From positions 124,001 to 188,000 of the forward strand of contig NZ_JABVED010000002.1 in assembly GCF_014323725.1 (NCBI RefSeq): 64,000 nucleotides of DNA. Reading direction: 5' to 3'. Below are positions 1 to 64,000 of the stretch, piece by piece. The notes under the pieces are model-generated. The model worked only from the letters and a program-made list of their open reading frames with translations. It was not told the origin of the DNA and made no database searches. Numbering within the stretch: position 1 is the first letter of the stretch; each line of letters starts with the position of its first letter. Source of the stretch: Actinokineospora xionganensis (GTDB lineage: Bacteria > Actinomycetota > Actinomycetes > Mycobacteriales > Pseudonocardiaceae). A program made the translations under genes and the position numbers.

Positions 1-269
1 GCGGTGCGGTTGGGGTCGTACTCGATGTGAGCGACCTTGGCCGGCACGCCGTCCTTGTCGTTGCGACGGAAGTCGATGAGGCGGTACGCGCGCTTGTGAC
101 CGCCACCCTTGTGCCGGGTGGTGATCTTGCCGTGCGCGTTACGCCCGCCCTTGCCATGCAGGGGACGGATCAGCGACTTCTCCGGCGTCGACCGGGTGAT
201 CTCGGCGAAGTCCGACACGCTGGAGCCACGACGGCCCGGGGTGGTCGGCTTGTATTTGCGGATGCCCAT
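1..269 (-). CDS. rplB: 50S ribosomal protein L2 (N-terminal part)
   Basis: This is the N-terminal 89 codons of L2; the rest lies beyond the window edge. The protein opens [14 protein letters not shown] and continues with [16 protein letters not shown] and [17 protein letters not shown], all characteristic of bacterial L2, the large-subunit protein next to the peptidyl-transferase centre. It starts with ATG at 267-269, 15 bases downstream of the rplW stop, so it belongs to the same leftward S10 operon. Identity is certain; only completeness is limited. Confidence 0.97.
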
Positions 270-284
270 GTTTTAGTCAGTCCC

Positions 285-584
285 TTACGCGGCCGGGCCG
301 CCGAAGATCTCGATCGGCTTGCTCTCCGGGGAGAGCGTGACGATCGCGCGCTTCGTGTCCTTGCGCTTGCCGAACCCGGTGCGGGTGCGCTTGCGCTTTC
401 CGTTGCGGTTGAGCGTGTTGACGCTCACCACCTTCACGCCGAAGACCTTCTCGACCGCGATCTTGATCTGGGTCTTGTTGGCGTCCGGAGACACCACGAA
501 GGTGTACTTGTTCTCCTCGAGCAGCCCGTAGGACTTCTCGGAGATCACCGGCGCGAGCAGGATGTCGCGGGGGTCGGGGATCAC
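285..584 (-). CDS. rplW: 50S ribosomal protein L23
   Basis: A 99-residue L23, the large-subunit protein at the polypeptide exit tunnel that docks trigger factor and SRP. The N-terminus [19 protein letters not shown], the NKYTFVV segment and the basic loop [20 protein letters not shown] are family hallmarks. The GTG start (582-584) overlaps the rplD stop by four bases (GTGA), which implies translational coupling. Length and position between rplD and rplB are canonical. Confidence 0.97.
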
Positions 585-1477
585 TTGTCCTCCTCAGACT
601 TCCGCTGCGACGGCGGCAACTGGAAGCCTGCCTTCTCAGCGTCCTCGGCGGTGGCGAACCACACCTCGGCAACGGTCCGGTCGTAGAAAGCGGTGCCCGG
701 CACGTGGTACAGCATCGAGTCGGCGTTGCCCTTGATCGGGAAACCCTCCGGCTGCGAGCCGTCCTCCAGCGCGTCGTGGCTGCCCGCACCGAAGCGCGCG
801 CCGCCGACGAGGCCCTGGACCTCGGAGCCCTTGGCCGAAGCCTTGGCGCCGCGGGTCGGGGCGGACAGGAACGCGTCGAGCGCGGCCTTGGTGAACACGA
901 TGTCGTCGTTGACGAGCACGTCATAGGTGTTCAGCTGGTCCGGCGCGATCACGTGCACGTTCTGCAGGTTGCGCACCGACACCCAGGCGACGTCCTCGTC
1001 ACGGGTCAGCACGACCAGAACGCGCTTGGCGTCGGTCAGCGTGGCCAGCAGGTTGCGGGCGGTCTTGGTCGAGGGCTTGTCGCCGTCCACCAGACCGGTC
1101 ACCACGTGCACCTGGCCGGAGCGGGCCCGGTCGGAGAGGGCACCGCGCAGGGCGGCGGCCTTCATCTTCTTGGGGGTCCGCTGGGCGTAGTCGCGCGGCT
1201 GCGGGCCGTGCGAGATACCGCCACCGACGAACTGCGGGGAACGCGTCGAGCCCTGACGGGCGCGGCCGGTGCCCTTCTGGCGGTACGGCTTGCGGCCACC
1301 GCCGGAGACCTCGCCACGAGTCTTCGTCGAGTGCGTGCCCTGGCGGGCCGCGGCGAGCTGCGCCGTGACCACCTGGTGCATCAGCGGAATGTTCGCCTGC
1401 ACGTCGAAGATCTCTGCGGGAAGCTCGGCAGTGCCGTCGGTCTTGCCCGCGGGGGTCTTGATGTCAATGCTGGTCAT
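581..1477 (-). CDS. rplD: 50S ribosomal protein L4 with C-terminal sunset-like domain
   Basis: L4 is a large-subunit assembly protein that reaches into the exit tunnel. Residues 1 to about 215 are a normal L4, with the tunnel loop motifs [20 protein letters not shown] and [11 protein letters not shown]. At 298 residues the protein is about 75 longer than a typical L4. The extra C-terminus has a Gly/Glu-rich linker and then a compact module (about 243-287) containing [19 protein letters not shown] and AEDAEKAGF. The same pattern occurs three times in the membrane protein at 62081-63841. The frame is open throughout, so this is a true fusion. ATG at 1475-1477 overlaps the rplC stop by one base. 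Confidence 0.96.
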
Positions 1478-2127
1478 CAGGCACCACCCTTAGCTGCGGT
1501 ACGCAGGAACACGAGACCGCCCTTGGGCCCCGGAACGGCGCCCTTGATGAGGATCAGGCCGGACCCACCGTCGACCTGGTGCACCTTGAGGTTCTGGGTG
1601 GTGACCCGGACGTTGCCCATCCGGCCGGCCATCCGCAGACCCTTGAACACGCGGCCCGGGGTGGCACAGCCACCGATGGAACCCGGGGAGCGGTGCTTGC
1701 GCTGGGTGCCGTGCGAGGCGCCCAGACCCTTGAAGCCGTGCCGCTTCATGACACCCGCGGTGCCCTTGCCCTTGGTGGTCCCGGTGATGTCGATGACCTG
1801 ACCGGCCTCGAACACCTCAGCGGTGATCTCCTGGCCGAGCTCGTATTCGGTGGCGTCGGTGGTGCGCAGCTCCGCGAGGAAGCGGCGCGGCGTCACACCC
1901 GCCTTGCCGAAGTGGCCGGCTTCAGGCTTGTTGACCTTGCGCGGGTCGATGGCGCCGAACGCCAGCTGGACCGCGACATAGCCGTCGGATTCCTGGTTAC
2001 GGATCTGCGTGACCACGTTGGGTCCCGCCTTGACGACGGTCACCGGAACGATCCGGTTGTTCTCGTCGAAGATCTGGGTCATCCCGAGCTTGGTGCCCAG
2101 GATTCCCTTCATCTGCCTGTCAGACAT
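1477..2127 (-). CDS. rplC: 50S ribosomal protein L3
   Basis: A 216-residue L3, an early 50S assembly protein whose loop reaches the peptidyl-transferase centre. It begins [20 protein letters not shown]; the reading frame is open further upstream, but this ATG (2125-2127) gives the canonical N-terminus and follows rpsJ by 38 bases. [16 protein letters not shown] and the [15 protein letters not shown] segment are conserved L3 signatures. Second gene of the S10 operon. Confidence 0.96.
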
Positions 2128-2165
2128 GGCTATCGTTACTCTCCGCCGCTCTCGCCACGCACGCT

Positions 2166-2471
2166 TTACTGGATGTTGACGTCGACACTGGCCGGCAGGT
2201 CGATGCGCATGAGCGCGTCGACCGTCTTCGGCGTCGGGTCGAGGATGTCGATCAGACGCTTGTGCGTACGCATCTCGAAGTGCTCGCGCGAGTCCTTGTA
2301 CTTGTGCGGCGAGCGAATGACGCAGTAGACGTTCTTCTCGGTGGGCAGCGGCACTGGCCCGACGACCCGCGCGCCGGTGCGCGTCACGGTCTCCACGATC
2401 TTGCGCGCGGACGCGTCGATCGCCTCGTGGTCGTAGGCCTTGAGCCGGATGCGGATCTTCTGTCCCGCCAT
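2166..2471 (-). CDS. rpsJ: 30S ribosomal protein S10
   Basis: A 101-residue S10 (NusE), a small-subunit head protein and NusB partner in antitermination. [33 protein letters not shown] and [19 protein letters not shown] are diagnostic. The ATG is at 2469-2471. It is the first gene of the leftward S10 operon and is preceded by about 350 bases of non-coding DNA after the tuf terminator, so the operon promoter should lie there. Confidence 0.97.
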
Positions 2472-2821
2472 AATGGCTTGCCGTTCCTCTGTCTCGTACC
2501 GCTGCGGTGCGGTTGCGATCCTCGGCGGGCCCGCAAAGGCCGTGCCGCGCCGCTTCCCTGTTCATAAGTCAAATCGGTGTTCAGATCTCTGGCTTCCCCG
2601 GTCCACGCGGTCGGGCGTGTCGCGCCGACTTCACATGCGGGTCCCTTGTCGATTCCGAGCTCCATTGGTGGAGTACTCATCGCCACGGGGGCCAAACCAA
2701 AGATCTGAGGGTCGTGAAAGACCCCGGCACTCGTGCCAGGGCGGCCGGTGTAAGAAACTGACCGGCCGCCCCGCAACGAGCAACCCATAAAGAATGCCAC
2801 ACGAGTGTGCGGCAATCCAAA
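2472..2821 (-). promoter_or_regulatory. non-coding region upstream of the S10 operon, hairpin-rich
   Basis: About 350 bases without a credible gene lie between the tuf terminator and rpsJ, and they must hold the S10 operon promoter and leader. A strong inverted repeat has arms at 2739-2749 and 2761-2771 (GGGCGGCCGGT, 11 bp, 11-base loop). A short hairpin lies at 2709-2724. I could not fix -10/-35 boxes with confidence. The structures could be a second terminator behind tuf or an S10 leader; L4-mediated leader control is known in gammaproteobacteria but is not shown here. Confidence 0.5.
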
Positions 2822-2853
2822 CCGGGGTGTCCGAGCTAACTCGGACACCCCGG
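2822..2853 (-). terminator. terminator downstream of tuf
   Basis: A perfect 14-bp stem (CCGGGGTGTCCGAG with its complement) closes a four-base loop CTAA at 2836-2839, eight bases beyond the tuf stop codon. On the minus strand it is followed by TTTGGATT, a weak T-rich tail. It separates the str operon from the S10 operon. Confidence 0.85.
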
Positions 2854-2860
2854 ATCGGGA

Positions 2861-4054
<1,194 letters not shown>

Positions 4055-4185
4055 TTTGTGTCCTCCTGGACTAGTACTTCCCGCCTGACCGGACATTCGG
4101 TGGCGGCTATTCAGGGTCAAATGTGCGGACCCCGGGGAGACCCCCCGGAGAGCCCGCACCTATCGTGCGGTGCTCCGGTTGGGGG

Positions 4186-6285
<2,100 letters not shown>

Positions 6286-6353
6286 GGGTTTCTTCCCCTG
6301 TCTTTGCAGCTACGGCGCCGCTGGAGCCCCGGCCGGGAGGCCGAGGCCGGTTG

Positions 6354-6824
6354 TCACCAGCGGTAGTGGGCGAAGGCCTTGTTCGACTCGGCCATCTTGT
6401 GGGTGTCCTCGCGACGCTTGACGCTGGCACCAAGGCCATTGGAGGCGTCGAGGAGTTCGTTCATGAGACGCTCGATCATGGTCTTCTCACGGCGGGCCTG
6501 TGAGAAGGAGACGAGCCAGCGCAGCGCCAGGGTGGTGGAACGACCGGGCTTGACCTCGATCGGCACCTGGTACGTGGCGCCACCGACGCGGCGGCTCTTG
6601 ACCTCGATGGTCGGCTTCACGTTGTCCAGCGCACGCTTGAGCGTGACCACGGGGTCCGTGCCGGTCTTGTCGCGGGCACCCTCGAGGGCACCGTAGACAA
6701 TACGCTCGGCGACGGAACGCTTGCCGTCCTTCAGCACCTTGTTGATGAGCTGCGTGACCAACGGCGAGCTGTACACCGGGTCGGAGATCAGCGGCCGCTT
6801 AGGGGCCGGTCCCTTGCGGGGCAT
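6354..6824 (-). CDS. rpsG: 30S ribosomal protein S7
   Basis: A 156-residue S7, the primary binder that nucleates the 30S head and contacts tRNA in the E site. [18 protein letters not shown] and [19 protein letters not shown] are conserved. The ATG (6822-6824) is one base after the rpsL stop, and its ribosome binding site GGAGAAGAG lies inside the rpsL 3' end, so the pair is probably coupled. Confidence 0.97.
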
Positions 6825-6825
6825 A

Positions 6826-7200
6826 TCAGCTCTTCTCCTTCTTCGCGCCGTAACGGCTGCGGGCCTGCTTGCGGTTCTTCACGCCCTGGGTGTCCAGCGA
6901 GCCGCGGATGATCTTGTAACGAACACCCGGCAGGTCCTTCACTCGGCCACCGCGAACGAGCACCATGGAGTGCTCCTGCAGGTTGTGACCCTCACCCGGG
7001 ATGTACGCGGTGACCTCGATGCCGCTGGTCAGCTTCACGCGTGCGACCTTGCGCAGTGCCGAGTTCGGCTTCTTCGGGGTGGTTGTGTACACACGGGTGC
7101 ACACGCCACGCCGCTGCGGGCTCCCCTTGAGAGCCGCAGTCTTCTGCTTGGCGACCTTGTCCTGGCGGCCCTTGCGGACCAGCTGCTGGATCGTGGGCAT
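6826..7200 (-). CDS. rpsL: 30S ribosomal protein S12
   Basis: A 124-residue S12, the decoding-centre protein. It contains [12 protein letters not shown] and [13 protein letters not shown] with lysines at the positions where streptomycin-resistance changes arise, so the sequence looks wild type for that drug. [15 protein letters not shown] is the canonical N-terminus, with ATG at 7198-7200. First gene of the leftward str operon. Confidence 0.97.
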
Positions 7201-7560
7201 AGACCGGCTTTCTCTGCTTCATGTCGACACCCGTTATCGGGCACCGATATGCACTGTGTACTTACGGTTCCTGCTGTTCCGCCCGTCCCCCGAGGTCGGG
7301 CGTGTCGCCCGTTCCCGGCAGCACCCCACGCGGGAGTGAAACATCCCAGCGGGGTTCGGAAGGAACTCCGGCGTGACTGACAGGAGCCCGCTTCGTGGCG
7401 ATCGGGTAAACGACCATCCAGTTCGCGGACCGCGCGGCACAGGCACACGGATCGACCCGACATGGGTCGGGCGCGAGTAGCAAAGATACCTTCCCCACGG
7501 GCGCGGGGACAAATCGGGGTCCCTTTACGACTTTCACAATAGGGACGCGCACTGTGTCAA
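7201..7560 (-). promoter_or_regulatory. str operon promoter region upstream of rpsL
   Basis: About 360 non-coding bases precede rpsL. On the minus strand a perfect TTGACA occurs at 7555-7560. TATTGT at 7536-7541 is only 13 bases away, shorter than the ideal 17, so the exact -10 is uncertain. No credible gene was seen; the frames across here encode low-complexity Arg/Pro-rich peptides. The leader of roughly 300 bases could carry regulatory structure. Confidence 0.45.
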
Positions 7561-7620
7561 CCCAGCCGGGGGTACGAGTTCTGATGGTAGTCCTGGCGTC
7601 CAGTCGATCTCAGGAAATGG

Positions 7621-7663
7621 GCCGCGACGCGCCGACGCTGGTGGGGCGTCGGCCCGTCGCGGC
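7621..7663 (-). terminator. terminator downstream of the M15 peptidase
   Basis: A long hairpin: outer arms GCCGCGACG at 7621-7629 and its complement at 7655-7663, one mismatch, inner arms GCCGACGC at 7631-7638 and 7646-7653, seven-base loop. It starts 15 bases beyond the peptidase stop. The minus-strand tail is CCATTTCC, so it is not a classic T-run terminator. Confidence 0.6.
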
Positions 7664-7677
7664 CTGGTTTCCGCAGG

Positions 7678-8415
7678 TCAGATGCCGCAGTTGGGCGCCG
7701 ACCAGAAGCGGCTGGAGCGGCCGTCGAGGTGCGTGTGATCGTTGTGGCCCGGGTAGCCCGGCCCGAGGATGCCCGTGAAGCCGTGGCTGCGGGCCTGCTG
7801 TGCCAGGCGACACAGCGAATGCGGGCCGGAGCCGAGATCCGCGGCGTCCCCGTACAGGTGACGGCTGTTCGAGGCGCCGCCGACCGCGTTGTTGCAGGCG
7901 TAGCTGCGGAAGCCACTCGTCACGGTGATCGACTGGTCACCGAGCGCGTGGCGCATCGCCTGCAGCTTCCACATCGTCACCCGGGCGTTGAACTTCGCCG
8001 TCGACGCCGAGACCGCGCCGCCCGACCAGTCGCTGTTGCAGCGGTTCAGCTCGGCGTAGGAGAAGTTGACCGGGGTGCAGTCATCGTCCTGCAGCGCGTA
8101 GATCTTGCTGTAGGTCGCGGAGCCGGCGATCCCGTCCGCGCCGAGGCCGTAGGCCTGCTGGAAGCGGGTCACGGCGGACTTCGTGCCGGGTCCGAACTGG
8201 CCGTCGAGGGCGAGCACGCCGCCGTAGCCGGGGTAGCCGGAGACGCGGATCTGGAGTTGGCGCACGTCCTCACCGGACATGCCTTGGGACAGGGTGCGGC
8301 CCCACGTGTAGCAGCCGTCGGCCTGGGCCGGGGCGGCGGTGAGCACGAGGGTGGACAGGATGGCGGCGGCGAGGATGGGAAGGGTGGATAAGAGTCGGGC
8401 CAAGCGTCGGTTCAC
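7678..8415 (-). CDS. secreted zinc D-Ala-D-Ala carboxypeptidase (peptidase M15 family)
   Basis: A 245-residue exported enzyme predicted to trim peptidoglycan stem peptides. After a signal peptide (RRLARLLSTLPILAAA through the APAQA cleavage region) comes a peptidoglycan-binding domain (about residues 40-105, with LQIRVSGYPGYGG and DGQFGPGTKSAVTRFQ). The catalytic M15 domain follows, with zinc ligands in SRHLYGDAADLG and HNDHTHLDG. The order resembles the Streptomyces albus G enzyme. The GTG start (8413-8415) is preceded by GAGGTG; an in-frame ATG 22 codons upstream would add a non-signal-like extension. It is monocistronic and ends at a hairpin. Confidence 0.85.
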   Translation of the reverse strand: MNRRLARLLSTLPILAAAILSTLVLTAAPAQADGCYTWGRTLSQGMSGEDVRQLQIRVSGYPGYGGVLALDGQFGPGTKSAVTRFQQAYGLGADGIAGSATYSKIYALQDDDCTPVNFSYAELNRCNSDWSGGAVSASTAKFNARVTMWKLQAMRHALGDQSITVTSGFRSYACNNAVGGASNSRHLYGDAADLGSGPHSLCRLAQQARSHGFTGILGPGYPGHNDHTHLDGRSSRFWSAPNCGI

Positions 8416-8689
8416 ACGGCACCTCACTGATCCGAGCGACAGGACTCTCGGAGAGTGACGGAGCGCTCGAATGAGGGTCAATGGACCACGACGTTGTTAG
8501 GGGTCCGATCGCCGCACACGAGGGGTCGCGCGGGCCTTGGGTGAACCGTCGATGAAAGTGGGGTGCCCGGGCCGCAATTGTGGAACGCCACCTCGTTCGC
8601 GCCCTGATGGCGAGGGCGGGAGAGCGACACCGTTGAGCACGTTGTACGTCGTGTCCGCGTACGGGCCCAGCGGCTTGGGTCCGGTCAAA
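8416..8689. other. non-coding spacer
   Basis: About 270 bases between the M15 peptidase start and the decayed repeat gene. I see no credible coding region, RNA gene or clear promoter boxes. The minus-strand peptidase promoter should lie in its left part. Weak similarity of the right part to further decayed repeat sequence is possible but could not be confirmed. Confidence 0.4.
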
Positions 8690-9240
8690 AACGGTCAGGG
8701 TGTCGACCGTGCGTCGGGATCACCGGCACGTTCAGCATGACGGCGTTGGCGTGGGCGGAAACCTCACCGGTGGCGACCTTCCGGGACCAGGCCTGCCCCC
8801 GGGCAGTGGACCGGCGGCGCCCTGACGGGAGCCCATCAGGCGGGTGGCGTTGATCGGCTGGTATCCGCGCTGGGCGTCTTGACGAAGCAGGCCGTGACGT
8901 CCGCGATCAAGCCGGTCGTGCCTGGGCTTCCGTTGTAGAAGTCGACACGGCCGTCGGCGGCCACAGGCAGGATCGCCATGTTCGGCACGGTCTGCCCGGC
9001 CACGAAGTCGACGGTCGAGGCCAGCGGCCATGACTGCCCCGCTGTGCCGGTGATGTAGCCGCACTGGGTGGAATTGGTGACGGTGAGGTTCATGGCCACC
9101 GCGGTGACGCCCGCGGGAATGCCACCTTGGCCGCCGACCGCCAGTCGGATCGACCCGAACGGGTCGATCTCGCGCACGACACCGCCCTACCCGGTGCCCC
9201 GTGCCCGTGTCGAGCACCCTGGTCGGTCCGAACGGCACAG
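8690..9240 (-). pseudogene. frameshifted remnant of a beta-rich repeat protein
   Basis: The remnant matches the C-terminal repeats of the secreted protein at 11006-13594, but the pieces fall in different frames. Reading leftward, FGPTRVLDTGTGHR is in one frame. A second frame then carries VTAVAMNLTVTNSTQCGYIT, VDFVAGQTVPNMAILPV and DGRVDFYNGSPG. The first frame returns with YQPINATRLMGSRQG, the start of a second repeat. Near 8700-8740 a decayed ANAVMLNVPV core ends in a stop. At least two frameshifts and the lack of a start and signal peptide show it is broken. It is probably a partial duplicate of the intact neighbour. Confidence 0.75.
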
Positions 9241-9294
9241 ACCGGAGCCTCGGGTGCTGAAGACTAGCTTGTGGACAGTCGGGAGAGAAGGTTC

Positions 9295-9323
9295 TTGCGT
9301 TTCAAGACGACTGGTCGTATTGT
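9295..9323 (+). promoter_or_regulatory. autoregulatory promoter/operator of the TetR gene
   Basis: The inverted repeat CAAGACGAC-TG-GTCGTATTG (9303-9322, one mismatch from perfect) overlaps a likely promoter: TTGCGT at 9295-9300, a 17-base spacer, then TATTGT at 9318-9323. The ATG at 9331 lies seven bases after the -10 box, so the transcript may be leaderless. The same operator occurs before the SDR gene, which fits a repressor controlling itself and its neighbour. Confidence 0.75.
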
Positions 9324-9330
9324 TCCCGGC

Positions 9331-9921
9331 ATGGCGCGACCACGGCTCAGCGAGGGCACCCGCAAGCGGCTGCTCGAAGCGAGCACGCACGCGTTTCTGC
9401 GGCAGGGCTACCACGGCACGGGCTTGAAGGACCTGCTCGACAGCGTCGAGATCCCCAAGGGCTCGTTCTACAACTACTACCCCAGCAAGGAAGCGCTCGC
9501 CGTGGCGACGATCGAGCACACCCAGCGATGCACCGCCGAAAGCCTGGCCGCAGCCCTGGAGAACGCGCCTAATCCGGTCACCGGACTACGGGCTTTCTTT
9601 CAGGCCCAGGCCGCCGAGTTCGAGCGGACCCGGTTCGAGGGCGGCTGCCTGCTGGCCAACCTCGCGGGCGAACTCGACGAGAGCGAGGCCTGTCGGGTCG
9701 CGCTGTCCACCGCTTTCCTGGACTGGCGCGACGGCGTTCGTGACGCCATCGCCGACGCGCAGCGGCTCGGGCTCATCCGGGCCGATGAGGACGCCGCCGA
9801 ACTGGCGGACATGCTCATCGAGTCCTGGGAGGGCGCGGTGATCCGAATGAAGGTGGAGCGGTCGGTCGAACCGCTGCACAAGTGCCTCCGCAGGCTGCTC
9901 GACGGCTACTTCCAGCCCTGA
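9331..9921 (+). CDS. TetR/AcrR family transcriptional repressor
   Basis: A 196-residue regulator. The N-terminal helix-turn-helix (about residues 8-55) reads RKRLLEASTHAFLRQGYHG and KGSFYNYYPSKEAL, typical TetR features. The rest is an all-helical ligand-binding domain with GGCLLANLAGEL, a motif seen in the subgroup that controls short-chain dehydrogenases and reductases. I chose the ATG at 9331 because an upstream in-frame start would place the operator and -10 box inside the gene. Near-identical operators lie just upstream of this gene and of the SDR 63 bases downstream. The ligand is unknown; an electrophile or small carbonyl compound would fit the neighbours. Confidence 0.9.
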   Translation: MARPRLSEGTRKRLLEASTHAFLRQGYHGTGLKDLLDSVEIPKGSFYNYYPSKEALAVATIEHTQRCTAESLAAALENAPNPVTGLRAFFQAQAAEFERTRFEGGCLLANLAGELDESEACRVALSTAFLDWRDGVRDAIADAQRLGLIRADEDAAELADMLIESWEGAVIRMKVERSVEPLHKCLRRLLDGYFQP

Positions 9922-9948
9922 CTCGGTCTCTTTTTTTTATCCCAATTC

Positions 9949-9968
9949 CAAGACGACTGGTCGTCTTG
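9949..9968 (+). promoter_or_regulatory. perfect palindromic operator before the SDR gene
   Basis: CAAGACGAC-TG-GTCGTCTTG is a perfect 20-bp palindrome ending 16 bases before the SDR start codon. It differs by one base from the copy upstream of the TetR gene. A TCTTGT at 9964-9969 occupies the same place as the TATTGT of the other copy, so the operator probably covers the -10 region. ACAGGAG at 9974-9980 is the ribosome binding site. Confidence 0.8.
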
Positions 9969-9984
9969 TTCTGACAGGAGTTGC

Positions 9985-10713
9985 ATGTCCACCGCGATCA
10001 TCACCGGAGCGTCGAGCGGCATCGGCTTCGACGTCGCCCGCGAATACGTCAAGCGAGGCGGAAACGTCGTCATCAACGGCCGCGACGCGGACAAGCTCGC
10101 CGCCGCGGCCGCCGATCTCGGCTCCCCCACCCAGGTCGCCACCGTGCCGGGCGACATCGGCGCCGCCACGACCGGCGCGGCACTGGTCGCCGCGGCCGTC
10201 GACCGCTTCGGCGGCGTCGACCTGCTCGTCAACAGCGCGGGCATCTTCGGCGTCAAGCCGTTCGTCGATGTCACCGAGGAGGAACTCGACCAGTACCTGT
10301 CGATCAACCTCAGGGGCACCTACCTGGTCACCCAGGCCGTGGTCCGCCGGCTGATCGCCCAAGGCGACGGCGGCGCGATCGTCAACATCGGCACCGTCTT
10401 CGTCGACCACGCGAAGTCGGGCGTGCCCGCGTCCGCACCACTGGTCACCAAGGGCGGGGTGCACTCGCTGACCGTGAGTCTGTCGGCTGAACTCGCCCCC
10501 TATCGCATCCGCGTGAACCTGGTGGCCCCCGGCATCATCCGGACCCCGCTGCACGACGGGATCAACGTGGACGACCTGGCGGGCCTGGCCCTGCTGAACA
10601 CGGTCGGCGATGTGTCCGACACGACCGCGGCGGTGCTGTACCTGGCGGACGCGGGCTTCGTCACCGGCCACATCCTGAACGTGGACGGCGGCTACGTGGG
10701 CGGGCGGGCCTGA
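9985..10713 (+). CDS. SDR-fold oxidoreductase lacking the catalytic tyrosine
   Basis: A 242-residue short-chain dehydrogenase/reductase fold. The cofactor-binding TGASSGIG and the NSAG motif are intact, and the PGIIRTP and VDGG segments are conserved. At the active site the usual Ser is Thr137 (NIGT), the position four before the conserved Lys156 is Pro152 instead of Tyr (SAPLVTK), and no tyrosine lies nearby. I checked these codons directly (10393-10395 and 10438-10440). The protein may use altered chemistry or act as a binding protein. It overlaps the tautomerase gene by one base and is preceded by the TetR operator, so the three genes form a regulatory unit. Confidence 0.9.
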   Translation: MSTAIITGASSGIGFDVAREYVKRGGNVVINGRDADKLAAAAADLGSPTQVATVPGDIGAATTGAALVAAAVDRFGGVDLLVNSAGIFGVKPFVDVTEEELDQYLSINLRGTYLVTQAVVRRLIAQGDGGAIVNIGTVFVDHAKSGVPASAPLVTKGGVHSLTVSLSAELAPYRIRVNLVAPGIIRTPLHDGINVDDLAGLALLNTVGDVSDTTAAVLYLADAGFVTGHILNVDGGYVGGRA

Positions 10714-10910
10714 TGCCGTACGTCAACATAAAGATCACCCGAGAAGGCGCGACCAAGGAGCAGAAGGCGGCCTTGATCTCGGGCGTCACGGATCTGCTGC
10801 GCGATGTCCTCGACAAGGACCCGGCCACCACATTCGTCCTGATCGACGAGGTCGACCTCGCCGACTGGGGCGTGCACGGGCGCAGCGTGGAGGAACTCCG
10901 ACAGTCCTGA
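10713..10910 (+). CDS. 4-oxalocrotonate tautomerase family protein
   Basis: A 65-residue small tautomerase. After removal of the initiator Met the protein starts with Pro (PYVNIKITREGATKEQK), the catalytic base of the family; such enzymes interconvert enol and keto acids as oligomers. Its ATG shares one base with the SDR stop, so the two are translationally coupled. A strong terminator follows at 10918-10947. Substrate unknown. Confidence 0.88.
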   Translation: MPYVNIKITREGATKEQKAALISGVTDLLRDVLDKDPATTFVLIDEVDLADWGVHGRSVEELRQS

Positions 10911-10917
10911 CCGAGGG

Positions 10918-10947
10918 GTTCCGGGTCGAGGCGCCTCGACCCGGAAC
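10918..10947 (+). terminator. terminator of the SDR-tautomerase unit
   Basis: A perfect 13-bp stem (GTTCCGGGTCGAG and its complement) with a four-base GCGC loop starts eight bases after the tautomerase stop and is followed by GTTCTCCTCCC. It ends the TetR/SDR/tautomerase unit. Confidence 0.85.
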
Positions 10948-11005
10948 GTTCTCCTCCCCCATAATCGAGCACACTGGGGCTGGGGCAATCTGAGGGGACT
11001 TTCCT

Positions 11006-13594
11006 TTGTCATCATCAAGATGGCCGCGTCTATTCGGCGCGGCCTTGGTCGTTTCCATCGCGGTTTCCTTCACCGCCGCACCCGCGTCGGCCGCCGAAGA
11101 CGAACTGCGCTTGGTGGCTCTCTCGTGGAGCAGTGCGAATCTCGACGCCACCAACGGGCCGGCCCGGAACGTGCTGACGTTCAAGGTGAAGGAACCGAGG
11201 AATCATCACCGCGGGTCGTTCGACCTCGCGACCGATCCGGCCACGGCTCTCCCCGCGCGGACGATCAAGTTCATCCGCGGCACGAGTGCCGCGGGCACCG
11301 CGAGCTGGGTCTCCACGACGGGCGACGAGTCGACGTACGAATACGAGTTCGACGTGCCCCGAACGGGCACGACCGCGTTGACGACCTGGGCTGTGACACG
11401 GTTCGCGGCCGAGACCACCGCCATTCCCCTGCACTCGATGGAACTGACCGACGAACAGCTCAAAGCCGCCTTCGACAGCCGCTTCGTCGCGACCACCATC
11501 GTCGACGAGAGTCCACCGACCTACTCGGACCTCATCACCGACGACCAGAGGTACCCGACGCACGCGGGAATCGGCACGCTGCGCTATCTCCTGAACGTGC
11601 AGGACACGCAGTCCGGTGTGCACAGCATGGCCCTTACGCTGCGCGGACCAGGTTCCGCGACGGCAACCGGCCAGAGCCGGTACACCGTGCAGGCCTCACG
11701 TCAGACCGTCGAAGTGACGCTCCCGGCGGGAGCCCCGGCCGGGACCTGGTCGGTGGCGCAGGTCGAACTGGTCGACAACGCCGGTGTGGTCGGTAAGTAC
11801 ACCGACCTCGCGCTTGCACCACTGCAGGTGACCGGCAACTCGATCGTGGTCGGGAAGCCGGTGCTCCACAACAACCCGGTGAACTCCTGGGAGCCCGACG
11901 CGAAGGTCGACCTGGTGGCCACCATGGCGAGCGGATCACGCGCGGTCTCGGCGAAGCTCGACATTCGAGGGGGCTGCGTCGCGGGCACTCCCATCCTCCC
12001 GGCGGAACCCGGTGGCACCGTCTCCATCCCCATCCGGGTTCCGCGAGAATTCATCGCCTGCCCCATCCAGGGTCTGCTCATCATCGACCAGAACGGCGCG
12101 ACCGCCGTCTACGAAACCTGGTACCAGAACGGACCGACGCTTGATTCGGTCGTCGCGGCCGAGCCGCCGCGGCCCACGGTTTCCAACACTGTGGTGAGTG
12201 GCACGGAGATCGACTGGGCGAAGGGCGGCATGGCAACCGTCGAGTTCGACCTCACCGCTACGGCGCCGAAGGCCACGTGGGCGCGCCTGGACGCGTGGGC
12301 CCCTTACTCGTCCACGCAGCCCGTGTACACCGGCACGACCGTGACAAACCCGGCGGGACGTGTCACCACGACCGTGACCTTCGTACCCCAGGCACCGCCG
12401 GGGCCGTACCGCCTGGCTCTCTCCGTGGGCGACGAAGCCGATCGGGTCACCACGTTCGAGACCGGCCCCGACAACACGGTCCAGCATGCCGACGTGGCCT
12501 TGCCCGCGGGCACCGCCGGGTACACCGCCGTCGAGCCGGTTCGGCTGATGGACACCCGAACCCAGTCAGCGCCGATCGGCCCGGCCGAACAGCGCACCCT
12601 CACCCTCGCGGGTGTGCCCGCGGAAGCGACATCCGTGGTTCTCAACGTGACCGCGATCGACCCGACGGCGTCGAGCTACCTGACCGTGTGGCCCAACGGC
12701 CGGGCCCGACCGGCGACCTCGAACCTGAACTTTGTCGCCGGGCAGACTGTGCCGAACCTGGTCACGGTGCCGGTGGTCGACGGCAAGGTCGCCTTCTACA
12801 ACAACGCGGGCCGGGTGCACGTGGTCGCGGACTTCTTCGGTTACCACTCGCCGAAGAGCCCGTCACTGTTCTACCCACGCGCACCCCAGCGCATCCTGGA
12901 CACGCGCAAGGACTGGGAGGGCGCCAAGACCAGGCCCGGCGGCCAGCACGTGGCGACCGTGCCGGACATCGCGAGCGGCCAAGGCGGGAGCGTGTCCGTC
13001 GTCCTCAACGTGACCGTGACCGAACCGGACCGGGATGGCTATTTGGCCGTGACCGCACCGTGGGGCACCGCCACCACGTCGAACCTGAACTTCCATGCGG
13101 GACAGACCGTGGCGAACATGGTGATCGTCAAGTCGCCGTACGGGGGTACCTTCGGGTTCACCACCCCGGCGTCCGCCCACGTGATCGTCGACGTCCTCGG
13201 CTACCACCTCGCACCGCACGAGGCAGGCGGCAAGGTGTTCGCCCCGCTGGATCCCCAACGGCTTATGGACACCCGCTCCGGCACTGGAGTCCGGCAAGGC
13301 CTGTTGGGTGCGGGTCAGACCGTCACCTTGCCGGTCGCGGGGATCAAGGGCGTCCCCGCGGACGCCACCGCGATCACCCTCAACGTGACGGCCACCGACT
13401 CCACAGCGACAAGCTTCCTGACCGTATGGCCGTCCGGCGCGCCGCGGCCGCTGGCGTCCACAGTGAACTTCGTGGCCGGGGCGACCGTGCCCAACCTGGT
13501 CACCGTTCCCGTGATCGACGGCAAGGTCCAGTTCTACAACAACGTCGGCGGCGTCCACGTGATCGCCGACGTCTTCGGCTACCACCTGGGCTGA
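11006..13594 (+). CDS. large secreted protein with three C-terminal beta-rich repeats
   Basis: An 862-residue exported protein of unknown function. A TTG start at 11006, preceded by TGAGGGGA, leads into a signal peptide ending near PASAAE. The middle (about 30-500) looks like tandem Ig-like beta domains. Residues about 509-614, 624-734 and 746-862 are three copies of a module with RLMDTR/RILDTR, LNVTA, GQTVPNLVTVPV, DGKV.FYNN and a closing HV.ADVFGYH. Such modules are common on actinomycete surface and secreted proteins; carbohydrate or cell-wall binding is plausible but not shown. The upstream remnant at 8690-9240 is a decayed relative. It ends at a 16-bp terminator hairpin. Confidence 0.85.
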   Translation: MSSSRWPRLFGAALVVSIAVSFTAAPASAAEDELRLVALSWSSANLDATNGPARNVLTFKVKEPRNHHRGSFDLATDPATALPARTIKFIRGTSAAGTASWVSTTGDESTYEYEFDVPRTGTTALTTWAVTRFAAETTAIPLHSMELTDEQLKAAFDSRFVATTIVDESPPTYSDLITDDQRYPTHAGIGTLRYLLNVQDTQSGVHSMALTLRGPGSATATGQSRYTVQASRQTVEVTLPAGAPAGTWSVAQVELVDNAGVVGKYTDLALAPLQVTGNSIVVGKPVLHNNPVNSWEPDAKVDLVATMASGSRAVSAKLDIRGGCVAGTPILPAEPGGTVSIPIRVPREFIACPIQGLLIIDQNGATAVYETWYQNGPTLDSVVAAEPPRPTVSNTVVSGTEIDWAKGGMATVEFDLTATAPKATWARLDAWAPYSSTQPVYTGTTVTNPAGRVTTTVTFVPQAPPGPYRLALSVGDEADRVTTFETGPDNTVQHADVALPAGTAGYTAVEPVRLMDTRTQSAPIGPAEQRTLTLAGVPAEATSVVLNVTAIDPTASSYLTVWPNGRARPATSNLNFVAGQTVPNLVTVPVVDGKVAFYNNAGRVHVVADFFGYHSPKSPSLFYPRAPQRILDTRKDWEGAKTRPGGQHVATVPDIASGQGGSVSVVLNVTVTEPDRDGYLAVTAPWGTATTSNLNFHAGQTVANMVIVKSPYGGTFGFTTPASAHVIVDVLGYHLAPHEAGGKVFAPLDPQRLMDTRSGTGVRQGLLGAGQTVTLPVAGIKGVPADATAITLNVTATDSTATSFLTVWPSGAPRPLASTVNFVAGATVPNLVTVPVIDGKVQFYNNVGGVHVIADVFGYHLG

Positions 13595-13624
13595 CCCTGT
13601 AGGTACTGAAGCGAGGAGCCAAGC

Positions 13625-13662
13625 GAAGCGCGCCCCCAGCCGAGCCGCTGGGGGCGCGCTTC
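13625..13662 (+). terminator. terminator of the large secreted protein
   Basis: A perfect 16-bp stem (GAAGCGCGCCCCCAGC and its complement) with a six-base loop, followed by TTGTCTGT. The hairpin and about 18 bases beyond it closely match the rpoC terminator at 13983-14038, which suggests the two are copies of one element. Confidence 0.85.
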
Positions 13663-13982
13663 TTGTCTGTCCACTGCGGACCAGGAAGGTGGGCGGTGCG
13701 CCCGTCGACGGTGACCTCAGCCAGCCCATCGGGCCATATCGCGGCGGCTTCGGTCCTGGTCATCTCCAGGAACGCGGCGCCCTCGGCTTTGCCCGCGGGC
13801 CGTGCAGCCGCAAGTAGCCGCTGATCAATGGCCTAGCGCCTGCGGTCTGCTTCGGCACCCGGTGCCGACCGGGCAGCGGGCTGAGCATCGTGGGGCGGGA
13901 CGAGTTGGAACAGGCTGTCGTAGACGTGGGTGGACTGACAGCGGCACCACCCGAGCTGTCCCACACAGACAGTGAACCCAAC
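13663..13982. other. spacer between two convergent terminators, possible remnant coding sequence
   Basis: About 320 bases between the two related terminators. Minus-strand frames give short stretches such as EAAAIWPDGLAEVTVDG (near 13700-13760) and STHVYDSLFQLVPPHD (near 13900-13950). They look protein-like but are interrupted and not recognisable. No intact gene or RNA is seen. It may be debris of a deleted gene. Confidence 0.35.
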
Positions 13983-14020
13983 GAAACGCGCCCCCGGCCG
14001 GGTGGCCGGGGGCGCGTTTC
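13983..14020 (-). terminator. terminator of rpoBC
   Basis: A perfect 17-bp stem (GAAACGCGCCCCCGGCC and its complement) with loop GGGT, starting 18 bases after the rpoC stop on the minus strand. The minus-strand tail contains GTTTCGTT. It ends the rpoBC transcript. Confidence 0.88.
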
Positions 14021-14038
14021 TTGTCTGTCTACTTCGGA

Positions 14039-17938
<3,900 letters not shown>

Positions 17939-18039
17939 GTCGGTTCCTTCTCCCCTTCTTGGTTACAGCACGAAAATGGGGGGATCAGTGCCTGCCCGCC
18001 GGGAGGAGTTTCCGGTTCCTCCCGGCGGCGGCAGCGAGG

Positions 18040-21546
<3,507 letters not shown>

Positions 21547-21892
21547 GATGCGTCCTTCCAGGACTATGAGCGGTTGACAGTCACATGCTCTGCTCGCGCT
21601 AGCAAGCTGAATACGCGCCTGTCAAGGGTGCCGTGGTGCCCAACATCCTAGCTCTTGGCAAAGGGCGTGCGGAAAGTGGGCAGCGCAAAGGGGCAGTCTA
21701 GCCACTAAATGGGCGACTGTCGAGGCCCGCCGCTCAATCGGTCCTCCCGCTCAGTACGTGCTGGGTATCAGCGTGACCCCGGACGGTCGCGTAGTCAAGA
21801 TGCCACGCCTGAGAATCCACTTTTGCAGCAGCGCCGAGCCGCTCACAGATAGCCGCTTGACCTGGGGAAACTTGCCTGCTACAAGCTGGGAC
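21547..21892 (-). promoter_or_regulatory. rpoB upstream region with candidate promoter
   Basis: About 345 non-coding bases. On the minus strand a perfect TTGACA lies at 21620-21625. A weaker -10-like element (CTAGCG at 21597-21602) follows at 17-base spacing, which would give a leader of about 45 bases before rpoB. No terminator was identified behind the mce-associated gene that ends at 21893, so read-through from the mce operon cannot be excluded. Confidence 0.45.
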
Positions 21893-23062
21893 TCAGCACG
21901 TTGGCGCGGGCTTGCCGTCGGGCAGTGGCTGATCAAGCATGTCGAAATCGGTGATCTTCCAGGTCCCGTCGAGCTTCTCCGCGCGGATGCCGAACTGGGC
22001 GCCGCTGGCGGTGGTCTGGTTCTGGTCGGTGCGGGTCGTCGACTGGTCGACGAAGACCAACAAGTCGGCCTTGTCGCCGTCGAGCCGGGTGACGCCGATC
22101 TGGCGGACCTTGGTCGTCAGCACCAGCTTCTGCGCGGGCGCGAGCTCCTTGAGCTGGCCGAACAGCTTGTCGTACTCGCACACGGCGTTGCCCGCTAGGT
22201 GTTCCTTGACGGCCTTGGCGGTGGCGTCGAGGTCGGCGAAGCTGTAGGTCAGGGTCTTCTCGATGGCGACCGTGAGCTTGCCCTGGACCTCGCTGGTGGC
22301 GGCGCTGTCGGTGAGGGCGCGGTTGGTGCCGTCGGCGCCACCGGTGAGCGAGTTGGCCTCGCCGCGGAACCACAGGGCCAGCCCGGCGAGCACCAGGGCG
22401 ACCACCGCGAGAACGATGGCGAGGTTGATGGACCGGTTTCGGGCGGCGGCGGCCACCTCTTCCGGCGACCGTTCGTCGACACCGTCGTCATCGCCGGCGG
22501 GGCCGCGCTCGGCGGCGGCGAGGTCTTCGGGAACGCGGATACCGGTGGCCCTGCGCTTGCCCGCGGGCCGCGGGGAGGGCACCTGGGCGGCATCCTCATC
22601 GGTGCCGTGGTCGACGCCCAGCACGGCCGGGCTGACGACATCGACATCACCCTCGTCGGAGCCCACTCGACGCGCCTCGGCATCCTCTTCGGACACAGCG
22701 TCGACCCCACCGGCCACAGAGGACTCAGCCGACTCAGTGGACTCATCCGATCCGCCGACAGCGTTTTCGTTTTCCGCTTCGACCGAACCCCGCGCAGCCC
22801 CCACCCTCTCCGGGGGGACGGCCCCTGCCCAGTCTATCGGGGTGGCGGGGGATTTCCGGTCCTGCTTGGTGGGCTGTGGATCGCTGGGGCGCGCTGTGGA
22901 CGACTCGGTGGTGGAGTCGGTGGGCTCGAGTATTTTGCTGTCCGCCTGCTCGACGTCGGCGTGCTCGGCGCCGGTGGGGCGATGCAGGCCCGCGACCTTG
23001 GGGCGGCGGACGGGCGTCGTCGGGGGCGTGACCGGGCGGCGGCGCGACGGGGGCGTGGGCAC
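21893..23062 (-). CDS. Mce-associated membrane protein (long form)
   Basis: A 389-residue protein of the Mce-associated (Mas) type, last gene of the mce operon. The first 200 residues are acidic, Ser/Pro-rich and apparently disordered. A single transmembrane helix follows (about 208-226, INLAIVLAVVALVLAGLAL). An extracytoplasmic domain ends with WKITDFDMLDQPLPDG. The GTG start is at 23060-23062. The long disordered cytoplasmic part is unusual for these proteins. It probably stabilises the Mce complex in the cell envelope. Confidence 0.75.
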   Translation of the reverse strand: MPTPPSRRRPVTPPTTPVRRPKVAGLHRPTGAEHADVEQADSKILEPTDSTTESSTARPSDPQPTKQDRKSPATPIDWAGAVPPERVGAARGSVEAENENAVGGSDESTESAESSVAGGVDAVSEEDAEARRVGSDEGDVDVVSPAVLGVDHGTDEDAAQVPSPRPAGKRRATGIRVPEDLAAAERGPAGDDDGVDERSPEEVAAAARNRSINLAIVLAVVALVLAGLALWFRGEANSLTGGADGTNRALTDSAATSEVQGKLTVAIEKTLTYSFADLDATAKAVKEHLAGNAVCEYDKLFGQLKELAPAQKLVLTTKVRQIGVTRLDGDKADLLVFVDQSTTRTDQNQTTASGAQFGIRAEKLDGTWKITDFDMLDQPLPDGKPAPTC

Positions 23063-23085
23063 TGTGTGGACAGTCCTCTCGGCGA

Positions 23086-23649
23086 TCAGGCGGGGGTGAA
23101 CGGCACGAAGGCGACGCCGCTGAGCTTCCAGCCCGCGTCGGTCCGGTCCAGCGACCCCTGGATGCGCTGGTACTTCGACGTGGTCGGCTTGCCGTCGGGG
23201 GTGACATCGATCCGGATGGCGGCGATGAGGACGGCCTTGCCCTCACGGTCGCGCAGGTCGGTCACCGCGGACTTGAGCACCCGCGCGCTGGTCACCGTCT
23301 TGGCCTGCTGGATGGCCGTCTTACTGGTCTCGCGCCTGCCGACGACCTCGTCGTGCAGGGGGCCGACGGAGGCGTTGAGCCACCGGTCGAGATCCTCGTC
23401 GACCTTGCGGTAGTCGAGGGTGTTGAACGTGATGATCGCCTGCTCGCCGACCCGGGTGACCTCGTCGCGCATCCGGGACAGCTCGAGGTCGTCGTCGTTG
23501 GCGGCCTTGACCCAGGCGACGCCGAACCAGACCGCCGCGGCGGCGCTCACGACCACCAGACCGAGGGCGACGAGCACGAACGGGTTCAGCCTCCTGCGCG
23601 CGGGCTGCTCGTCGGTGACGTCGTCGATCTCAGGGTCCGTGCTGGTCAT
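23086..23649 (-). CDS. Mce-associated membrane protein
   Basis: A 187-residue protein with one N-terminal transmembrane helix (about 22-45, NPFVLVALGLVVVSAAAAVW) and a periplasmic-side domain with ITFNTLDYRKVDEDLDRW and a C-terminal GWKLSGVAFVPF, typical of Mas proteins encoded after mceF. The gene lies 30 bases after mceF and 23 before the longer Mas gene, consistent with one transcript. Confidence 0.8.
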   Translation of the reverse strand: MTSTDPEIDDVTDEQPARRRLNPFVLVALGLVVVSAAAAVWFGVAWVKAANDDDLELSRMRDEVTRVGEQAIITFNTLDYRKVDEDLDRWLNASVGPLHDEVVGRRETSKTAIQQAKTVTSARVLKSAVTDLRDREGKAVLIAAIRIDVTPDGKPTTSKYQRIQGSLDRTDAGWKLSGVAFVPFTPA

Positions 23650-23679
23650 GACACTCCAGGGTAGACGGGTGCGAAACGG

Positions 23680-24945
23680 TCAGGCGGGCAGGCCCAGCAG
23701 GCCCGCCAGACCCGACAGGCCGCCGATGCCGGGCTGGGTCACCGTGCCGGGAATGCTGTTCGTCGCGAGCTCGTGCAGCTGCTCGGAGTCACGGTTCTGG
23801 TTGGCCGCCAGCTGCTCCTGGGTCGGTGCCACCGGCTTGCCGCCGAACGGCGCGTTCGCGGAGCCGCGGACGTTGATCGGGCTGCCGACCGGCTCGGCGC
23901 AGTAGGCCTGCTCGTTCACCGGCGCCGGGGCCGTCTCGTTGCCGTCGCGACGCTCGGTGCCCTCGTAGCCGCGGGTGCACGGCGGCGGGTCGAACAGGTT
24001 GAGCGCCAGCCCCAGGTGTGTCTGGCCCTTTTCGTCGATCACGGTCTTCGGACCCACCGCGACCAGCGGGTACGCGACCAGCGCGAGTTCGAGCCCGTCC
24101 GTGCGGGTGACCATGATGTTGGAGACGGTCAGCAGGTTCGCGAACACCGCTCCGAGGCCGTTGCCCGACTCGCGCAGCAGCCCGGTGATCGAGTCGGCCG
24201 CGCCGGGCGTGGCCGCGATCAGCGTGCGGATCTGCGGGTCGGACTCGCGCAGCTGCGCGGAGAGCGCCTTGAGGTCGCCCGCGAAGGACTTGATGTTGCC
24301 CGACTGCTTCATCTGCGTGTTGAGGACGATGGCGCCGTCCTCGATCAGCTTGATCGTCTGCGGCAGGTGCTCGCGGGCGGTCTGGGTGAACGCCATCTGG
24401 TTGTCCAGCAGCACCTGCAGGTCGTCGCCGGTGCCGGAGAACGCGCGTTCCAGCTCGTCGACGACCGTGCGCAGCGAATCGGTGGGGACCGAGGTGGCCA
24501 GGTTGTCCAGGTCGCGGATGACCTCGTCGGTGCTGATCGGCGTCTTGGTGCGGTCGGCTGGGATGACCGAGCCCTCCTTGAGCACCTCGCCGCCGTCCTT
24601 GCGGGGGCGCAGGTCGACGTACTGCTCGCCCACGGCGGACCGGTTGGCGACCACGGCGTCGAGGTCGGCCGGGATGTCTGGGGCGGACGGCTCGATCTCA
24701 AGGTCGATGCGCATGCCCTCGCGGGTCAGCTTGATCTCGCCGACCCGACCCACGTTGACGCCGCGGTAGGTGACCTCGGCGTTGGTGAAGATGCCGCCGG
24801 ACTGGACCAGGTCCATCTTGACCCGGTACCCGTCGGCGCCGAAGACGCGGCCGAGGTCGGTGAAGCGGAACGCCGCGTAGACCACGGCGACCACGGCGAT
24901 CACGAAGAACGCCACGAGCTGGAGGCGGACGGTTTTGGTCAGCAT
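23680..24945 (-). CDS. mceF: MCE family protein MceF
   Basis: A 421-residue substrate-binding component of the Mce lipid importer. It has an N-terminal transmembrane anchor (LQLVAFFVIAVVAVVYAAF), then the MCE/MlaD domain (about 38-120, with GGIFTNAEVTYRGVNVGRVG and EQYVDLRP), then a long helical region. The ATG overlaps the mceE stop by one base. Sixth mce gene in the order A-F. Confidence 0.88.
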   Translation of the reverse strand: MLTKTVRLQLVAFFVIAVVAVVYAAFRFTDLGRVFGADGYRVKMDLVQSGGIFTNAEVTYRGVNVGRVGEIKLTREGMRIDLEIEPSAPDIPADLDAVVANRSAVGEQYVDLRPRKDGGEVLKEGSVIPADRTKTPISTDEVIRDLDNLATSVPTDSLRTVVDELERAFSGTGDDLQVLLDNQMAFTQTAREHLPQTIKLIEDGAIVLNTQMKQSGNIKSFAGDLKALSAQLRESDPQIRTLIAATPGAADSITGLLRESGNGLGAVFANLLTVSNIMVTRTDGLELALVAYPLVAVGPKTVIDEKGQTHLGLALNLFDPPPCTRGYEGTERRDGNETAPAPVNEQAYCAEPVGSPINVRGSANAPFGGKPVAPTQEQLAANQNRDSEQLHELATNSIPGTVTQPGIGGLSGLAGLLGLPA

Positions 24946-26153
24946 CAGGAACCGCCTCCGAGGAGCACGTCGAAGAGGCCGCCCATGCCGCTGCCGGACT
25001 GCGTGGAGCCAGGCTGGACCGGCGTGGACTGGCCGCCGCCCAGTTGCGGCAGCGGCAGCACCGGCGGGGCGTTGCCGGGCACACCATCCTGCCCACCGCT
25101 CAGACCGCCGGGCAGGTGGAGGTCCTGCAGCGGGTTCTGCCTGCTGCGGCCGAGATTGTTCACGATCTCGCCCAGGTTCAGGTCGAGGGTGGCGTAAAGG
25201 TTGAAGTAGTCGCCCTTGACGCCCTTCACGGCCTGGTCGGTGAACGGGTACGTCACCAGCAGCTCCAGCGCGTTGGGCAGGTTGTTGCCCGCCTCCCCCA
25301 GCTTCTGCAGGGTCGGCGCGAGCGCCTTGAGGTCGGCGACGAGGTCGGCCTGGCTCTTGTTGACGGTGTCGACCGCGATGCCCGAGAGCGAGTCGAGGCT
25401 CTGCAGCATCGTCACCAACTGCTGGCGCTGGTCGGTGAGCACCTTGAGGCCGGGCCCGATGTTGTCGATGACGCCCGCGATCTGGTCGCGCTGGGCGTTC
25501 AGCGTGCTGGCGAGCCGGTTGATGCCGTCGAGCGCGCGGGTGATGTCGGCCTTGCCCGCGTCGAGCTCGGTGACCATCACGTTGACGTTGTCGAGCAGCG
25601 CGCGGATGTCGGTCTCATTGCCTGCGAGCGCGTTGTTGAGCTCCTTGGTGATGCTCTGCAACTGCTCGACACCACCACCGTTGAGCAGCATCGACAGCGC
25701 GCCCAGGACTTCCTCGACCTCGGTGTTGCGGTTGGTCCGCTCGACCGGGATGAACGCGTTGTCGGCGAGCACGCCTTCGCCCTTGCCGCCGGGCGGCGCG
25801 CTGAGCTCGATGTACTTCTCGCCCAGCAGGCTGGACTGGCGCAGCTTGGCCAGCGCGTTCGCGGGCAGTTCGACGTCGCCGTTGACCAGCAGCGTGGCCT
25901 CGGCGGTCCAGCCGTCGGGCGCGAGGGCGATCTCGTCGACCCGGCCGACGGTGACCTCGTTGACCTTGACCCCGGACTGCGGGACCAAGTCGAGGACGTC
26001 ACGGAGCTGGACCTTGACCGTGTACGGCCGGTCGCCGAGGTCGGCACCGCCGGGCATCGGGAGGTCGTAGATGCCGGTGAACCCGCAACCCGACAGCGAC
26101 ACCGCCGCGGCCGCGGTGGTGATCACGCAAGCGAGCTTGATCCTGGTGGTCAT
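24945..26153 (-). CDS. mceE: MCE family lipoprotein MceE
   Basis: A 402-residue lipoprotein of the Mce complex. The start at 26151-26153 (MTTRIKLACVITTAAAA) gives a lipoprotein signal with the lipobox LSGCGF, so the mature protein is anchored through its Cys; the frame is open upstream but lacks this signal. The MCE domain follows (RPYTVKVQLRDVLDLVPQSG to about residue 120). An MceE lipoprotein at this place is typical of actinobacterial mce operons. One-base overlap with mceD upstream. Confidence 0.88.
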   Translation of the reverse strand: MTTRIKLACVITTAAAAVSLSGCGFTGIYDLPMPGGADLGDRPYTVKVQLRDVLDLVPQSGVKVNEVTVGRVDEIALAPDGWTAEATLLVNGDVELPANALAKLRQSSLLGEKYIELSAPPGGKGEGVLADNAFIPVERTNRNTEVEEVLGALSMLLNGGGVEQLQSITKELNNALAGNETDIRALLDNVNVMVTELDAGKADITRALDGINRLASTLNAQRDQIAGVIDNIGPGLKVLTDQRQQLVTMLQSLDSLSGIAVDTVNKSQADLVADLKALAPTLQKLGEAGNNLPNALELLVTYPFTDQAVKGVKGDYFNLYATLDLNLGEIVNNLGRSRQNPLQDLHLPGGLSGGQDGVPGNAPPVLPLPQLGGGQSTPVQPGSTQSGSGMGGLFDVLLGGGS

Positions 26154-27349
26154 CAGTTCCCCCCTCCCGATCCGACTGGGTCGCCCGCCATCGGCAGCGG
26201 CAGGGACGGCATGTGGCCACTGCGGAGTCCGTCGATCACCTGCGCGGGCGAGGGCAGCGGGACCGCGCCCTGCACGATCGGCGCGAGCTGGTCGCACACA
26301 TCGGCGAGGGCGGGTGGCAGCGTGCCCTGGGTGCCCTGGCGGACCAGCTTGCAGATCGTCACGATCGGCGGCTGCGTCAGCTCGTTGAGGTTCGCCCGGG
26401 CGTCGGTGGTGCCGGACGCGGCGTTGTAGGTGTTGACCAGGTTGCTCAGGGCCAGCGGCGCGATGTCGAGCGTCTCGGCGAGCGCGGCCCGCTGGTCGAC
26501 GAGCACCTGGGTGACCGTGGCCAGCTTGTCCACATTGGACTTGATCCGGCCGCGGTTGTCGTTGATGAACTGCTGGACCGTGGTGAGCGCGATGCCGAGC
26601 TGGTCGACCGACGCGGCGAGGTTGCCGCGCTCGCCTGCCAGGAACCTGGCCGCCTCGGCCAGCTGCTGGTTGAACTGCCGGACCTGGTCGTCACTGCCCG
26701 CGAGGGTCGTCGTGAACTTCTGCAGGTTGTCGACCGTGGCGAACAGGTCCTCGGAGTTGCCCGAGAGCGTGGACGTCAGCTTGCTCAGGTCGGTGACCGT
26801 GTCGTTGATCGCCTGGCCGTTGCCGTCGAGGTTCTTGGCGAGGGTGTTGAGCAGGTCGGACAGGGCGCCGTCCCGGTTGACCCCGTTGGGGCCGAGGGTG
26901 CGGCTGACCCGGCTCAGGCTGGCGTAGAGGTCGTCGACCTCCAGCGGCGCGGCGGTCCGCTCGCGCGGGATGACCGTGCCGGTCGCCATCTGCTCGCCAC
27001 CGGTGAAGGCGGGCGTGAGCTGCACGTAGCGGTCGGAGACCAGCGACGGCGCGACGATGACGGCCATGGCGTCCGCGGGGATCTTGACATCGCGGTCGAC
27101 GAGCATCCGCACCTCGACCACGTCGCCCTTGGGCGTCACCTTCTCGACGGTGCCGACCTGCACGCCGAGCACCCGGACGTCGTTGTGCTCATAGAGGCCG
27201 ACGGTGCCCGGGAACAGCGCGGTGTAGCGCTTCTCATTCGTCTCTTTGAGCAGCCACCACAGCGCGGCGGCGATGACCAGGCCGAGCACGCACACGATCG
27301 CCACCGTCCGGGCGGCGTCCTTGCCCAGCTTCGTGGAGAAACTGCTCAT
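26153..27349 (-). CDS. mceD: MCE family protein MceD
   Basis: A 398-residue Mce substrate-binding subunit. An N-terminal transmembrane helix (VAIVCVLGLVIAAALWWLL) precedes the MCE domain (GLYEHNDVRVLGVQVGTVEK), a helical stalk, and a Pro/Gly-rich tail ending GDPVGSGGGN. It overlaps mceC by four bases (ATGA) and mceE by one, indicating coupled translation. Confidence 0.88.
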   Translation of the reverse strand: MSSFSTKLGKDAARTVAIVCVLGLVIAAALWWLLKETNEKRYTALFPGTVGLYEHNDVRVLGVQVGTVEKVTPKGDVVEVRMLVDRDVKIPADAMAVIVAPSLVSDRYVQLTPAFTGGEQMATGTVIPRERTAAPLEVDDLYASLSRVSRTLGPNGVNRDGALSDLLNTLAKNLDGNGQAINDTVTDLSKLTSTLSGNSEDLFATVDNLQKFTTTLAGSDDQVRQFNQQLAEAARFLAGERGNLAASVDQLGIALTTVQQFINDNRGRIKSNVDKLATVTQVLVDQRAALAETLDIAPLALSNLVNTYNAASGTTDARANLNELTQPPIVTICKLVRQGTQGTLPPALADVCDQLAPIVQGAVPLPSPAQVIDGLRSGHMPSLPLPMAGDPVGSGGGN

Positions 27350-28338
27350 GACGGGTCCCCCAGACAGCCGGGCTGGTTGAGCGGGCCGAACGAGGGCGGC
27401 AGCAGCCCGCAGATGTAGTTGTCGAACCAGCGGCCGTTGCCGATCGCGTTGTTGAACTGCCTCGCGAACGGGCCGAACTTCTTGATGCCCTCGGCGAGGG
27501 AGTCCTGGTTGCGCTGCAGCATCGAGGTGAGCTGGTCGAGGCTCTGCAGCACCGGGCCGAGCTGCGCGTTGTTGTCGGCGACGAGGCCCTGCAGCTCCTG
27601 CGAGAGCGTCTTGGTGCCGGTCAGCAGCGCGCTGATGGCCTTCTTGCGGCTGTTCAGCTCACCGAGCAGCAGGTTGCCGTCGGAGAGCAGCTTGGCCACC
27701 TCGGCGTCGCGGTCGGCGAGGGTCTGGCTGATCTTGCGGGTGTTGCTCAGCAGGGTCGCCAGCTCCTGGTCACGCGAGGAGATCGTGCGCGAGAGGGACT
27801 GCAGGCCGTTGAGCGCGCCCTTCACCTCGTCCGGGGTGTCGGCGAAGGTCTCCGAGATCACCTCGAAGCTCTTGGCGAGCTGCACGGTGTCGACCTCGTT
27901 GACCGTCTCGGCCAGGCCGCGGAAGGCTTCGAGAACGTCGTAGGGGGCCATCGTCCGGTCGCGCGGGATGCGCACGTCCGGGTTGAGGACCTCGGCGCCG
28001 TCGGGCTCCAGCGACAGGTACTTCTGCCCGAGCAGGGTCTTGATCTTGATCTCGGCTCGGGTGCGGTCGCCGATCCAGGCGTCCTTGATCTTGAAGGTGA
28101 CCAGGACCTTGTCGCCGTCGAGCTCCACATCGGACACCTTGCCGACCTTGATGCCCGCGATGCGGACCTCGTCGTCGGCCTGGATGCCGGACGCCTCACT
28201 GAACTCGGCGCTGTAGCTGGTGCCGCCGCCGATGACCGGCAGGTCGTCGGAGTTGACCGCGGCGACCAGCGCGAGCGCGATCACCAGGATGCTGACGATG
28301 CCGATCGGGATCGGGTTGCGTGACCGGAAAGGCTTCAT
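27346..28338 (-). CDS. mceC: MCE family protein MceC
   Basis: A 330-residue Mce subunit. Start chosen at 28336-28338 because it overlaps the mceB stop as ATGA; an alternative ATG three codons upstream is possible. Transmembrane helix IGIVSILVIALALVAAV, MCE domain with GIQADDEVRIAGIKVGKV and LLGQKYLSLEP, then a helical region ending at NGRWFDNYICGLLPP. Confidence 0.88.
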   Translation of the reverse strand: MKPFRSRNPIPIGIVSILVIALALVAAVNSDDLPVIGGGTSYSAEFSEASGIQADDEVRIAGIKVGKVSDVELDGDKVLVTFKIKDAWIGDRTRAEIKIKTLLGQKYLSLEPDGAEVLNPDVRIPRDRTMAPYDVLEAFRGLAETVNEVDTVQLAKSFEVISETFADTPDEVKGALNGLQSLSRTISSRDQELATLLSNTRKISQTLADRDAEVAKLLSDGNLLLGELNSRKKAISALLTGTKTLSQELQGLVADNNAQLGPVLQSLDQLTSMLQRNQDSLAEGIKKFGPFARQFNNAIGNGRWFDNYICGLLPPSFGPLNQPGCLGDPS

Positions 28339-29369
28339 GACACGCACCTTTCCTGGGTCGCGGGCAGCGGCGTGATGTTGATCGGGTGGGTGATCAGACC
28401 GGGCACACTGACCTCACCGGAGCCCTCGCACAGGAAGAAGTTGAACCACGAGCCGTAGCTCACGGTGCGGGTCAGGGTGCTGAGCTTGGTCGGCATGAAC
28501 TGGATGAAGTGCTCGACCGTCTTCTCGTTGTCGTTGAGGTTCTTCGTCAGCGTGCCCAGCGCCGCGATGTCCTGCTTGAGGGGCTCGCGGGCCTCCTGCA
28601 GCAGACCCGTGGTCGTGGTGGCCAGGCCGCCGATCGCCTCGATGGCGTCGCCGATGGGCTCACGGTCCTCGGCCAGGCCGCTGACCAGTTGCTGCATCTG
28701 CACGATGAGCTGGGAGAGCTGCTCGCCGCGGCTGTTGACCGTGCCGAGCACGCCGTTGAGGTTCGTGATCACCTCGCCGATCACCGCGTCCTTGTTGGCG
28801 ATCGTGGTGGTCAGCGACGCCGTGTGGGCCAGCAGGTTCTCCACCGTGCCGCCCTCGCCCTGCAGGACCGTGATGATCTCGTAGGACAGCTTGTTGACGT
28901 CGTCGGGCGAGAGCGCCTGGAACAGCGGCTTGAAGCCGTTGAACAGCTCGGTGAGGTCGAGCGCCGGGCGGGTCCGCTCCAGCGGGATCGACTCACCGGG
29001 GTCGAGCACCGAGTTCGGGTCGTAGCCCGCGCCCTGGGTCAGTGAGATGTAGCGCTGGCCGACCAGGTTGCGGAACTTGATCTGCGCCATCACCGACTCG
29101 GGCAGCTTGCGGTCGGCGGCGACGGAGAACTTGACCTCGGCCTGGTTGCGGTCGGCGATCGAGACCTCCTCGACCTGTCCGACCCGCACCCCGGCGATCC
29201 GCACGTCGTCGCCGGGAAGCAGCAGCGTCGCGTCGGAGAACCGTGCCGAGTAGGAGTTCGTCGAGCTCAGATTCGTGTTGGCGATGCTGATCGCGAGCAC
29301 GCCCGTCGCGGCGATGGTGATCGCCATGAACAGCGCGAGCTTGATCAGCGGAGCGGCCATTCCCCTCAT
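28335..29369 (-). CDS. mceB: MCE family protein MceB
   Basis: A 344-residue Mce subunit. Start chosen at 29367-29369, which overlaps the mceA stop by four bases (ATGA); a second ATG lies three codons later. Transmembrane helix LIKLALFMAITIAATGVLAI, MCE domain with LLPGDDVRIAGVRVGQVEE and LVGQRYISLTQG, helical region, and SYGSWFNFFLCEG near the C-terminus, a pattern shared with MceC. Confidence 0.88.
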   Translation of the reverse strand: MRGMAAPLIKLALFMAITIAATGVLAISIANTNLSSTNSYSARFSDATLLLPGDDVRIAGVRVGQVEEVSIADRNQAEVKFSVAADRKLPESVMAQIKFRNLVGQRYISLTQGAGYDPNSVLDPGESIPLERTRPALDLTELFNGFKPLFQALSPDDVNKLSYEIITVLQGEGGTVENLLAHTASLTTTIANKDAVIGEVITNLNGVLGTVNSRGEQLSQLIVQMQQLVSGLAEDREPIGDAIEAIGGLATTTTGLLQEAREPLKQDIAALGTLTKNLNDNEKTVEHFIQFMPTKLSTLTRTVSYGSWFNFFLCEGSGEVSVPGLITHPINITPLPATQERCVS

Positions 29370-30715
29370 TCGAACCTCACCTCCGCGCCGCGGAAGGCCG
29401 GGCCGAGCAGCAGCGTGCTCCACCTCGGGACCTGGTCGGGTTCGACGCCCATTCCGGGCGCGAGCAACTGCGACACGAAGGCGATCTCCCCGGGAGAGTT
29501 GGGCAGGCCGAGACCTTCGCCGCCCGCCGCGTTCGGCGACGTGTACTGCGTCGTGTTCGCGGGCGGCAGCAGGCCGTCCGACGACGAGCGGGCAGGCGCC
29601 GGGAAGCTTGACCCGTCCTTGAGCGGGCCGTCCGGCGGCGCCTGCGGGAACGGGTTCGGGAACTGGGTGAAGTCGTAGCAGCGCGGACCGCGGTCTTCCT
29701 CGTAGCGCGGCTCGTCGACACCGGGCTTGTAGGCGCCGCGGTTGACCGTCACCTCGATGTTGGCGTGCAGACCGGGCTTGTTGGTGCCCTTGCCGAGGGT
29801 CGTGTCGACCTGTTTGACGGCCTCGGTCATCAGCTGGAGCAGGCACGGGTACTCCGGGGAGTACCGGGCCAGGACCTCCAGCGTGGGCCGGGAGCTATCG
29901 GCGAGCTGGATCATGTTCGGGCCGTTGGCCCGCAGGAACGACTCCAGGTCACGCGAAGCGGTGGTCGCGGTGGCGAACAGCGCGTCGAGGTTGGCCCGCT
30001 GCTCGGCGACGGTCTTCGACGTCACCGTCAGGTCGGTCAGCGCCTGGACCAGGTCCGGCGTGACATCGCCGTAGGTCTCGCTGACCGAGGCCAGCAGCCG
30101 CAGGTCCTCGCGCAGCTTGGGCAGGTGCGGGTTGAGCTCGCCGACGAACTCGCCGAGGTCGGCCAGCGACTTGCCGAGGTCGTCGCCGCGGCCCTGCAGT
30201 GCGGTCGAGATCGCGGTGAGCGTGCTCGACAGCTTCTGCGGCTGCACCGCCTGCAGCACCGGCAGCAGGCTCTCGAACGCCTGCTCCAACTCGACCGCGC
30301 GGATCGAGCGGTCCTGCTTGATGGTGTCGCCCGCGCGCAGCGCCTGCTCGTCGATCTCCTCGGGGATCTGCAGCGAGACGTAGCGCTCACCGAACAGCGT
30401 CTTCGGCAGGAACCGCGCCGAGACGTTGCGCGGGATGACGTCGATCATCTCCGGGTTGATCGCGAGGTCGAGCGTGGCGCCCTCGGCGGTCGGCGTGATC
30501 TTGCGGACCTCGCCGACGATCAGGCCGCGGACCTTCACATCCGAGTGCACCGCGAGTTGGTTGCCGACCTTGTCCGTGGTCAGCGAGACCTTCGCGACGG
30601 GCGTGAACGCCTTGTTGTACATCGCGATGCTCAGCGACACGAGCGCCGCGATCACCACGATGAAGCCCAGACCCAGCAGCCTGCGCTTGATCACCTTTCC
30701 GATCTCGGCGCTCAT
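29366..30715 (-). CDS. mceA: MCE family protein MceA
   Basis: A 449-residue Mce subunit, first of the six. It starts MSAEIGKVIKRRLLGLGFIV (30713-30715), overlapping yrbEB by ATGA, with a transmembrane anchor and MCE domain (NQLAVHSDVKVRGLIVGEVR, LFGERYVSLQIP). A long helical region and a Pro-rich C-terminus follow (NPFPQAPPDG). MceA to MceF are thought to assemble a hydrophobic conduit for lipids between membrane and outer envelope. Confidence 0.88.
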   Translation of the reverse strand: MSAEIGKVIKRRLLGLGFIVVIAALVSLSIAMYNKAFTPVAKVSLTTDKVGNQLAVHSDVKVRGLIVGEVRKITPTAEGATLDLAINPEMIDVIPRNVSARFLPKTLFGERYVSLQIPEEIDEQALRAGDTIKQDRSIRAVELEQAFESLLPVLQAVQPQKLSSTLTAISTALQGRGDDLGKSLADLGEFVGELNPHLPKLREDLRLLASVSETYGDVTPDLVQALTDLTVTSKTVAEQRANLDALFATATTASRDLESFLRANGPNMIQLADSSRPTLEVLARYSPEYPCLLQLMTEAVKQVDTTLGKGTNKPGLHANIEVTVNRGAYKPGVDEPRYEEDRGPRCYDFTQFPNPFPQAPPDGPLKDGSSFPAPARSSSDGLLPPANTTQYTSPNAAGGEGLGLPNSPGEIAFVSQLLAPGMGVEPDQVPRWSTLLLGPAFRGAEVRFE

Positions 30716-31551
30716 CCCGCAATCCTCACCGTCGTCGTCGTGCCCCAGATCGCGAAGCCGATGAAGAAGTTCACCAGCGCGACCGTGACGATCGTGGTCC
30801 GCACCGCGCGGCCCACGGCCACGCCGACGCCCGCGGGGCCGCCGCTGGCGTTGTAGCCGTAGTAGCAGTGCGTCAGGATGATGATGACCGCGAAGATCAG
30901 CACCTTGCCGAACGACCAGAACACGTCCTCCGGTGGGAGGAACAGGTTGAAGTAGTGGTCGTACGTGCCCGCGGATTGGCCGTAGAAGTACACGGTGATC
31001 GTTCTCGAAGCCAGGTACGAGGACAGCAACCCGATGATGTAGAGCGGGATGACCGCGATGAAGCCCGCGATGATCCGGGTGGTCACCAGGAACGGCAGGC
31101 TGGGCACCGCCATGACCTCGAGCGCGTCGATCTCCTCGGAGATCCGCATGGCGCCGAGCTGGGCGGTGAAGCCGGAGCCGACCGTTGCCGACAGCGCCAG
31201 GCCGGCCACCAGTGGCGCGACCTCGCGGGTGTTGATGTAGGCCGACGCGAACCCGGAGAAGGCGGCCGTGCCGATCTGGTCGAGCGCGGCGTAGCCCTGC
31301 AGGCCGACGACGATGCCGGTGAACACGGTCAGACCGACCATGACGCCGATGGTGCCGCCGATGACCGCGAGCGCGCCGCTGCCGAAGCTGACCTCGGCGA
31401 GCAGGCGCATCGTCTCGCGCATGTAGCGGCGCAGGGCGCGCGGAATCCAGGCGAGCGCGCGGATGTAGAACGAGAGCTGGTCGCCGAGGTCGTCGAGTGT
31501 CCGCAACGGACGGTCGACGACCTTCTTGGCGGTCTCTGTCACCGAGGCCAT
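30712..31551 (-). CDS. yrbEB: ABC transporter permease of the Mce system, YrbE-B type
   Basis: A 279-residue MlaE/YrbE-family permease with five to six membrane segments. Conserved family stretches include GFTAQLGAMRISEEIDALEV, YINTREVAPLVAGLALSA and ILTHCYYGYNASGGPAGVG. It pairs with YrbE-A as the membrane channel driven by the Mkl ATPase. Three bases separate it from yrbEA and it overlaps mceA by four. Confidence 0.9.
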   Translation of the reverse strand: MASVTETAKKVVDRPLRTLDDLGDQLSFYIRALAWIPRALRRYMRETMRLLAEVSFGSGALAVIGGTIGVMVGLTVFTGIVVGLQGYAALDQIGTAAFSGFASAYINTREVAPLVAGLALSATVGSGFTAQLGAMRISEEIDALEVMAVPSLPFLVTTRIIAGFIAVIPLYIIGLLSSYLASRTITVYFYGQSAGTYDHYFNLFLPPEDVFWSFGKVLIFAVIIILTHCYYGYNASGGPAGVGVAVGRAVRTTIVTVALVNFFIGFAIWGTTTTVRIAG

Positions 31552-31554
31552 GGG

Positions 31555-32349
31555 TCAGCTCCCCTTCGCCGGGACGACCGTGAGGTACACCGCGGTCAGC
31601 ACGAAGTTGACGAAGAACAGCAGCAGGAAGGTGATGACGACGGACTGGTTCACCGCGTCGCCGACCCCCTTCGGGCCGCCCTTGGGGTTGAGGCCGCGGT
31701 AGCTGGCCACGACACCGGCGATGAAGCCGAAGATCAGCGCCTTGAGCTCGCTGATCCACAGGTCGGGCAGCTGGGCCAGGGCCGAGAAGCTGGCCAGGTA
31801 GGCACCTGGCGTTCCGCCCTGCAGCACGACGTTGAAGAAGTAGCCGCCCATCACGCCGACGACACTGACCAGGCCGTTGAGCAGCACCGCCACCAACATG
31901 CAGGCCAGCACCCGGGGCACGACGAGGCGCTGGATCGGCGAGACGCCGAGCACCTCCATCGCGTCGATCTCCTCGCGGATGGTGCGTGAGCCGATGTCGG
32001 CGCACACCGCGCTGCCGCCCGCGCCCGCGACCAGCAGCGCGGTGACCAGTGGCGCGGCCTGCTGGATGATCGCGAGCACGCTGGCGGCGCCGGTGAACGA
32101 CTGCGCGCCGAGCTGCACGATCAGGGTGCCCAGCTGCAGGGCCACGATCGCGCCGAACGGGATCGCGACGAGCGCGGTCGGCAGGATCGTCACGCTGGCG
32201 ATGAACCAGCACTGCTGGATGAACTCGCGGGTCTGGAACGGCCGCCGGAAGACGTTGACGACGACGTCGAGCCCGAGCGCGAACAGCCTGCCGGTCTCGC
32301 GGAGCGCACCGGCACCGGGGAAGTTCGCGGGAGCGGTGCGCGTGGTCAT
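31555..32349 (-). CDS. yrbEA: ABC transporter permease of the Mce system, YrbE-A type
   Basis: A 264-residue MlaE/YrbE-family permease. Conserved features are GGSAVCADIGSRTIREEIDA and MEVLGVSPIQRLVVPRVLA, plus several hydrophobic helices, and a C-terminal NPKGGPKGVGDAVN. The ATG overlaps the mkl stop as ATGA, so ATPase, permeases and Mce proteins are translated from one message. Confidence 0.9.
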   Translation of the reverse strand: MTTRTAPANFPGAGALRETGRLFALGLDVVVNVFRRPFQTREFIQQCWFIASVTILPTALVAIPFGAIVALQLGTLIVQLGAQSFTGAASVLAIIQQAAPLVTALLVAGAGGSAVCADIGSRTIREEIDAMEVLGVSPIQRLVVPRVLACMLVAVLLNGLVSVVGVMGGYFFNVVLQGGTPGAYLASFSALAQLPDLWISELKALIFGFIAGVVASYRGLNPKGGPKGVGDAVNQSVVITFLLLFFVNFVLTAVYLTVVPAKGS

Positions 32350-33545
32350 GAAGCGCCGCCCGGGGGCTTCCAGGTGGTGTCCGGCAGGCGGGCGACCTGG
32401 GGATCGGACAGATCCCCCTGGAAGCCGCGCGGCGGGTCCTCCACCGGTCGCGGCCTCGGCGACGGCTGCACGGGTGCCATCTGCTGCGTCGGTTGGTCGA
32501 GCCGCGGCCGCGACTGGGCGGCGGCCGGGACCATGTGCGAGTGCACGCCGTAGCGAGCGCGCTCCTCGTCGGTCAGCGACTCGATGATGCCTTCCTGGGC
32601 GGCGTGCGGCAGCGTGTTAAGGATCCGCATGACGCGGTCCTTGCGGCGGCGCACACCGGCCCGCTCGGGCATGCCCGGGGTCGGCTCGATCTGCGGGACG
32701 ACACCACGCACGTCCTCTTCGGAGGAGCCGTCGGAGTGACCGGCGTCGGCGTGAGCCTGCTCGCGGGCCATCTGCGCGGCGTCCTTCTCCTCGGACATGC
32801 CGATCGGACCGAGGCGGCGGCCGTTGAGAAACTGCTCCACGACCGGCTCGTCGCTGGTCAGCAGCACCTCGCGGGGGCCGAACATGACCAGTTCCTTGCG
32901 GAAAAGCATGCCCAGGTTGTCCGGCACCGTGCGCGCGAGGTTGATGTTGTGGGTGACGATCAGGATCGTCGCGTCGATCTGCGCGTTCAGGTCGATGAGC
33001 AGCTGCGAGAGGTACGCCGTGCGAACGGGGTCGAGACCGGAGTCCGGCTCGTCGCACAGGATGATCTCGGGGTCGAGCACCAGGGCGCGAGCCAGACCCG
33101 CGCGCTTGCGCATGCCGCCGGAGATCTCGCCTGGAAGCTTCTTCTCCGCGCCCTGCAGGCCCGTGAGCTCGAGCTTCTCGAAGACGATGCGCTTGATCTC
33201 GGCCTCGGACTTCTTCGTGTGCTCACGCAGCGGGAACGCCACATTGTCGAAGAGGTTCATCGAGCCGAAGAGCGCGCCGTCCTGGAACAGGACGCCGAAC
33301 AGCTTGCGGGTCTCGTAGAGCTTGGCCTCGCTGCAGGTGACGATGTCGACGCCATTGATCACGCACTTGCCACGGTCGGGCTTGAGCAGACCGATCATGG
33401 ACTTGAGGAAGACGGACTTGCCGGTGCCCGAGGGCCCGAGCATGACCGACACTTCACCCGGCGGCAGGGTCAACGTGACATCCCGCCAGATGGCCTGCTT
33501 ACCGAAGGACTTCGTCAGACCCTCGATGACCACCTCGGCGCCCAT
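32346..33545 (-). CDS. mkl: Mce transport ATPase Mkl/MceG
   Basis: The ABC ATPase that energises Mce lipid import; 399 residues. Walker A GPSGTGKS (37-44), signature ISGGMRKRAG, Walker B ILCDEPDSGLD and the H-loop VTHN are intact. About 120 extra C-terminal residues (HADAGHSDGSSEEDVRG and onward, Pro-rich) exceed the basic ATPase domain, as in mycobacterial Mkl. In mycobacteria mkl also lies between rplL and rpoB, but the mce operons are elsewhere; here they are joined. First gene of the operon, with about 160 non-coding bases upstream for its promoter. Confidence 0.92.
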   Translation of the reverse strand: MGAEVVIEGLTKSFGKQAIWRDVTLTLPPGEVSVMLGPSGTGKSVFLKSMIGLLKPDRGKCVINGVDIVTCSEAKLYETRKLFGVLFQDGALFGSMNLFDNVAFPLREHTKKSEAEIKRIVFEKLELTGLQGAEKKLPGEISGGMRKRAGLARALVLDPEIILCDEPDSGLDPVRTAYLSQLLIDLNAQIDATILIVTHNINLARTVPDNLGMLFRKELVMFGPREVLLTSDEPVVEQFLNGRRLGPIGMSEEKDAAQMAREQAHADAGHSDGSSEEDVRGVVPQIEPTPGMPERAGVRRRKDRVMRILNTLPHAAQEGIIESLTDEERARYGVHSHMVPAAAQSRPRLDQPTQQMAPVQPSPRPRPVEDPPRGFQGDLSDPQVARLPDTTWKPPGGAS

Positions 33546-33705
33546 CGAACCTCCCGACCTGTGGTTCTACCTGCCGCTTCGAGTGCGGACGGTGTCTTCC
33601 ATGCAACGACGGCGGGGCCTCCGGGTTACTGCCGAAGTTACCGCTGAGTTGGGAACGTACCTGGATGGCCCTTGTCACAGGAAATCGGGTATGAGCTAGA
33701 ACACA

Positions 33706-33741
33706 AAAGAGGCCCGGTACCAGTAGGTACCGGGCCTCTTT
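33706..33741 (-). terminator. terminator of rplJL
   Basis: A perfect 16-bp stem (AAAGAGGCCCGGTACC and its complement) with loop AGTA, starting 15 bases beyond the rplL stop. The minus-strand tail continues TTGTGTTC. It separates rplJL from the mkl/mce operon, so the latter needs its own promoter between 33546 and 33705. Confidence 0.92.
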
Positions 33742-33756
33742 AGAGTGAAGTGAGAA

Positions 33757-34143
33757 CTACTTCACGGAGATCTTGGCGCCAGCGGCTTCCAGCTTCTCCT
33801 TGGCGGCCTCGGCGGCCTCCTTGTTGACCTTCTCCAGGATCGCCTTCGGAGCGGCCTCGACCAGCTCCTTGGCCTCCTTCAGGCCCAGGCCCGAGACGAC
33901 CTCACGGACGACCTTGATGACCTGGATCTTCTTGTCACCGGCCGACTCGAGGACGACGTCGAACTCGTCCTGCTCCTCAGCGGCCTCGGCCGGAGCAGCG
34001 GCGCCACCGGCAGCGGCGACGGCGACGGGGGCAGCGGCGGTGACCTCGAAGGTCTCCTCGAACTGCTTCACGAACGCGGAGAGCTCCAGCAGCGTCATTT
34101 CCTTGAACGCGTCGAGCAGCTCGTCAGTGCTGAGCTTCGCCAT
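33757..34143 (-). CDS. rplL: 50S ribosomal protein L7/L12
   Basis: A 128-residue stalk protein that recruits translation GTPases. [20 protein letters not shown] (start 34141-34143), an Ala-rich hinge, and the C-terminal domain [20 protein letters not shown] with [11 protein letters not shown] are canonical. A longer frame upstream would add non-family residues. Second gene of the rplJL unit, ending at a strong hairpin. Confidence 0.97.
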
Positions 34144-34208
34144 TTTGGCGGTTCCTTTCACTTGCACACCCGGTAGAACGGGCGCGGTGTATTTCCGGGT
34201 GGTTGTGT

Positions 34209-34784
34209 TCAGCTCTCGGCTGCGACAGCGTCCTCGGCGGGAGCCTCGGCGGCGGGGGCGGACTCGCCCTCGGCGGCCTTCTTCTCCTGCAGAGCAGCGG
34301 CCAGGCGGGCGACCTGCGACGCCGGGGCGTTGAACAGGCCAGCGGCCTTCGCCAGGTTGCCCTTCATCGCGCCCGCCAGCTTGGCGAGCAGCACCTCACG
34401 GGAGTCGAGGTCCGCGATCTTCGCGACCTCTTCCACCGTGAGCGGGCGGCCATCCATGTAGCCGCCCTTGATGACCAGACCCTTGTTTTCCTTCGCGAAA
34501 TCGCGCAGGGCCTTCGCCGCGTCGACCGGTTCGCCTTCGACGAAAGCGATGCCGGTCGGCCCGATGAAGAGGTTTTCAAGCCCCTCCACCCCAGCGTCAT
34601 CGGCTGCCCGCTTGACGAGGGTGTTCTTCGCGACGCGGTAGGTCGTGCCAGTGCCGAGAGCGCGACGCAGCTTCGTCAGCTGCGACACGGTGAGGCCCGT
34701 GTACTCGGTGACGACGGCAGCCGAGCTGTTGCGGAACTTGTCCGCGATCTCGGCGACTGCATTCACCTTGTCAGGCTTCGCCAT
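34209..34784 (-). CDS. rplJ: 50S ribosomal protein L10
   Basis: A 191-residue L10, base of the L7/L12 stalk. It starts [20 protein letters not shown] (34782-34784) after [22 protein letters not shown] and KNTLVKRA are conserved, and the C-terminal Ala/Glu-rich helix binds L7/L12. The long upstream frame is not part of L10. A leader with a terminator hairpin and a small overlapping reading frame precedes it. Confidence 0.96.
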
Positions 34785-34896
34785 GGTCGCCTCCTCTCGA
34801 TGTGCATTGGGTATTCGCCGGCATCGAGGGCCCCGGAAACGCAGAACGCCCCGGCGCAGTGGCACGGGGCGTAAAAAGCGCGCGAGCGCTTGACAC
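34771..34896 (-). CDS. putative 41-residue leader peptide overlapping rplJ
   Basis: A GTG at 34894-34896 is preceded by a perfect AGGAGG (34905-34910) at eight-base spacing, an ideal ribosome binding site. The frame reads [17 protein letters not shown] and onward for 41 codons, and its TGA (34771-34773) lies inside codons 4-5 of rplJ, so the two frames overlap. Its codons 2-6 coincide with an intrinsic terminator hairpin. Translation of this frame would melt the terminator and could couple to rplJ. The peptide matches no family I know, so I judge it a regulatory frame, not a functional protein. Confidence 0.5.
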
Positions 34897-34910
34897 TTCC
34901 TCGTCCTCCT
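34846..34910 (-). promoter_or_regulatory. rplJL leader with intrinsic attenuator
   Basis: On the minus strand AAGCGC-TCGC-GCGCTT followed by TTT (stem 34876-34891, tail to 34873) is an intrinsic terminator within the rplJ leader. It is followed by a second hairpin (arms 34846-34853 and 34865-34872, ACGCCCCG type, 11-base loop). No minus-strand gene lies upstream, so the terminator can only act on the rplJL message itself. Ribosomal protein L10 leader control is established in other bacteria; the mechanism here is inferred. Confidence 0.6.
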
Positions 34911-35053
34911 GCGCGGGCCGCCCACATGACGCGGGACCTTCGGCTTCCTCGGCTTGCACCTCGGGAGCAACCAGCGGTCTTCGGTAGAACCAACGATGAG
35001 AGTACGTGGTGCTCTATGCGGTCTCCAAATCGGGTCCACGGCATGATGGTCGG

Positions 35054-35842
35054 GTGGCCGACGACGAAGAGCCCAAGGGACTGACCCCAGCGTCCGGTGA
35101 CCGGGGAAAGCAGCCCGACCAGACCCCTCCGTTCGTCCCGCCCGCGCCCCCGCCAGGGCAGGTGCCGGGTGTTCCACCGAGGCAGGTACCCACCGTGCCA
35201 CCGGGTCCGGTGCCGGACCAGCAGTGGCGCGAGTTCCAGGAGTTCCAGCGCTTCCAGGAGTTCCAGCGAAACTCGCCGCCAAAGCGGGGTAAGCCCACCT
35301 GGCTCCGCATCCTGCTCGGCAAATGGGTCCGCCGACTCGTCTTCCTGCTGGTGCTGGCGTTGGCGGCGATGTGGGCGTACCAGCACTACCTCGGCGGCCC
35401 GGACGAGGCGCTGCCCGCTTCTGAGACCGGGGGCGGCAAGACGGAGCGGACGGTGCTGTTCGCGTCCTCGCCCAAGGAGGCGGTGCGGGCGCTGTACGAC
35501 AACATCGCCCAGGACGTCCTACCGGACGCCTGCACCCGCTTCGAGACCGAGGCGGTGGCGCTTAAATTCGCGGACGCTTTCGGGGCGGCGGACTGCGAGG
35601 CGGCCGTGCACATGCTGAACAAGCAGGTCGGCGTGGCCAACGACTACGCGGAGCCCTCGTTCCCGGCTCCGGCGAAGATGCTGCCGAAGGCGGACGGGAC
35701 AGTCGTGATCAGCTCGTGCGAGATGGTGGTCCGGGACGGGCCCCGTCTTGGGGAATTCACCCTGCGCAAGATCCCGAACGCCCGGGGCGAGCAGTGGACG
35801 ATCTCCGGATTCGCTTCCGAGCCGACATGCCCTACCCCTTGA
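35054..35842 (+). CDS. membrane-anchored conserved hypothetical protein
   Basis: A 262-residue protein of unknown function on the opposite strand to the ribosomal genes. The GTG at 35054 gives [15 protein letters not shown] Pro-rich cytoplasmic part includes tandem [20 protein letters not shown] and the repeat [14 protein letters not shown]. One transmembrane helix (about 95-115, [16 protein letters not shown]) and an extracellular domain with four cysteines follow ([28 protein letters not shown]). The layout resembles small actinobacterial envelope proteins. It stands alone between rplJ and rplA. CATGAT at 35043-35048 could be the -10 box of a leaderless message. Confidence 0.75.
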
Positions 35843-35885
35843 TCTGACTTGAGGCGGACGCGCGCGTTCGGGATCTGCCGGATCC

Positions 35886-35972
35886 ATGGTGTGGATCGTG
35901 TCCGTCACCGTGATCGTCGTGGCGCTCGTGCTGCTGGGTGTCTTGGACAAAACCAAGAAGCGTGCTGCTTGA
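35886..35972 (+). CDS. 28-residue single-helix membrane peptide
   Basis: ATG at 35886 opens a frame of MVWIVSVTVIVVALVLLGV followed by DKTKKRAA and TGA. It is one hydrophobic helix with a positive tail, as expected for a small membrane peptide inserted with its C-terminus in the cytoplasm. It follows the hypothetical gene by 43 bases on the same strand. No strong ribosome binding site is visible. Possibly real, but too short for certainty. Confidence 0.4.
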   Translation: MVWIVSVTVIVVALVLLGVLDKTKKRAA

Positions 35973-36074
35973 AGTTTGGCGCGCGGGTGCCTGAATGGGT
36001 GGTTCGCCTTTGAGTGTGGAGATCAGGCATGGGCAGTCCGACTGGTTGCGCCGGTCGCACCCAGCCCCCAGCAA

Positions 36075-36106
36075 CAAGAAAGGCCCCGCCGAGGCGGGGC
36101 CTTTCT
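36075..36106 (-). terminator. terminator of rplKA
   Basis: A stem of 13-14 bp (AAGAAAGGCCCCGCC and its complement) starts 15 bases beyond the rplA stop, with minus-strand tail GTTGC after the CTTTCTT arm. The symmetrical A/T flanks make it usable by both strands. Confidence 0.85.
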
Positions 36107-36121
36107 TCGTGTCGCTGACGC

Positions 36122-36841
36122 TTACGCGTTGGCGTCGTCTTCCATCAGGTTGCGGGTGCGCGCCGGGTCGACGGGGATGCCGGGGCCCATGGTGGTGCTG
36201 AAGGTGACCTTCTTCAGGAACCGACCCTTGGCCGAAGACGGCTTGGCCCGCAGGACCTCGTCGAGGGCGGCGGCGTAGTTCTCGACCAGCTTGGCGTGGT
36301 CGAACGAGGCCTTGCCGATGACGAAGTGCAGGTTGGCCTGCTTGTCGACGCGGAAGTTGATCTTTCCGCCCTTGATCTCGTTGACCGCCTTGGTGACGTC
36401 GGGCGTCACGGTGCCGGTCTTCGGGTTCGGCATCAGACCACGCGGGCCCAGGACGCGGGCGATGCGGCCGACCTTGGCCATCTGGTCGGGCGTCGCGATC
36501 GCGGCGTCGAAGTCGAGCCAGCCGCCCTGGATGCGCTCGATCAGGTCTTCCGAGCCCACGGCGTCGGCGCCCGCGGCCTCGGCCTCGGCGGCCTTGTCGC
36601 CGGTCGCGAAGACGATGACGCGGGCGGTCTTGCCGGTGCCGTGCGGCAGGTTGACGGTGCCGCGGACCATCTGGTCGGCCTTACGCGGGTCGACGCCGAG
36701 TCGCATGGCGACCTCGACGGTCGCGTCGAGCTTGACCTTGGAGGTCTCCTTGGCCAGCTGGGCGGCCTCGAGCGGGCTGTAGAGCCGCTCGCGGTCGACC
36801 AGCTCGGCCGCCTGACGGTAAGCCTTGCTGCGCTTTGCCAT
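36122..36841 (-). CDS. rplA: 50S ribosomal protein L1
   Basis: A 239-residue L1, the mobile stalk protein that helps eject E-site t[22 protein letters not shown] (start 36839-36841), [20 protein letters not shown] and [16 protein letters not shown] are hallmarks. A few in-frame residues upstream are not part of L1. It lies 120 bases after rplK and ends at a strong terminator. Confidence 0.97.
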
Positions 36842-36961
36842 TGCTGTTCCTTCACATTCATTGCACACCTGGGGCAGGAAACCGTCCCCGGCGTTACGGA
36901 TCAGTCGTGGTGCGGACCAGCGCCTGGCCCTCCCACACTTGCTTGGTCTAGCGGGTAGTGC

Positions 36962-37393
36962 TTATTCGACCGTGATGCCCATCGAGCGAGCGGTGCCCGC
37001 GATGATCTTCGCGGCCTGCTCGACGTCGTTGGCGTTGAGGTCGGCCTTCTTGGTCTCGGCGATCTCGCGGACCTGGTCCCAAGTCACCTTGGCGACCTTG
37101 ACCTTGTGCGGCTCGGCCGAACCCTTTTCCACACCGGCGGCCTTGAGCAGCATCTTCGCGGCGGGCGGGGTCTTGAGCTTGAAGTCGAACGTGCGGTCCT
37201 CATACACGGAGATCTCGACCGGCACCACGGTGCCACGCTGCGACTCGGTCGCGGCGTTGTAGGCCTTGCAGAACTCCATGATGTTGACGCCGTGCTGACC
37301 AAGCGCGGGGCCGACCGGCGGCGCCGGGTTGGCCAGTCCCGCCTTGATCTGCAGCTTGATGATCGCTGCGAGCTTCTTCTTCTTGGGTGGCAT
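36962..37393 (-). CDS. rplK: 50S ribosomal protein L11
   Basis: A 143-residue L11 of the GTPase-associated centre. [19 protein letters not shown] (start 37391-37393), [20 protein letters not shown] and the C-terminal [11 protein letters not shown] are canonical. Part of the conserved order secE-nusG-rplK-rplA. Confidence 0.97.
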
Positions 37394-37475
37394 TTCCGTG
37401 CTTCCTGTTATCGCGTTGTCCACCGCGGGCGAATGGCTGCGCCCGGGTGGCCGGCCGGTCCGGTGCTCGGACCGG

Positions 37476-38294
37476 TCAGATCTTGGAGACCTGGTTGAAC
37501 GACAACTCGACCGGGGTCTCCCGGCCGAAGATCGACACCAGGACCTTCAGCTTCTGCCCGTCAGCGTTGACCTCGCTGATCGTGGCGGGCAACGTGGCGA
37601 ACGGGCCGTCCATGACGGTGACCGACTCGCCGATCTCGAAGTCCACCTCGACCTGCGGGCCGCGCGACTGCGCCGCTGCCGAACCCTTCGCGGGCTTGGC
37701 CTCCTCGACCTGCGGGAGGAGGAACTTCAGCACCTCGTCGATGGTCAGCGGGGACGGCTTGGAGGTGGCGCCGACGAAGCCCGTCACGCCCGGGGTGTTG
37801 CGCACCGCGGACCAGGACGGGTCGTTGAGCTCCATGCGGACCAGGATGTAGCCGGGCAGCACCTTGCGCTGCACCAGCTTGCGCTGGCCGTTCTTGATCT
37901 CGGTGACCTCTTCGGTCGGCACCTCGACCTGGAAGATGTAGTCCTCCATGTCGAGGGTCTGGATGCGGGTCTCGAGGTTGGTCTTGACCTTGTTCTCGTA
38001 GCCCGCGTAGGAGTGCACGACGTACCAGTCACCCGGAGCGCGGCGCAGGGCGTCGCGCATCTCGGTGGCCGGATCGGCGGGGGCCTCGTCGATCGGGGCG
38101 GCGTCGGCCTCGGCAGCCGTGGTGTCCTCGGACTCCGAGGACTCCACAGCGGTCTCGGCTTCGGCGGTCTCCACGGCGTCCGACTCGGTGGCTTCGGTGG
38201 GCTCGACATCGCCTTCCGGCGACGGGGTGACAACCTCGTCGTCGGTGAGGCTGGTCAGCTCACTGCCGCCCGCGGCGCCGTTCTCGGAGGTCAC
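37476..38294 (-). CDS. nusG: transcription termination/antitermination protein NusG
   Basis: A 272-residue NusG that binds RNA polymerase and links it to Rho or the ribosome. The NGN domain starts [19 protein letters not shown] (about residue 90) and the KOW domain covers [18 protein letters not shown]. The first 85 residues are a strongly acidic, Ala/Glu/Ser-rich extension typical of actinobacterial NusG. It lies 71 bases after secE. Confidence 0.96.
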
Positions 38295-38365
38295 AGTTGG
38301 TCTCGCTTCCTTTCATACAACACGTATTCCGCTTATTCGACCGGCGCGCCCCGCTGGGCGCAAGC

Positions 38366-38791
38366 TCAGCCGAACAGCCAGAACACGCCCTTGCCGAGAC
38401 CCAGGTCGAGGCCCGAGATGAGGGCGACCATGAAGGCCACGAACACCAGCACCACGGTGGTGTAGGTGATCATCTGCTTGCGCGTCGGCCAGATGACCTT
38501 GCGCAGCTCGGCCACGACCTCGCGGAGGAACCGGGAGATGCGGGCGAAGATGGAGCCCTTCGACTCCTTGCGGTCCCTGGCGGGGGTGGGCCGACCCTTG
38601 CGGTCGGCCGCGTCGGAGTCGGCCTTGGCGCCGGACTTCGCCGCCCGGGCCTTGGCCCGGTCGGACTTGCTGTCCGCGTCCTTACGGGCGGCCGGGCGAG
38701 CCGTGCCACGGCGTTCCCGCCGCGCAGCGGCGGTGACCGGACGAGACGGGCGCTCCTGCTGCCCCTCTTCCCGTTCCTTGTCCTCGGCCAC
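38366..38791 (-). CDS. secE: preprotein translocase subunit SecE
   Basis: A 141-residue SecE. The GTG at 38789-38791 is preceded by GGAGGA at proper spacing, so I use it in place of in-frame starts further upstream. After a basic, Ala-rich N-terminal region come [20 protein letters not shown] and one transmembrane helix ([19 protein letters not shown]), the essential SecE core. The extended N-terminus is common in actinobacteria. Confidence 0.93.
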
Positions 38792-38860
38792 GCCAGTTCC
38801 TCCAACTCGGTGTGTATTCACCGCCCCGGCCGGGGGTTCACCCGGGCTGGACGTCAAACG

Positions 38861-38933
38861 CAGGGGCGACAGGACTTGAACCTGCAACCTGCGGTTTTGG
38901 AGACCGCTGCTCTACCAATTGAGCTACACCCCT
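38861..38933 (-). tRNA. tRNA-Trp (CCA anticodon)
   Basis: A 73-base cloverleaf on the minus strand. The acceptor pairs AGGGGTG with CGCCCCT, the D arm contains TAGCTCAATTGGTAGAGC, the anticodon loop reads CTCCAAA (anticodon CCA), and the T arm has GGTTCAAGTCC. The 3' CCA is not encoded. It lies directly upstream of secE, as trpT does in mycobacteria. Confidence 0.95.
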
Positions 38934-39086
38934 TCGCTGCCCACCAGCGAGCCGCTGGACCGCGTTCGGACGCCTTTGACTATCCCCACTCTAACCAAGC
39001 GGGGAGCGTCAGGGCGTTCAAGCACGGAAGCATACGGTACCGGGCCCGAGGTACCGCAACCGAGTACCCCGAGCCCGGCCGCGGGC

Positions 39087-40193
39087 TCAGCCCGCCGCGA
39101 CCTGAAGTGACTTCAGGGCCTCGGCGAGCCGCGTGATGCCGTCCTCGATCTGGTCCACCCGCACACCGGAGTACGCCATGCGCAGGGTCGACTGACCGCC
39201 TTCGAGGAGGAAGTCGGTGCCCTTGACGAACGTCACACCGCGCTCCTCGGCGGCGGGCAGCAGCTTCGCCACGTCGACGCCATCGGGCAGCTCGACCCAC
39301 ATGAAGTAGCCGCCCTCGGGGGCGGTGAACTTCGCCTCCGGGATGTGCTTCTCCAGGGCCGCGCACAGCACCTGGACCCGCTCGGCCAGCGCCGCGTTGA
39401 CGGTGGCGATGGAGCGCTCCATGCCGCCGCTGACGCAGAACTGGTGGACGATCGCCTGCGCGAGCATGTTCGGCGAGATGTAGGTGTTGGTCGCGCGCAC
39501 CCGGATCTTGTCGATCAGCGCGGCCGACCCGACCAGGTAGCCGACGCGGGTGCCCGGCGCCACGGTCTTGGAGAACGAGCTGGCGAACACGACCCGGCCG
39601 CGGCCCTCGTCGAGCTCCAGCATCGAGGGCAGTGCCTCGCCCGCGAACCGGATCAGCCGGTACGGGTCGTCCTCGAAGATCGTGAAGTCGTACTGCTCGG
39701 CCAACTCCAGCAGGCGCTTGCGCTTGGCCAGGCTCAGCGTGTAGCCGGCCGGGTTCTGGAAGTTGGGGATGATGTGCGCGAACGTCGGGCGCAGGCCGCC
39801 TTCGAGCAGCGCGGCCAGCTCGTCGGTGTCGATGCCGTCGACGTCGAGCGAGACCGGGCGCACGTCGGCGTCACGGCCGCGCAGGCCCAGCAGCGTGCGG
39901 TCGTAGGTCGGGCGCTCCACGATGACCGGCTGACCGGGCTTGGCCAGCTCGTCGAAGAGGAACGCGTCGGCCTGCATCGAGCCGTTGGTGACCAGCACCT
40001 GCTCGACCGGCACGCCGTGAAGGTCGGCGAGGTACTTGCGCAGCGGGACGTAGCCCACTGCCGTCCCGTAGCCCAGCGCGCCGCCGGGGTCGGTGGTGAG
40101 TGCGGCGTCCGCGGCGGTTTTGAGGCCGTCGACGTCGATGATGTCGAGGGAGGGGGCGCCGCGGGCGAAGGAGATGAGGTCAGATGCCGTCAC
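39087..40193 (-). CDS. PLP-dependent aminotransferase (2-aminoadipate/aromatic type)
   Basis: A 368-residue fold-type I PLP enzyme of the MocR/LysN-like aminotransferase group. LVTNGSMQADAFLFDEL, HIIPNFQNPAGYTLS, FEDDPYR and the PLP lysine in SSFSKTVAPGTRVGY are visible. The family transaminates 2-aminoadipate, aromatic or branched-chain substrates; the true substrate cannot be read here. The GTG start (40191-40193) has no ribosome binding site. TAGTGT lies six bases upstream of it, so the message may be leaderless. It lies between tRNA-Trp and a small helical protein. Confidence 0.85.
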   Translation of the reverse strand: MTASDLISFARGAPSLDIIDVDGLKTAADAALTTDPGGALGYGTAVGYVPLRKYLADLHGVPVEQVLVTNGSMQADAFLFDELAKPGQPVIVERPTYDRTLLGLRGRDADVRPVSLDVDGIDTDELAALLEGGLRPTFAHIIPNFQNPAGYTLSLAKRKRLLELAEQYDFTIFEDDPYRLIRFAGEALPSMLELDEGRGRVVFASSFSKTVAPGTRVGYLVGSAALIDKIRVRATNTYISPNMLAQAIVHQFCVSGGMERSIATVNAALAERVQVLCAALEKHIPEAKFTAPEGGYFMWVELPDGVDVAKLLPAAEERGVTFVKGTDFLLEGGQSTLRMAYSGVRVDQIEDGITRLAEALKSLQVAAG

Positions 40194-40269
40194 GCTGCGA
40201 CACTACATCTGAAATCCCGATGCCCCGCGCGTGGGGAGCCCGGTCGGGGGCTCCCCAGCGCGGCGATTC

Positions 40270-40485
40270 TCAGGCCTGGAAGGGCGCCAGGGCGGCGATG
40301 GCGGACGCGCGCTCGGCGTACTTCCACTTCGCCAGGTCGGCGACGGACTTGATTCCCAGCTCGGCGAGGAGCTCGTCGTGCTTGGGGGTCAGGCCCTCCA
40401 GCGCGGACGGCGGAGCGTCGAGCAGCTCGCTCAGGCTCTTGTCCTCATACGCCTTGTCGACCAGCTTGTTCAGGTTCACGGCCAC
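40270..40485 (-). CDS. 71-residue conserved hypothetical protein, helix-hairpin-helix-like
   Basis: The GTG start at 40483-40485 follows AGGAGG, so the gene is well supported. The protein (MAVNLNKLVDKAYEDKSL, then LEGLTPKHDELLAELGIKSV and LAKWKYAERASAIAAL) is all-helical. The spacing of LxGLTxxHxxLLxxLGIxSVxDL resembles helix-hairpin-helix modules that bind DNA or another protein. Function unknown. It stands alone between the aminotransferase and hadB. Confidence 0.65.
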   Translation of the reverse strand: MAVNLNKLVDKAYEDKSLSELLDAPPSALEGLTPKHDELLAELGIKSVADLAKWKYAERASAIAALAPFQA

Positions 40486-40588
40486 GAACGTTCCTCCTGG
40501 AGCGTGTAACGACGGTCACGAAGCGTGCTCAGCCTGCACCCGTCCAGGTGTCACCGCAATGGCTGGCGATGACCTTCCCCGAAACAGC

Positions 40589-40993
40589 TCATGAACGCGG
40601 GCGGAGCACCGCGACGGGCTTGCCGAGCACGGTCTTGCCGTCGAACTTCGCGGTCAGGTCGATCCGCACGGTGCCGTCGTCGTTGACTGCGCCGACCTTG
40701 CCGGACACCTCGACCAGCGCGCCCTTGTCGTCGTCGGGGACGACGACGGGCCGGGTGAAGCGTGCGGAGTAGTCGAGCAGTTCGCCGTCCCAGTCGCTGA
40801 CGATCCGGGCCGCGATGGCCATGGTCAGCATGCCGTGGGCGATCACATCGGGTAGGCCGACTTCGCGGGCGAAGCGCTCGTTCCAGTGAATGGGGTTGAA
40901 GTCGAGCGAGGCCCCGGCGTAGCGCACGAGGTCGGCGCGGGTGAGGGTGACCTCGATCGTCGGCAGCGTGTCGCCGACCTGTGGGGTGCTCAT
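40589..40993 (-). CDS. hadB: (3R)-hydroxyacyl-ACP dehydratase subunit HadB-like (MaoC family)
   Basis: A 134-residue hot-dog-fold MaoC dehydratase. The catalytic Asp/His motif is in SLDFNPIHWNERFA, followed by GLPDVIAHGMLTMA. In mycobacteria HadB pairs with HadA or HadC in fatty-acid/mycolate elongation. Here it overlaps hadA by four bases (ATGA) and no hadC is present, so the heterodimer probably serves fatty-acid dehydration in general. Confidence 0.85.
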   Translation of the reverse strand: MSTPQVGDTLPTIEVTLTRADLVRYAGASLDFNPIHWNERFAREVGLPDVIAHGMLTMAIAARIVSDWDGELLDYSARFTRPVVVPDDDKGALVEVSGKVGAVNDDGTVRIDLTAKFDGKTVLGKPVAVLRPRS

Positions 40994-41448
40994 TCGTCGG
41001 CCTCCTCGGCGTCGCGCACGACGAGCTGGGCCTTGGCGGTGACGACCGGGTCGCCGTTCGCGTCGGCGATCTCGGCGCGCAGGGTGATGAAGTCGTTGCC
41101 CGCGCGGCTCATGATGTTGTCCACGTAGCTCGTCACGACGAGCTGGTCGCCCGCGACGAGTGGGCGGTGGTAGGTGAACCGCTGGTCCCCGTGCACCATC
41201 CGGCTGTAGTCCAGCCCGAGTTCGGGGTCGCTGACGATCCGGTTGATCGCGGCGAGGTTGACGATGGTCGTGAAGGTGGGCGGCGCGATCACGTCCGGGT
41301 ACCCGGCGGCCCGCGCGGCCTCGACATCGACGAACAACGGGTTCGGATCCCCGATCGCCTCGGCGAACTCGCGGATCTTCTCCCGACTTACCTCATACAC
41401 CGACGACGGCGGATACGACCGCCCGACAAATGATTGATCCAAGGCCAC
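40990..41448 (-). CDS. hadA: (3R)-hydroxyacyl-ACP dehydratase subunit HadA-like
   Basis: A 152-residue hot-dog-fold subunit (FAS1-type dehydratase N-terminal domain). It has EFAEAIGDPNPLFVDVEAA, APPTFTTIV and VHGDQRFTYHRPLVAGDQL, typical of HadA. It supplies the substrate-binding part of the HadAB heterodimer while HadB supplies the catalytic dyad. It lies about 100 bases after rpmG, as in mycobacteria. Confidence 0.85.
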   Translation of the reverse strand: MALDQSFVGRSYPPSSVYEVSREKIREFAEAIGDPNPLFVDVEAARAAGYPDVIAPPTFTTIVNLAAINRIVSDPELGLDYSRMVHGDQRFTYHRPLVAGDQLVVTSYVDNIMSRAGNDFITLRAEIADANGDPVVTAKAQLVVRDAEEADE

Positions 41449-41550
41449 CGGCGAAGGCTACCCAAGCCCCGACCCACGAACGCCAAAGACCGCCCTACCA
41501 GCGGGTAGGACGGTCTCGGCAGAAAGCAGAAATCTGTAGGGACCCTCGCG

Positions 41551-41715
41551 TCAGCGAGTTTCCTTGTGGAGCTGGTGAGTCTTGCAGTTCGGGCAGAACT
41601 TCTTCATCTCCAGGCGATCCGGGTCGTTACGCCGGTTCTTCTTGGTGATGTAGTTCCGGTGCTTGCAGCTCTCACACGCCAACGTGATCTTCGGCCGCAC
41701 ATCAGTAGAAGCCAC
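41551..41715 (-). CDS. rpmG: 50S ribosomal protein L33 (zinc-binding form)
   Basis: A 54-residue L33. The GTG start at 41713-41715 follows [26 protein letters not shown] and [14 protein letters not shown] carry the two Cys pairs of the zinc-binding (C+) form. Located between tRNA-Met and hadA. Confidence 0.95.
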
Positions 41716-41767
41716 AACAAACCTTCCTTACAACAACAAGAAGAAACAACCAACCAGGACGGGACCA

Positions 41768-41852
41768 CACGTTCCCCGCCGGGTCCCCCACCTACGGAGG
41801 GGGTCCAGGGGGCAAGCCCCCTGGGGTGGGGCCTGGGGGCTCCGCCCCCAGA
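41768..41852. repeat. GC-rich palindromic element between tRNA-Met and rpmG
   Basis: Two adjacent hairpins: CCAGGGGGC/GCCCCCTGG (41805-41824) and CTGGGGGC/CCCCCAG (41833-41851, loop CTCCGC), preceded by CCCCGCCGGGTCCCCC. This style of dense G/C palindrome is widespread between actinobacterial genes, often as a repeated element. It may also terminate transcription from tRNA-Met. Copy number cannot be judged from one window. Confidence 0.55.
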
Positions 41853-41908
41853 AGCTATTGCGAAGCGACCCGGCTGGCGCTCTCCGCCAGCATAGGACGC
41901 CTATCGCG

Positions 41909-41981
41909 TAGCGGTGGCCGGACTTGAACCGGCGACACAGCGATTATGAGCCGCTTGCTCTACCAGCTGAGCTACACCGCT
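41909..41981 (-). tRNA. tRNA-Met (CAT anticodon, elongator)
   Basis: A 73-base cloverleaf: acceptor AGCGGTG/CACCGCT, D arm TAGCTCAGCTGGTAGAGC, anticodon loop with CTCATAA (CAT), T arm GGTTCAAGTCC. The acceptor pairs fully at position 1-72, so it is an elongator, not an initiator. CCA is not encoded. Confidence 0.94.
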
Positions 41982-42044
41982 TTGACATGGATCAAGCCGC
42001 GACACACCGCAAGGATATCTCGGTGCAACGCGGCCGATCTGTCG

Positions 42045-42117
42045 AGCCCCTTTACGGAATCGAACCGTAGACCTTCTCCTTACCATGGAGACGCTCTGCC
42101 GACTGAGCTAAAGGGGC
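42045..42117 (-). tRNA. tRNA-Thr (GGT anticodon)
   Basis: A 73-base cloverleaf: acceptor GCCCCTT/AAGGGGC, anticodon stem TCTCC/GGAGA closing the loop ATGGTAA (anticodon GGT), T arm TACGG TTCGATT CCGTA. The tRNA-Thr, tRNA-Met, rpmG order is the same as in mycobacteria. Confidence 0.95.
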
Positions 42118-42181
42118 TTGTCCCTGGGGACGGGCGTAACTTTACACAGCTCCCCGGAAAGCTCCAAAACCGGGGGTGGCA

Positions 42182-44845
42182 TCACGAGAGCAAGGTCAAC
42201 ACGGTCTCGTCGCGCAAGCCCTTGGCCTGCATGGTTCTGGCCTGCAGCCACGCTTCCAGCCGACTTTCCGACAGCGGGCGGGAGATCAAGTAGCCCTGGG
42301 CGACGTCGCATCCCATGGCCGCGAGCTGATCACGCGCGACGTCTTCCTCGACGCCCTCGGCGACGACCGTGAGGCCGAGCGAGTGGCCGAGTTCGACGAT
42401 CGAGCGGACCACCGCGTGGTCGCCCAGATCCGTGCCCATGCCGAGCACGAAACTCTTGTCGATCTTCACCTCGTCGACCGGCAGCTGCCGGAGGTAGGCC
42501 AGCGAGGAGTAGCCGGTGCCGAAGTCGTCCACGGCGAGCACGACGCCGAGCGCGTGCAGCCTGCGCAGGACGGGCAGAGCCCGCTGCGGGTCGGCCATGA
42601 CGCCGGATTCGGTCAGTTCCAGGGTGAGCAGTTCCGGCGGCACGCCATGGCGTTGCAGCGCGCCGGCGACGCGGTCGGGGAACGCGGCGTCGTCGAGGCT
42701 GCGCACCGACAGGTTGACCGCGGCGGAGATCCGCAGGCCCCGGTCGAGCCACTTGCGGACCCGGATCAGGGACTGGTCCATCACGAACCCGGTCAGCGCG
42801 TCGATCAGGCCCGCCGCCTCGACGGCGGGGACGAACTCGTCGGGGTCGAGCTTGCCGAACTCGGGGTGGCGCCAGCGCACGAGCGCCTCGACGCCGAGGA
42901 CCTGGCGGCTGGGCAGCGCGACCTTCGGCTGGTAGTGGACCTTGACCTGGCCGGTCTCCAGCGCCTGGCGGAACTGGGTGACGAGTTGGAAGCGGCGCAG
43001 AAAGATCTGGCCCATGGTCGGCAGGTAGACGCGGACGTTGTCGCCGCTGGAGCGGGCTGCCCGCAGCGCGACGTCGGCCCGCTGCAGCAGCGCGTCGACG
43101 TCGACGTCGGCGGCCAGGGTCTCGCCCTCCAGCGACTTCGGTGTCGAGTAGCCGACGACCGAGCCCGCCTCGACGGTGAGCCGGTCGACCGGGTACGGAG
43201 CGGCGACTGACGCGCGCAGCCGTTCGGCGATGGTCTGGGCGCGGTCGTCGTCGGTGTCTACGAGCAGCGCGGCGAAGGCGCCGCCTTCGAGCCGGGCCAG
43301 GGCCACGGCGGAGCCGAGTTCGTCGCGCAGCCTGCGGCCCGCGGCGACGACCATCCGGTCGCTCCACGCGTAGCCGAGGGCGTCACTCACGGTGGCGAGC
43401 ACATCGAGGTCGATGCGCAGGACCACGGAGTCGGGGTGGCGGCGCAGTTGGTCGCCCGCGGCCCGGCGGAAGCCGAGGCGGTTGAGCAGGCCGGTCAGCG
43501 GATCGTGGTAGGCGTCGTGGCGCAGGGTCGCCAGCAGCCTGCGGTTGTCCATCGCGGTGGCGAGGTGGCTGGCCATGGTGCCGATGAGCCGGACGTCGGG
43601 CCTGCCGAAGCCGCGCCAGCGGGACAGCTTGTCGTGCGCCTCGACGATGCCGAGCAGGTGGCTGCCGCTGCGCAGCGGCACCACCAGGGCCTCGTCGGCG
43701 CCGCGGCGCATCAGCGCGTGGCGGATCTCCGGGGCCGCGTCGCCGCGGCGGAAGTGACGGACCTGCGAGCCGGGCAGGCGCAGCAGCGCGTCGGCGCGGG
43801 CGCCGGTGGCGTCGACGCCGTGCATCTCGGCCGGGAGCTCCTCACCGGAGACGACGGTGTGCAGCGGCTGCTGGGCGTCGAACCGCAGGCGCAGCACGAC
43901 TCGGGCGGCGCCGAGTTGGTCTTTGATCCGGTCGGCGATGACCTGCCACTCGTCGTCGGCGCTGTCGTCGACGCGCGCGGACTCCCCGACTCCAAGGGAC
44001 GGTTTCGCGGCGGCCTGGTGGCCCGCGCGGGCGACGATGAGGCTGACTTCCGAGAGCGCTTCGAGGTCGCGCTGTTCGCGCAGCATCCCGGAGTAGGCGA
44101 GGTAGAGGGCGGACAGGCCGCCGAGGGCGAGGACCAGCAGCGGCCAGCCGGACTCGGCGTGCACCGCGACCTGGTAGCCGATCACGCCGGCGGAGGCGTT
44201 GACCATGCCGAGGACGAGGGTGCGCAGGACCAGGCGCACGGCCGCGCCGACGCGCATCCGGCGGCCGAGGACGCGCACGCACACGAGGGCGAGCAGGGTG
44301 CTCGACAGCGGCGCGACGAGCGCGCCCGCGATCACTCCGGCCCAAGACGGCCCGAAGCCCCCGAGGAGCTGGTTGACGAGGGTGAGCGTGGCGAACGCGG
44401 AGCAGATCTCGAAGATCATCGCGCCCGCGTTGTAAAGGATTCGGTCATGGACCCGGCGCACGAGCAGCGTGCCCACGCCCGCGGCGAGATGGGCGGCGAG
44501 GACGACTTCGAACGGCGCCACGAACAGGCCGATGACCAAGGGGATCTCACAGAAGGAGATCGACCATGAGACCCCGCTGCGGACGTCGATGTTGATCGCG
44601 AGCTGTTCGGCGATCAGGAACCCGAGCGCGAGCAGCAGGCCGATCCAGATCAGCTGCGGGCGGGGGTAGGAGGGAAGCCACCACGACATCAGGCAGGCGG
44701 CGGTGACGGCCGAGACGAGCACCATGAGGGAGAAGACCAGGAAGCGCCGGTTCGGCGCCGGATCCTCGGCAGGCCACTGCGGATGTTCAGCGGGTGGCGG
44801 CGACGGTGTCGCCACCGGTTCGGCCGCGCCTGAGTGGTCCGGCAT
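42182..44845 (-). CDS. membrane cyclic-di-GMP phosphodiesterase with degenerate GGDEF and intact EAL
   Basis: An 887-residue signalling protein. ATG at 44843-44845 follows GAGGAGG. The N-terminal part has about six to eight membrane helices (to about residue 260), followed by a GAF-like sensor region (about 300-440). In the GGDEF domain (about 455-615) the signature is replaced by EGGAF (LARLEGGAFAALL), so cyclase activity is unlikely. The EAL domain (about 630-880) keeps GVEALVRWRHP, ELTESG, DDFGTGYSSL, VKIDKSF and VAEGVEE, so phosphodiesterase activity is likely. The degenerate GGDEF may bind GTP as a regulator. Next to tRNA genes; no partner is obvious. Confidence 0.88.
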   Translation of the reverse strand: MPDHSGAAEPVATPSPPPAEHPQWPAEDPAPNRRFLVFSLMVLVSAVTAACLMSWWLPSYPRPQLIWIGLLLALGFLIAEQLAINIDVRSGVSWSISFCEIPLVIGLFVAPFEVVLAAHLAAGVGTLLVRRVHDRILYNAGAMIFEICSAFATLTLVNQLLGGFGPSWAGVIAGALVAPLSSTLLALVCVRVLGRRMRVGAAVRLVLRTLVLGMVNASAGVIGYQVAVHAESGWPLLVLALGGLSALYLAYSGMLREQRDLEALSEVSLIVARAGHQAAAKPSLGVGESARVDDSADDEWQVIADRIKDQLGAARVVLRLRFDAQQPLHTVVSGEELPAEMHGVDATGARADALLRLPGSQVRHFRRGDAAPEIRHALMRRGADEALVVPLRSGSHLLGIVEAHDKLSRWRGFGRPDVRLIGTMASHLATAMDNRRLLATLRHDAYHDPLTGLLNRLGFRRAAGDQLRRHPDSVVLRIDLDVLATVSDALGYAWSDRMVVAAGRRLRDELGSAVALARLEGGAFAALLVDTDDDRAQTIAERLRASVAAPYPVDRLTVEAGSVVGYSTPKSLEGETLAADVDVDALLQRADVALRAARSSGDNVRVYLPTMGQIFLRRFQLVTQFRQALETGQVKVHYQPKVALPSRQVLGVEALVRWRHPEFGKLDPDEFVPAVEAAGLIDALTGFVMDQSLIRVRKWLDRGLRISAAVNLSVRSLDDAAFPDRVAGALQRHGVPPELLTLELTESGVMADPQRALPVLRRLHALGVVLAVDDFGTGYSSLAYLRQLPVDEVKIDKSFVLGMGTDLGDHAVVRSIVELGHSLGLTVVAEGVEEDVARDQLAAMGCDVAQGYLISRPLSESRLEAWLQARTMQAKGLRDETVLTLLS

Positions 44846-45097
44846 GCAACCTCCTCGGACGGCCGATGGTGGGCCCGGTTGGTGTACCCCGCACATGGCG
44901 GGTCCCCCGACGGCTCGCTGACTGTACCCCGATCAGGCGAAAGAGGCACGTGTGCTAGTTACCCGCCGGCACCATGATCCGGCCATGTCCCCCGCAGGTT
45001 GATGACACTGCGCCGACCGTGACGTGCGCGTGGGCACTGTCCGACGCGATCGGCGGATTGTCGCCGAATGACCACGATCACCCCGTGCGGGTGAACC

Positions 45098-46045
45098 GTG
45101 GACCACGGACGTGGGTTCCGCCTGCGGTTGGATGGGCGCGTGGACCCCGCCGCGATCATCGCCGAGCACGCCGCCCGCGTCGGCGCGTCGGATCCCCTGC
45201 TGCCCGCCCCCGCGGACTTCCGTGCGGGGACGCGGTTGTCGGTCGACGGCGGAGAGGCGGTCACCTGGTTTCAGCACCTGCCGGTGGGGCTGGCGGCCAG
45301 GAGTTGGGAGCCTGCGCGCACGCACCGGATGGACGTCCGGCTGGCGGGCGACGACCGGGCCACCGTGCTCGGCGCGCTGCTGGACCAGTGGCTGGAGTCG
45401 ATCAGGGACACGGTCGCGCCCGGCGACAAGGACTCCGCGGCGGTGATCGAACTGCCGAGCCGGGACACCGAGGCGGTGTCGGCGCTGGTCCACCGCGGGT
45501 TCGTGCCGTGCAGCGTGCTCGCGGTACGCAAGGCCTGCCGCGGCGGGCCGCCAGGCGACCCGGGTGTTCGCGTCCGGGCGGCGACCGCGGCGGATCTGGC
45601 GGTGGCGACCGAGCTGAACCTGGCGGTCGTGCGCTTCGACGCGCCCTTCGGCAAGATCACGCCGCGCGAGAGCACCGCGGAGGTGCTGCGCAACCAACTC
45701 CTGTTCCTGCTCGGTCAGCCGGAGCCGCTGGTGTGGCTGGCCGAACGTGCGGGCCGGGTGGTGGGCATGGTCCACATCCAGCTGCCGCCGGTGTCGAACT
45801 GGGCGAGCGGCTACGTCGCCGCGTCCGCCACGGGTTACCTCGGCTGCCTCGGTGTGGTCGAGTCCGAGCGCGGCGGCGGGGTCGGCGCGGCCCTCGCCGC
45901 CCACGCGCACGCCGTCATCGACGCCGCGGGCCCGCCGGTGACGCTGCTGCACCACGCTCTGGCCAACCCGTACTCGACACCGTTCTGGTACGCCATGGGC
46001 TACCGGCCGCTGTGGACCACCTGGATCCGCCGCCCCACCTTCTGA
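45098..46045 (+). CDS. GNAT family N-acetyltransferase
   Basis: A 315-residue protein. The C-terminal GNAT domain (about 145-300) has YLGCLGVVESERGGGVGAAL, which provides the acetyl-CoA-binding Gly-rich loop, and ends LANPYSTPFWYAMGYRPL. The N-terminal 140 residues may be a second, degenerate GNAT half. The GTG start at 45098 is forced because an in-frame TGA lies at 45092-45094. Substrate unknown. It converges with the winged-helix gene across a 21-bp tandem repeat. Confidence 0.75.
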   Translation: MDHGRGFRLRLDGRVDPAAIIAEHAARVGASDPLLPAPADFRAGTRLSVDGGEAVTWFQHLPVGLAARSWEPARTHRMDVRLAGDDRATVLGALLDQWLESIRDTVAPGDKDSAAVIELPSRDTEAVSALVHRGFVPCSVLAVRKACRGGPPGDPGVRVRAATAADLAVATELNLAVVRFDAPFGKITPRESTAEVLRNQLLFLLGQPEPLVWLAERAGRVVGMVHIQLPPVSNWASGYVAASATGYLGCLGVVESERGGGVGAALAAHAHAVIDAAGPPVTLLHHALANPYSTPFWYAMGYRPLWTTWIRRPTF

Positions 46046-46049
46046 CCCG

Positions 46050-46133
46050 CGAGTCCCACGTTCAAAACACCGAGTTCCACGTTCACGACACCGAGTTCCA
46101 CGCCCAGGACATCGAGTTCGCAGTTCAGTCCCC
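46050..46133. repeat. four tandem 21-bp repeats between convergent genes
   Basis: Units at 46050-46070, 46071-46091, 46092-46112 and 46113-46133 share the pattern CGAGTTCCACGTTCACGACAC, with drift in the first and last copies. The last copy reaches the stop codon of the winged-helix gene. There are no spacers, so it is not a CRISPR. It may be a dispersed minisatellite at gene 3' ends. Confidence 0.85.
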
Positions 46134-47105
46134 GAGGAACCTCGCGATGTCGGCGATCTCCGCGTCCACCGCGTCGGTGGTGCCCTTGGGCAGCCGCCCG
46201 AACGACTCGACCTCCACCTTCCCGCGCGTGCGACGCCAGGTCGCGACCGCGCGGCCGTCGACCAGCACGGCGGGCATGACGAATCCGCCGCCCGCCTGGA
46301 GCTTGCGGGCGTGCTCGGCGGGCACCGGGCGGTCGCGGTAGCCGAGGAGATAGGCGTCGAAGTGGCCGACCAGCCGGACGGTCCGGCCGGGATCGGCGGC
46401 AGGCGGCGGTTCCTCGGCGTCGTTGAACCCGGAACGGGCCTTCCCCAACGGCAGGCCCGACCAGGTGGCGAAGTCCTCTGCGGAAGCGGGCGCGTGGCCT
46501 GCCAGGTACCGCTGCGCGAGTCGGGTGAGCGCACGCGGCTCGTCGACGGCGGGAAGATCTCCGAACCGCACGTAGGTCGGCTCGTCGTCACCGCGGTCGG
46601 GGCCGCGGCGGATCAGACCGGTCATCGCCGCGTAGGCGATCAGGTGGGCGGGCGCCTGGGTTCGGGGGTCCAGGTCGATGCCCTCGGCGCGCAGTGTCTC
46701 GACCAGTTCGGCCCGGGTCCGAGGCTGGGCAGCGGCGTCGGCGATCACCTCGGCGCCGCGGGCGGAGAGGTCGTCGTCCAGACCGAGTCGGGATCGCCTG
46801 CCACGCAGGCCGTGGGCGAACCGCGGACCGAGCAGCGCGACGATCCAGCCCGCGTCCTCGGCAGCGAGCATGTGCAGGGTTCCGCGCATTGCCCAGGTGC
46901 GAATCACCTCCCCTGTGGCGACCGCGGTGTCGACGTCGGCGCGGCTCAGGCCGTCGGTTCGGGCGCGGACAGCGAGCCGGTTGGCCCGGACGTCCTGCCC
47001 CTGCAGGGCCACGACCCGGCGCACGGCTTCGGCGGCCGACGTCGGCCGTCGACCCGCGAGCCCCTGGGCGACAGTGCGCGCGACCAGCGGATTCACCGTC
47101 GTCAT
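46125..47105 (-). CDS. winged-helix protein of the AlkZ/YcaQ (HTH_42) family
   Basis: A 326-residue protein with tandem winged-helix domains. The ATG at 47103-47105 gives MTTVNPLVARTVAQGLAGR. It contains VVALQGQDVRANRLAVRAR, IRTWAMRGTLHMLAAED and a C-terminal VMPAVLVDGRAVATW, all typical of the family, which includes DNA glycosylases that unhook interstrand crosslinks (AlkZ, YcaQ). The Gln-x-Gln in ALQGQDV sits where those enzymes carry their catalytic QxQ/QxD motif. A repair or toxin-immunity role is possible but not proven. Confidence 0.75.
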   Translation of the reverse strand: MTTVNPLVARTVAQGLAGRRPTSAAEAVRRVVALQGQDVRANRLAVRARTDGLSRADVDTAVATGEVIRTWAMRGTLHMLAAEDAGWIVALLGPRFAHGLRGRRSRLGLDDDLSARGAEVIADAAAQPRTRAELVETLRAEGIDLDPRTQAPAHLIAYAAMTGLIRRGPDRGDDEPTYVRFGDLPAVDEPRALTRLAQRYLAGHAPASAEDFATWSGLPLGKARSGFNDAEEPPPAADPGRTVRLVGHFDAYLLGYRDRPVPAEHARKLQAGGGFVMPAVLVDGRAVATWRRTRGKVEVESFGRLPKGTTDAVDAEIADIARFLGD

Positions 47106-47232
47106 GGCCCAGAAGGTAGCGGTCATGGGTCCGATCGGGGAAAGTTCGGCGATCGCGGCAACCTTTCGGCGCTCCCCACGGTCTAGGGGGTGGATCGGGA
47201 CGTGAATCGGCGCGGATGGGGGGTGTGGCGGC

Positions 47233-47757
47233 ATGCGGGAGGACCTGGATTTCGACGGGTTCGTCCGGGAGCGGTACGACCAGCTCCTGCGTTACGCCGT
47301 GATGCTCACCGGGCGCCGCTGGGACGCCGAAGAGGTCCTGCAGGAAGCGCTGGTGCGCTGCCTTAAGAGATGGCGCAAGGTTCCCGCGGACAACGCGGTC
47401 GCCTACGCGCGCAAGGCGATCTACCACGAGTTTCTGCGCTCGGCCAAGCGCAAACCCCTGGTGACGCTCGACGAGATCGCCGGACAGTTGGACCTCGAGG
47501 ATTTCGCGGGTGCCGTGGTGGCGCGCGAACACGTCCTGGCGGTCCTGCAGATACTGCCGCCGCGCCAGCGGGCCGCCGTGGTCGCACGGTTCTGGCTGGA
47601 TCTGACCGAGGCGCAGACCGCGGTCGAGTTGGGGTGTTCGGTCGGCACCGTCAAATCACTGACCAGCCGGGGGCTGGCGAAGGTCAGGGAAACGTGGAAG
47701 GCGGGGGCCGTGGAGCACGCCACGGTAGTCACTTCGCCGGGGAGGAGGTGGGCATGA
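47233..47757 (+). CDS. ECF RNA polymerase sigma factor (SigE-like)
   Basis: A 174-residue ECF sigma factor. Region 2 (DFDGFVRERYDQLLRYAVML to CLKRWRKV) and region 4 (LAVLQILPPRQRAAVVARFW, then TEAQTAVELGCSVGTVKSLT) are clear. The family is typical of actinomycete SigE-type factors with membrane partners. Its stop overlaps the start of the next gene (ATGA), indicating co-translation with its likely regulator. Confidence 0.88.
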   Translation: MREDLDFDGFVRERYDQLLRYAVMLTGRRWDAEEVLQEALVRCLKRWRKVPADNAVAYARKAIYHEFLRSAKRKPLVTLDEIAGQLDLEDFAGAVVAREHVLAVLQILPPRQRAAVVARFWLDLTEAQTAVELGCSVGTVKSLTSRGLAKVRETWKAGAVEHATVVTSPGRRWA

Positions 47758-48953
47758 TCGCGGACGAGCAGGATCGGACCGTGGCCCGGCTCCGCCACGA
47801 ACTGGGGGCCATGGACGTGCATGCGCACGTCGATCAGGTCGACCGGATGCTGCGCAGGGTGCACACCCGCAGGCGCGAACAGCGGCAGCACACGGTCCAG
47901 ATAGTGGCGGCGCTGGCCGTCGTGCTGATCGCGGTGGCGGGCGCGTTCGTCGTGAGCTGGCGGCAGGCCGAGCCCGATCTGGCGACACCGGCCGCGCCGG
48001 TGGTCGAGTGGCCGATGCGCGGCAACCTCGTGGGCGACATGGCGCTGCACGAGCGGGCTGAGGCGCTCTGGCGCGGCGCCGGGGAGAACGGGCCCACCGG
48101 GCCGGTGCGGACGATCTACGCGGGCAAGCGGGTAGACCGGTCGGCGAGCATGGTGGTCATCGCCATGGTCGCGCCGATGGACGGCGGACGCAGCCGGGTG
48201 GCCTTCGTGACCAGCGCGGTCAGCATCCACGGCGTCGCCGACGAGACGAAGCTGTTCCTGCGGGCGGTGACGACGGCGGAGCCGGGCCAGCGGGCCATCG
48301 GCTTCATCGCGGCGAAGCCCGCGTCGGGCGACGAGGAACTGCGCGGTGGCGGCGCGGTCGGCTTCACGCTGGCCACGCCGGGGGCGACGGCGATCAAGTT
48401 CCGGTCGTCCACGTACGACATGGAGTTCGAGGAGGAACAGCCGATCGAGCCGGACGGCGTCGTGTGGCTCGTGGGCCAGACCGGGATGGCGGCGTGGAAC
48501 TCGACCGTGCAGGTGGCCGCACTGGCACCGATCGCGGTCCGGCTGGCGCCCGCCCTGACCGACCCGGACGTCGAGTCCGTGACGCTGACGACGGTGGGGC
48601 AGACCACCAAGGCGATCGGCGACGTCCGCCCGGGCGACTTGATCGTCACCGCGGAAGGGCTGGTCGGGGTGGCGGGCGCGGACGGCACGGTCGACACCGG
48701 GCTCACGGGGCTGAGCTCGATCGGCACGGTCCAGATCGCGCGGTCGAGCATTCCCGGCAACCTGGTCGAGCGGGCCGGGGTGCTGACCTTCGAGGCCACC
48801 GGGCCAGGAGAACTGCATCCTGGTAACCGGGTGGTGCTCGCCAACGGCGACCTGGTGATCAACTTGGGCAGGCTCGGCCAGGACCGCCTGGCCGTCGAGC
48901 GGCTGGTCGACCCGAACACGGTCACGACCGCGATGCGGGTCAGGCAGCGATGA
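47754..48953 (+). CDS. single-pass membrane protein, probable anti-sigma partner
   Basis: A 399-residue protein translated together with the sigma gene (overlap ATGA at 47754). The cytoplasmic N-terminus (RLRHELGAMDVHAHVDQVDR, about 60 residues, His-containing) precedes one transmembrane helix (IVAALAVVLIAVAGAFVV, about 52-70) and a large extracellular beta-rich domain. The layout fits an anti-sigma factor that senses an outside signal, but no zinc-binding anti-sigma motif is visible. The assignment rests mainly on gene order. Confidence 0.6.
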   Translation: MIADEQDRTVARLRHELGAMDVHAHVDQVDRMLRRVHTRRREQRQHTVQIVAALAVVLIAVAGAFVVSWRQAEPDLATPAAPVVEWPMRGNLVGDMALHERAEALWRGAGENGPTGPVRTIYAGKRVDRSASMVVIAMVAPMDGGRSRVAFVTSAVSIHGVADETKLFLRAVTTAEPGQRAIGFIAAKPASGDEELRGGGAVGFTLATPGATAIKFRSSTYDMEFEEEQPIEPDGVVWLVGQTGMAAWNSTVQVAALAPIAVRLAPALTDPDVESVTLTTVGQTTKAIGDVRPGDLIVTAEGLVGVAGADGTVDTGLTGLSSIGTVQIARSSIPGNLVERAGVLTFEATGPGELHPGNRVVLANGDLVINLGRLGQDRLAVERLVDPNTVTTAMRVRQR

Positions 48954-49009
48954 ACAGACTCACAACCGCGGCGGGGGTGGAGCGCCAGCCCCACCCCCGC
49001 CATACCGGA

Positions 49010-49570
49010 TCAGTTCGGCGATGCCCAACCGTCGCCCCACACTCTGGAGGGTCCCCAGTCCTTGGTCAGGCGGAAGTAGTGCTCGTTGTACGGGTTGAGG
49101 CCGTGCCAGCAGTACCCGTAGTAGTACCCGTCGAGCTTGTACCGGACGGGCAGGCCGATGCGGGTGTCGACGCCGTAGGCGTTCCACATCTCGACCTTGA
49201 TCTCACGCCACCAGTAGCTCGGATCCGTGCTGCCGGTCGCGCGGAGGTTCACGCAGGCGGTGCCGTTGTACGACGGCCAGAACGAGCGGGAAGCCAGGCT
49301 CGTCGAGAAGTCGTACGAGAAGTTGAACGGCAGGTAGTAGGCCGCGACCGTGTACTGCGATGTGGCTCCCGGACGATCCTTCCCATCGTCCGGGAGCAAA
49401 TCCACCCAGGGCGCGTTCGGGTCCGGTCGACCAGGCACCCGCTGCGCCGCGTCCGGCCGGTCCCGCTGATTCTTTCCGTCATCGGCGGCCGCGCTCGGCG
49501 CCGACACCGTAATAGACAGTATTGACAGTCCGACTAGCAAAAGACGCTTGATTTTCGAAGACAACACCAT
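49010..49570 (-). CDS. secreted protein of unknown function
   Basis: A 186-residue protein with a signal peptide (SKIKRLLLVGLSILSITVSA, cleavage near SAAADD), a polar linker and a Tyr/Trp-rich folded domain with two cysteines (GTACVNL and YYYGYCWHG) that could form a disulfide. GGAGGGAG precedes the ATG at 49568-49570. No family recognised. It is monocistronic, with convergent orientation to the membrane protein. Confidence 0.6.
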   Translation of the reverse strand: MVLSSKIKRLLLVGLSILSITVSAPSAAADDGKNQRDRPDAAQRVPGRPDPNAPWVDLLPDDGKDRPGATSQYTVAAYYLPFNFSYDFSTSLASRSFWPSYNGTACVNLRATGSTDPSYWWREIKVEMWNAYGVDTRIGLPVRYKLDGYYYGYCWHGLNPYNEHYFRLTKDWGPSRVWGDGWASPN

Positions 49571-50104
49571 TACTCCCTCCCGGAGTCAGGAATGGAAAGT
49601 TAGTCACAGAGCATGGTGGTACACGTCCATCTTTCGGGTGACACCAGGTCGACGCTTCGCGCGTCGGCCGGAAAGTGCGACAAATGGCCGCAGGCGTTCA
49701 GTCCAAAGAGAGCAACGCGTGATCGCATCCGGCATATCCGGGGAACGCCGAGGTCGCGGTCCCGCCACTGGCCGGCAGGGGCGCCCTGCGGCGGGACCGC
49801 GGGCGAACGCATCCTCGTTGGGGCACTCCCGACCCCGCATTCGCCGGGCGAAATCCTGCCCGACGTCCGGCGGACACCAACAATTCACAGAATTTCAGCG
49901 ACTGGGGACTGAAATTTAAAGAGACGTCCGCCGGGAAAGTTGAAACCCGGCGGCACCTCCCGATCGCGCTGCCCTCGCGCGCGATGGGGACCGGGTCCGG
50001 CCGCATTTGCAGGGATGCGGCCGGGCCCGCCTTAATTCAACGGGCCGACCGATGACATAAGAAGTAATTGGTGTGACCACGCCAGCGGTGGCGGACCCGG
50101 GACA
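49571..50104. other. long intergenic region with two hairpins, no gene
   Basis: About 530 bases with lower GC than its surroundings and no convincing coding sequence; the short frames lack ribosome binding sites and family features. A hairpin with arms 49993-50006 and 50015-50028 (14 bp, one G-T pair) and another near 49928-49952 (CGCCGGG/CCCGGCG) are present. The promoter of the secreted protein should lie at the left end. No att sites or repeats are obvious. Confidence 0.5.
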
Positions 50105-50154
50105 CAACGAAACAAGCCTATGACCGTCGCACAGGTCATAGGCTTGTTTCGTTG
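50105..50154 (-). terminator. terminator of tRNA-Tyr
   Basis: A perfect 21-bp stem (arms 50105-50125 and 50134-50154, core CGAAACAAGCCTATGACC) with an eight-base loop, starting three bases after the tRNA 3' end. It is unusually long and perfect for a tRNA terminator. Confidence 0.85.
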
Positions 50155-50157
50155 GTG

Positions 50158-50238
50158 TGGCGGGTGAAGGATTCGAACCTTCGAAGCTTTCGCGACGGAT
50201 TTACAGTCCGCTCCCATTGGCCGCTCGGGCAACCCGCC
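50158..50238 (-). tRNA. tRNA-Tyr (GTA anticodon)
   Basis: An 81-base class II tRNA with a long variable arm: acceptor GGCGGGT/ACCCGCC, D arm TGCCCGAGCGG, anticodon loop CTGTAAA (anticodon GTA) closed by GCGGA/TCCGT, variable arm, T arm GGTTCGAATCC. CCA is not encoded. Confidence 0.94.
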
Positions 50239-50371
50239 GGGTTCGTCCAGCGCCGCTGGACGGAGGGAACAATACCCAACCCCCTCCACCGGGTTCCAAT
50301 CGGTACCCCCAGTGCCGCGCGGCGGTAGCATCCTGGCCACCAGAACCCCTTGATGTGGAGGTGCGAGACAC

Positions 50372-50863
50372 GTGGCGGACCCGTCTTTCGACGTGGTGAG
50401 CAAGGTCGACCGGCAGGAGGTGGACAACGCGCTCAACCAGGCCGCGAAGGAACTGTCCACTCGGTTCGACTTCCGCAACACCGGCGCCCAGGTGAGCTGG
50501 AGCGGTGACGAGGCGATCACCTTCCAGGCCGACACCGAGGAGCGCTGCGCGGCGGCGATCGAGGTGTTCAAAGAGAAGCTGATCAAGCGCAACATCTCCC
50601 AGAAGGCATTCGACGTCGAGGAGCCCGCGCTCTCCGGCAAGGTCTATAAGGTCACCGGCACCCTGGTGCAGGGCATCTCCTCGGAGAAGGCCAAGGAGAT
50701 CGCCAAGAAGATCCGTGAGGAAGGCCCGAAGGGCGTCCAGGCCCAGATCCAGGGCGACCAACTGCGGGTCACCGGCAAGAAAAAGGACCACCTGCAGGAC
50801 GTCATCACCCTGCTCAAGACCGGCGACTTCGGGATCGCTCTGCAGTTCACGAACTACCGGTAA
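50372..50863 (+). CDS. yajQ: YajQ family (UPF0234) nucleotide-binding protein
   Basis: A 163-residue protein, full length for the family. [20 protein letters not shown] and the C-terminal [18 protein letters not shown] are diagnostic. Family members bind nucleotides such as cyclic-di-GMP or tRNA/GTP; the role here is unknown. GTG start at 50372. The presence of an EAL protein nearby makes a cyclic-di-GMP link worth noting, though not demonstrated. Confidence 0.9.
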
Positions 50864-50939
50864 GCAAGATGGGAGACCCCGGCGGGGTGTCTCGGCGGCA
50901 AGGTGGAGATTCACCCCCGTCCCCCTGCCGGAGGTCGCC

Positions 50940-51158
50940 ATGAGTGAGCACGACAAAGGCATCATCGACGTCGACGACATCGAGCGTCGGCTCTCGTTCG
51001 TGATGCGGTCGATCGATGTCGCGCTGGCGTTGCGCGACCGGGCGCGGTTCCACCGGGCGTGCGCGCTGCGGCGCGATTTGCTCACATTGCGGGCGAAAGC
51101 GGTAAACGAAAGCGGCCGAGGCTCGATGCTGGACGAGACACGACAGGAGCCGCGATGA
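50940..51158 (+). CDS. 72-residue conserved small protein with UVR-like helix pair
   Basis: ATG at 50940 follows GGAGG. The protein ([20 protein letters not shown], then [20 protein letters not shown]) has the charged helical pattern of UvrB/C-type UVR motifs. Its stop overlaps the rmlA start by four bases (ATGA), so the genes are coupled. Function unknown. Confidence 0.55.
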
Positions 51159-52033
51159 AGGGCATCATCCTCGCCGGAGGAAGTGGGACGCGGCTGCATC
51201 CGATCACCCAAGCGGTGTCGAAGCAGCTGCTCCCGGTCTACGACAAACCCATGGTCTATTACCCGCTGTCGGTGCTGATGCTGGCAGGCATCCGGGACAT
51301 CCTGATCATCTCGACCCCCACCGACCTGCCCAACTTCGAGCGCCTGCTGGGCGACGGCAGCCAACTGGGTGTGCGTTTCTCCTACGCCGTGCAGCCGGAG
51401 CCCAACGGGCTGGCGGAGGCGTTCATCATCGGTGAGGAGTTCATCGGCGAAGACCCGGTCGCGCTGATCCTGGGCGACAACATCTTCTTCGGGCAGAACT
51501 TCTCCCACCAGCTCCACGAGAGCGTCACCACGCTGGACGGCGCCGTGCTGTTCGGCTACCGCGTGAAGGACCCCGAGCGGTACGGCGTCGGCGAGGTCGA
51601 CGCCGAGGGCACGCTGGTGTCGATCGAAGAGAAGCCGGCGAAGCCCAGGTCGAACCGGGCCATCACCGGTCTGTACTTCTACGACAACGACGTCGTCAAG
51701 ATCGCCAAGAACCTGCGGCCGTCGCCGCGGGGCGAACTGGAGATCACCGACGTCAACCTGGAGTACCTGCGGCAAGGGCGGGCCAAGTTGGTGGACCTGG
51801 GGCGCGGGTTCGCGTGGCTGGACACCGGCACTCACGACTCGCTGCTGGAGGCCGGGCAGTTCGTGCAGGTTCTGGAGCACCGGACGGGGGTTCGGGTGGC
51901 TTGCCTTGAGGAAGTCGCACTGGAGCGCGGGTTCATCACGGCGGACGAGTGCTATGCGCTGGGCGAGAAGCTGGCGAAGTCGGGGTATGGGGAGTACGTG
52001 ATGGCCGTGGCGAAGGCTGCTGGGGCTCGCTAG
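51155..52033 (+). CDS. rmlA: glucose-1-phosphate thymidylyltransferase
   Basis: A 292-residue enzyme making dTDP-glucose from glucose-1-phosphate and dTTP, first step of dTDP-rhamnose and other deoxysugar pathways. [37 protein letters not shown] and [10 protein letters not shown] are canonical. The ATG at 51155 was chosen over earlier in-frame starts because it gives the standard N-terminus. The other rml genes are not nearby. Confidence 0.93.
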
Positions 52034-52110
52034 GTCGCTACACGGGGTGTCCTGTGGGGGGCTTGCCTGTTATTCGGGGTACTGACAGGCGAGTCGCCCA
52101 GACCACGGCG

Positions 52111-52962
52111 CTAGGCCTCGGCCATTGCCTCCAGGCGGGCGACGCGGTCGTCGATCGGTGGGTGGGTGGTGAACCTGCGGGCGAACCGGGCGTTGGTGCG
52201 GAACGGGTTTGCGATCATCAGGTGTGACTGCGAGACCAAAGCGGGTTCGGCGGGCAGTGGCGCGGCCTTGGTTCCGGCGTCCAGTTTGCGCAGGGCCATG
52301 GCGAGGCCCAGTGGGTCCCCGGTGAGTTTCGCGCCCGATTCGTCGGCCTGGTACTCCCTGGAGCGGCTTACGGCCATGCGGACGATGGTGGCCGCGACCG
52401 GGCCGAGCATGCCCACCACCAGCATGGCGATCGGGTTGTCGTCGTCATCGTCGCCGAAGAAGCCGGTGAGCATGGCTATGCCGGCGATCATGCTGACCGC
52501 GCCTGCCAACGCGCCCGCTACGCAGGAGATGAGGATGTCGCGGTTGTAGACGTGGGACAGCTCGTGGGCGAGGACGCCGCGCAGTTCGCGTTCGTCGAGT
52601 AGGTCCAGCAAACCCGTGGTGCAGCAGATCGCGGCGGTGCGGGGGTTGCGGCCGGTGGCGAAGGCGTTGGGGGCGAGGGTGTGGCTGAGGTAGAGGCGCG
52701 GCATCGGCTGGCGGGCGGCCGTGGCCAGCTCCGCGACGATTCGGTACAGCGCCGGGTGCTCAGCCTGGGAGACCGGTCGGGCACGCATCACCCGGAGTGC
52801 GATTTTGTCCGAGTTGATGAAGGCGTGGACGCTCAGCAGGACCGCCACACCGCCGCCGATGATCAGCGCGGTGCGCCCGAACAGGGAGCTGACCAGCAGG
52901 ATCAGCGTGCTCATGCCGCCCAGCAGCAGAACGGTCTTGAGCCCGTTGCCATGCCACTGCAC
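52111..52962 (-). CDS. htpX: HtpX-like membrane zinc metalloprotease (M48)
   Basis: A 283-residue membrane protease involved in quality control of membrane proteins. The GTG at 52960-52962 follows GGGGAGG. Two N-terminal membrane helices precede the zinc motif LAHELSHV, and the glutamate ligand lies in [10 protein letters not shown]. More hydrophobic segments follow. The C-terminal [15 protein letters not shown] is typical of bacterial HtpX. It converges with rmlA. Confidence 0.87.
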
Positions 52963-53033
52963 GTTGTCGCCTCCCCGATGTAAAGCTCCTGTTGGGTCCG
53001 GAAGACAAACGCCCGTGCCTACTGAGAAGTTCC

Positions 53034-53819
53034 TCAGTTGCCGCTCTCGCCCAGCCGCCAGTATGTGGTGGGCCGCACACGCTGCCTCGGGTAGCCGCGT
53101 TCGTCGAGCAGGTGGGCGCGGACGGCGAGCATCGCGGTGCGCTCCCCCGCCATCCACACCTCGGGCAGGCCATCGGGCAGTTCCGCGGCCCGGATGGCGT
53201 CGACGAGGACCGTGCTCTCACCCGCGGGCACGCCGTCGCGGTGCAGCCAGGTGAGGTCGAGGCCGGGGTGTTCCTCGGCGGCGTCGGCGACCTCGACGAA
53301 CGCCAGCACGGGCTTGCCCTTCGGAAGGACGTCCAGAATCGCGCTGATGGCGGGCAGCGCGGTCTCGTCCCCGGCGAGCAGGTACCAGTCGGCGGCCGGG
53401 TCGGGCTGGTAGGCGGGCGAGGGGCCGACGAAGATCAGTTCGTCGCCGACCTTGGCACGCTCCGCCCAGGCGGACGCGGGACCGCAGTCGCCGTGCAGGA
53501 CGAAGTCGAAGTCGACCTCGTTGGTCACCGGGTCGTGCCTGCGGATCGTGTACGTGCGGGTCAGCGGGCGGACCTGGGACCACAGGGCGCGCGCGGACTC
53601 GAGCGTCAGCGGCTCGGGCAGCACGAGGTCGTCGGGGTAGAAGTAGAGCATCACGTTCTGGTCGGTCCCGGCGCCCGCGAGGTCGGCCAGGGAGTCGCCC
53701 TGGACCGTGACCCTCGCCATGTGCGGGGTGATCCGCTCGACCCGGACCACGGGGACGCGCCAGAGGCGGGTCTCCTGCCTGCGGGAGCGGCGGCGGGCGG
53801 GGGTTTCGTTCGCGTTCAT
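53034..53819 (-). CDS. siderophore-interacting flavoprotein (SIP family)
   Basis: A 261-residue FAD/NAD(P)H reductase-like protein that releases iron from ferric siderophores. [19 protein letters not shown], the FAD-binding [25 protein letters not shown] and [13 protein letters not shown] match the family. I prefer the ATG at 53817-53819 (GAGG nine bases upstream); an ATG three codons earlier is also possible. Divergent from the DUF6228-like gene, with 51 bases between. Confidence 0.85.
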
Positions 53820-53870
53820 CGGTGCCATCCTCACTCGCCGGGTTTCGGCAGGTTTATCGAGGGTGCGGGT

Positions 53871-54389
53871 TTGAAGTTCGCCGATGACCGTGCGCACAGG
53901 TTCGAGGTCCAGGAGACCACCGCGAATCGGCTCGCGGAGTTTCGACCGGATGCCCGAGCCGGTATGACGTGCGTCTTCGATCCGGACGATCCCGACGCGG
54001 TCTCGATCGGCCTCGACACCTGGGTTCGGCTCTGGAACCCGCACGACCCGTATGGGGATGGGCACGTCCTCGCCGTGTGCGTGGAACTGGGCGCTCCGGG
54101 CATGAGCGCTGCCTTGCACTCGCTGAAGATGGCTAGGAGCGACCTTGGCGAGTTCCTGTGTGCCACGGCCGCGGAGACAATACGAGCGCCCCGCCGGTGG
54201 ACCTCGGACGACGCGGACCTCACGGTGGAGGTGGAGCCGCCAAGCCGTGGACACGTCCGGGTCACCTGGACTCTCCGCCCCTGGCGCGGTGCGGACGGCG
54301 CGTGGTCGGCATGCGTGCGGCTCGACGTCGAGGGTGGCGCGGAACTCGATCAGCTCGGCGGCGAGATCCACCGGCTCCTCCATCGCTAG
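53871..54389 (+). CDS. DUF6228-like hypothetical protein
   Basis: A 172-residue protein read from TTG at 53871 (GAGGG just upstream). It has VELGAPGMSAALHSLKMARS, LGEFLCATAA, APRRWTSDDADLTVEVEP and RGHVRVTWTLRPWRG, the layout of the DUF6228 family. Function unknown. It overlaps the convergent guaB gene by four bases at the stop codons. Confidence 0.6.
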   Translation: MKFADDRAHRFEVQETTANRLAEFRPDARAGMTCVFDPDDPDAVSIGLDTWVRLWNPHDPYGDGHVLAVCVELGAPGMSAALHSLKMARSDLGEFLCATAAETIRAPRRWTSDDADLTVEVEPPSRGHVRVTWTLRPWRGADGAWSACVRLDVEGGAELDQLGGEIHRLLHR

Positions 54390-55879
54390 TCCAGGCCCGC
54401 GGTCTCCCGAACCGTGACGGTGGCGTGGCTCTCCTGGAAACTCTGCTCGGAGACCAAGGTCAGGCGGGCGGTGGCCTTGAATGTGGCCAAGTCCATGGCG
54501 CCGCAGGAGACCATGGTGGCTTTGATCTTGGCGATCGTCGTCGCCAGGCCTTCGTGGAGGTCGCCGGCGTAGGGCACGTAACCGTCGACGCCTTCCTCGA
54601 ACAGCAGGCCGCGGCCACCCTGGCCGTAGCGCTGCCAGTTTCGGGCCCGGCTCGACCCCTCGCCCCAGTACTCCTTGACGAACCCGTCGCGGGTGGGGAC
54701 CTTCGCGCCGGGGGCCTGGTCGAAGCGGGCAAAGTAGCGGCCCATCATCACGAAGTCCGCGCCCATCGCCAGGGCCAGCGTGACGTGGTAGTCGTGCAGC
54801 AGCCCGCCGTCGGAGCAGATGGGCACGTACTGGCCGGTGTTGTCGCGGTAGGCGTCGCGGGCGGCGGCCACGTCGAGGACGGCGCTGGCCTGGCCGCGCC
54901 CGATGCCCTTCTGGTCGCGGGTGATGCAGATCGAGCCGCCACCGACACCGACCTTGATGAAGTCGGCGCCCGCGTCGGCGAGGAAGGTGAAGGCCTCACC
55001 GTCCACGACGTTGCCGCCGCCGACGGGCACCTCGGGATAGTGCTTCTTCGCCCAGGTCAGCGCTTCGGCCTGCCAGTCGCTGAAGCCGTCGGAGGAGTCG
55101 AAGGCCAGGACATCGACCCCGGCTTCGACCAGTGCCGGGATCCGGTCGCGGTAGTCGTGGGTGTTGACACCCGCACCGACCCGCAGGCGCTTGCCGTCGT
55201 CCACCAGTTGGGTGGGGAAGCGCTTGTTGTCGGTGTAGTCCGAACGAAACACGAGGTGACGCAGCCGCCCCGACTCGTCCACCGTGGGCAGGCAGTCCAG
55301 GCGCTCCTCCCACAGCCGCGCGTTCGCCTCGGAGAGCCCGATGTCGTCGCTGCTGTGCGCGACCTTTTCGACCGGCACCATGCGGGTGCTGACCAACGCG
55401 GCGGCGTCGTGCCGCTGCGGGTGGAAGTCCCGGGAGGTCACCAGGCCGAGCAACCGGCCGGAAGCCGTGCCGTCGTCGGTCACCGCGGCCGTGGTGTGGC
55501 CGGTTCGCTCCATCAGCTCCCACAGGTGCCCGAGCGTGTCGGTGGGGCGCACGTTGGTGTCGCTGACGACGAAGCCGGCTTTGAAGTTCTTCACGGCGCG
55601 CACATCGGCCACTTGGTCTTCAACCGACCGGTTGTGGTGCAGGAAGCCCAGACCGCCTTCACGCGCCAGGGCGATCGCCAGTTCCGGGGAGCTGACGGCC
55701 TGCATGATCGCGGAGGTGAACGGCGTCCGCAGCTCGATCGCCGACGCTTCCCCGGCCACGTGACGAACCAGCGGCGCCCGCAAATCCACCGCGGCGGGCG
55801 TGCACTCGAGCGAGGTCCGATTCGGCAGCAGCAGGAACTCGTTGAACGTTCGCGAAATGCCCTCTACCAGCTGTGCCAC
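54386..55879 (-). CDS. guaB: inosine-5'-monophosphate dehydrogenase
   Basis: A 497-residue IMP dehydrogenase making XMP for guanine nucleotides. The GTG at 55877-55879 gives the family N-terminus (AQLVEGISRTFNEFLLLP); earlier in-frame starts lack a binding site. CBS pair about 102-220, catalytic Cys318 in GGGSICITRDQKG, and a flap with the Arg-Tyr dyad (NWQRYGQGG) are present, so it is IMPDH, not a GMP reductase. The C-terminal EEGVDGYVPYAG is conserved. The sequence type differs from the common short bacterial GuaB; a second guaB elsewhere is possible. Confidence 0.85.
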   Translation of the reverse strand: MAQLVEGISRTFNEFLLLPNRTSLECTPAAVDLRAPLVRHVAGEASAIELRTPFTSAIMQAVSSPELAIALAREGGLGFLHHNRSVEDQVADVRAVKNFKAGFVVSDTNVRPTDTLGHLWELMERTGHTTAAVTDDGTASGRLLGLVTSRDFHPQRHDAAALVSTRMVPVEKVAHSSDDIGLSEANARLWEERLDCLPTVDESGRLRHLVFRSDYTDNKRFPTQLVDDGKRLRVGAGVNTHDYRDRIPALVEAGVDVLAFDSSDGFSDWQAEALTWAKKHYPEVPVGGGNVVDGEAFTFLADAGADFIKVGVGGGSICITRDQKGIGRGQASAVLDVAAARDAYRDNTGQYVPICSDGGLLHDYHVTLALAMGADFVMMGRYFARFDQAPGAKVPTRDGFVKEYWGEGSSRARNWQRYGQGGRGLLFEEGVDGYVPYAGDLHEGLATTIAKIKATMVSCGAMDLATFKATARLTLVSEQSFQESHATVTVRETAGLD

Positions 55880-56031
55880 GGTCTCCCCTTGATCCAACAT
55901 GCGCTTATACACGCCCCAACGCGGTTGCGACAGCATGCCGGACGGGCGACTGGGGGTTTCAGGCACCCGAACGTCCCGGAATCCGCCGTGAACGAGGCTG
56001 GAACTACCCCGCGAGCGCGAGCGCAACGGTC

Positions 56032-56163
56032 GTGGTGGCAGCATCGTCGTTCTTCCGGGATGACACGGCGACGCTGCTGTGGGCCGGTGTCGCGGTCCTG
56101 CTGATCGGGCAGGCCGTGATCGGACTGATGTACGTGATCGACGTCCGTCGCTTCGGCGGGTGA
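56032..56163 (+). CDS. 43-residue single-helix membrane protein
   Basis: A short frame (VVAASSFFRDDTATLLWAGV, then AVLLIGQAVIGLMYVIDVRR) from a GTG at 56032 or 56035 to TGA. One transmembrane helix with a short basic tail. No clear ribosome binding site, but a strong T-tailed terminator follows eight bases after its stop, which supports a real transcript. Function unknown. Confidence 0.4.
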   Translation: MVAASSFFRDDTATLLWAGVAVLLIGQAVIGLMYVIDVRRFGG

Positions 56164-56170
56164 CGAACAC

Positions 56171-56204
56171 GAGCGGCTCCCAGCGTGGTCACTGGGAGCC
56201 GCTT
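56171..56204 (+). terminator. terminator after the small membrane gene
   Basis: A 12-13 bp stem (AGCGGCTCCCAG and its complement) with an eight-base loop, followed by CGCTGTTTTCC. The T-rich tail is on the plus strand, so it ends the small membrane gene. Confidence 0.75.
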
Positions 56205-56341
56205 CGCTGTTTTCCGTGAAGACGCCCGCGATCGACACACAGTCACCGACGGCACGGAACCCCGGAACTCGGATAGCCGCAGCTCAAGAGCCCAGGAGGG
56301 CGCGGAGCTCGGCGCACCGCTAGTCGCGGAGAGTCACCAAT
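56205..56341. other. short spacer
   Basis: Between the terminator and the ddaH stop. No gene, RNA or repeat is seen. Confidence 0.4.
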
Positions 56342-57208
56342 TTATCCCCGGAGTTCCATCGTGCAGCACTTGGGGCCGCCGCCGGACTTGCGGAGTTCGG
56401 AGATGTCCACCATCACCGGCTCGTACCCGCGGGACGCCAGGACCGCCGCGAGGCGGGTGGCTTCGACCGGCAGCACCACGTTGCGGCCGTCGGAGACGGC
56501 GTTGATGCCGAGGCAGGCCGCGTCCTCCTCCGTACAGATAACGGCGTCCGGGAAGAGGCGGGCGAGGACTCGCTGGGTGCCTTCGGAGAAGGCCGCCGGG
56601 TAGTAGGCGATCTCGGCGCGGCGGCCGTCGCGGGCTTCCGACAGCACGAACAGTGCGACGTCGAGGTGGTAGTACCGCGGGTCGACAAGGTGGAGGGACA
56701 CCACGGGGACACCCAGAGTCTCCTGGGCTTCGGCGTGGGCTCCGGGGTCGGTGCGGAAGCCGGTGCCCGCGAGCAGGACCTCGCCCGTCCAGGCGAAGTC
56801 GCCCTCAGCCTCGTTGATCCGCTCCGGCATGACGACATCCCGGTAGCCGTTGTCGAGGAACCAGCGGCGGAAGTGGTCGGCCTCAGCCGCCCGCTGGGGG
56901 GCACGGAAGCGGGAGCCGAGGACGCGGCCGTCGACGACGGTGCCCGAGTTGGCGGAGAAGACCATGTCGGGCAGGCCGGGCTCCGGCTCGATGGTCTCGA
57001 CCTTGTGGCCCAGCCGCTCGTAGGTCTCCTTCAGCGCCGTCCACTGTGCGACCGCCTTGGCGGTGTCGACGGGCTGGTCGGGGTCCATCCACGGGTTGAT
57101 GACGTACTCGACGGTGAAGTACTTGGGCTCGCACATCAGGTAGCGGCGGGTCGTCGGAACCCGCTCGGCCACGGCGGTGTGGGCCGCGGTTTCGGAGAGC
57201 AGCGTCAT
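56342..57208 (-). CDS. ddaH: dimethylargininase / arginine deiminase-type hydrolase
   Basis: A 288-residue amidinohydrolase that removes dimethylamine from methylated arginines or ammonia from arginine. LPDMVFSANSG, EAEGDFAWTG, the catalytic His in DPRYYHLDVALF and the C-terminal Cys in GGGPKCCTMELRG are conserved. The ATG at 57206-57208 gives MTLLSETAAHTAVAER. The divergent Lrp-type regulator 65 bases away is the expected partner; the same pair (Rv2323c-Rv2324) occurs in Mycobacterium tuberculosis. Confidence 0.83.
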   Translation of the reverse strand: MTLLSETAAHTAVAERVPTTRRYLMCEPKYFTVEYVINPWMDPDQPVDTAKAVAQWTALKETYERLGHKVETIEPEPGLPDMVFSANSGTVVDGRVLGSRFRAPQRAAEADHFRRWFLDNGYRDVVMPERINEAEGDFAWTGEVLLAGTGFRTDPGAHAEAQETLGVPVVSLHLVDPRYYHLDVALFVLSEARDGRRAEIAYYPAAFSEGTQRVLARLFPDAVICTEEDAACLGINAVSDGRNVVLPVEATRLAAVLASRGYEPVMVDISELRKSGGGPKCCTMELRG

Positions 57209-57273
57209 GGATCGAAATGTATGGCCACATTCGACACACATCAATGTCGCTCCATTGCTCTTGAGCATGCACA

Positions 57274-57732
57274 ATGTTGCGTGTGGACGTCATAGATCAG
57301 CGAATCATTGCGCAGCTTGTCGCCGATGCTCGGTCGAGCTACGCGGAGATCGGGAAAGTCGTGTCGCTTTCGGCCCCGGCCGTGAAGCGCCGCGTGGACC
57401 GTCTCCTGGAGACAGGCGTGCTGCGTGGGTTCACCGCGGTGGTCAATCCTGAGGCACTCGGCTGGGGCACTGAGGCCTTTGTGGAAGTGCACTGCCAGGG
57501 CAACGTCTCACCCGACCGAATTCGCCGCAAGCTCGAACCGCTGACCGAGGTCGTGGCCGCGTACACCGTCTCCGGCGCCGCGGACGCGATCGTCCACCTG
57601 CGCGCGGCGAACATCCACCACCTGGAGGACGCCCTGGAGCGCCTGCGGGCCATCGACATGGTGTCCCGCACTGTTTCCACTGTGGTGTTGTCGACACTGC
57701 TCGAACGTCCCCCCGCGCCTGAGCCCGGCTAA
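57274..57732 (+). CDS. Lrp/AsnC family transcriptional regulator
   Basis: A 152-residue regulator. N-terminal helix-turn-helix (about 5-60, DARSSYAEIGKVVSLSAPAV) and the C-terminal RAM ligand-binding domain (EVVAAYTVSGAADAIVHLRA). The start is ATG 57274 or GTG 57283. Divergent from ddaH, so it likely senses arginine or a related amino acid and controls the pair. Its stop codon overlaps the left end of a 168-bp palindrome. Confidence 0.88.
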   Translation: MLRVDVIDQRIIAQLVADARSSYAEIGKVVSLSAPAVKRRVDRLLETGVLRGFTAVVNPEALGWGTEAFVEVHCQGNVSPDRIRRKLEPLTEVVAAYTVSGAADAIVHLRAANIHHLEDALERLRAIDMVSRTVSTVVLSTLLERPPAPEPG

Positions 57733-57896
57733 CTGATTGATTCCCAGCTGTTGCCTGGTATCGGCCGGTCCACGGCGTCGCTGCCAAGGCGCGGGGACAG
57801 CGCTCGTACCGGGTTGTACTTGGCTGTTCCCGCAACGCGGGCAGCGGCGTCGTGGGCCGGTCGAGACCTGGTAACAGCTGGGAATCAATCAGTTAG
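57729..57896. repeat. 168-bp near-palindromic intergenic element
   Basis: The perfect 24-bp ends CTAACTGATTGATTCCCAGC... (57729-57752) and their complement (57873-57896) enclose further pairing: a 33-bp stretch with 26 matches including GGTCCACGGCGTCGCTGCC, and an inner 11-bp stem (GCGGGGACAGC near 57791-57801). The element fills the whole gap between the Lrp and enoyl-CoA hydratase genes. It could be a MITE-like insertion, a long terminator, or a structured RNA. No coding capacity is convincing. Confidence 0.8.
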
Positions 57897-57907
57897 GGTC
57901 CGCAGGC

Positions 57908-58669
57908 ATGACCGACGTTCTCCTCGACCGCCGCGACGGCGTCGCCGTGATCACGCTCAACGCTCCCGACCGACGCAACGCGCTGACGTTGCCTATGTCG
58001 GCACGGCTGGCCGAGTTGGTCGGCGAGTGCGAGGCCGACGACCAGACCTCCGCCATCGTGATCACCGGCGCGCCGCCCGCGTTCTGCGCGGGGGCGGATC
58101 TCACCGTCCTCGGCGAATCGCGCGAGGAGGGGCTGCGGGCGATCTACGCGGGCTTCCTCGCGGTCGCCCGGTCGTCGCTGCCGACGATCGCGGCGGTGGG
58201 CGGGGCGGCGGTCGGCGCCGGGCTGAACCTGGCGCTCGCCGCGGACGTGCGGCTAGCGGGTCCGAAGGCGCGGTTCGACGCCCGGTTCCTACAGCTGGGC
58301 ATCCACCCGGGCGGCGGCATGACGTGGATGCTGCAGCGGATCGTCGGGCCACAGACGGCCACCGCGATGACCCTGTTCGGCCAGATCCCGGACGCGGCCG
58401 AGGCCGAGCGGGTCGGGCTGGTCCTGCGCACCGTCGACGGCGACCACGACGCGCTGGTGGACGCGGCCGTGGCGCTCGCCGCACCCGCCGCCGCCGGGCC
58501 GCGGGACCTAGTGCGGTCCATCAAGCGGACGATGCGCGCGACGGCGTCGATGGACGCGCACGCCGACGCGGTCGAAGCCGAGCTGATCACCCAGGTGGCG
58601 TCCATGGATACCCCGGAGTTCGCCCAGCTCCTGGCGAAGATGCGGGCCAAGATCAGCGGCAACCCGTAG
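57908..58669 (+). CDS. enoyl-CoA hydratase/isomerase family protein
   Basis: A 253-residue crotonase-fold enzyme. NAPDRRNALTLPM, the oxyanion-hole motif GAPPAFCAGADL and AAVGGAAVGAGLNLALAAD are typical. In the second catalytic region (RFLQLGIHPGGGMTW) the usual Glu of hydratases is not obvious, so an isomerase-like or other crotonase activity is possible. It lies just after the palindrome and upstream of the korAB genes. Confidence 0.82.
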   Translation: MTDVLLDRRDGVAVITLNAPDRRNALTLPMSARLAELVGECEADDQTSAIVITGAPPAFCAGADLTVLGESREEGLRAIYAGFLAVARSSLPTIAAVGGAAVGAGLNLALAADVRLAGPKARFDARFLQLGIHPGGGMTWMLQRIVGPQTATAMTLFGQIPDAAEAERVGLVLRTVDGDHDALVDAAVALAAPAAAGPRDLVRSIKRTMRATASMDAHADAVEAELITQVASMDTPEFAQLLAKMRAKISGNP

Positions 58670-58719
58670 ACCCTACGTGGCGTACCACACAGCGAACTTC
58701 TTCCGCCGGCATCTGGGAT

Positions 58720-58740
58720 ACTGTAACCATGAGTTACAGT
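58720..58740. promoter_or_regulatory. inverted repeat upstream of korA
   Basis: ACTGTAAC-CATGA-GTTACAGT is a perfect 8+8 inverted repeat, 51 bases after the enoyl-CoA hydratase stop. Its symmetry and A/T-rich surroundings (TAAATTTGGGG follows) suggest a repressor operator or part of the korA promoter. The regulator is unknown. Confidence 0.55.
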
Positions 58741-58985
58741 TAAATTTGGGGTTTCCGGACCACCCTGTGGACACTCGGACCGCGATCGCAGTCTCCCGAC
58801 TGTGATGTGTAGCGCGTTGCGAGGGACCCGCCGATTTCGATGCCTACCGTGGAAGGCGAAGTGGTCGGCGACCAGGCCGGGTTGAGCAATCGAACGCCAG
58901 CTTCGCCGGGGGCGGAAGACTACCCTTGGCAGTAGCGGACGGCACTGGCCAAGCACGCTGTCAGGAGAGAGGGATCGGCGAGTTC
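58741..58985 (+). promoter_or_regulatory. korA leader region
   Basis: About 245 non-coding bases ending in AGGAGAGAGGG some 18 bases before the korA ATG. A 31-codon frame (MPTVEGEVVGDQAG..., 58840-58935) lacks a good binding site and is probably not translated. No further structure is clear. Confidence 0.4.
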
Positions 58986-60896
58986 ATGAGCACAAGTGTG
59001 GACGGCGACGTGGCCGGAGGCGCTGACTCCGCCGGGTCTTCCCGTCAGGCCGGGACCAAACTCGACCGAGTCGTGATCCGGTTCGCGGGCGACTCCGGCG
59101 ACGGTATGCAGCTGACAGGTGACAGGTTCACCTCAGAGGCAGCCGCGTTCGGCAACGACCTGTCGACGATGCCCAACTTCCCCGCCGAGATCCGCGCCCC
59201 CCAGGGCACGATCCCCGGTGTCTCCAGCTTCCAGGTGCACTTCGCCGACTACGACATCCTGACCCCGGGCGACCGGCCGGACGTGTTGGTCGCGATGAAC
59301 CCGGCGGCGCTCAAGGCGAACATCGCCGATCTGCCCGCGGGCGGGACGCTGATCGTCAACACCGACGAGTTCACCAAGCGCAACCTGACCAAGGTCGGCT
59401 ACGCGGCGAACCCGCTGGAAGACGACTCGCTGTCGTCCTTCCAGGTGCACGAGGTCGCGATGGCCACGATCACCCAGGGCGCGCTGGCCGAGACCGGCCT
59501 GGGCAAGAAGGACGCCGAGCGCTGCAAGAACATGTTCGCGCTGGGGCTGCTGTCGTGGATGTACCACCGGCCGACCGAGGGCACCGAGGCGTTCCTTCGC
59601 GAGAAGTTCGCCCGCAAGCCCGACATCGCCGAGGCCAACGTCCTCGCGTTCCGCGCGGGGTTCTACTACGGCGAGACCACTGAGGCCTTCGCCGTCACCT
59701 ACCAGGTCGCACCCGCCAAGCTGCCCGCGGGAACGTACCGGCAGATCACCGGCAACACCGCGCTCGCGTACGGCATCGTCGCGGCCGGGGTGCAGTCGAA
59801 GCTGCAGGTGCTGCTGGGCACGTACCCGATCACCCCGGCGTCGGACATCCTGCACGAGCTGAGCAAATACAAGCAGTTCGGCATCACCACGTTCCAGGCC
59901 GAGGACGAGATCGCGGGCATCTGCGCCGCGCTCGGCGCCTCCTACGGCGGCGCGCTGGGTGTCACCTCGACGTCCGGCCCGGGTGTCGCGCTGAAGTCGG
60001 AGACCATCGGCCTCGGTGTGATGACCGAACTCCCGCTGCTGGTCATCGACGTGCAGCGCGGTGGCCCGTCCACCGGTCTGCCGACGAAGACCGAGCAGGC
60101 CGACCTGCTGCAGGCCATGTACGGCCGCAACGGCGAGTGCCCGGTCCCGATCATCGCCCCGCAGTCCCCGGCGGACTGCTTCGCCGCGGCGGTCGAGGCC
60201 ACCCGGATCGCGCTGAAGTACCGCACCCCGGTGCTGCTGCTCTCGGACGGCGCCATCGCCAACGGCTCCGAGCCGTGGTTGGTCCCGGAGCTGGACACGC
60301 TGCCCGACTTGACGGTGGAGTTCGCCACCGAGCCCAACGCCCCGGACGGGTCCGGCGAGTTCTGGCCGTACCTGCGCGACCCGGAGACGCTGGCCCGCGC
60401 GTGGGCACTGCCCGGCACCGCCGGTCTGCAGCACCGCATCGGCGGTCTGGAGAAGCAGGACGGCACCGGCAACATCTCCTACGACCCGGACAACCACGAC
60501 AAGATGGTCCGGCTGCGTCAGGCCAAGATCGACGGCATCGACGTGCCCGACATCGAGGTGGACGACCCGTCCGGCAAGGCGCGGGTGCTGGTGCTGGGCT
60601 GGGGCTCGTCCTACGGCCCGATCGGCGCGGCGGCGCGGCGGGTGCGCAAGCTCGGCCACGCGGTCGCCCAGGCGCACCTGCGCCACCTGAACCCGTTCCC
60701 CGCCAACCTGGGTGAGGTCCTGCGGAGCTACGACAAGGTCGTCGTTCCGGAAATGAACCTCGGCCAACTGTCGTTGCTGCTTCGTGGGCGGTACCTGGTC
60801 GACGTGATCAGCTACACCAAGGTCGCGGGCCTGCCGTTCATGGCCGAGGAACTCCAGAACGTCCTCACGGACATCGTGAAAGGGGTCGACGCATGA
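58986..60896 (+). CDS. korA: 2-oxoacid:ferredoxin oxidoreductase, fused gamma-alpha subunit
   Basis: A 636-residue subunit of the oxygen-tolerant 2-oxoglutarate (or related 2-oxoacid):ferredoxin oxidoreductase, which makes acyl-CoA and reduced ferredoxin. The gamma domain (about 28-200, RFAGDSGDGMQLTGDRF) is fused to the alpha domain (LLGTYPITPASDILHEL, FQAEDEIAGICAALGASYGG). Fused KorA is typical of actinobacteria, where it can replace or supplement 2-oxoglutarate dehydrogenase. Start ATG 58986. Its stop overlaps korB by four bases. Confidence 0.9.
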   Translation: MSTSVDGDVAGGADSAGSSRQAGTKLDRVVIRFAGDSGDGMQLTGDRFTSEAAAFGNDLSTMPNFPAEIRAPQGTIPGVSSFQVHFADYDILTPGDRPDVLVAMNPAALKANIADLPAGGTLIVNTDEFTKRNLTKVGYAANPLEDDSLSSFQVHEVAMATITQGALAETGLGKKDAERCKNMFALGLLSWMYHRPTEGTEAFLREKFARKPDIAEANVLAFRAGFYYGETTEAFAVTYQVAPAKLPAGTYRQITGNTALAYGIVAAGVQSKLQVLLGTYPITPASDILHELSKYKQFGITTFQAEDEIAGICAALGASYGGALGVTSTSGPGVALKSETIGLGVMTELPLLVIDVQRGGPSTGLPTKTEQADLLQAMYGRNGECPVPIIAPQSPADCFAAAVEATRIALKYRTPVLLLSDGAIANGSEPWLVPELDTLPDLTVEFATEPNAPDGSGEFWPYLRDPETLARAWALPGTAGLQHRIGGLEKQDGTGNISYDPDNHDKMVRLRQAKIDGIDVPDIEVDDPSGKARVLVLGWGSSYGPIGAAARRVRKLGHAVAQAHLRHLNPFPANLGEVLRSYDKVVVPEMNLGQLSLLLRGRYLVDVISYTKVAGLPFMAEELQNVLTDIVKGVDA

Positions 60897-61951
60897 CCGC
60901 GATTGATCTTGGGCTGCCCGGCCTCGCGGGGGTGCCGACGACCGACGAGCCGCAGAAGGCCAAGGACTACAAGTCCGACCAGGAAGTCCGCTGGTGCCCC
61001 GGCTGTGGCGACTACATCGTGCTCAACGCGGTGCAGTCGTTCCTGCCGACACTGGGCCTCAAGCGGGAGAACATAGTCTTCGTCTCCGGCATCGGCTGCT
61101 CCTCACGGTTCCCGTACTACATGAACACCTACGGGATGCACTCGATCCACGGCCGCGCCCCGGCCATCGCGACCGGCCTGGCCACCGCGCGCCCGGACCT
61201 GTCGGTGTGGGTCGTCACCGGCGACGGCGACTCGCTGTCGATCGGCGGCAACCACCTGATCCACACGCTGCGCCGCAACGTGAACCTGAAGATCCTGCTG
61301 TTCAACAACCGGATCTACGGCCTCACCAAGGGCCAGTACTCGCCGACGTCGGAGCCGGGCAAGGTCACCAAGTCGACCCCGATGGGCTCACTGGACCACC
61401 CGTTCAACCCGGTGTCCCTGGCCCTGGGCGCCGAGGCGACGTTCGTCGGCCGGGCACTGGACTCCGACAAGGTCGGCCTCACCGACGTCCTGCGTCAGGC
61501 GGCGGAACACCGGGGCTCGGCACTGGTGGAGATCTACCAGAACTGCCCCATCTTCAACGACGGCGCCTTCGACGTGCTGAAGGAGCCGGGCGAGGCCGAG
61601 CAGCGCCTGATCAACCTGGAACACGGCAAGCCCATCCGCTTCGGCGCGGAAGGCGAGTACGGCGTGGTCCGGTCGGGCTTCGGGTCGCTGGAGGTCGCGA
61701 AGGTCAGCGAGGTGGGCGAGGAAGCCCTGGTGGTGCACGACGCCCACATCGAGGACCCGTCCTACGCCTTCGCGTTGTCGCGTCTGTCCACTCAGGACCT
61801 GAGCCACACCATCACGGGTGTCTTCAGGTCGGTACGCCGGGACACCTACGACGATCTGGCCCGGGCGCAGGTGGCGCAGGCCGTGGAGAGCAAGCCCGCA
61901 GACCTGCGAAGCCTGCTGCACGGCAAGGACACCTGGACCATCGCACCTTGA
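60893..61951 (+). CDS. korB: 2-oxoacid:ferredoxin oxidoreductase beta subunit
   Basis: A 352-residue beta subunit carrying thiamine diphosphate and an iron-sulfur cluster. WCPGCGDYIVLNAV, SGIGCSSRFPYYMNTYG, GDGDSLSIGGNHL and LLFNNRIYGLTKGQYSPTS are diagnostic. It follows korA with a four-base overlap (ATGA) and ends at a strong terminator. Confidence 0.92.
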   Translation: MTAIDLGLPGLAGVPTTDEPQKAKDYKSDQEVRWCPGCGDYIVLNAVQSFLPTLGLKRENIVFVSGIGCSSRFPYYMNTYGMHSIHGRAPAIATGLATARPDLSVWVVTGDGDSLSIGGNHLIHTLRRNVNLKILLFNNRIYGLTKGQYSPTSEPGKVTKSTPMGSLDHPFNPVSLALGAEATFVGRALDSDKVGLTDVLRQAAEHRGSALVEIYQNCPIFNDGAFDVLKEPGEAEQRLINLEHGKPIRFGAEGEYGVVRSGFGSLEVAKVSEVGEEALVVHDAHIEDPSYAFALSRLSTQDLSHTITGVFRSVRRDTYDDLARAQVAQAVESKPADLRSLLHGKDTWTIAP

Positions 61952-61961
61952 TCTGAGCCAG

Positions 61962-62000
61962 ACAAAGGGCCGCTACCCCAGTAGGGTGGCGGCCCTTTGT
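61962..62000 (+). terminator. terminator of korAB
   Basis: A 17-bp stem (ACAAAGGGCCGCTACCC and its complement, one T-G pair) with loop CAGTA, ten bases after the korB stop and followed by TCTTGATC. Confidence 0.9.
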
Positions 62001-62032
62001 TCTTGATCCCTGCACCCTCGTCCAGGCAAGCA

Positions 62033-62067
62033 GAGTGGCCGCCACCCCGCACAGGTAGCGGCCACTC
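62033..62067 (-). terminator. terminator of the arfC-like gene
   Basis: A 13-bp stem with one mismatch (GAGTGGCCGC and its complement GCGGCCACTC) starting 13 bases beyond the stop of the minus-strand gene. Confidence 0.7.
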
Positions 62068-62080
62068 ATACCCGTCCTGC

Positions 62081-63841
62081 CTAGCTCTTCTCGCTGCGGC
62101 GCTTGTTCCAGGCCGTGAACCCAGCCTGCTCCGCATCCGAAGCGGTCTTGAACCAGACCTCAGCCCGAGTCCGTGGGTAGTACGGCGACTCGGTCGTGTG
62201 GAACAGCATCGAGTCCGCGTTCCCCTTGATGGTGAACTCATCCGAAGGCGCCGATCCATCAGCCTTCGGATTCGCCGAGTTCGGCCCGAACGGTCCCTCA
62301 GGCACCCGAGCGACCGCCTGCCGCGGGACCTCCGTCTGACCCCGTTCCGCACCACCGACGCGGTTCCAGGGCCGGAATCCCGCCGCCTCCGCCTCTTCCG
62401 CGTCGCGGAACCAGACTTCGGCTTTGGTCACCGAATAGAACGCTGACTCCTCGGTGTGGAACAGCATGGAGTCGACGTTGCCCTTGACCTTGAACTCTTC
62501 CGCGGGGGCGGTGCCGTCGGCCTTCGGCTTGGCCGAGCCCGCGTACTCGCCCGCCTCCCACGTCGGCTGTGCCACGGCGGGCCGCGCCTCACGCTTGGTG
62601 CGAGACCACGGCGTGAAGCCCGCGCGCTCGGCGTCGGCGGCGGACTTGAACCAGACCTCCGCCTTGGTGCGGCCGTAGTACGGGGATTCGGTGGTGTGGA
62701 ACAGCATCGAGTCCGCGTTGCCCTTGATGGTGTACTCGGGGCCGGGGGACGCCCCACCGGGTCCGGGACGCGCCGATCCCGGGCCGTACGGCTCCTCGAT
62801 GGCAGGCGCCTCCGCGACGGCCGTGGAGGTGGCGAACATCGGGGTGCCGCCCTTGCCCGCGTCCGCGTCCGTGTCCGACTCCGGTTCCACTGGGAGGCCG
62901 CGGTCAGCGCCGGAACCAGTGGAACCGACGACGTGCGAGCCGAGGCCCGTGTCGGAACTCTGGTCGGACCCGTTGCCGGAACCCTTGTCGGACTCCGGGT
63001 CGGCGACCGGACCCGTGCCCGCGAGGCCGTCGGCGCCCGAGCCGGTGGCCACGCCCGTGGCGGCGGCACCGGCGATCGGGCCGGAACCCGCGAGGGTGCC
63101 CGGACCGCTGTCCTCGTCGGTCGGCGAGCCGTTCTTGTCGGTCGTGCCCGCCCGCCGTGCCGCCATCCCGGCCGCCGCGCCCGCGGCCGCGCCGCTGGTC
63201 GCGGAGCCGCTCACGTTCAGGTCGCTCACGGCTTCCTCGTCGGACATGGCGGGGAGGGTGTCGCGGTTGCCTTCCTCCATCGAGGGCGGCGGGGCGGCCA
63301 TCCACTCCGTCTTGCTCGAGTCGTCCTCTTCGACGAGGTGGTGCTTGGCCGTGGTGGCGGCGGTGGCCGTCTCCTTGGCTGAGTCCTCGTCCTTGTCCTC
63401 CATCTTGCCCACCGCGGCGCCGCCCGCGGTGGCGAGGCCTGCCGCGCCGAGCATGGCGGCCGGGTCGGACTTGGGCTCGTCGTCCAGTGAGCCCTTCAAC
63501 GTGCCGGAGCGACCCGTGTCGTCGAGCGTCTGGACCGGGATGCGGCCGGTCGGGGTGTCGTCGCCCGGAGTGTCGTCGGCGCGCAGGGTTCCGGTGCGCT
63601 CATCGTCGTCGAGCGAGCCCAGTGCGGAAGCACGTGGCCGTGCCGAGGCGCTCGCCTTGTCCGTGCTCGCGGCGCGCTTGGGCGAGCGGTCGCTGTCCTT
63701 GACGGCGGGGCCACCGATGCGTTCCTCGGTCACCTCGACCTTGGGCTTGCGGAAGAACCGCTGAACCAGCCAGGTGAAAAGCGCACCCAGCAGAAAGGAC
63801 AGCAGCAACCAGAGCCACACCTGCCCGAAGAGATATTTCAT
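62081..63841 (-). CDS. ArfC-like membrane protein with three sunset-type domains
   Basis: A 586-residue protein. The N-terminal membrane helix (FGQVWLWLLLSFLLGALFTW) is followed by a basic stretch and about 300 residues of acidic, Gly/Ala/Asp-rich low complexity. Three nearly identical 48-residue modules follow at about 367-414, 447-494 and 533-580 with [23 protein letters not shown] and AEAAGF/AERAGF. These match the C-terminus of ribosomal L4 at the other end of the window. Three copies in one protein is unusual. In mycobacteria ArfC is encoded next to the OmpA-like channel ArfA; here the next gene upstream is OmpA-like, so a role in that system is likely. Confidence 0.8.
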   Translation of the reverse strand: MKYLFGQVWLWLLLSFLLGALFTWLVQRFFRKPKVEVTEERIGGPAVKDSDRSPKRAASTDKASASARPRASALGSLDDDERTGTLRADDTPGDDTPTGRIPVQTLDDTGRSGTLKGSLDDEPKSDPAAMLGAAGLATAGGAAVGKMEDKDEDSAKETATAATTAKHHLVEEDDSSKTEWMAAPPPSMEEGNRDTLPAMSDEEAVSDLNVSGSATSGAAAGAAAGMAARRAGTTDKNGSPTDEDSGPGTLAGSGPIAGAAATGVATGSGADGLAGTGPVADPESDKGSGNGSDQSSDTGLGSHVVGSTGSGADRGLPVEPESDTDADAGKGGTPMFATSTAVAEAPAIEEPYGPGSARPGPGGASPGPEYTIKGNADSMLFHTTESPYYGRTKAEVWFKSAADAERAGFTPWSRTKREARPAVAQPTWEAGEYAGSAKPKADGTAPAEEFKVKGNVDSMLFHTEESAFYSVTKAEVWFRDAEEAEAAGFRPWNRVGGAERGQTEVPRQAVARVPEGPFGPNSANPKADGSAPSDEFTIKGNADSMLFHTTESPYYPRTRAEVWFKTASDAEQAGFTAWNKRRSEKS

Positions 63842-63852
63842 GGTCTGGTCTC

Positions 63853-64000
63853 CTAAAGGACGACGATTTCGACCCGGCGATTGGCCGCCTGGCCTGCTGC
63901 GGTGTTGTTGGGCGCCACGGGCTTGGTGCTGCCGTAGCCCTTGGCGGTGATGCGGTCCGCGGCGACCCCGAGCTGGGCGAGTCGCGATTGGACGGTGGCG
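63853..64000 (-). CDS. OmpA-family protein, C-terminal part
   Basis: The last 48 codons of a protein continuing past the window edge. It reads RLAQLGVAADRITAKGYGST, then PVAPNNTAAGQAANRRVEIV and VL before TAG (63853-63855). The A-x-N-R-R-V-E-I motif is the peptidoglycan-binding signature of OmpA C-terminal domains. With the downstream ArfC-like gene this suggests an ArfA/OmpATb-type porin. Start, length and membrane part cannot be seen. Confidence 0.85.
   Translation of the reverse strand, partial: ATVQSRLAQLGVAADRITAKGYGSTKPVAPNNTAAGQAANRRVEIVVL

Follow-up and report, generated by a model that had tools for sequence, protein, structure and literature searches.

A C-terminal sunset domain of ribosomal protein L4 that recurs in a predicted membrane protein of Actinokineospora xionganensis and in further hosts of related bacteria

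The DNA we analysed (the window) is a stretch of 64,000 nucleotides from Actinokineospora xionganensis. Its minus strand carries rplD at positions 581–1477, a single intact frame that encodes a ribosomal protein L4 of 298 aa. Residues 18–202 are the ordinary L4 part (TIGR03953, 229.1 bits, cut-off 130.1). The initial annotation had marked a C-terminal module at 617–751 (residues 243–287), and this module proved to be a true sunset domain: the domain model NF051437 matches residues 248–286 with 76.1 bits (cut-off 27), and taking the AlphaFold model into account we place the domain at residues 243–289 (611–751, minus strand). The full-length protein matches NF051449 (440.9 bits, cut-off 385; profile positions 1–284 of 285), so that a "50S ribosomal protein L4, sunset domain variant" is already catalogued in NCBIfam. 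This L4 resembles the model along its whole length, and we saw no difference at the protein level. No function is stated in the model line; full-text searches of open-licence PMC papers returned a single, unrelated paper for the sunset domain and none for the names of the sunset models.

Structure prediction, as the initial annotation had proposed, gave a pLDDT of 87.9 for a 61-residue sunset piece of L4. In the whole-protein AlphaFold model, the blocks spanning residues 231–290 reached 92–97 and those of the L4 core were mostly above 90 outside the tunnel loop, while the linker between core and sunset domain (residues 209–225; 803–853, minus strand) stayed below 50. The L4 sunset is predicted from these models to be an independently folding domain with a disordered linker before it. 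The same C-terminal domain is present on uL4 of Cutibacterium acnes (8crx chain e, 83.6 bits). That extension has been described as solvent-exposed, without density in the 70S map and likely disordered (PMC10085706); the passages in question do not name the domain. A domain that folds independently behind a disordered linker, as modelled here, would fit its absence from the C. acnes map.

The final L4 codons contain GAGGAGGA (588–595, minus strand), which is the probable Shine-Dalgarno sequence of rplW, whose GTG start follows three bases on, at 584. The L4 of congeners without the sunset domain has a short tail whose SEEDK residues are unchanged or almost so; that these bases here hold GAGGAGGA in front of the rplW GTG would explain why the SEEDK end is kept with or without the domain. 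The L4 extension is likewise present in frame in congeners G014 and G007 and in named relatives, and this bears out the earlier view of a real fusion. The annotation had held that L4 proteins lacking the module in close relatives, together with a frameshift in the present gene, would speak against it. Such proteins do exist, in 13 of the 16 genomes of the genus (one of the 13, G003, has an L17-sunset), but the frame here is not shifted. The sunset domain of L4 is therefore a variable cassette and not an artefact.

A second gene of the window, at a distance of 61 kb (62081–63841, minus strand), encodes a predicted membrane protein of 586 aa with three sunset domains, located at 62603–62731 (copy 1), 62363–62491 (copy 2) and 62105–62233 (copy 3), all on the minus strand. 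Copy 2 also matches Pfam Ada_Zn_binding (24.2 bits, cut-off 23). The L4 module is indeed common to this protein, as had been claimed: NF051437 matches it in three stretches with 223 bits in total, and a search of the L4 tail against its own genome recovered the three copies at E-values of 2.6e-14, 3.7e-13 and 2.0e-12 with 57–59% identity, which rules out chance similarity. The sole predicted transmembrane segment (residues 8–26; 63764–63820, minus strand; hydropathy 2.19) is followed on its C side by five K/R and three D/E residues (frame L016:2084-4363, where it occupies residues 182–200). Because the basic residues come after the segment, the C-terminus is predicted to be cytoplasmic, and ribosomes could therefore meet the three copies there.

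Eleven bases upstream of the triple-repeat gene lies an ArfA/OmpATb-like gene with BON and OmpA domains (L006:184-1383; NF051434, 83.5 bits, cut-off 81; PF04972; PF00691). Its 3' end occupies 63853–64000 (minus strand) and the rest is outside the window. The order along the minus strand is a long one-copy sunset protein, the ArfA/OmpATb-like protein and the triple-repeat protein. The triple-repeat protein had been called ArfC-like, and this setting beside an ArfA/OmpATb-like gene agrees with that description, but the N-terminal domain of ArfC (NF051455) is absent among matches listed to E=1; in L051 it scores 66.8 bits (cut-off 32). The ArfC_sunset score of 207.3 bits (cut-off 100) is a sum over the three copies, and its best stretch covers profile positions 83–160. 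With NF051433, the sunset variant of ArfC, the protein has in common a predicted membrane protein with a C-terminal sunset domain beside an ArfA/OmpATb-like gene; it differs in its three copies and its 586 aa, the model having 160 positions. Two genes at 58926–61951, which we take to be the alpha and beta subunits of a 2-oxoacid:ferredoxin oxidoreductase, are convergent with the triple-repeat gene.

Six sunset copies in the whole genome exceed the cut-off. Besides the L4 copy and the three of the triple-repeat protein, L17 carries one, and so does a second long predicted membrane protein encoded close to the triple-repeat gene but outside the window (C12:189170-189289). The L17 copy (C12:108009-108125) shares 88% identity with the L4 tail across 58 aa; it also lies outside the window, where it was not visible, and is new here.

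We then looked at the hosts of the domain in other genomes. The sample comprised 80 regions fetched from surveys of genomes of the class and of relatives (including all 61 class-survey regions outside this genome), 79 named loci that are the best 79 of at least 574 confirmed stretches, further survey loci and 13 more regions. Counting frames that share their last 120 residues once, and assigning host classes by short sequence patterns, we obtained 224 distinct sunset frames: 49 L17, 47 L4, 13 L22, one L20, one S3, one NusA and 112 others. These numbers follow the searches and are uneven, and they exclude loci L001-L015 and L018-L045. For L22, S3, L20, NusA and NuoC, one or two hosts each were verified with Pfam or NCBIfam models. 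The matches were TIGR01044 for L22 (132.3 bits), TIGR01009 for S3 (299.2 bits), TIGR01953 for NusA (346.8 bits), TIGR01032 for L20 (L205, 155.2 bits; this protein passes the L20 cut-off but reaches 203.7 of the 375 bits required by the L20-sunset model) and PF00329, NADH dehydrogenase subunit C, for the NuoC frame (118.4 bits). The sunset variants of NCBIfam that appeared in these scans were those of L4, L17, L20, S2 and ArfC, and none appeared for L22, S3, NusA or NuoC. The sunset domain on L22, S3, L20, NusA and a NuoC frame of relatives is new here. By sequence pattern, no S2 host was found among the 224 frames, and the name of the NCBIfam model alone points to S2. We discarded an ATP synthase gamma host (L153) as a likely assembly chimera because its frame starts inside an arginine-repressor domain.

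Most L4, L17, L22, S3, L20, NusA and NuoC hosts bear the domain at their C-terminus or close to it; in the ribosomal and NusA frames it is followed by a median of 10 and a maximum of 40 residues. When 110 ribosomal or NusA sequences were compared by hhalign with 55 other cysteine-less sunset sequences, the probability was 99.9. The hosts that are not membrane proteins belong to large assemblies or interact with them.

Several of these loci show more than one copy. A contig of an Ilumatobacter MAG (L191:1892-6746) has the domain on three neighbours, L4, L22 and S3. The NusA protein with a C-terminal sunset (L258:2615-4135) belongs to genome G377, where L4 and L22 bear copies too. The NADH dehydrogenase subunit C frame (L265:3641-6277) bears the domain after about 300 residues and continues for 120 more; its genome, G362, also has an L20 copy. 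Two domains stand in tandem on Herbihabitans L17 (L305:1447-2349; L135:5473-6375), and a membrane array of G670 has four copies. In a Tsukamurella record that is labelled a plasmid but may be chromosomal, the domain is part of an annotated L17 gene (NZ_LR134464.1:210482-210667).

The Ada metal-binding domain binds zinc through four cysteines. Profile comparison and a weak fold match suggest that the sunset domain is a relative of it without the cysteines (PF02805; structures 1u8b and 1wpk). All 113 ribosomal and NusA copies differ from the Ada domain in holding no cysteine, and an Ada-type zinc site is therefore missing; a PF02805 scan of L4 gave no hit. These 113 copies are acidic, with a mean net charge of -3.0, which argues against RNA or DNA binding. 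The 63 frames classed as other and containing cysteine, a mix of the CF/CY-type variant and RYC-type membrane proteins, have a mean net charge of +1.5. In the class of G377, many genomes encode a short cysteine-bearing variant protein with the pattern CPxxxPIKAK...DRCY (most of L232-L256, L259 and L262), and this variant could be a link between Ada-type and cysteine-less domains.

We searched for the domain in samples of different breadth. It matched in 29 of 296 genomes of a phylum sample (25 over the cut-off), in 33 of 148 genomes of the class of G377 (31 over the cut-off, mostly the CF/CY-type variant) and in 45 of 246 genomes of a sample of the present class; in the family of this bacterium, 126 of 140 genomes had it over the cut-off. 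Among 14 well-known genomes used as a control, the sunset model exceeded its cut-off in one, Bacillus subtilis, and the L4- and L17-sunset models in none. Enterococcal records labelled as plasmids (H5-H9) contain a weakly similar stretch, in one case under a gene annotated as a nuclease. Spread by viruses found no support in the viral contigs searched, where none of 20 pattern-matching stretches was confirmed. Within the genus, 15 of 16 genomes have some sunset copy. Three have the L4 and L17 copies and the triple array, one has the L17 copy alone, and in 12 neither an L4 nor an L17 copy was seen, so the role is not an essential one. The three genomes that combine L4, L17 and array may represent one lineage, because two are near-identical and the third is unplaced by the tree.

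How can one domain serve such different hosts? We tentatively read it, at a little under even weight, as a modular docking tag on a flexible arm, with one shared partner in the cytoplasm that may sit at the membrane. This reading gains weight because relatives put the same domain on other ribosomal proteins and on a transcription factor. The modelled fold, the C. acnes map, the acidic charge of the ribosomal copies, the purifying selection, the cytoplasmic side predicted for most membrane-linked copies and the concurrence of longer arrays with ribosomal copies (see below) speak for it as well; the class sample, the two-copy array of G200, the genus members in which no L4 or L17 copy was seen and the hosts of ambiguous topology speak against it. 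Since the ribosomal host varies by lineage while the domain stays alike, selection appears to be for a sunset on the ribosome, not on one particular protein. The sunset of L4 or L17, on its flexible arm, would hold ribosomes near the common partner. Copies on ribosomes and copies on membrane proteins would be bound by one and the same receptor or through contact between sunset domains, and the array beside ArfA would gather ribosomes at the membrane of this bacterium. The initial annotation had proposed that the shared domain indicates membrane tethering of ribosomes or a common binding partner; the data are compatible with such a partner, and tethering through the sunset domain is possible. 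As the domain is also found on NusA and on the NuoC frame, "ribosome-membrane link" may be too narrow a description. A tether between ribosome and membrane fits as a special case in this bacterium and not as a rule.

A more direct version of the tether, in which sunset domains of the ribosome pair with those of membrane proteins and the triple-repeat protein anchors ribosomes at the ArfA-like protein's membrane patch, seems unlikely to us. It draws on the presence of ribosomal and triple-repeat copies in one genome and on the predicted cytoplasmic position of the latter. Other membrane-linked copies are likewise predicted, from the hydropathy of frames read stop to stop, to be mostly on the cytoplasmic side. 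Most long ArfC-like hosts resemble the triple-repeat protein in having one segment near the N-terminus and then basic residues. Seventeen frames were judged by eye to be of LGFP type, one of them (L079) with confirmation from Pfam; in 15 of the 17 the sunset domain is preceded by two hydrophobic segments, of which the first, at the N-terminus, resembles a signal peptide. In several short ArfC-like proteins of congeners (e.g. L120 and L123), the basic residues before the segment equal or outnumber those after it, and no clear segment was found in L100, in L121 or in the second-gene proteins of Actinophytocola-type genomes (L294, L298 and L300). Direct binding would also agree with the arrays of three to four copies, which among the family matches listed all occur in genomes with a ribosomal copy (G000, G007, G014, G668 and G670). 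This coincidence may reflect few events, because two of the five genomes are near-identical and the genus tree is unresolved. Genome G200 has a two-copy array (L051) and no ribosomal copy.

The class sample weighs against direct binding and does not support a general pairing of ribosomal with membrane copies, let alone an obligate one. Among its 246 genomes, with hosts again classed by short sequence patterns, 19 have an L4 or L17 sunset (14 L4, 7 L17, 2 both) and 28 have the domain on other proteins outside the CF/CY-type variant. With the RYC type put with the membrane-type copies, both kinds occurred together in four genomes (Fisher p=0.25). Fifteen of the 19 ribosomal-copy genomes thus lack a membrane-type sunset (11 without any other type, 4 with the CF/CY type only), and 24 of the 28 membrane-type genomes lack a ribosomal copy. 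Moreover, direct binding leaves the NusA and NuoC hosts unexplained.

The domain might instead mark ribosomes and other assemblies for a protease, a storage factor or a hibernation factor; ribosomal proteins, NusA and the NuoC frame are all hosts that such a turnover or dormancy signal could serve. We nevertheless regard this as decidedly unlikely, because the membrane arrays and the LGFP-type hosts have no obvious need of such a signal.

Another explanation is that the domain is a passenger, a cassette that is passed on by recombination among the copies already present and hardly affects its host protein. Its presence or absence inside an L4 tail with a conserved SEEDK end is what one would expect of a passenger, as is the run of 61 identical bases shared by the L4 and L17 sunset DNA of this genome. 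The family points in the same direction: all 6 genomes with an L4-sunset are among the 19 with an L17-sunset (of 140; p 2.9e-6 ignoring kinship). This nesting fails in the class, where 12 of 14 L4-sunset genomes have no L17-sunset. However, the domain is under clear purifying selection. Over 41 codons in 14 genomes, pN was 0.15 and pS 0.39 for the L4 copies (pN lower in 91 of 91 pairs), and 0.12 and 0.32 for the L17 copies (90 of 91 pairs); the sunset domain is therefore kept for its protein sequence. L4–L17 identity was 0.80 within genomes (n=14) and 0.79 between genomes (n=182), so the copies are not generally homogenised, and general concerted evolution was rejected. A mere passenger is thus very improbable.

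Finally, an rRNA-binding element for ribosome assembly or stability could account for the 111 of 224 frames (a biased sample) that are L4, L17, L22, S3 or L20, but it is highly implausible given the acidic nature of the domain, its presence on non-ribosomal hosts and the lack of density reported in the cited passages on the C. acnes ribosome (PMC10085706).

The docking tag thus remains our tentative preference. It can be extended into a general scheme of actinobacterial tagging, in which a cysteine-less Ada-like module on loose ends of ribosomal proteins, NusA and complex I and on cytoplasmic tails of envelope proteins would let one receptor gather all of them, and in which, in this bacterium, the three-copy array beside ArfA would make a membrane patch the gathering place. 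We consider this broader scheme doubtful; if true, it would mean that translation, transcription and envelope machinery are brought to one place. For C. acnes, the domain offers an alternative reading of the uL4 extension that the cited passages report as disordered (PMC10085706).

To our knowledge, there is no standard handle for placing ribosomes in the cell in bacteria. With sunset domains on ribosomal proteins, NusA and membrane tails, ribosome placement in actinobacteria would become directly testable by the deletion of about 50 residues.
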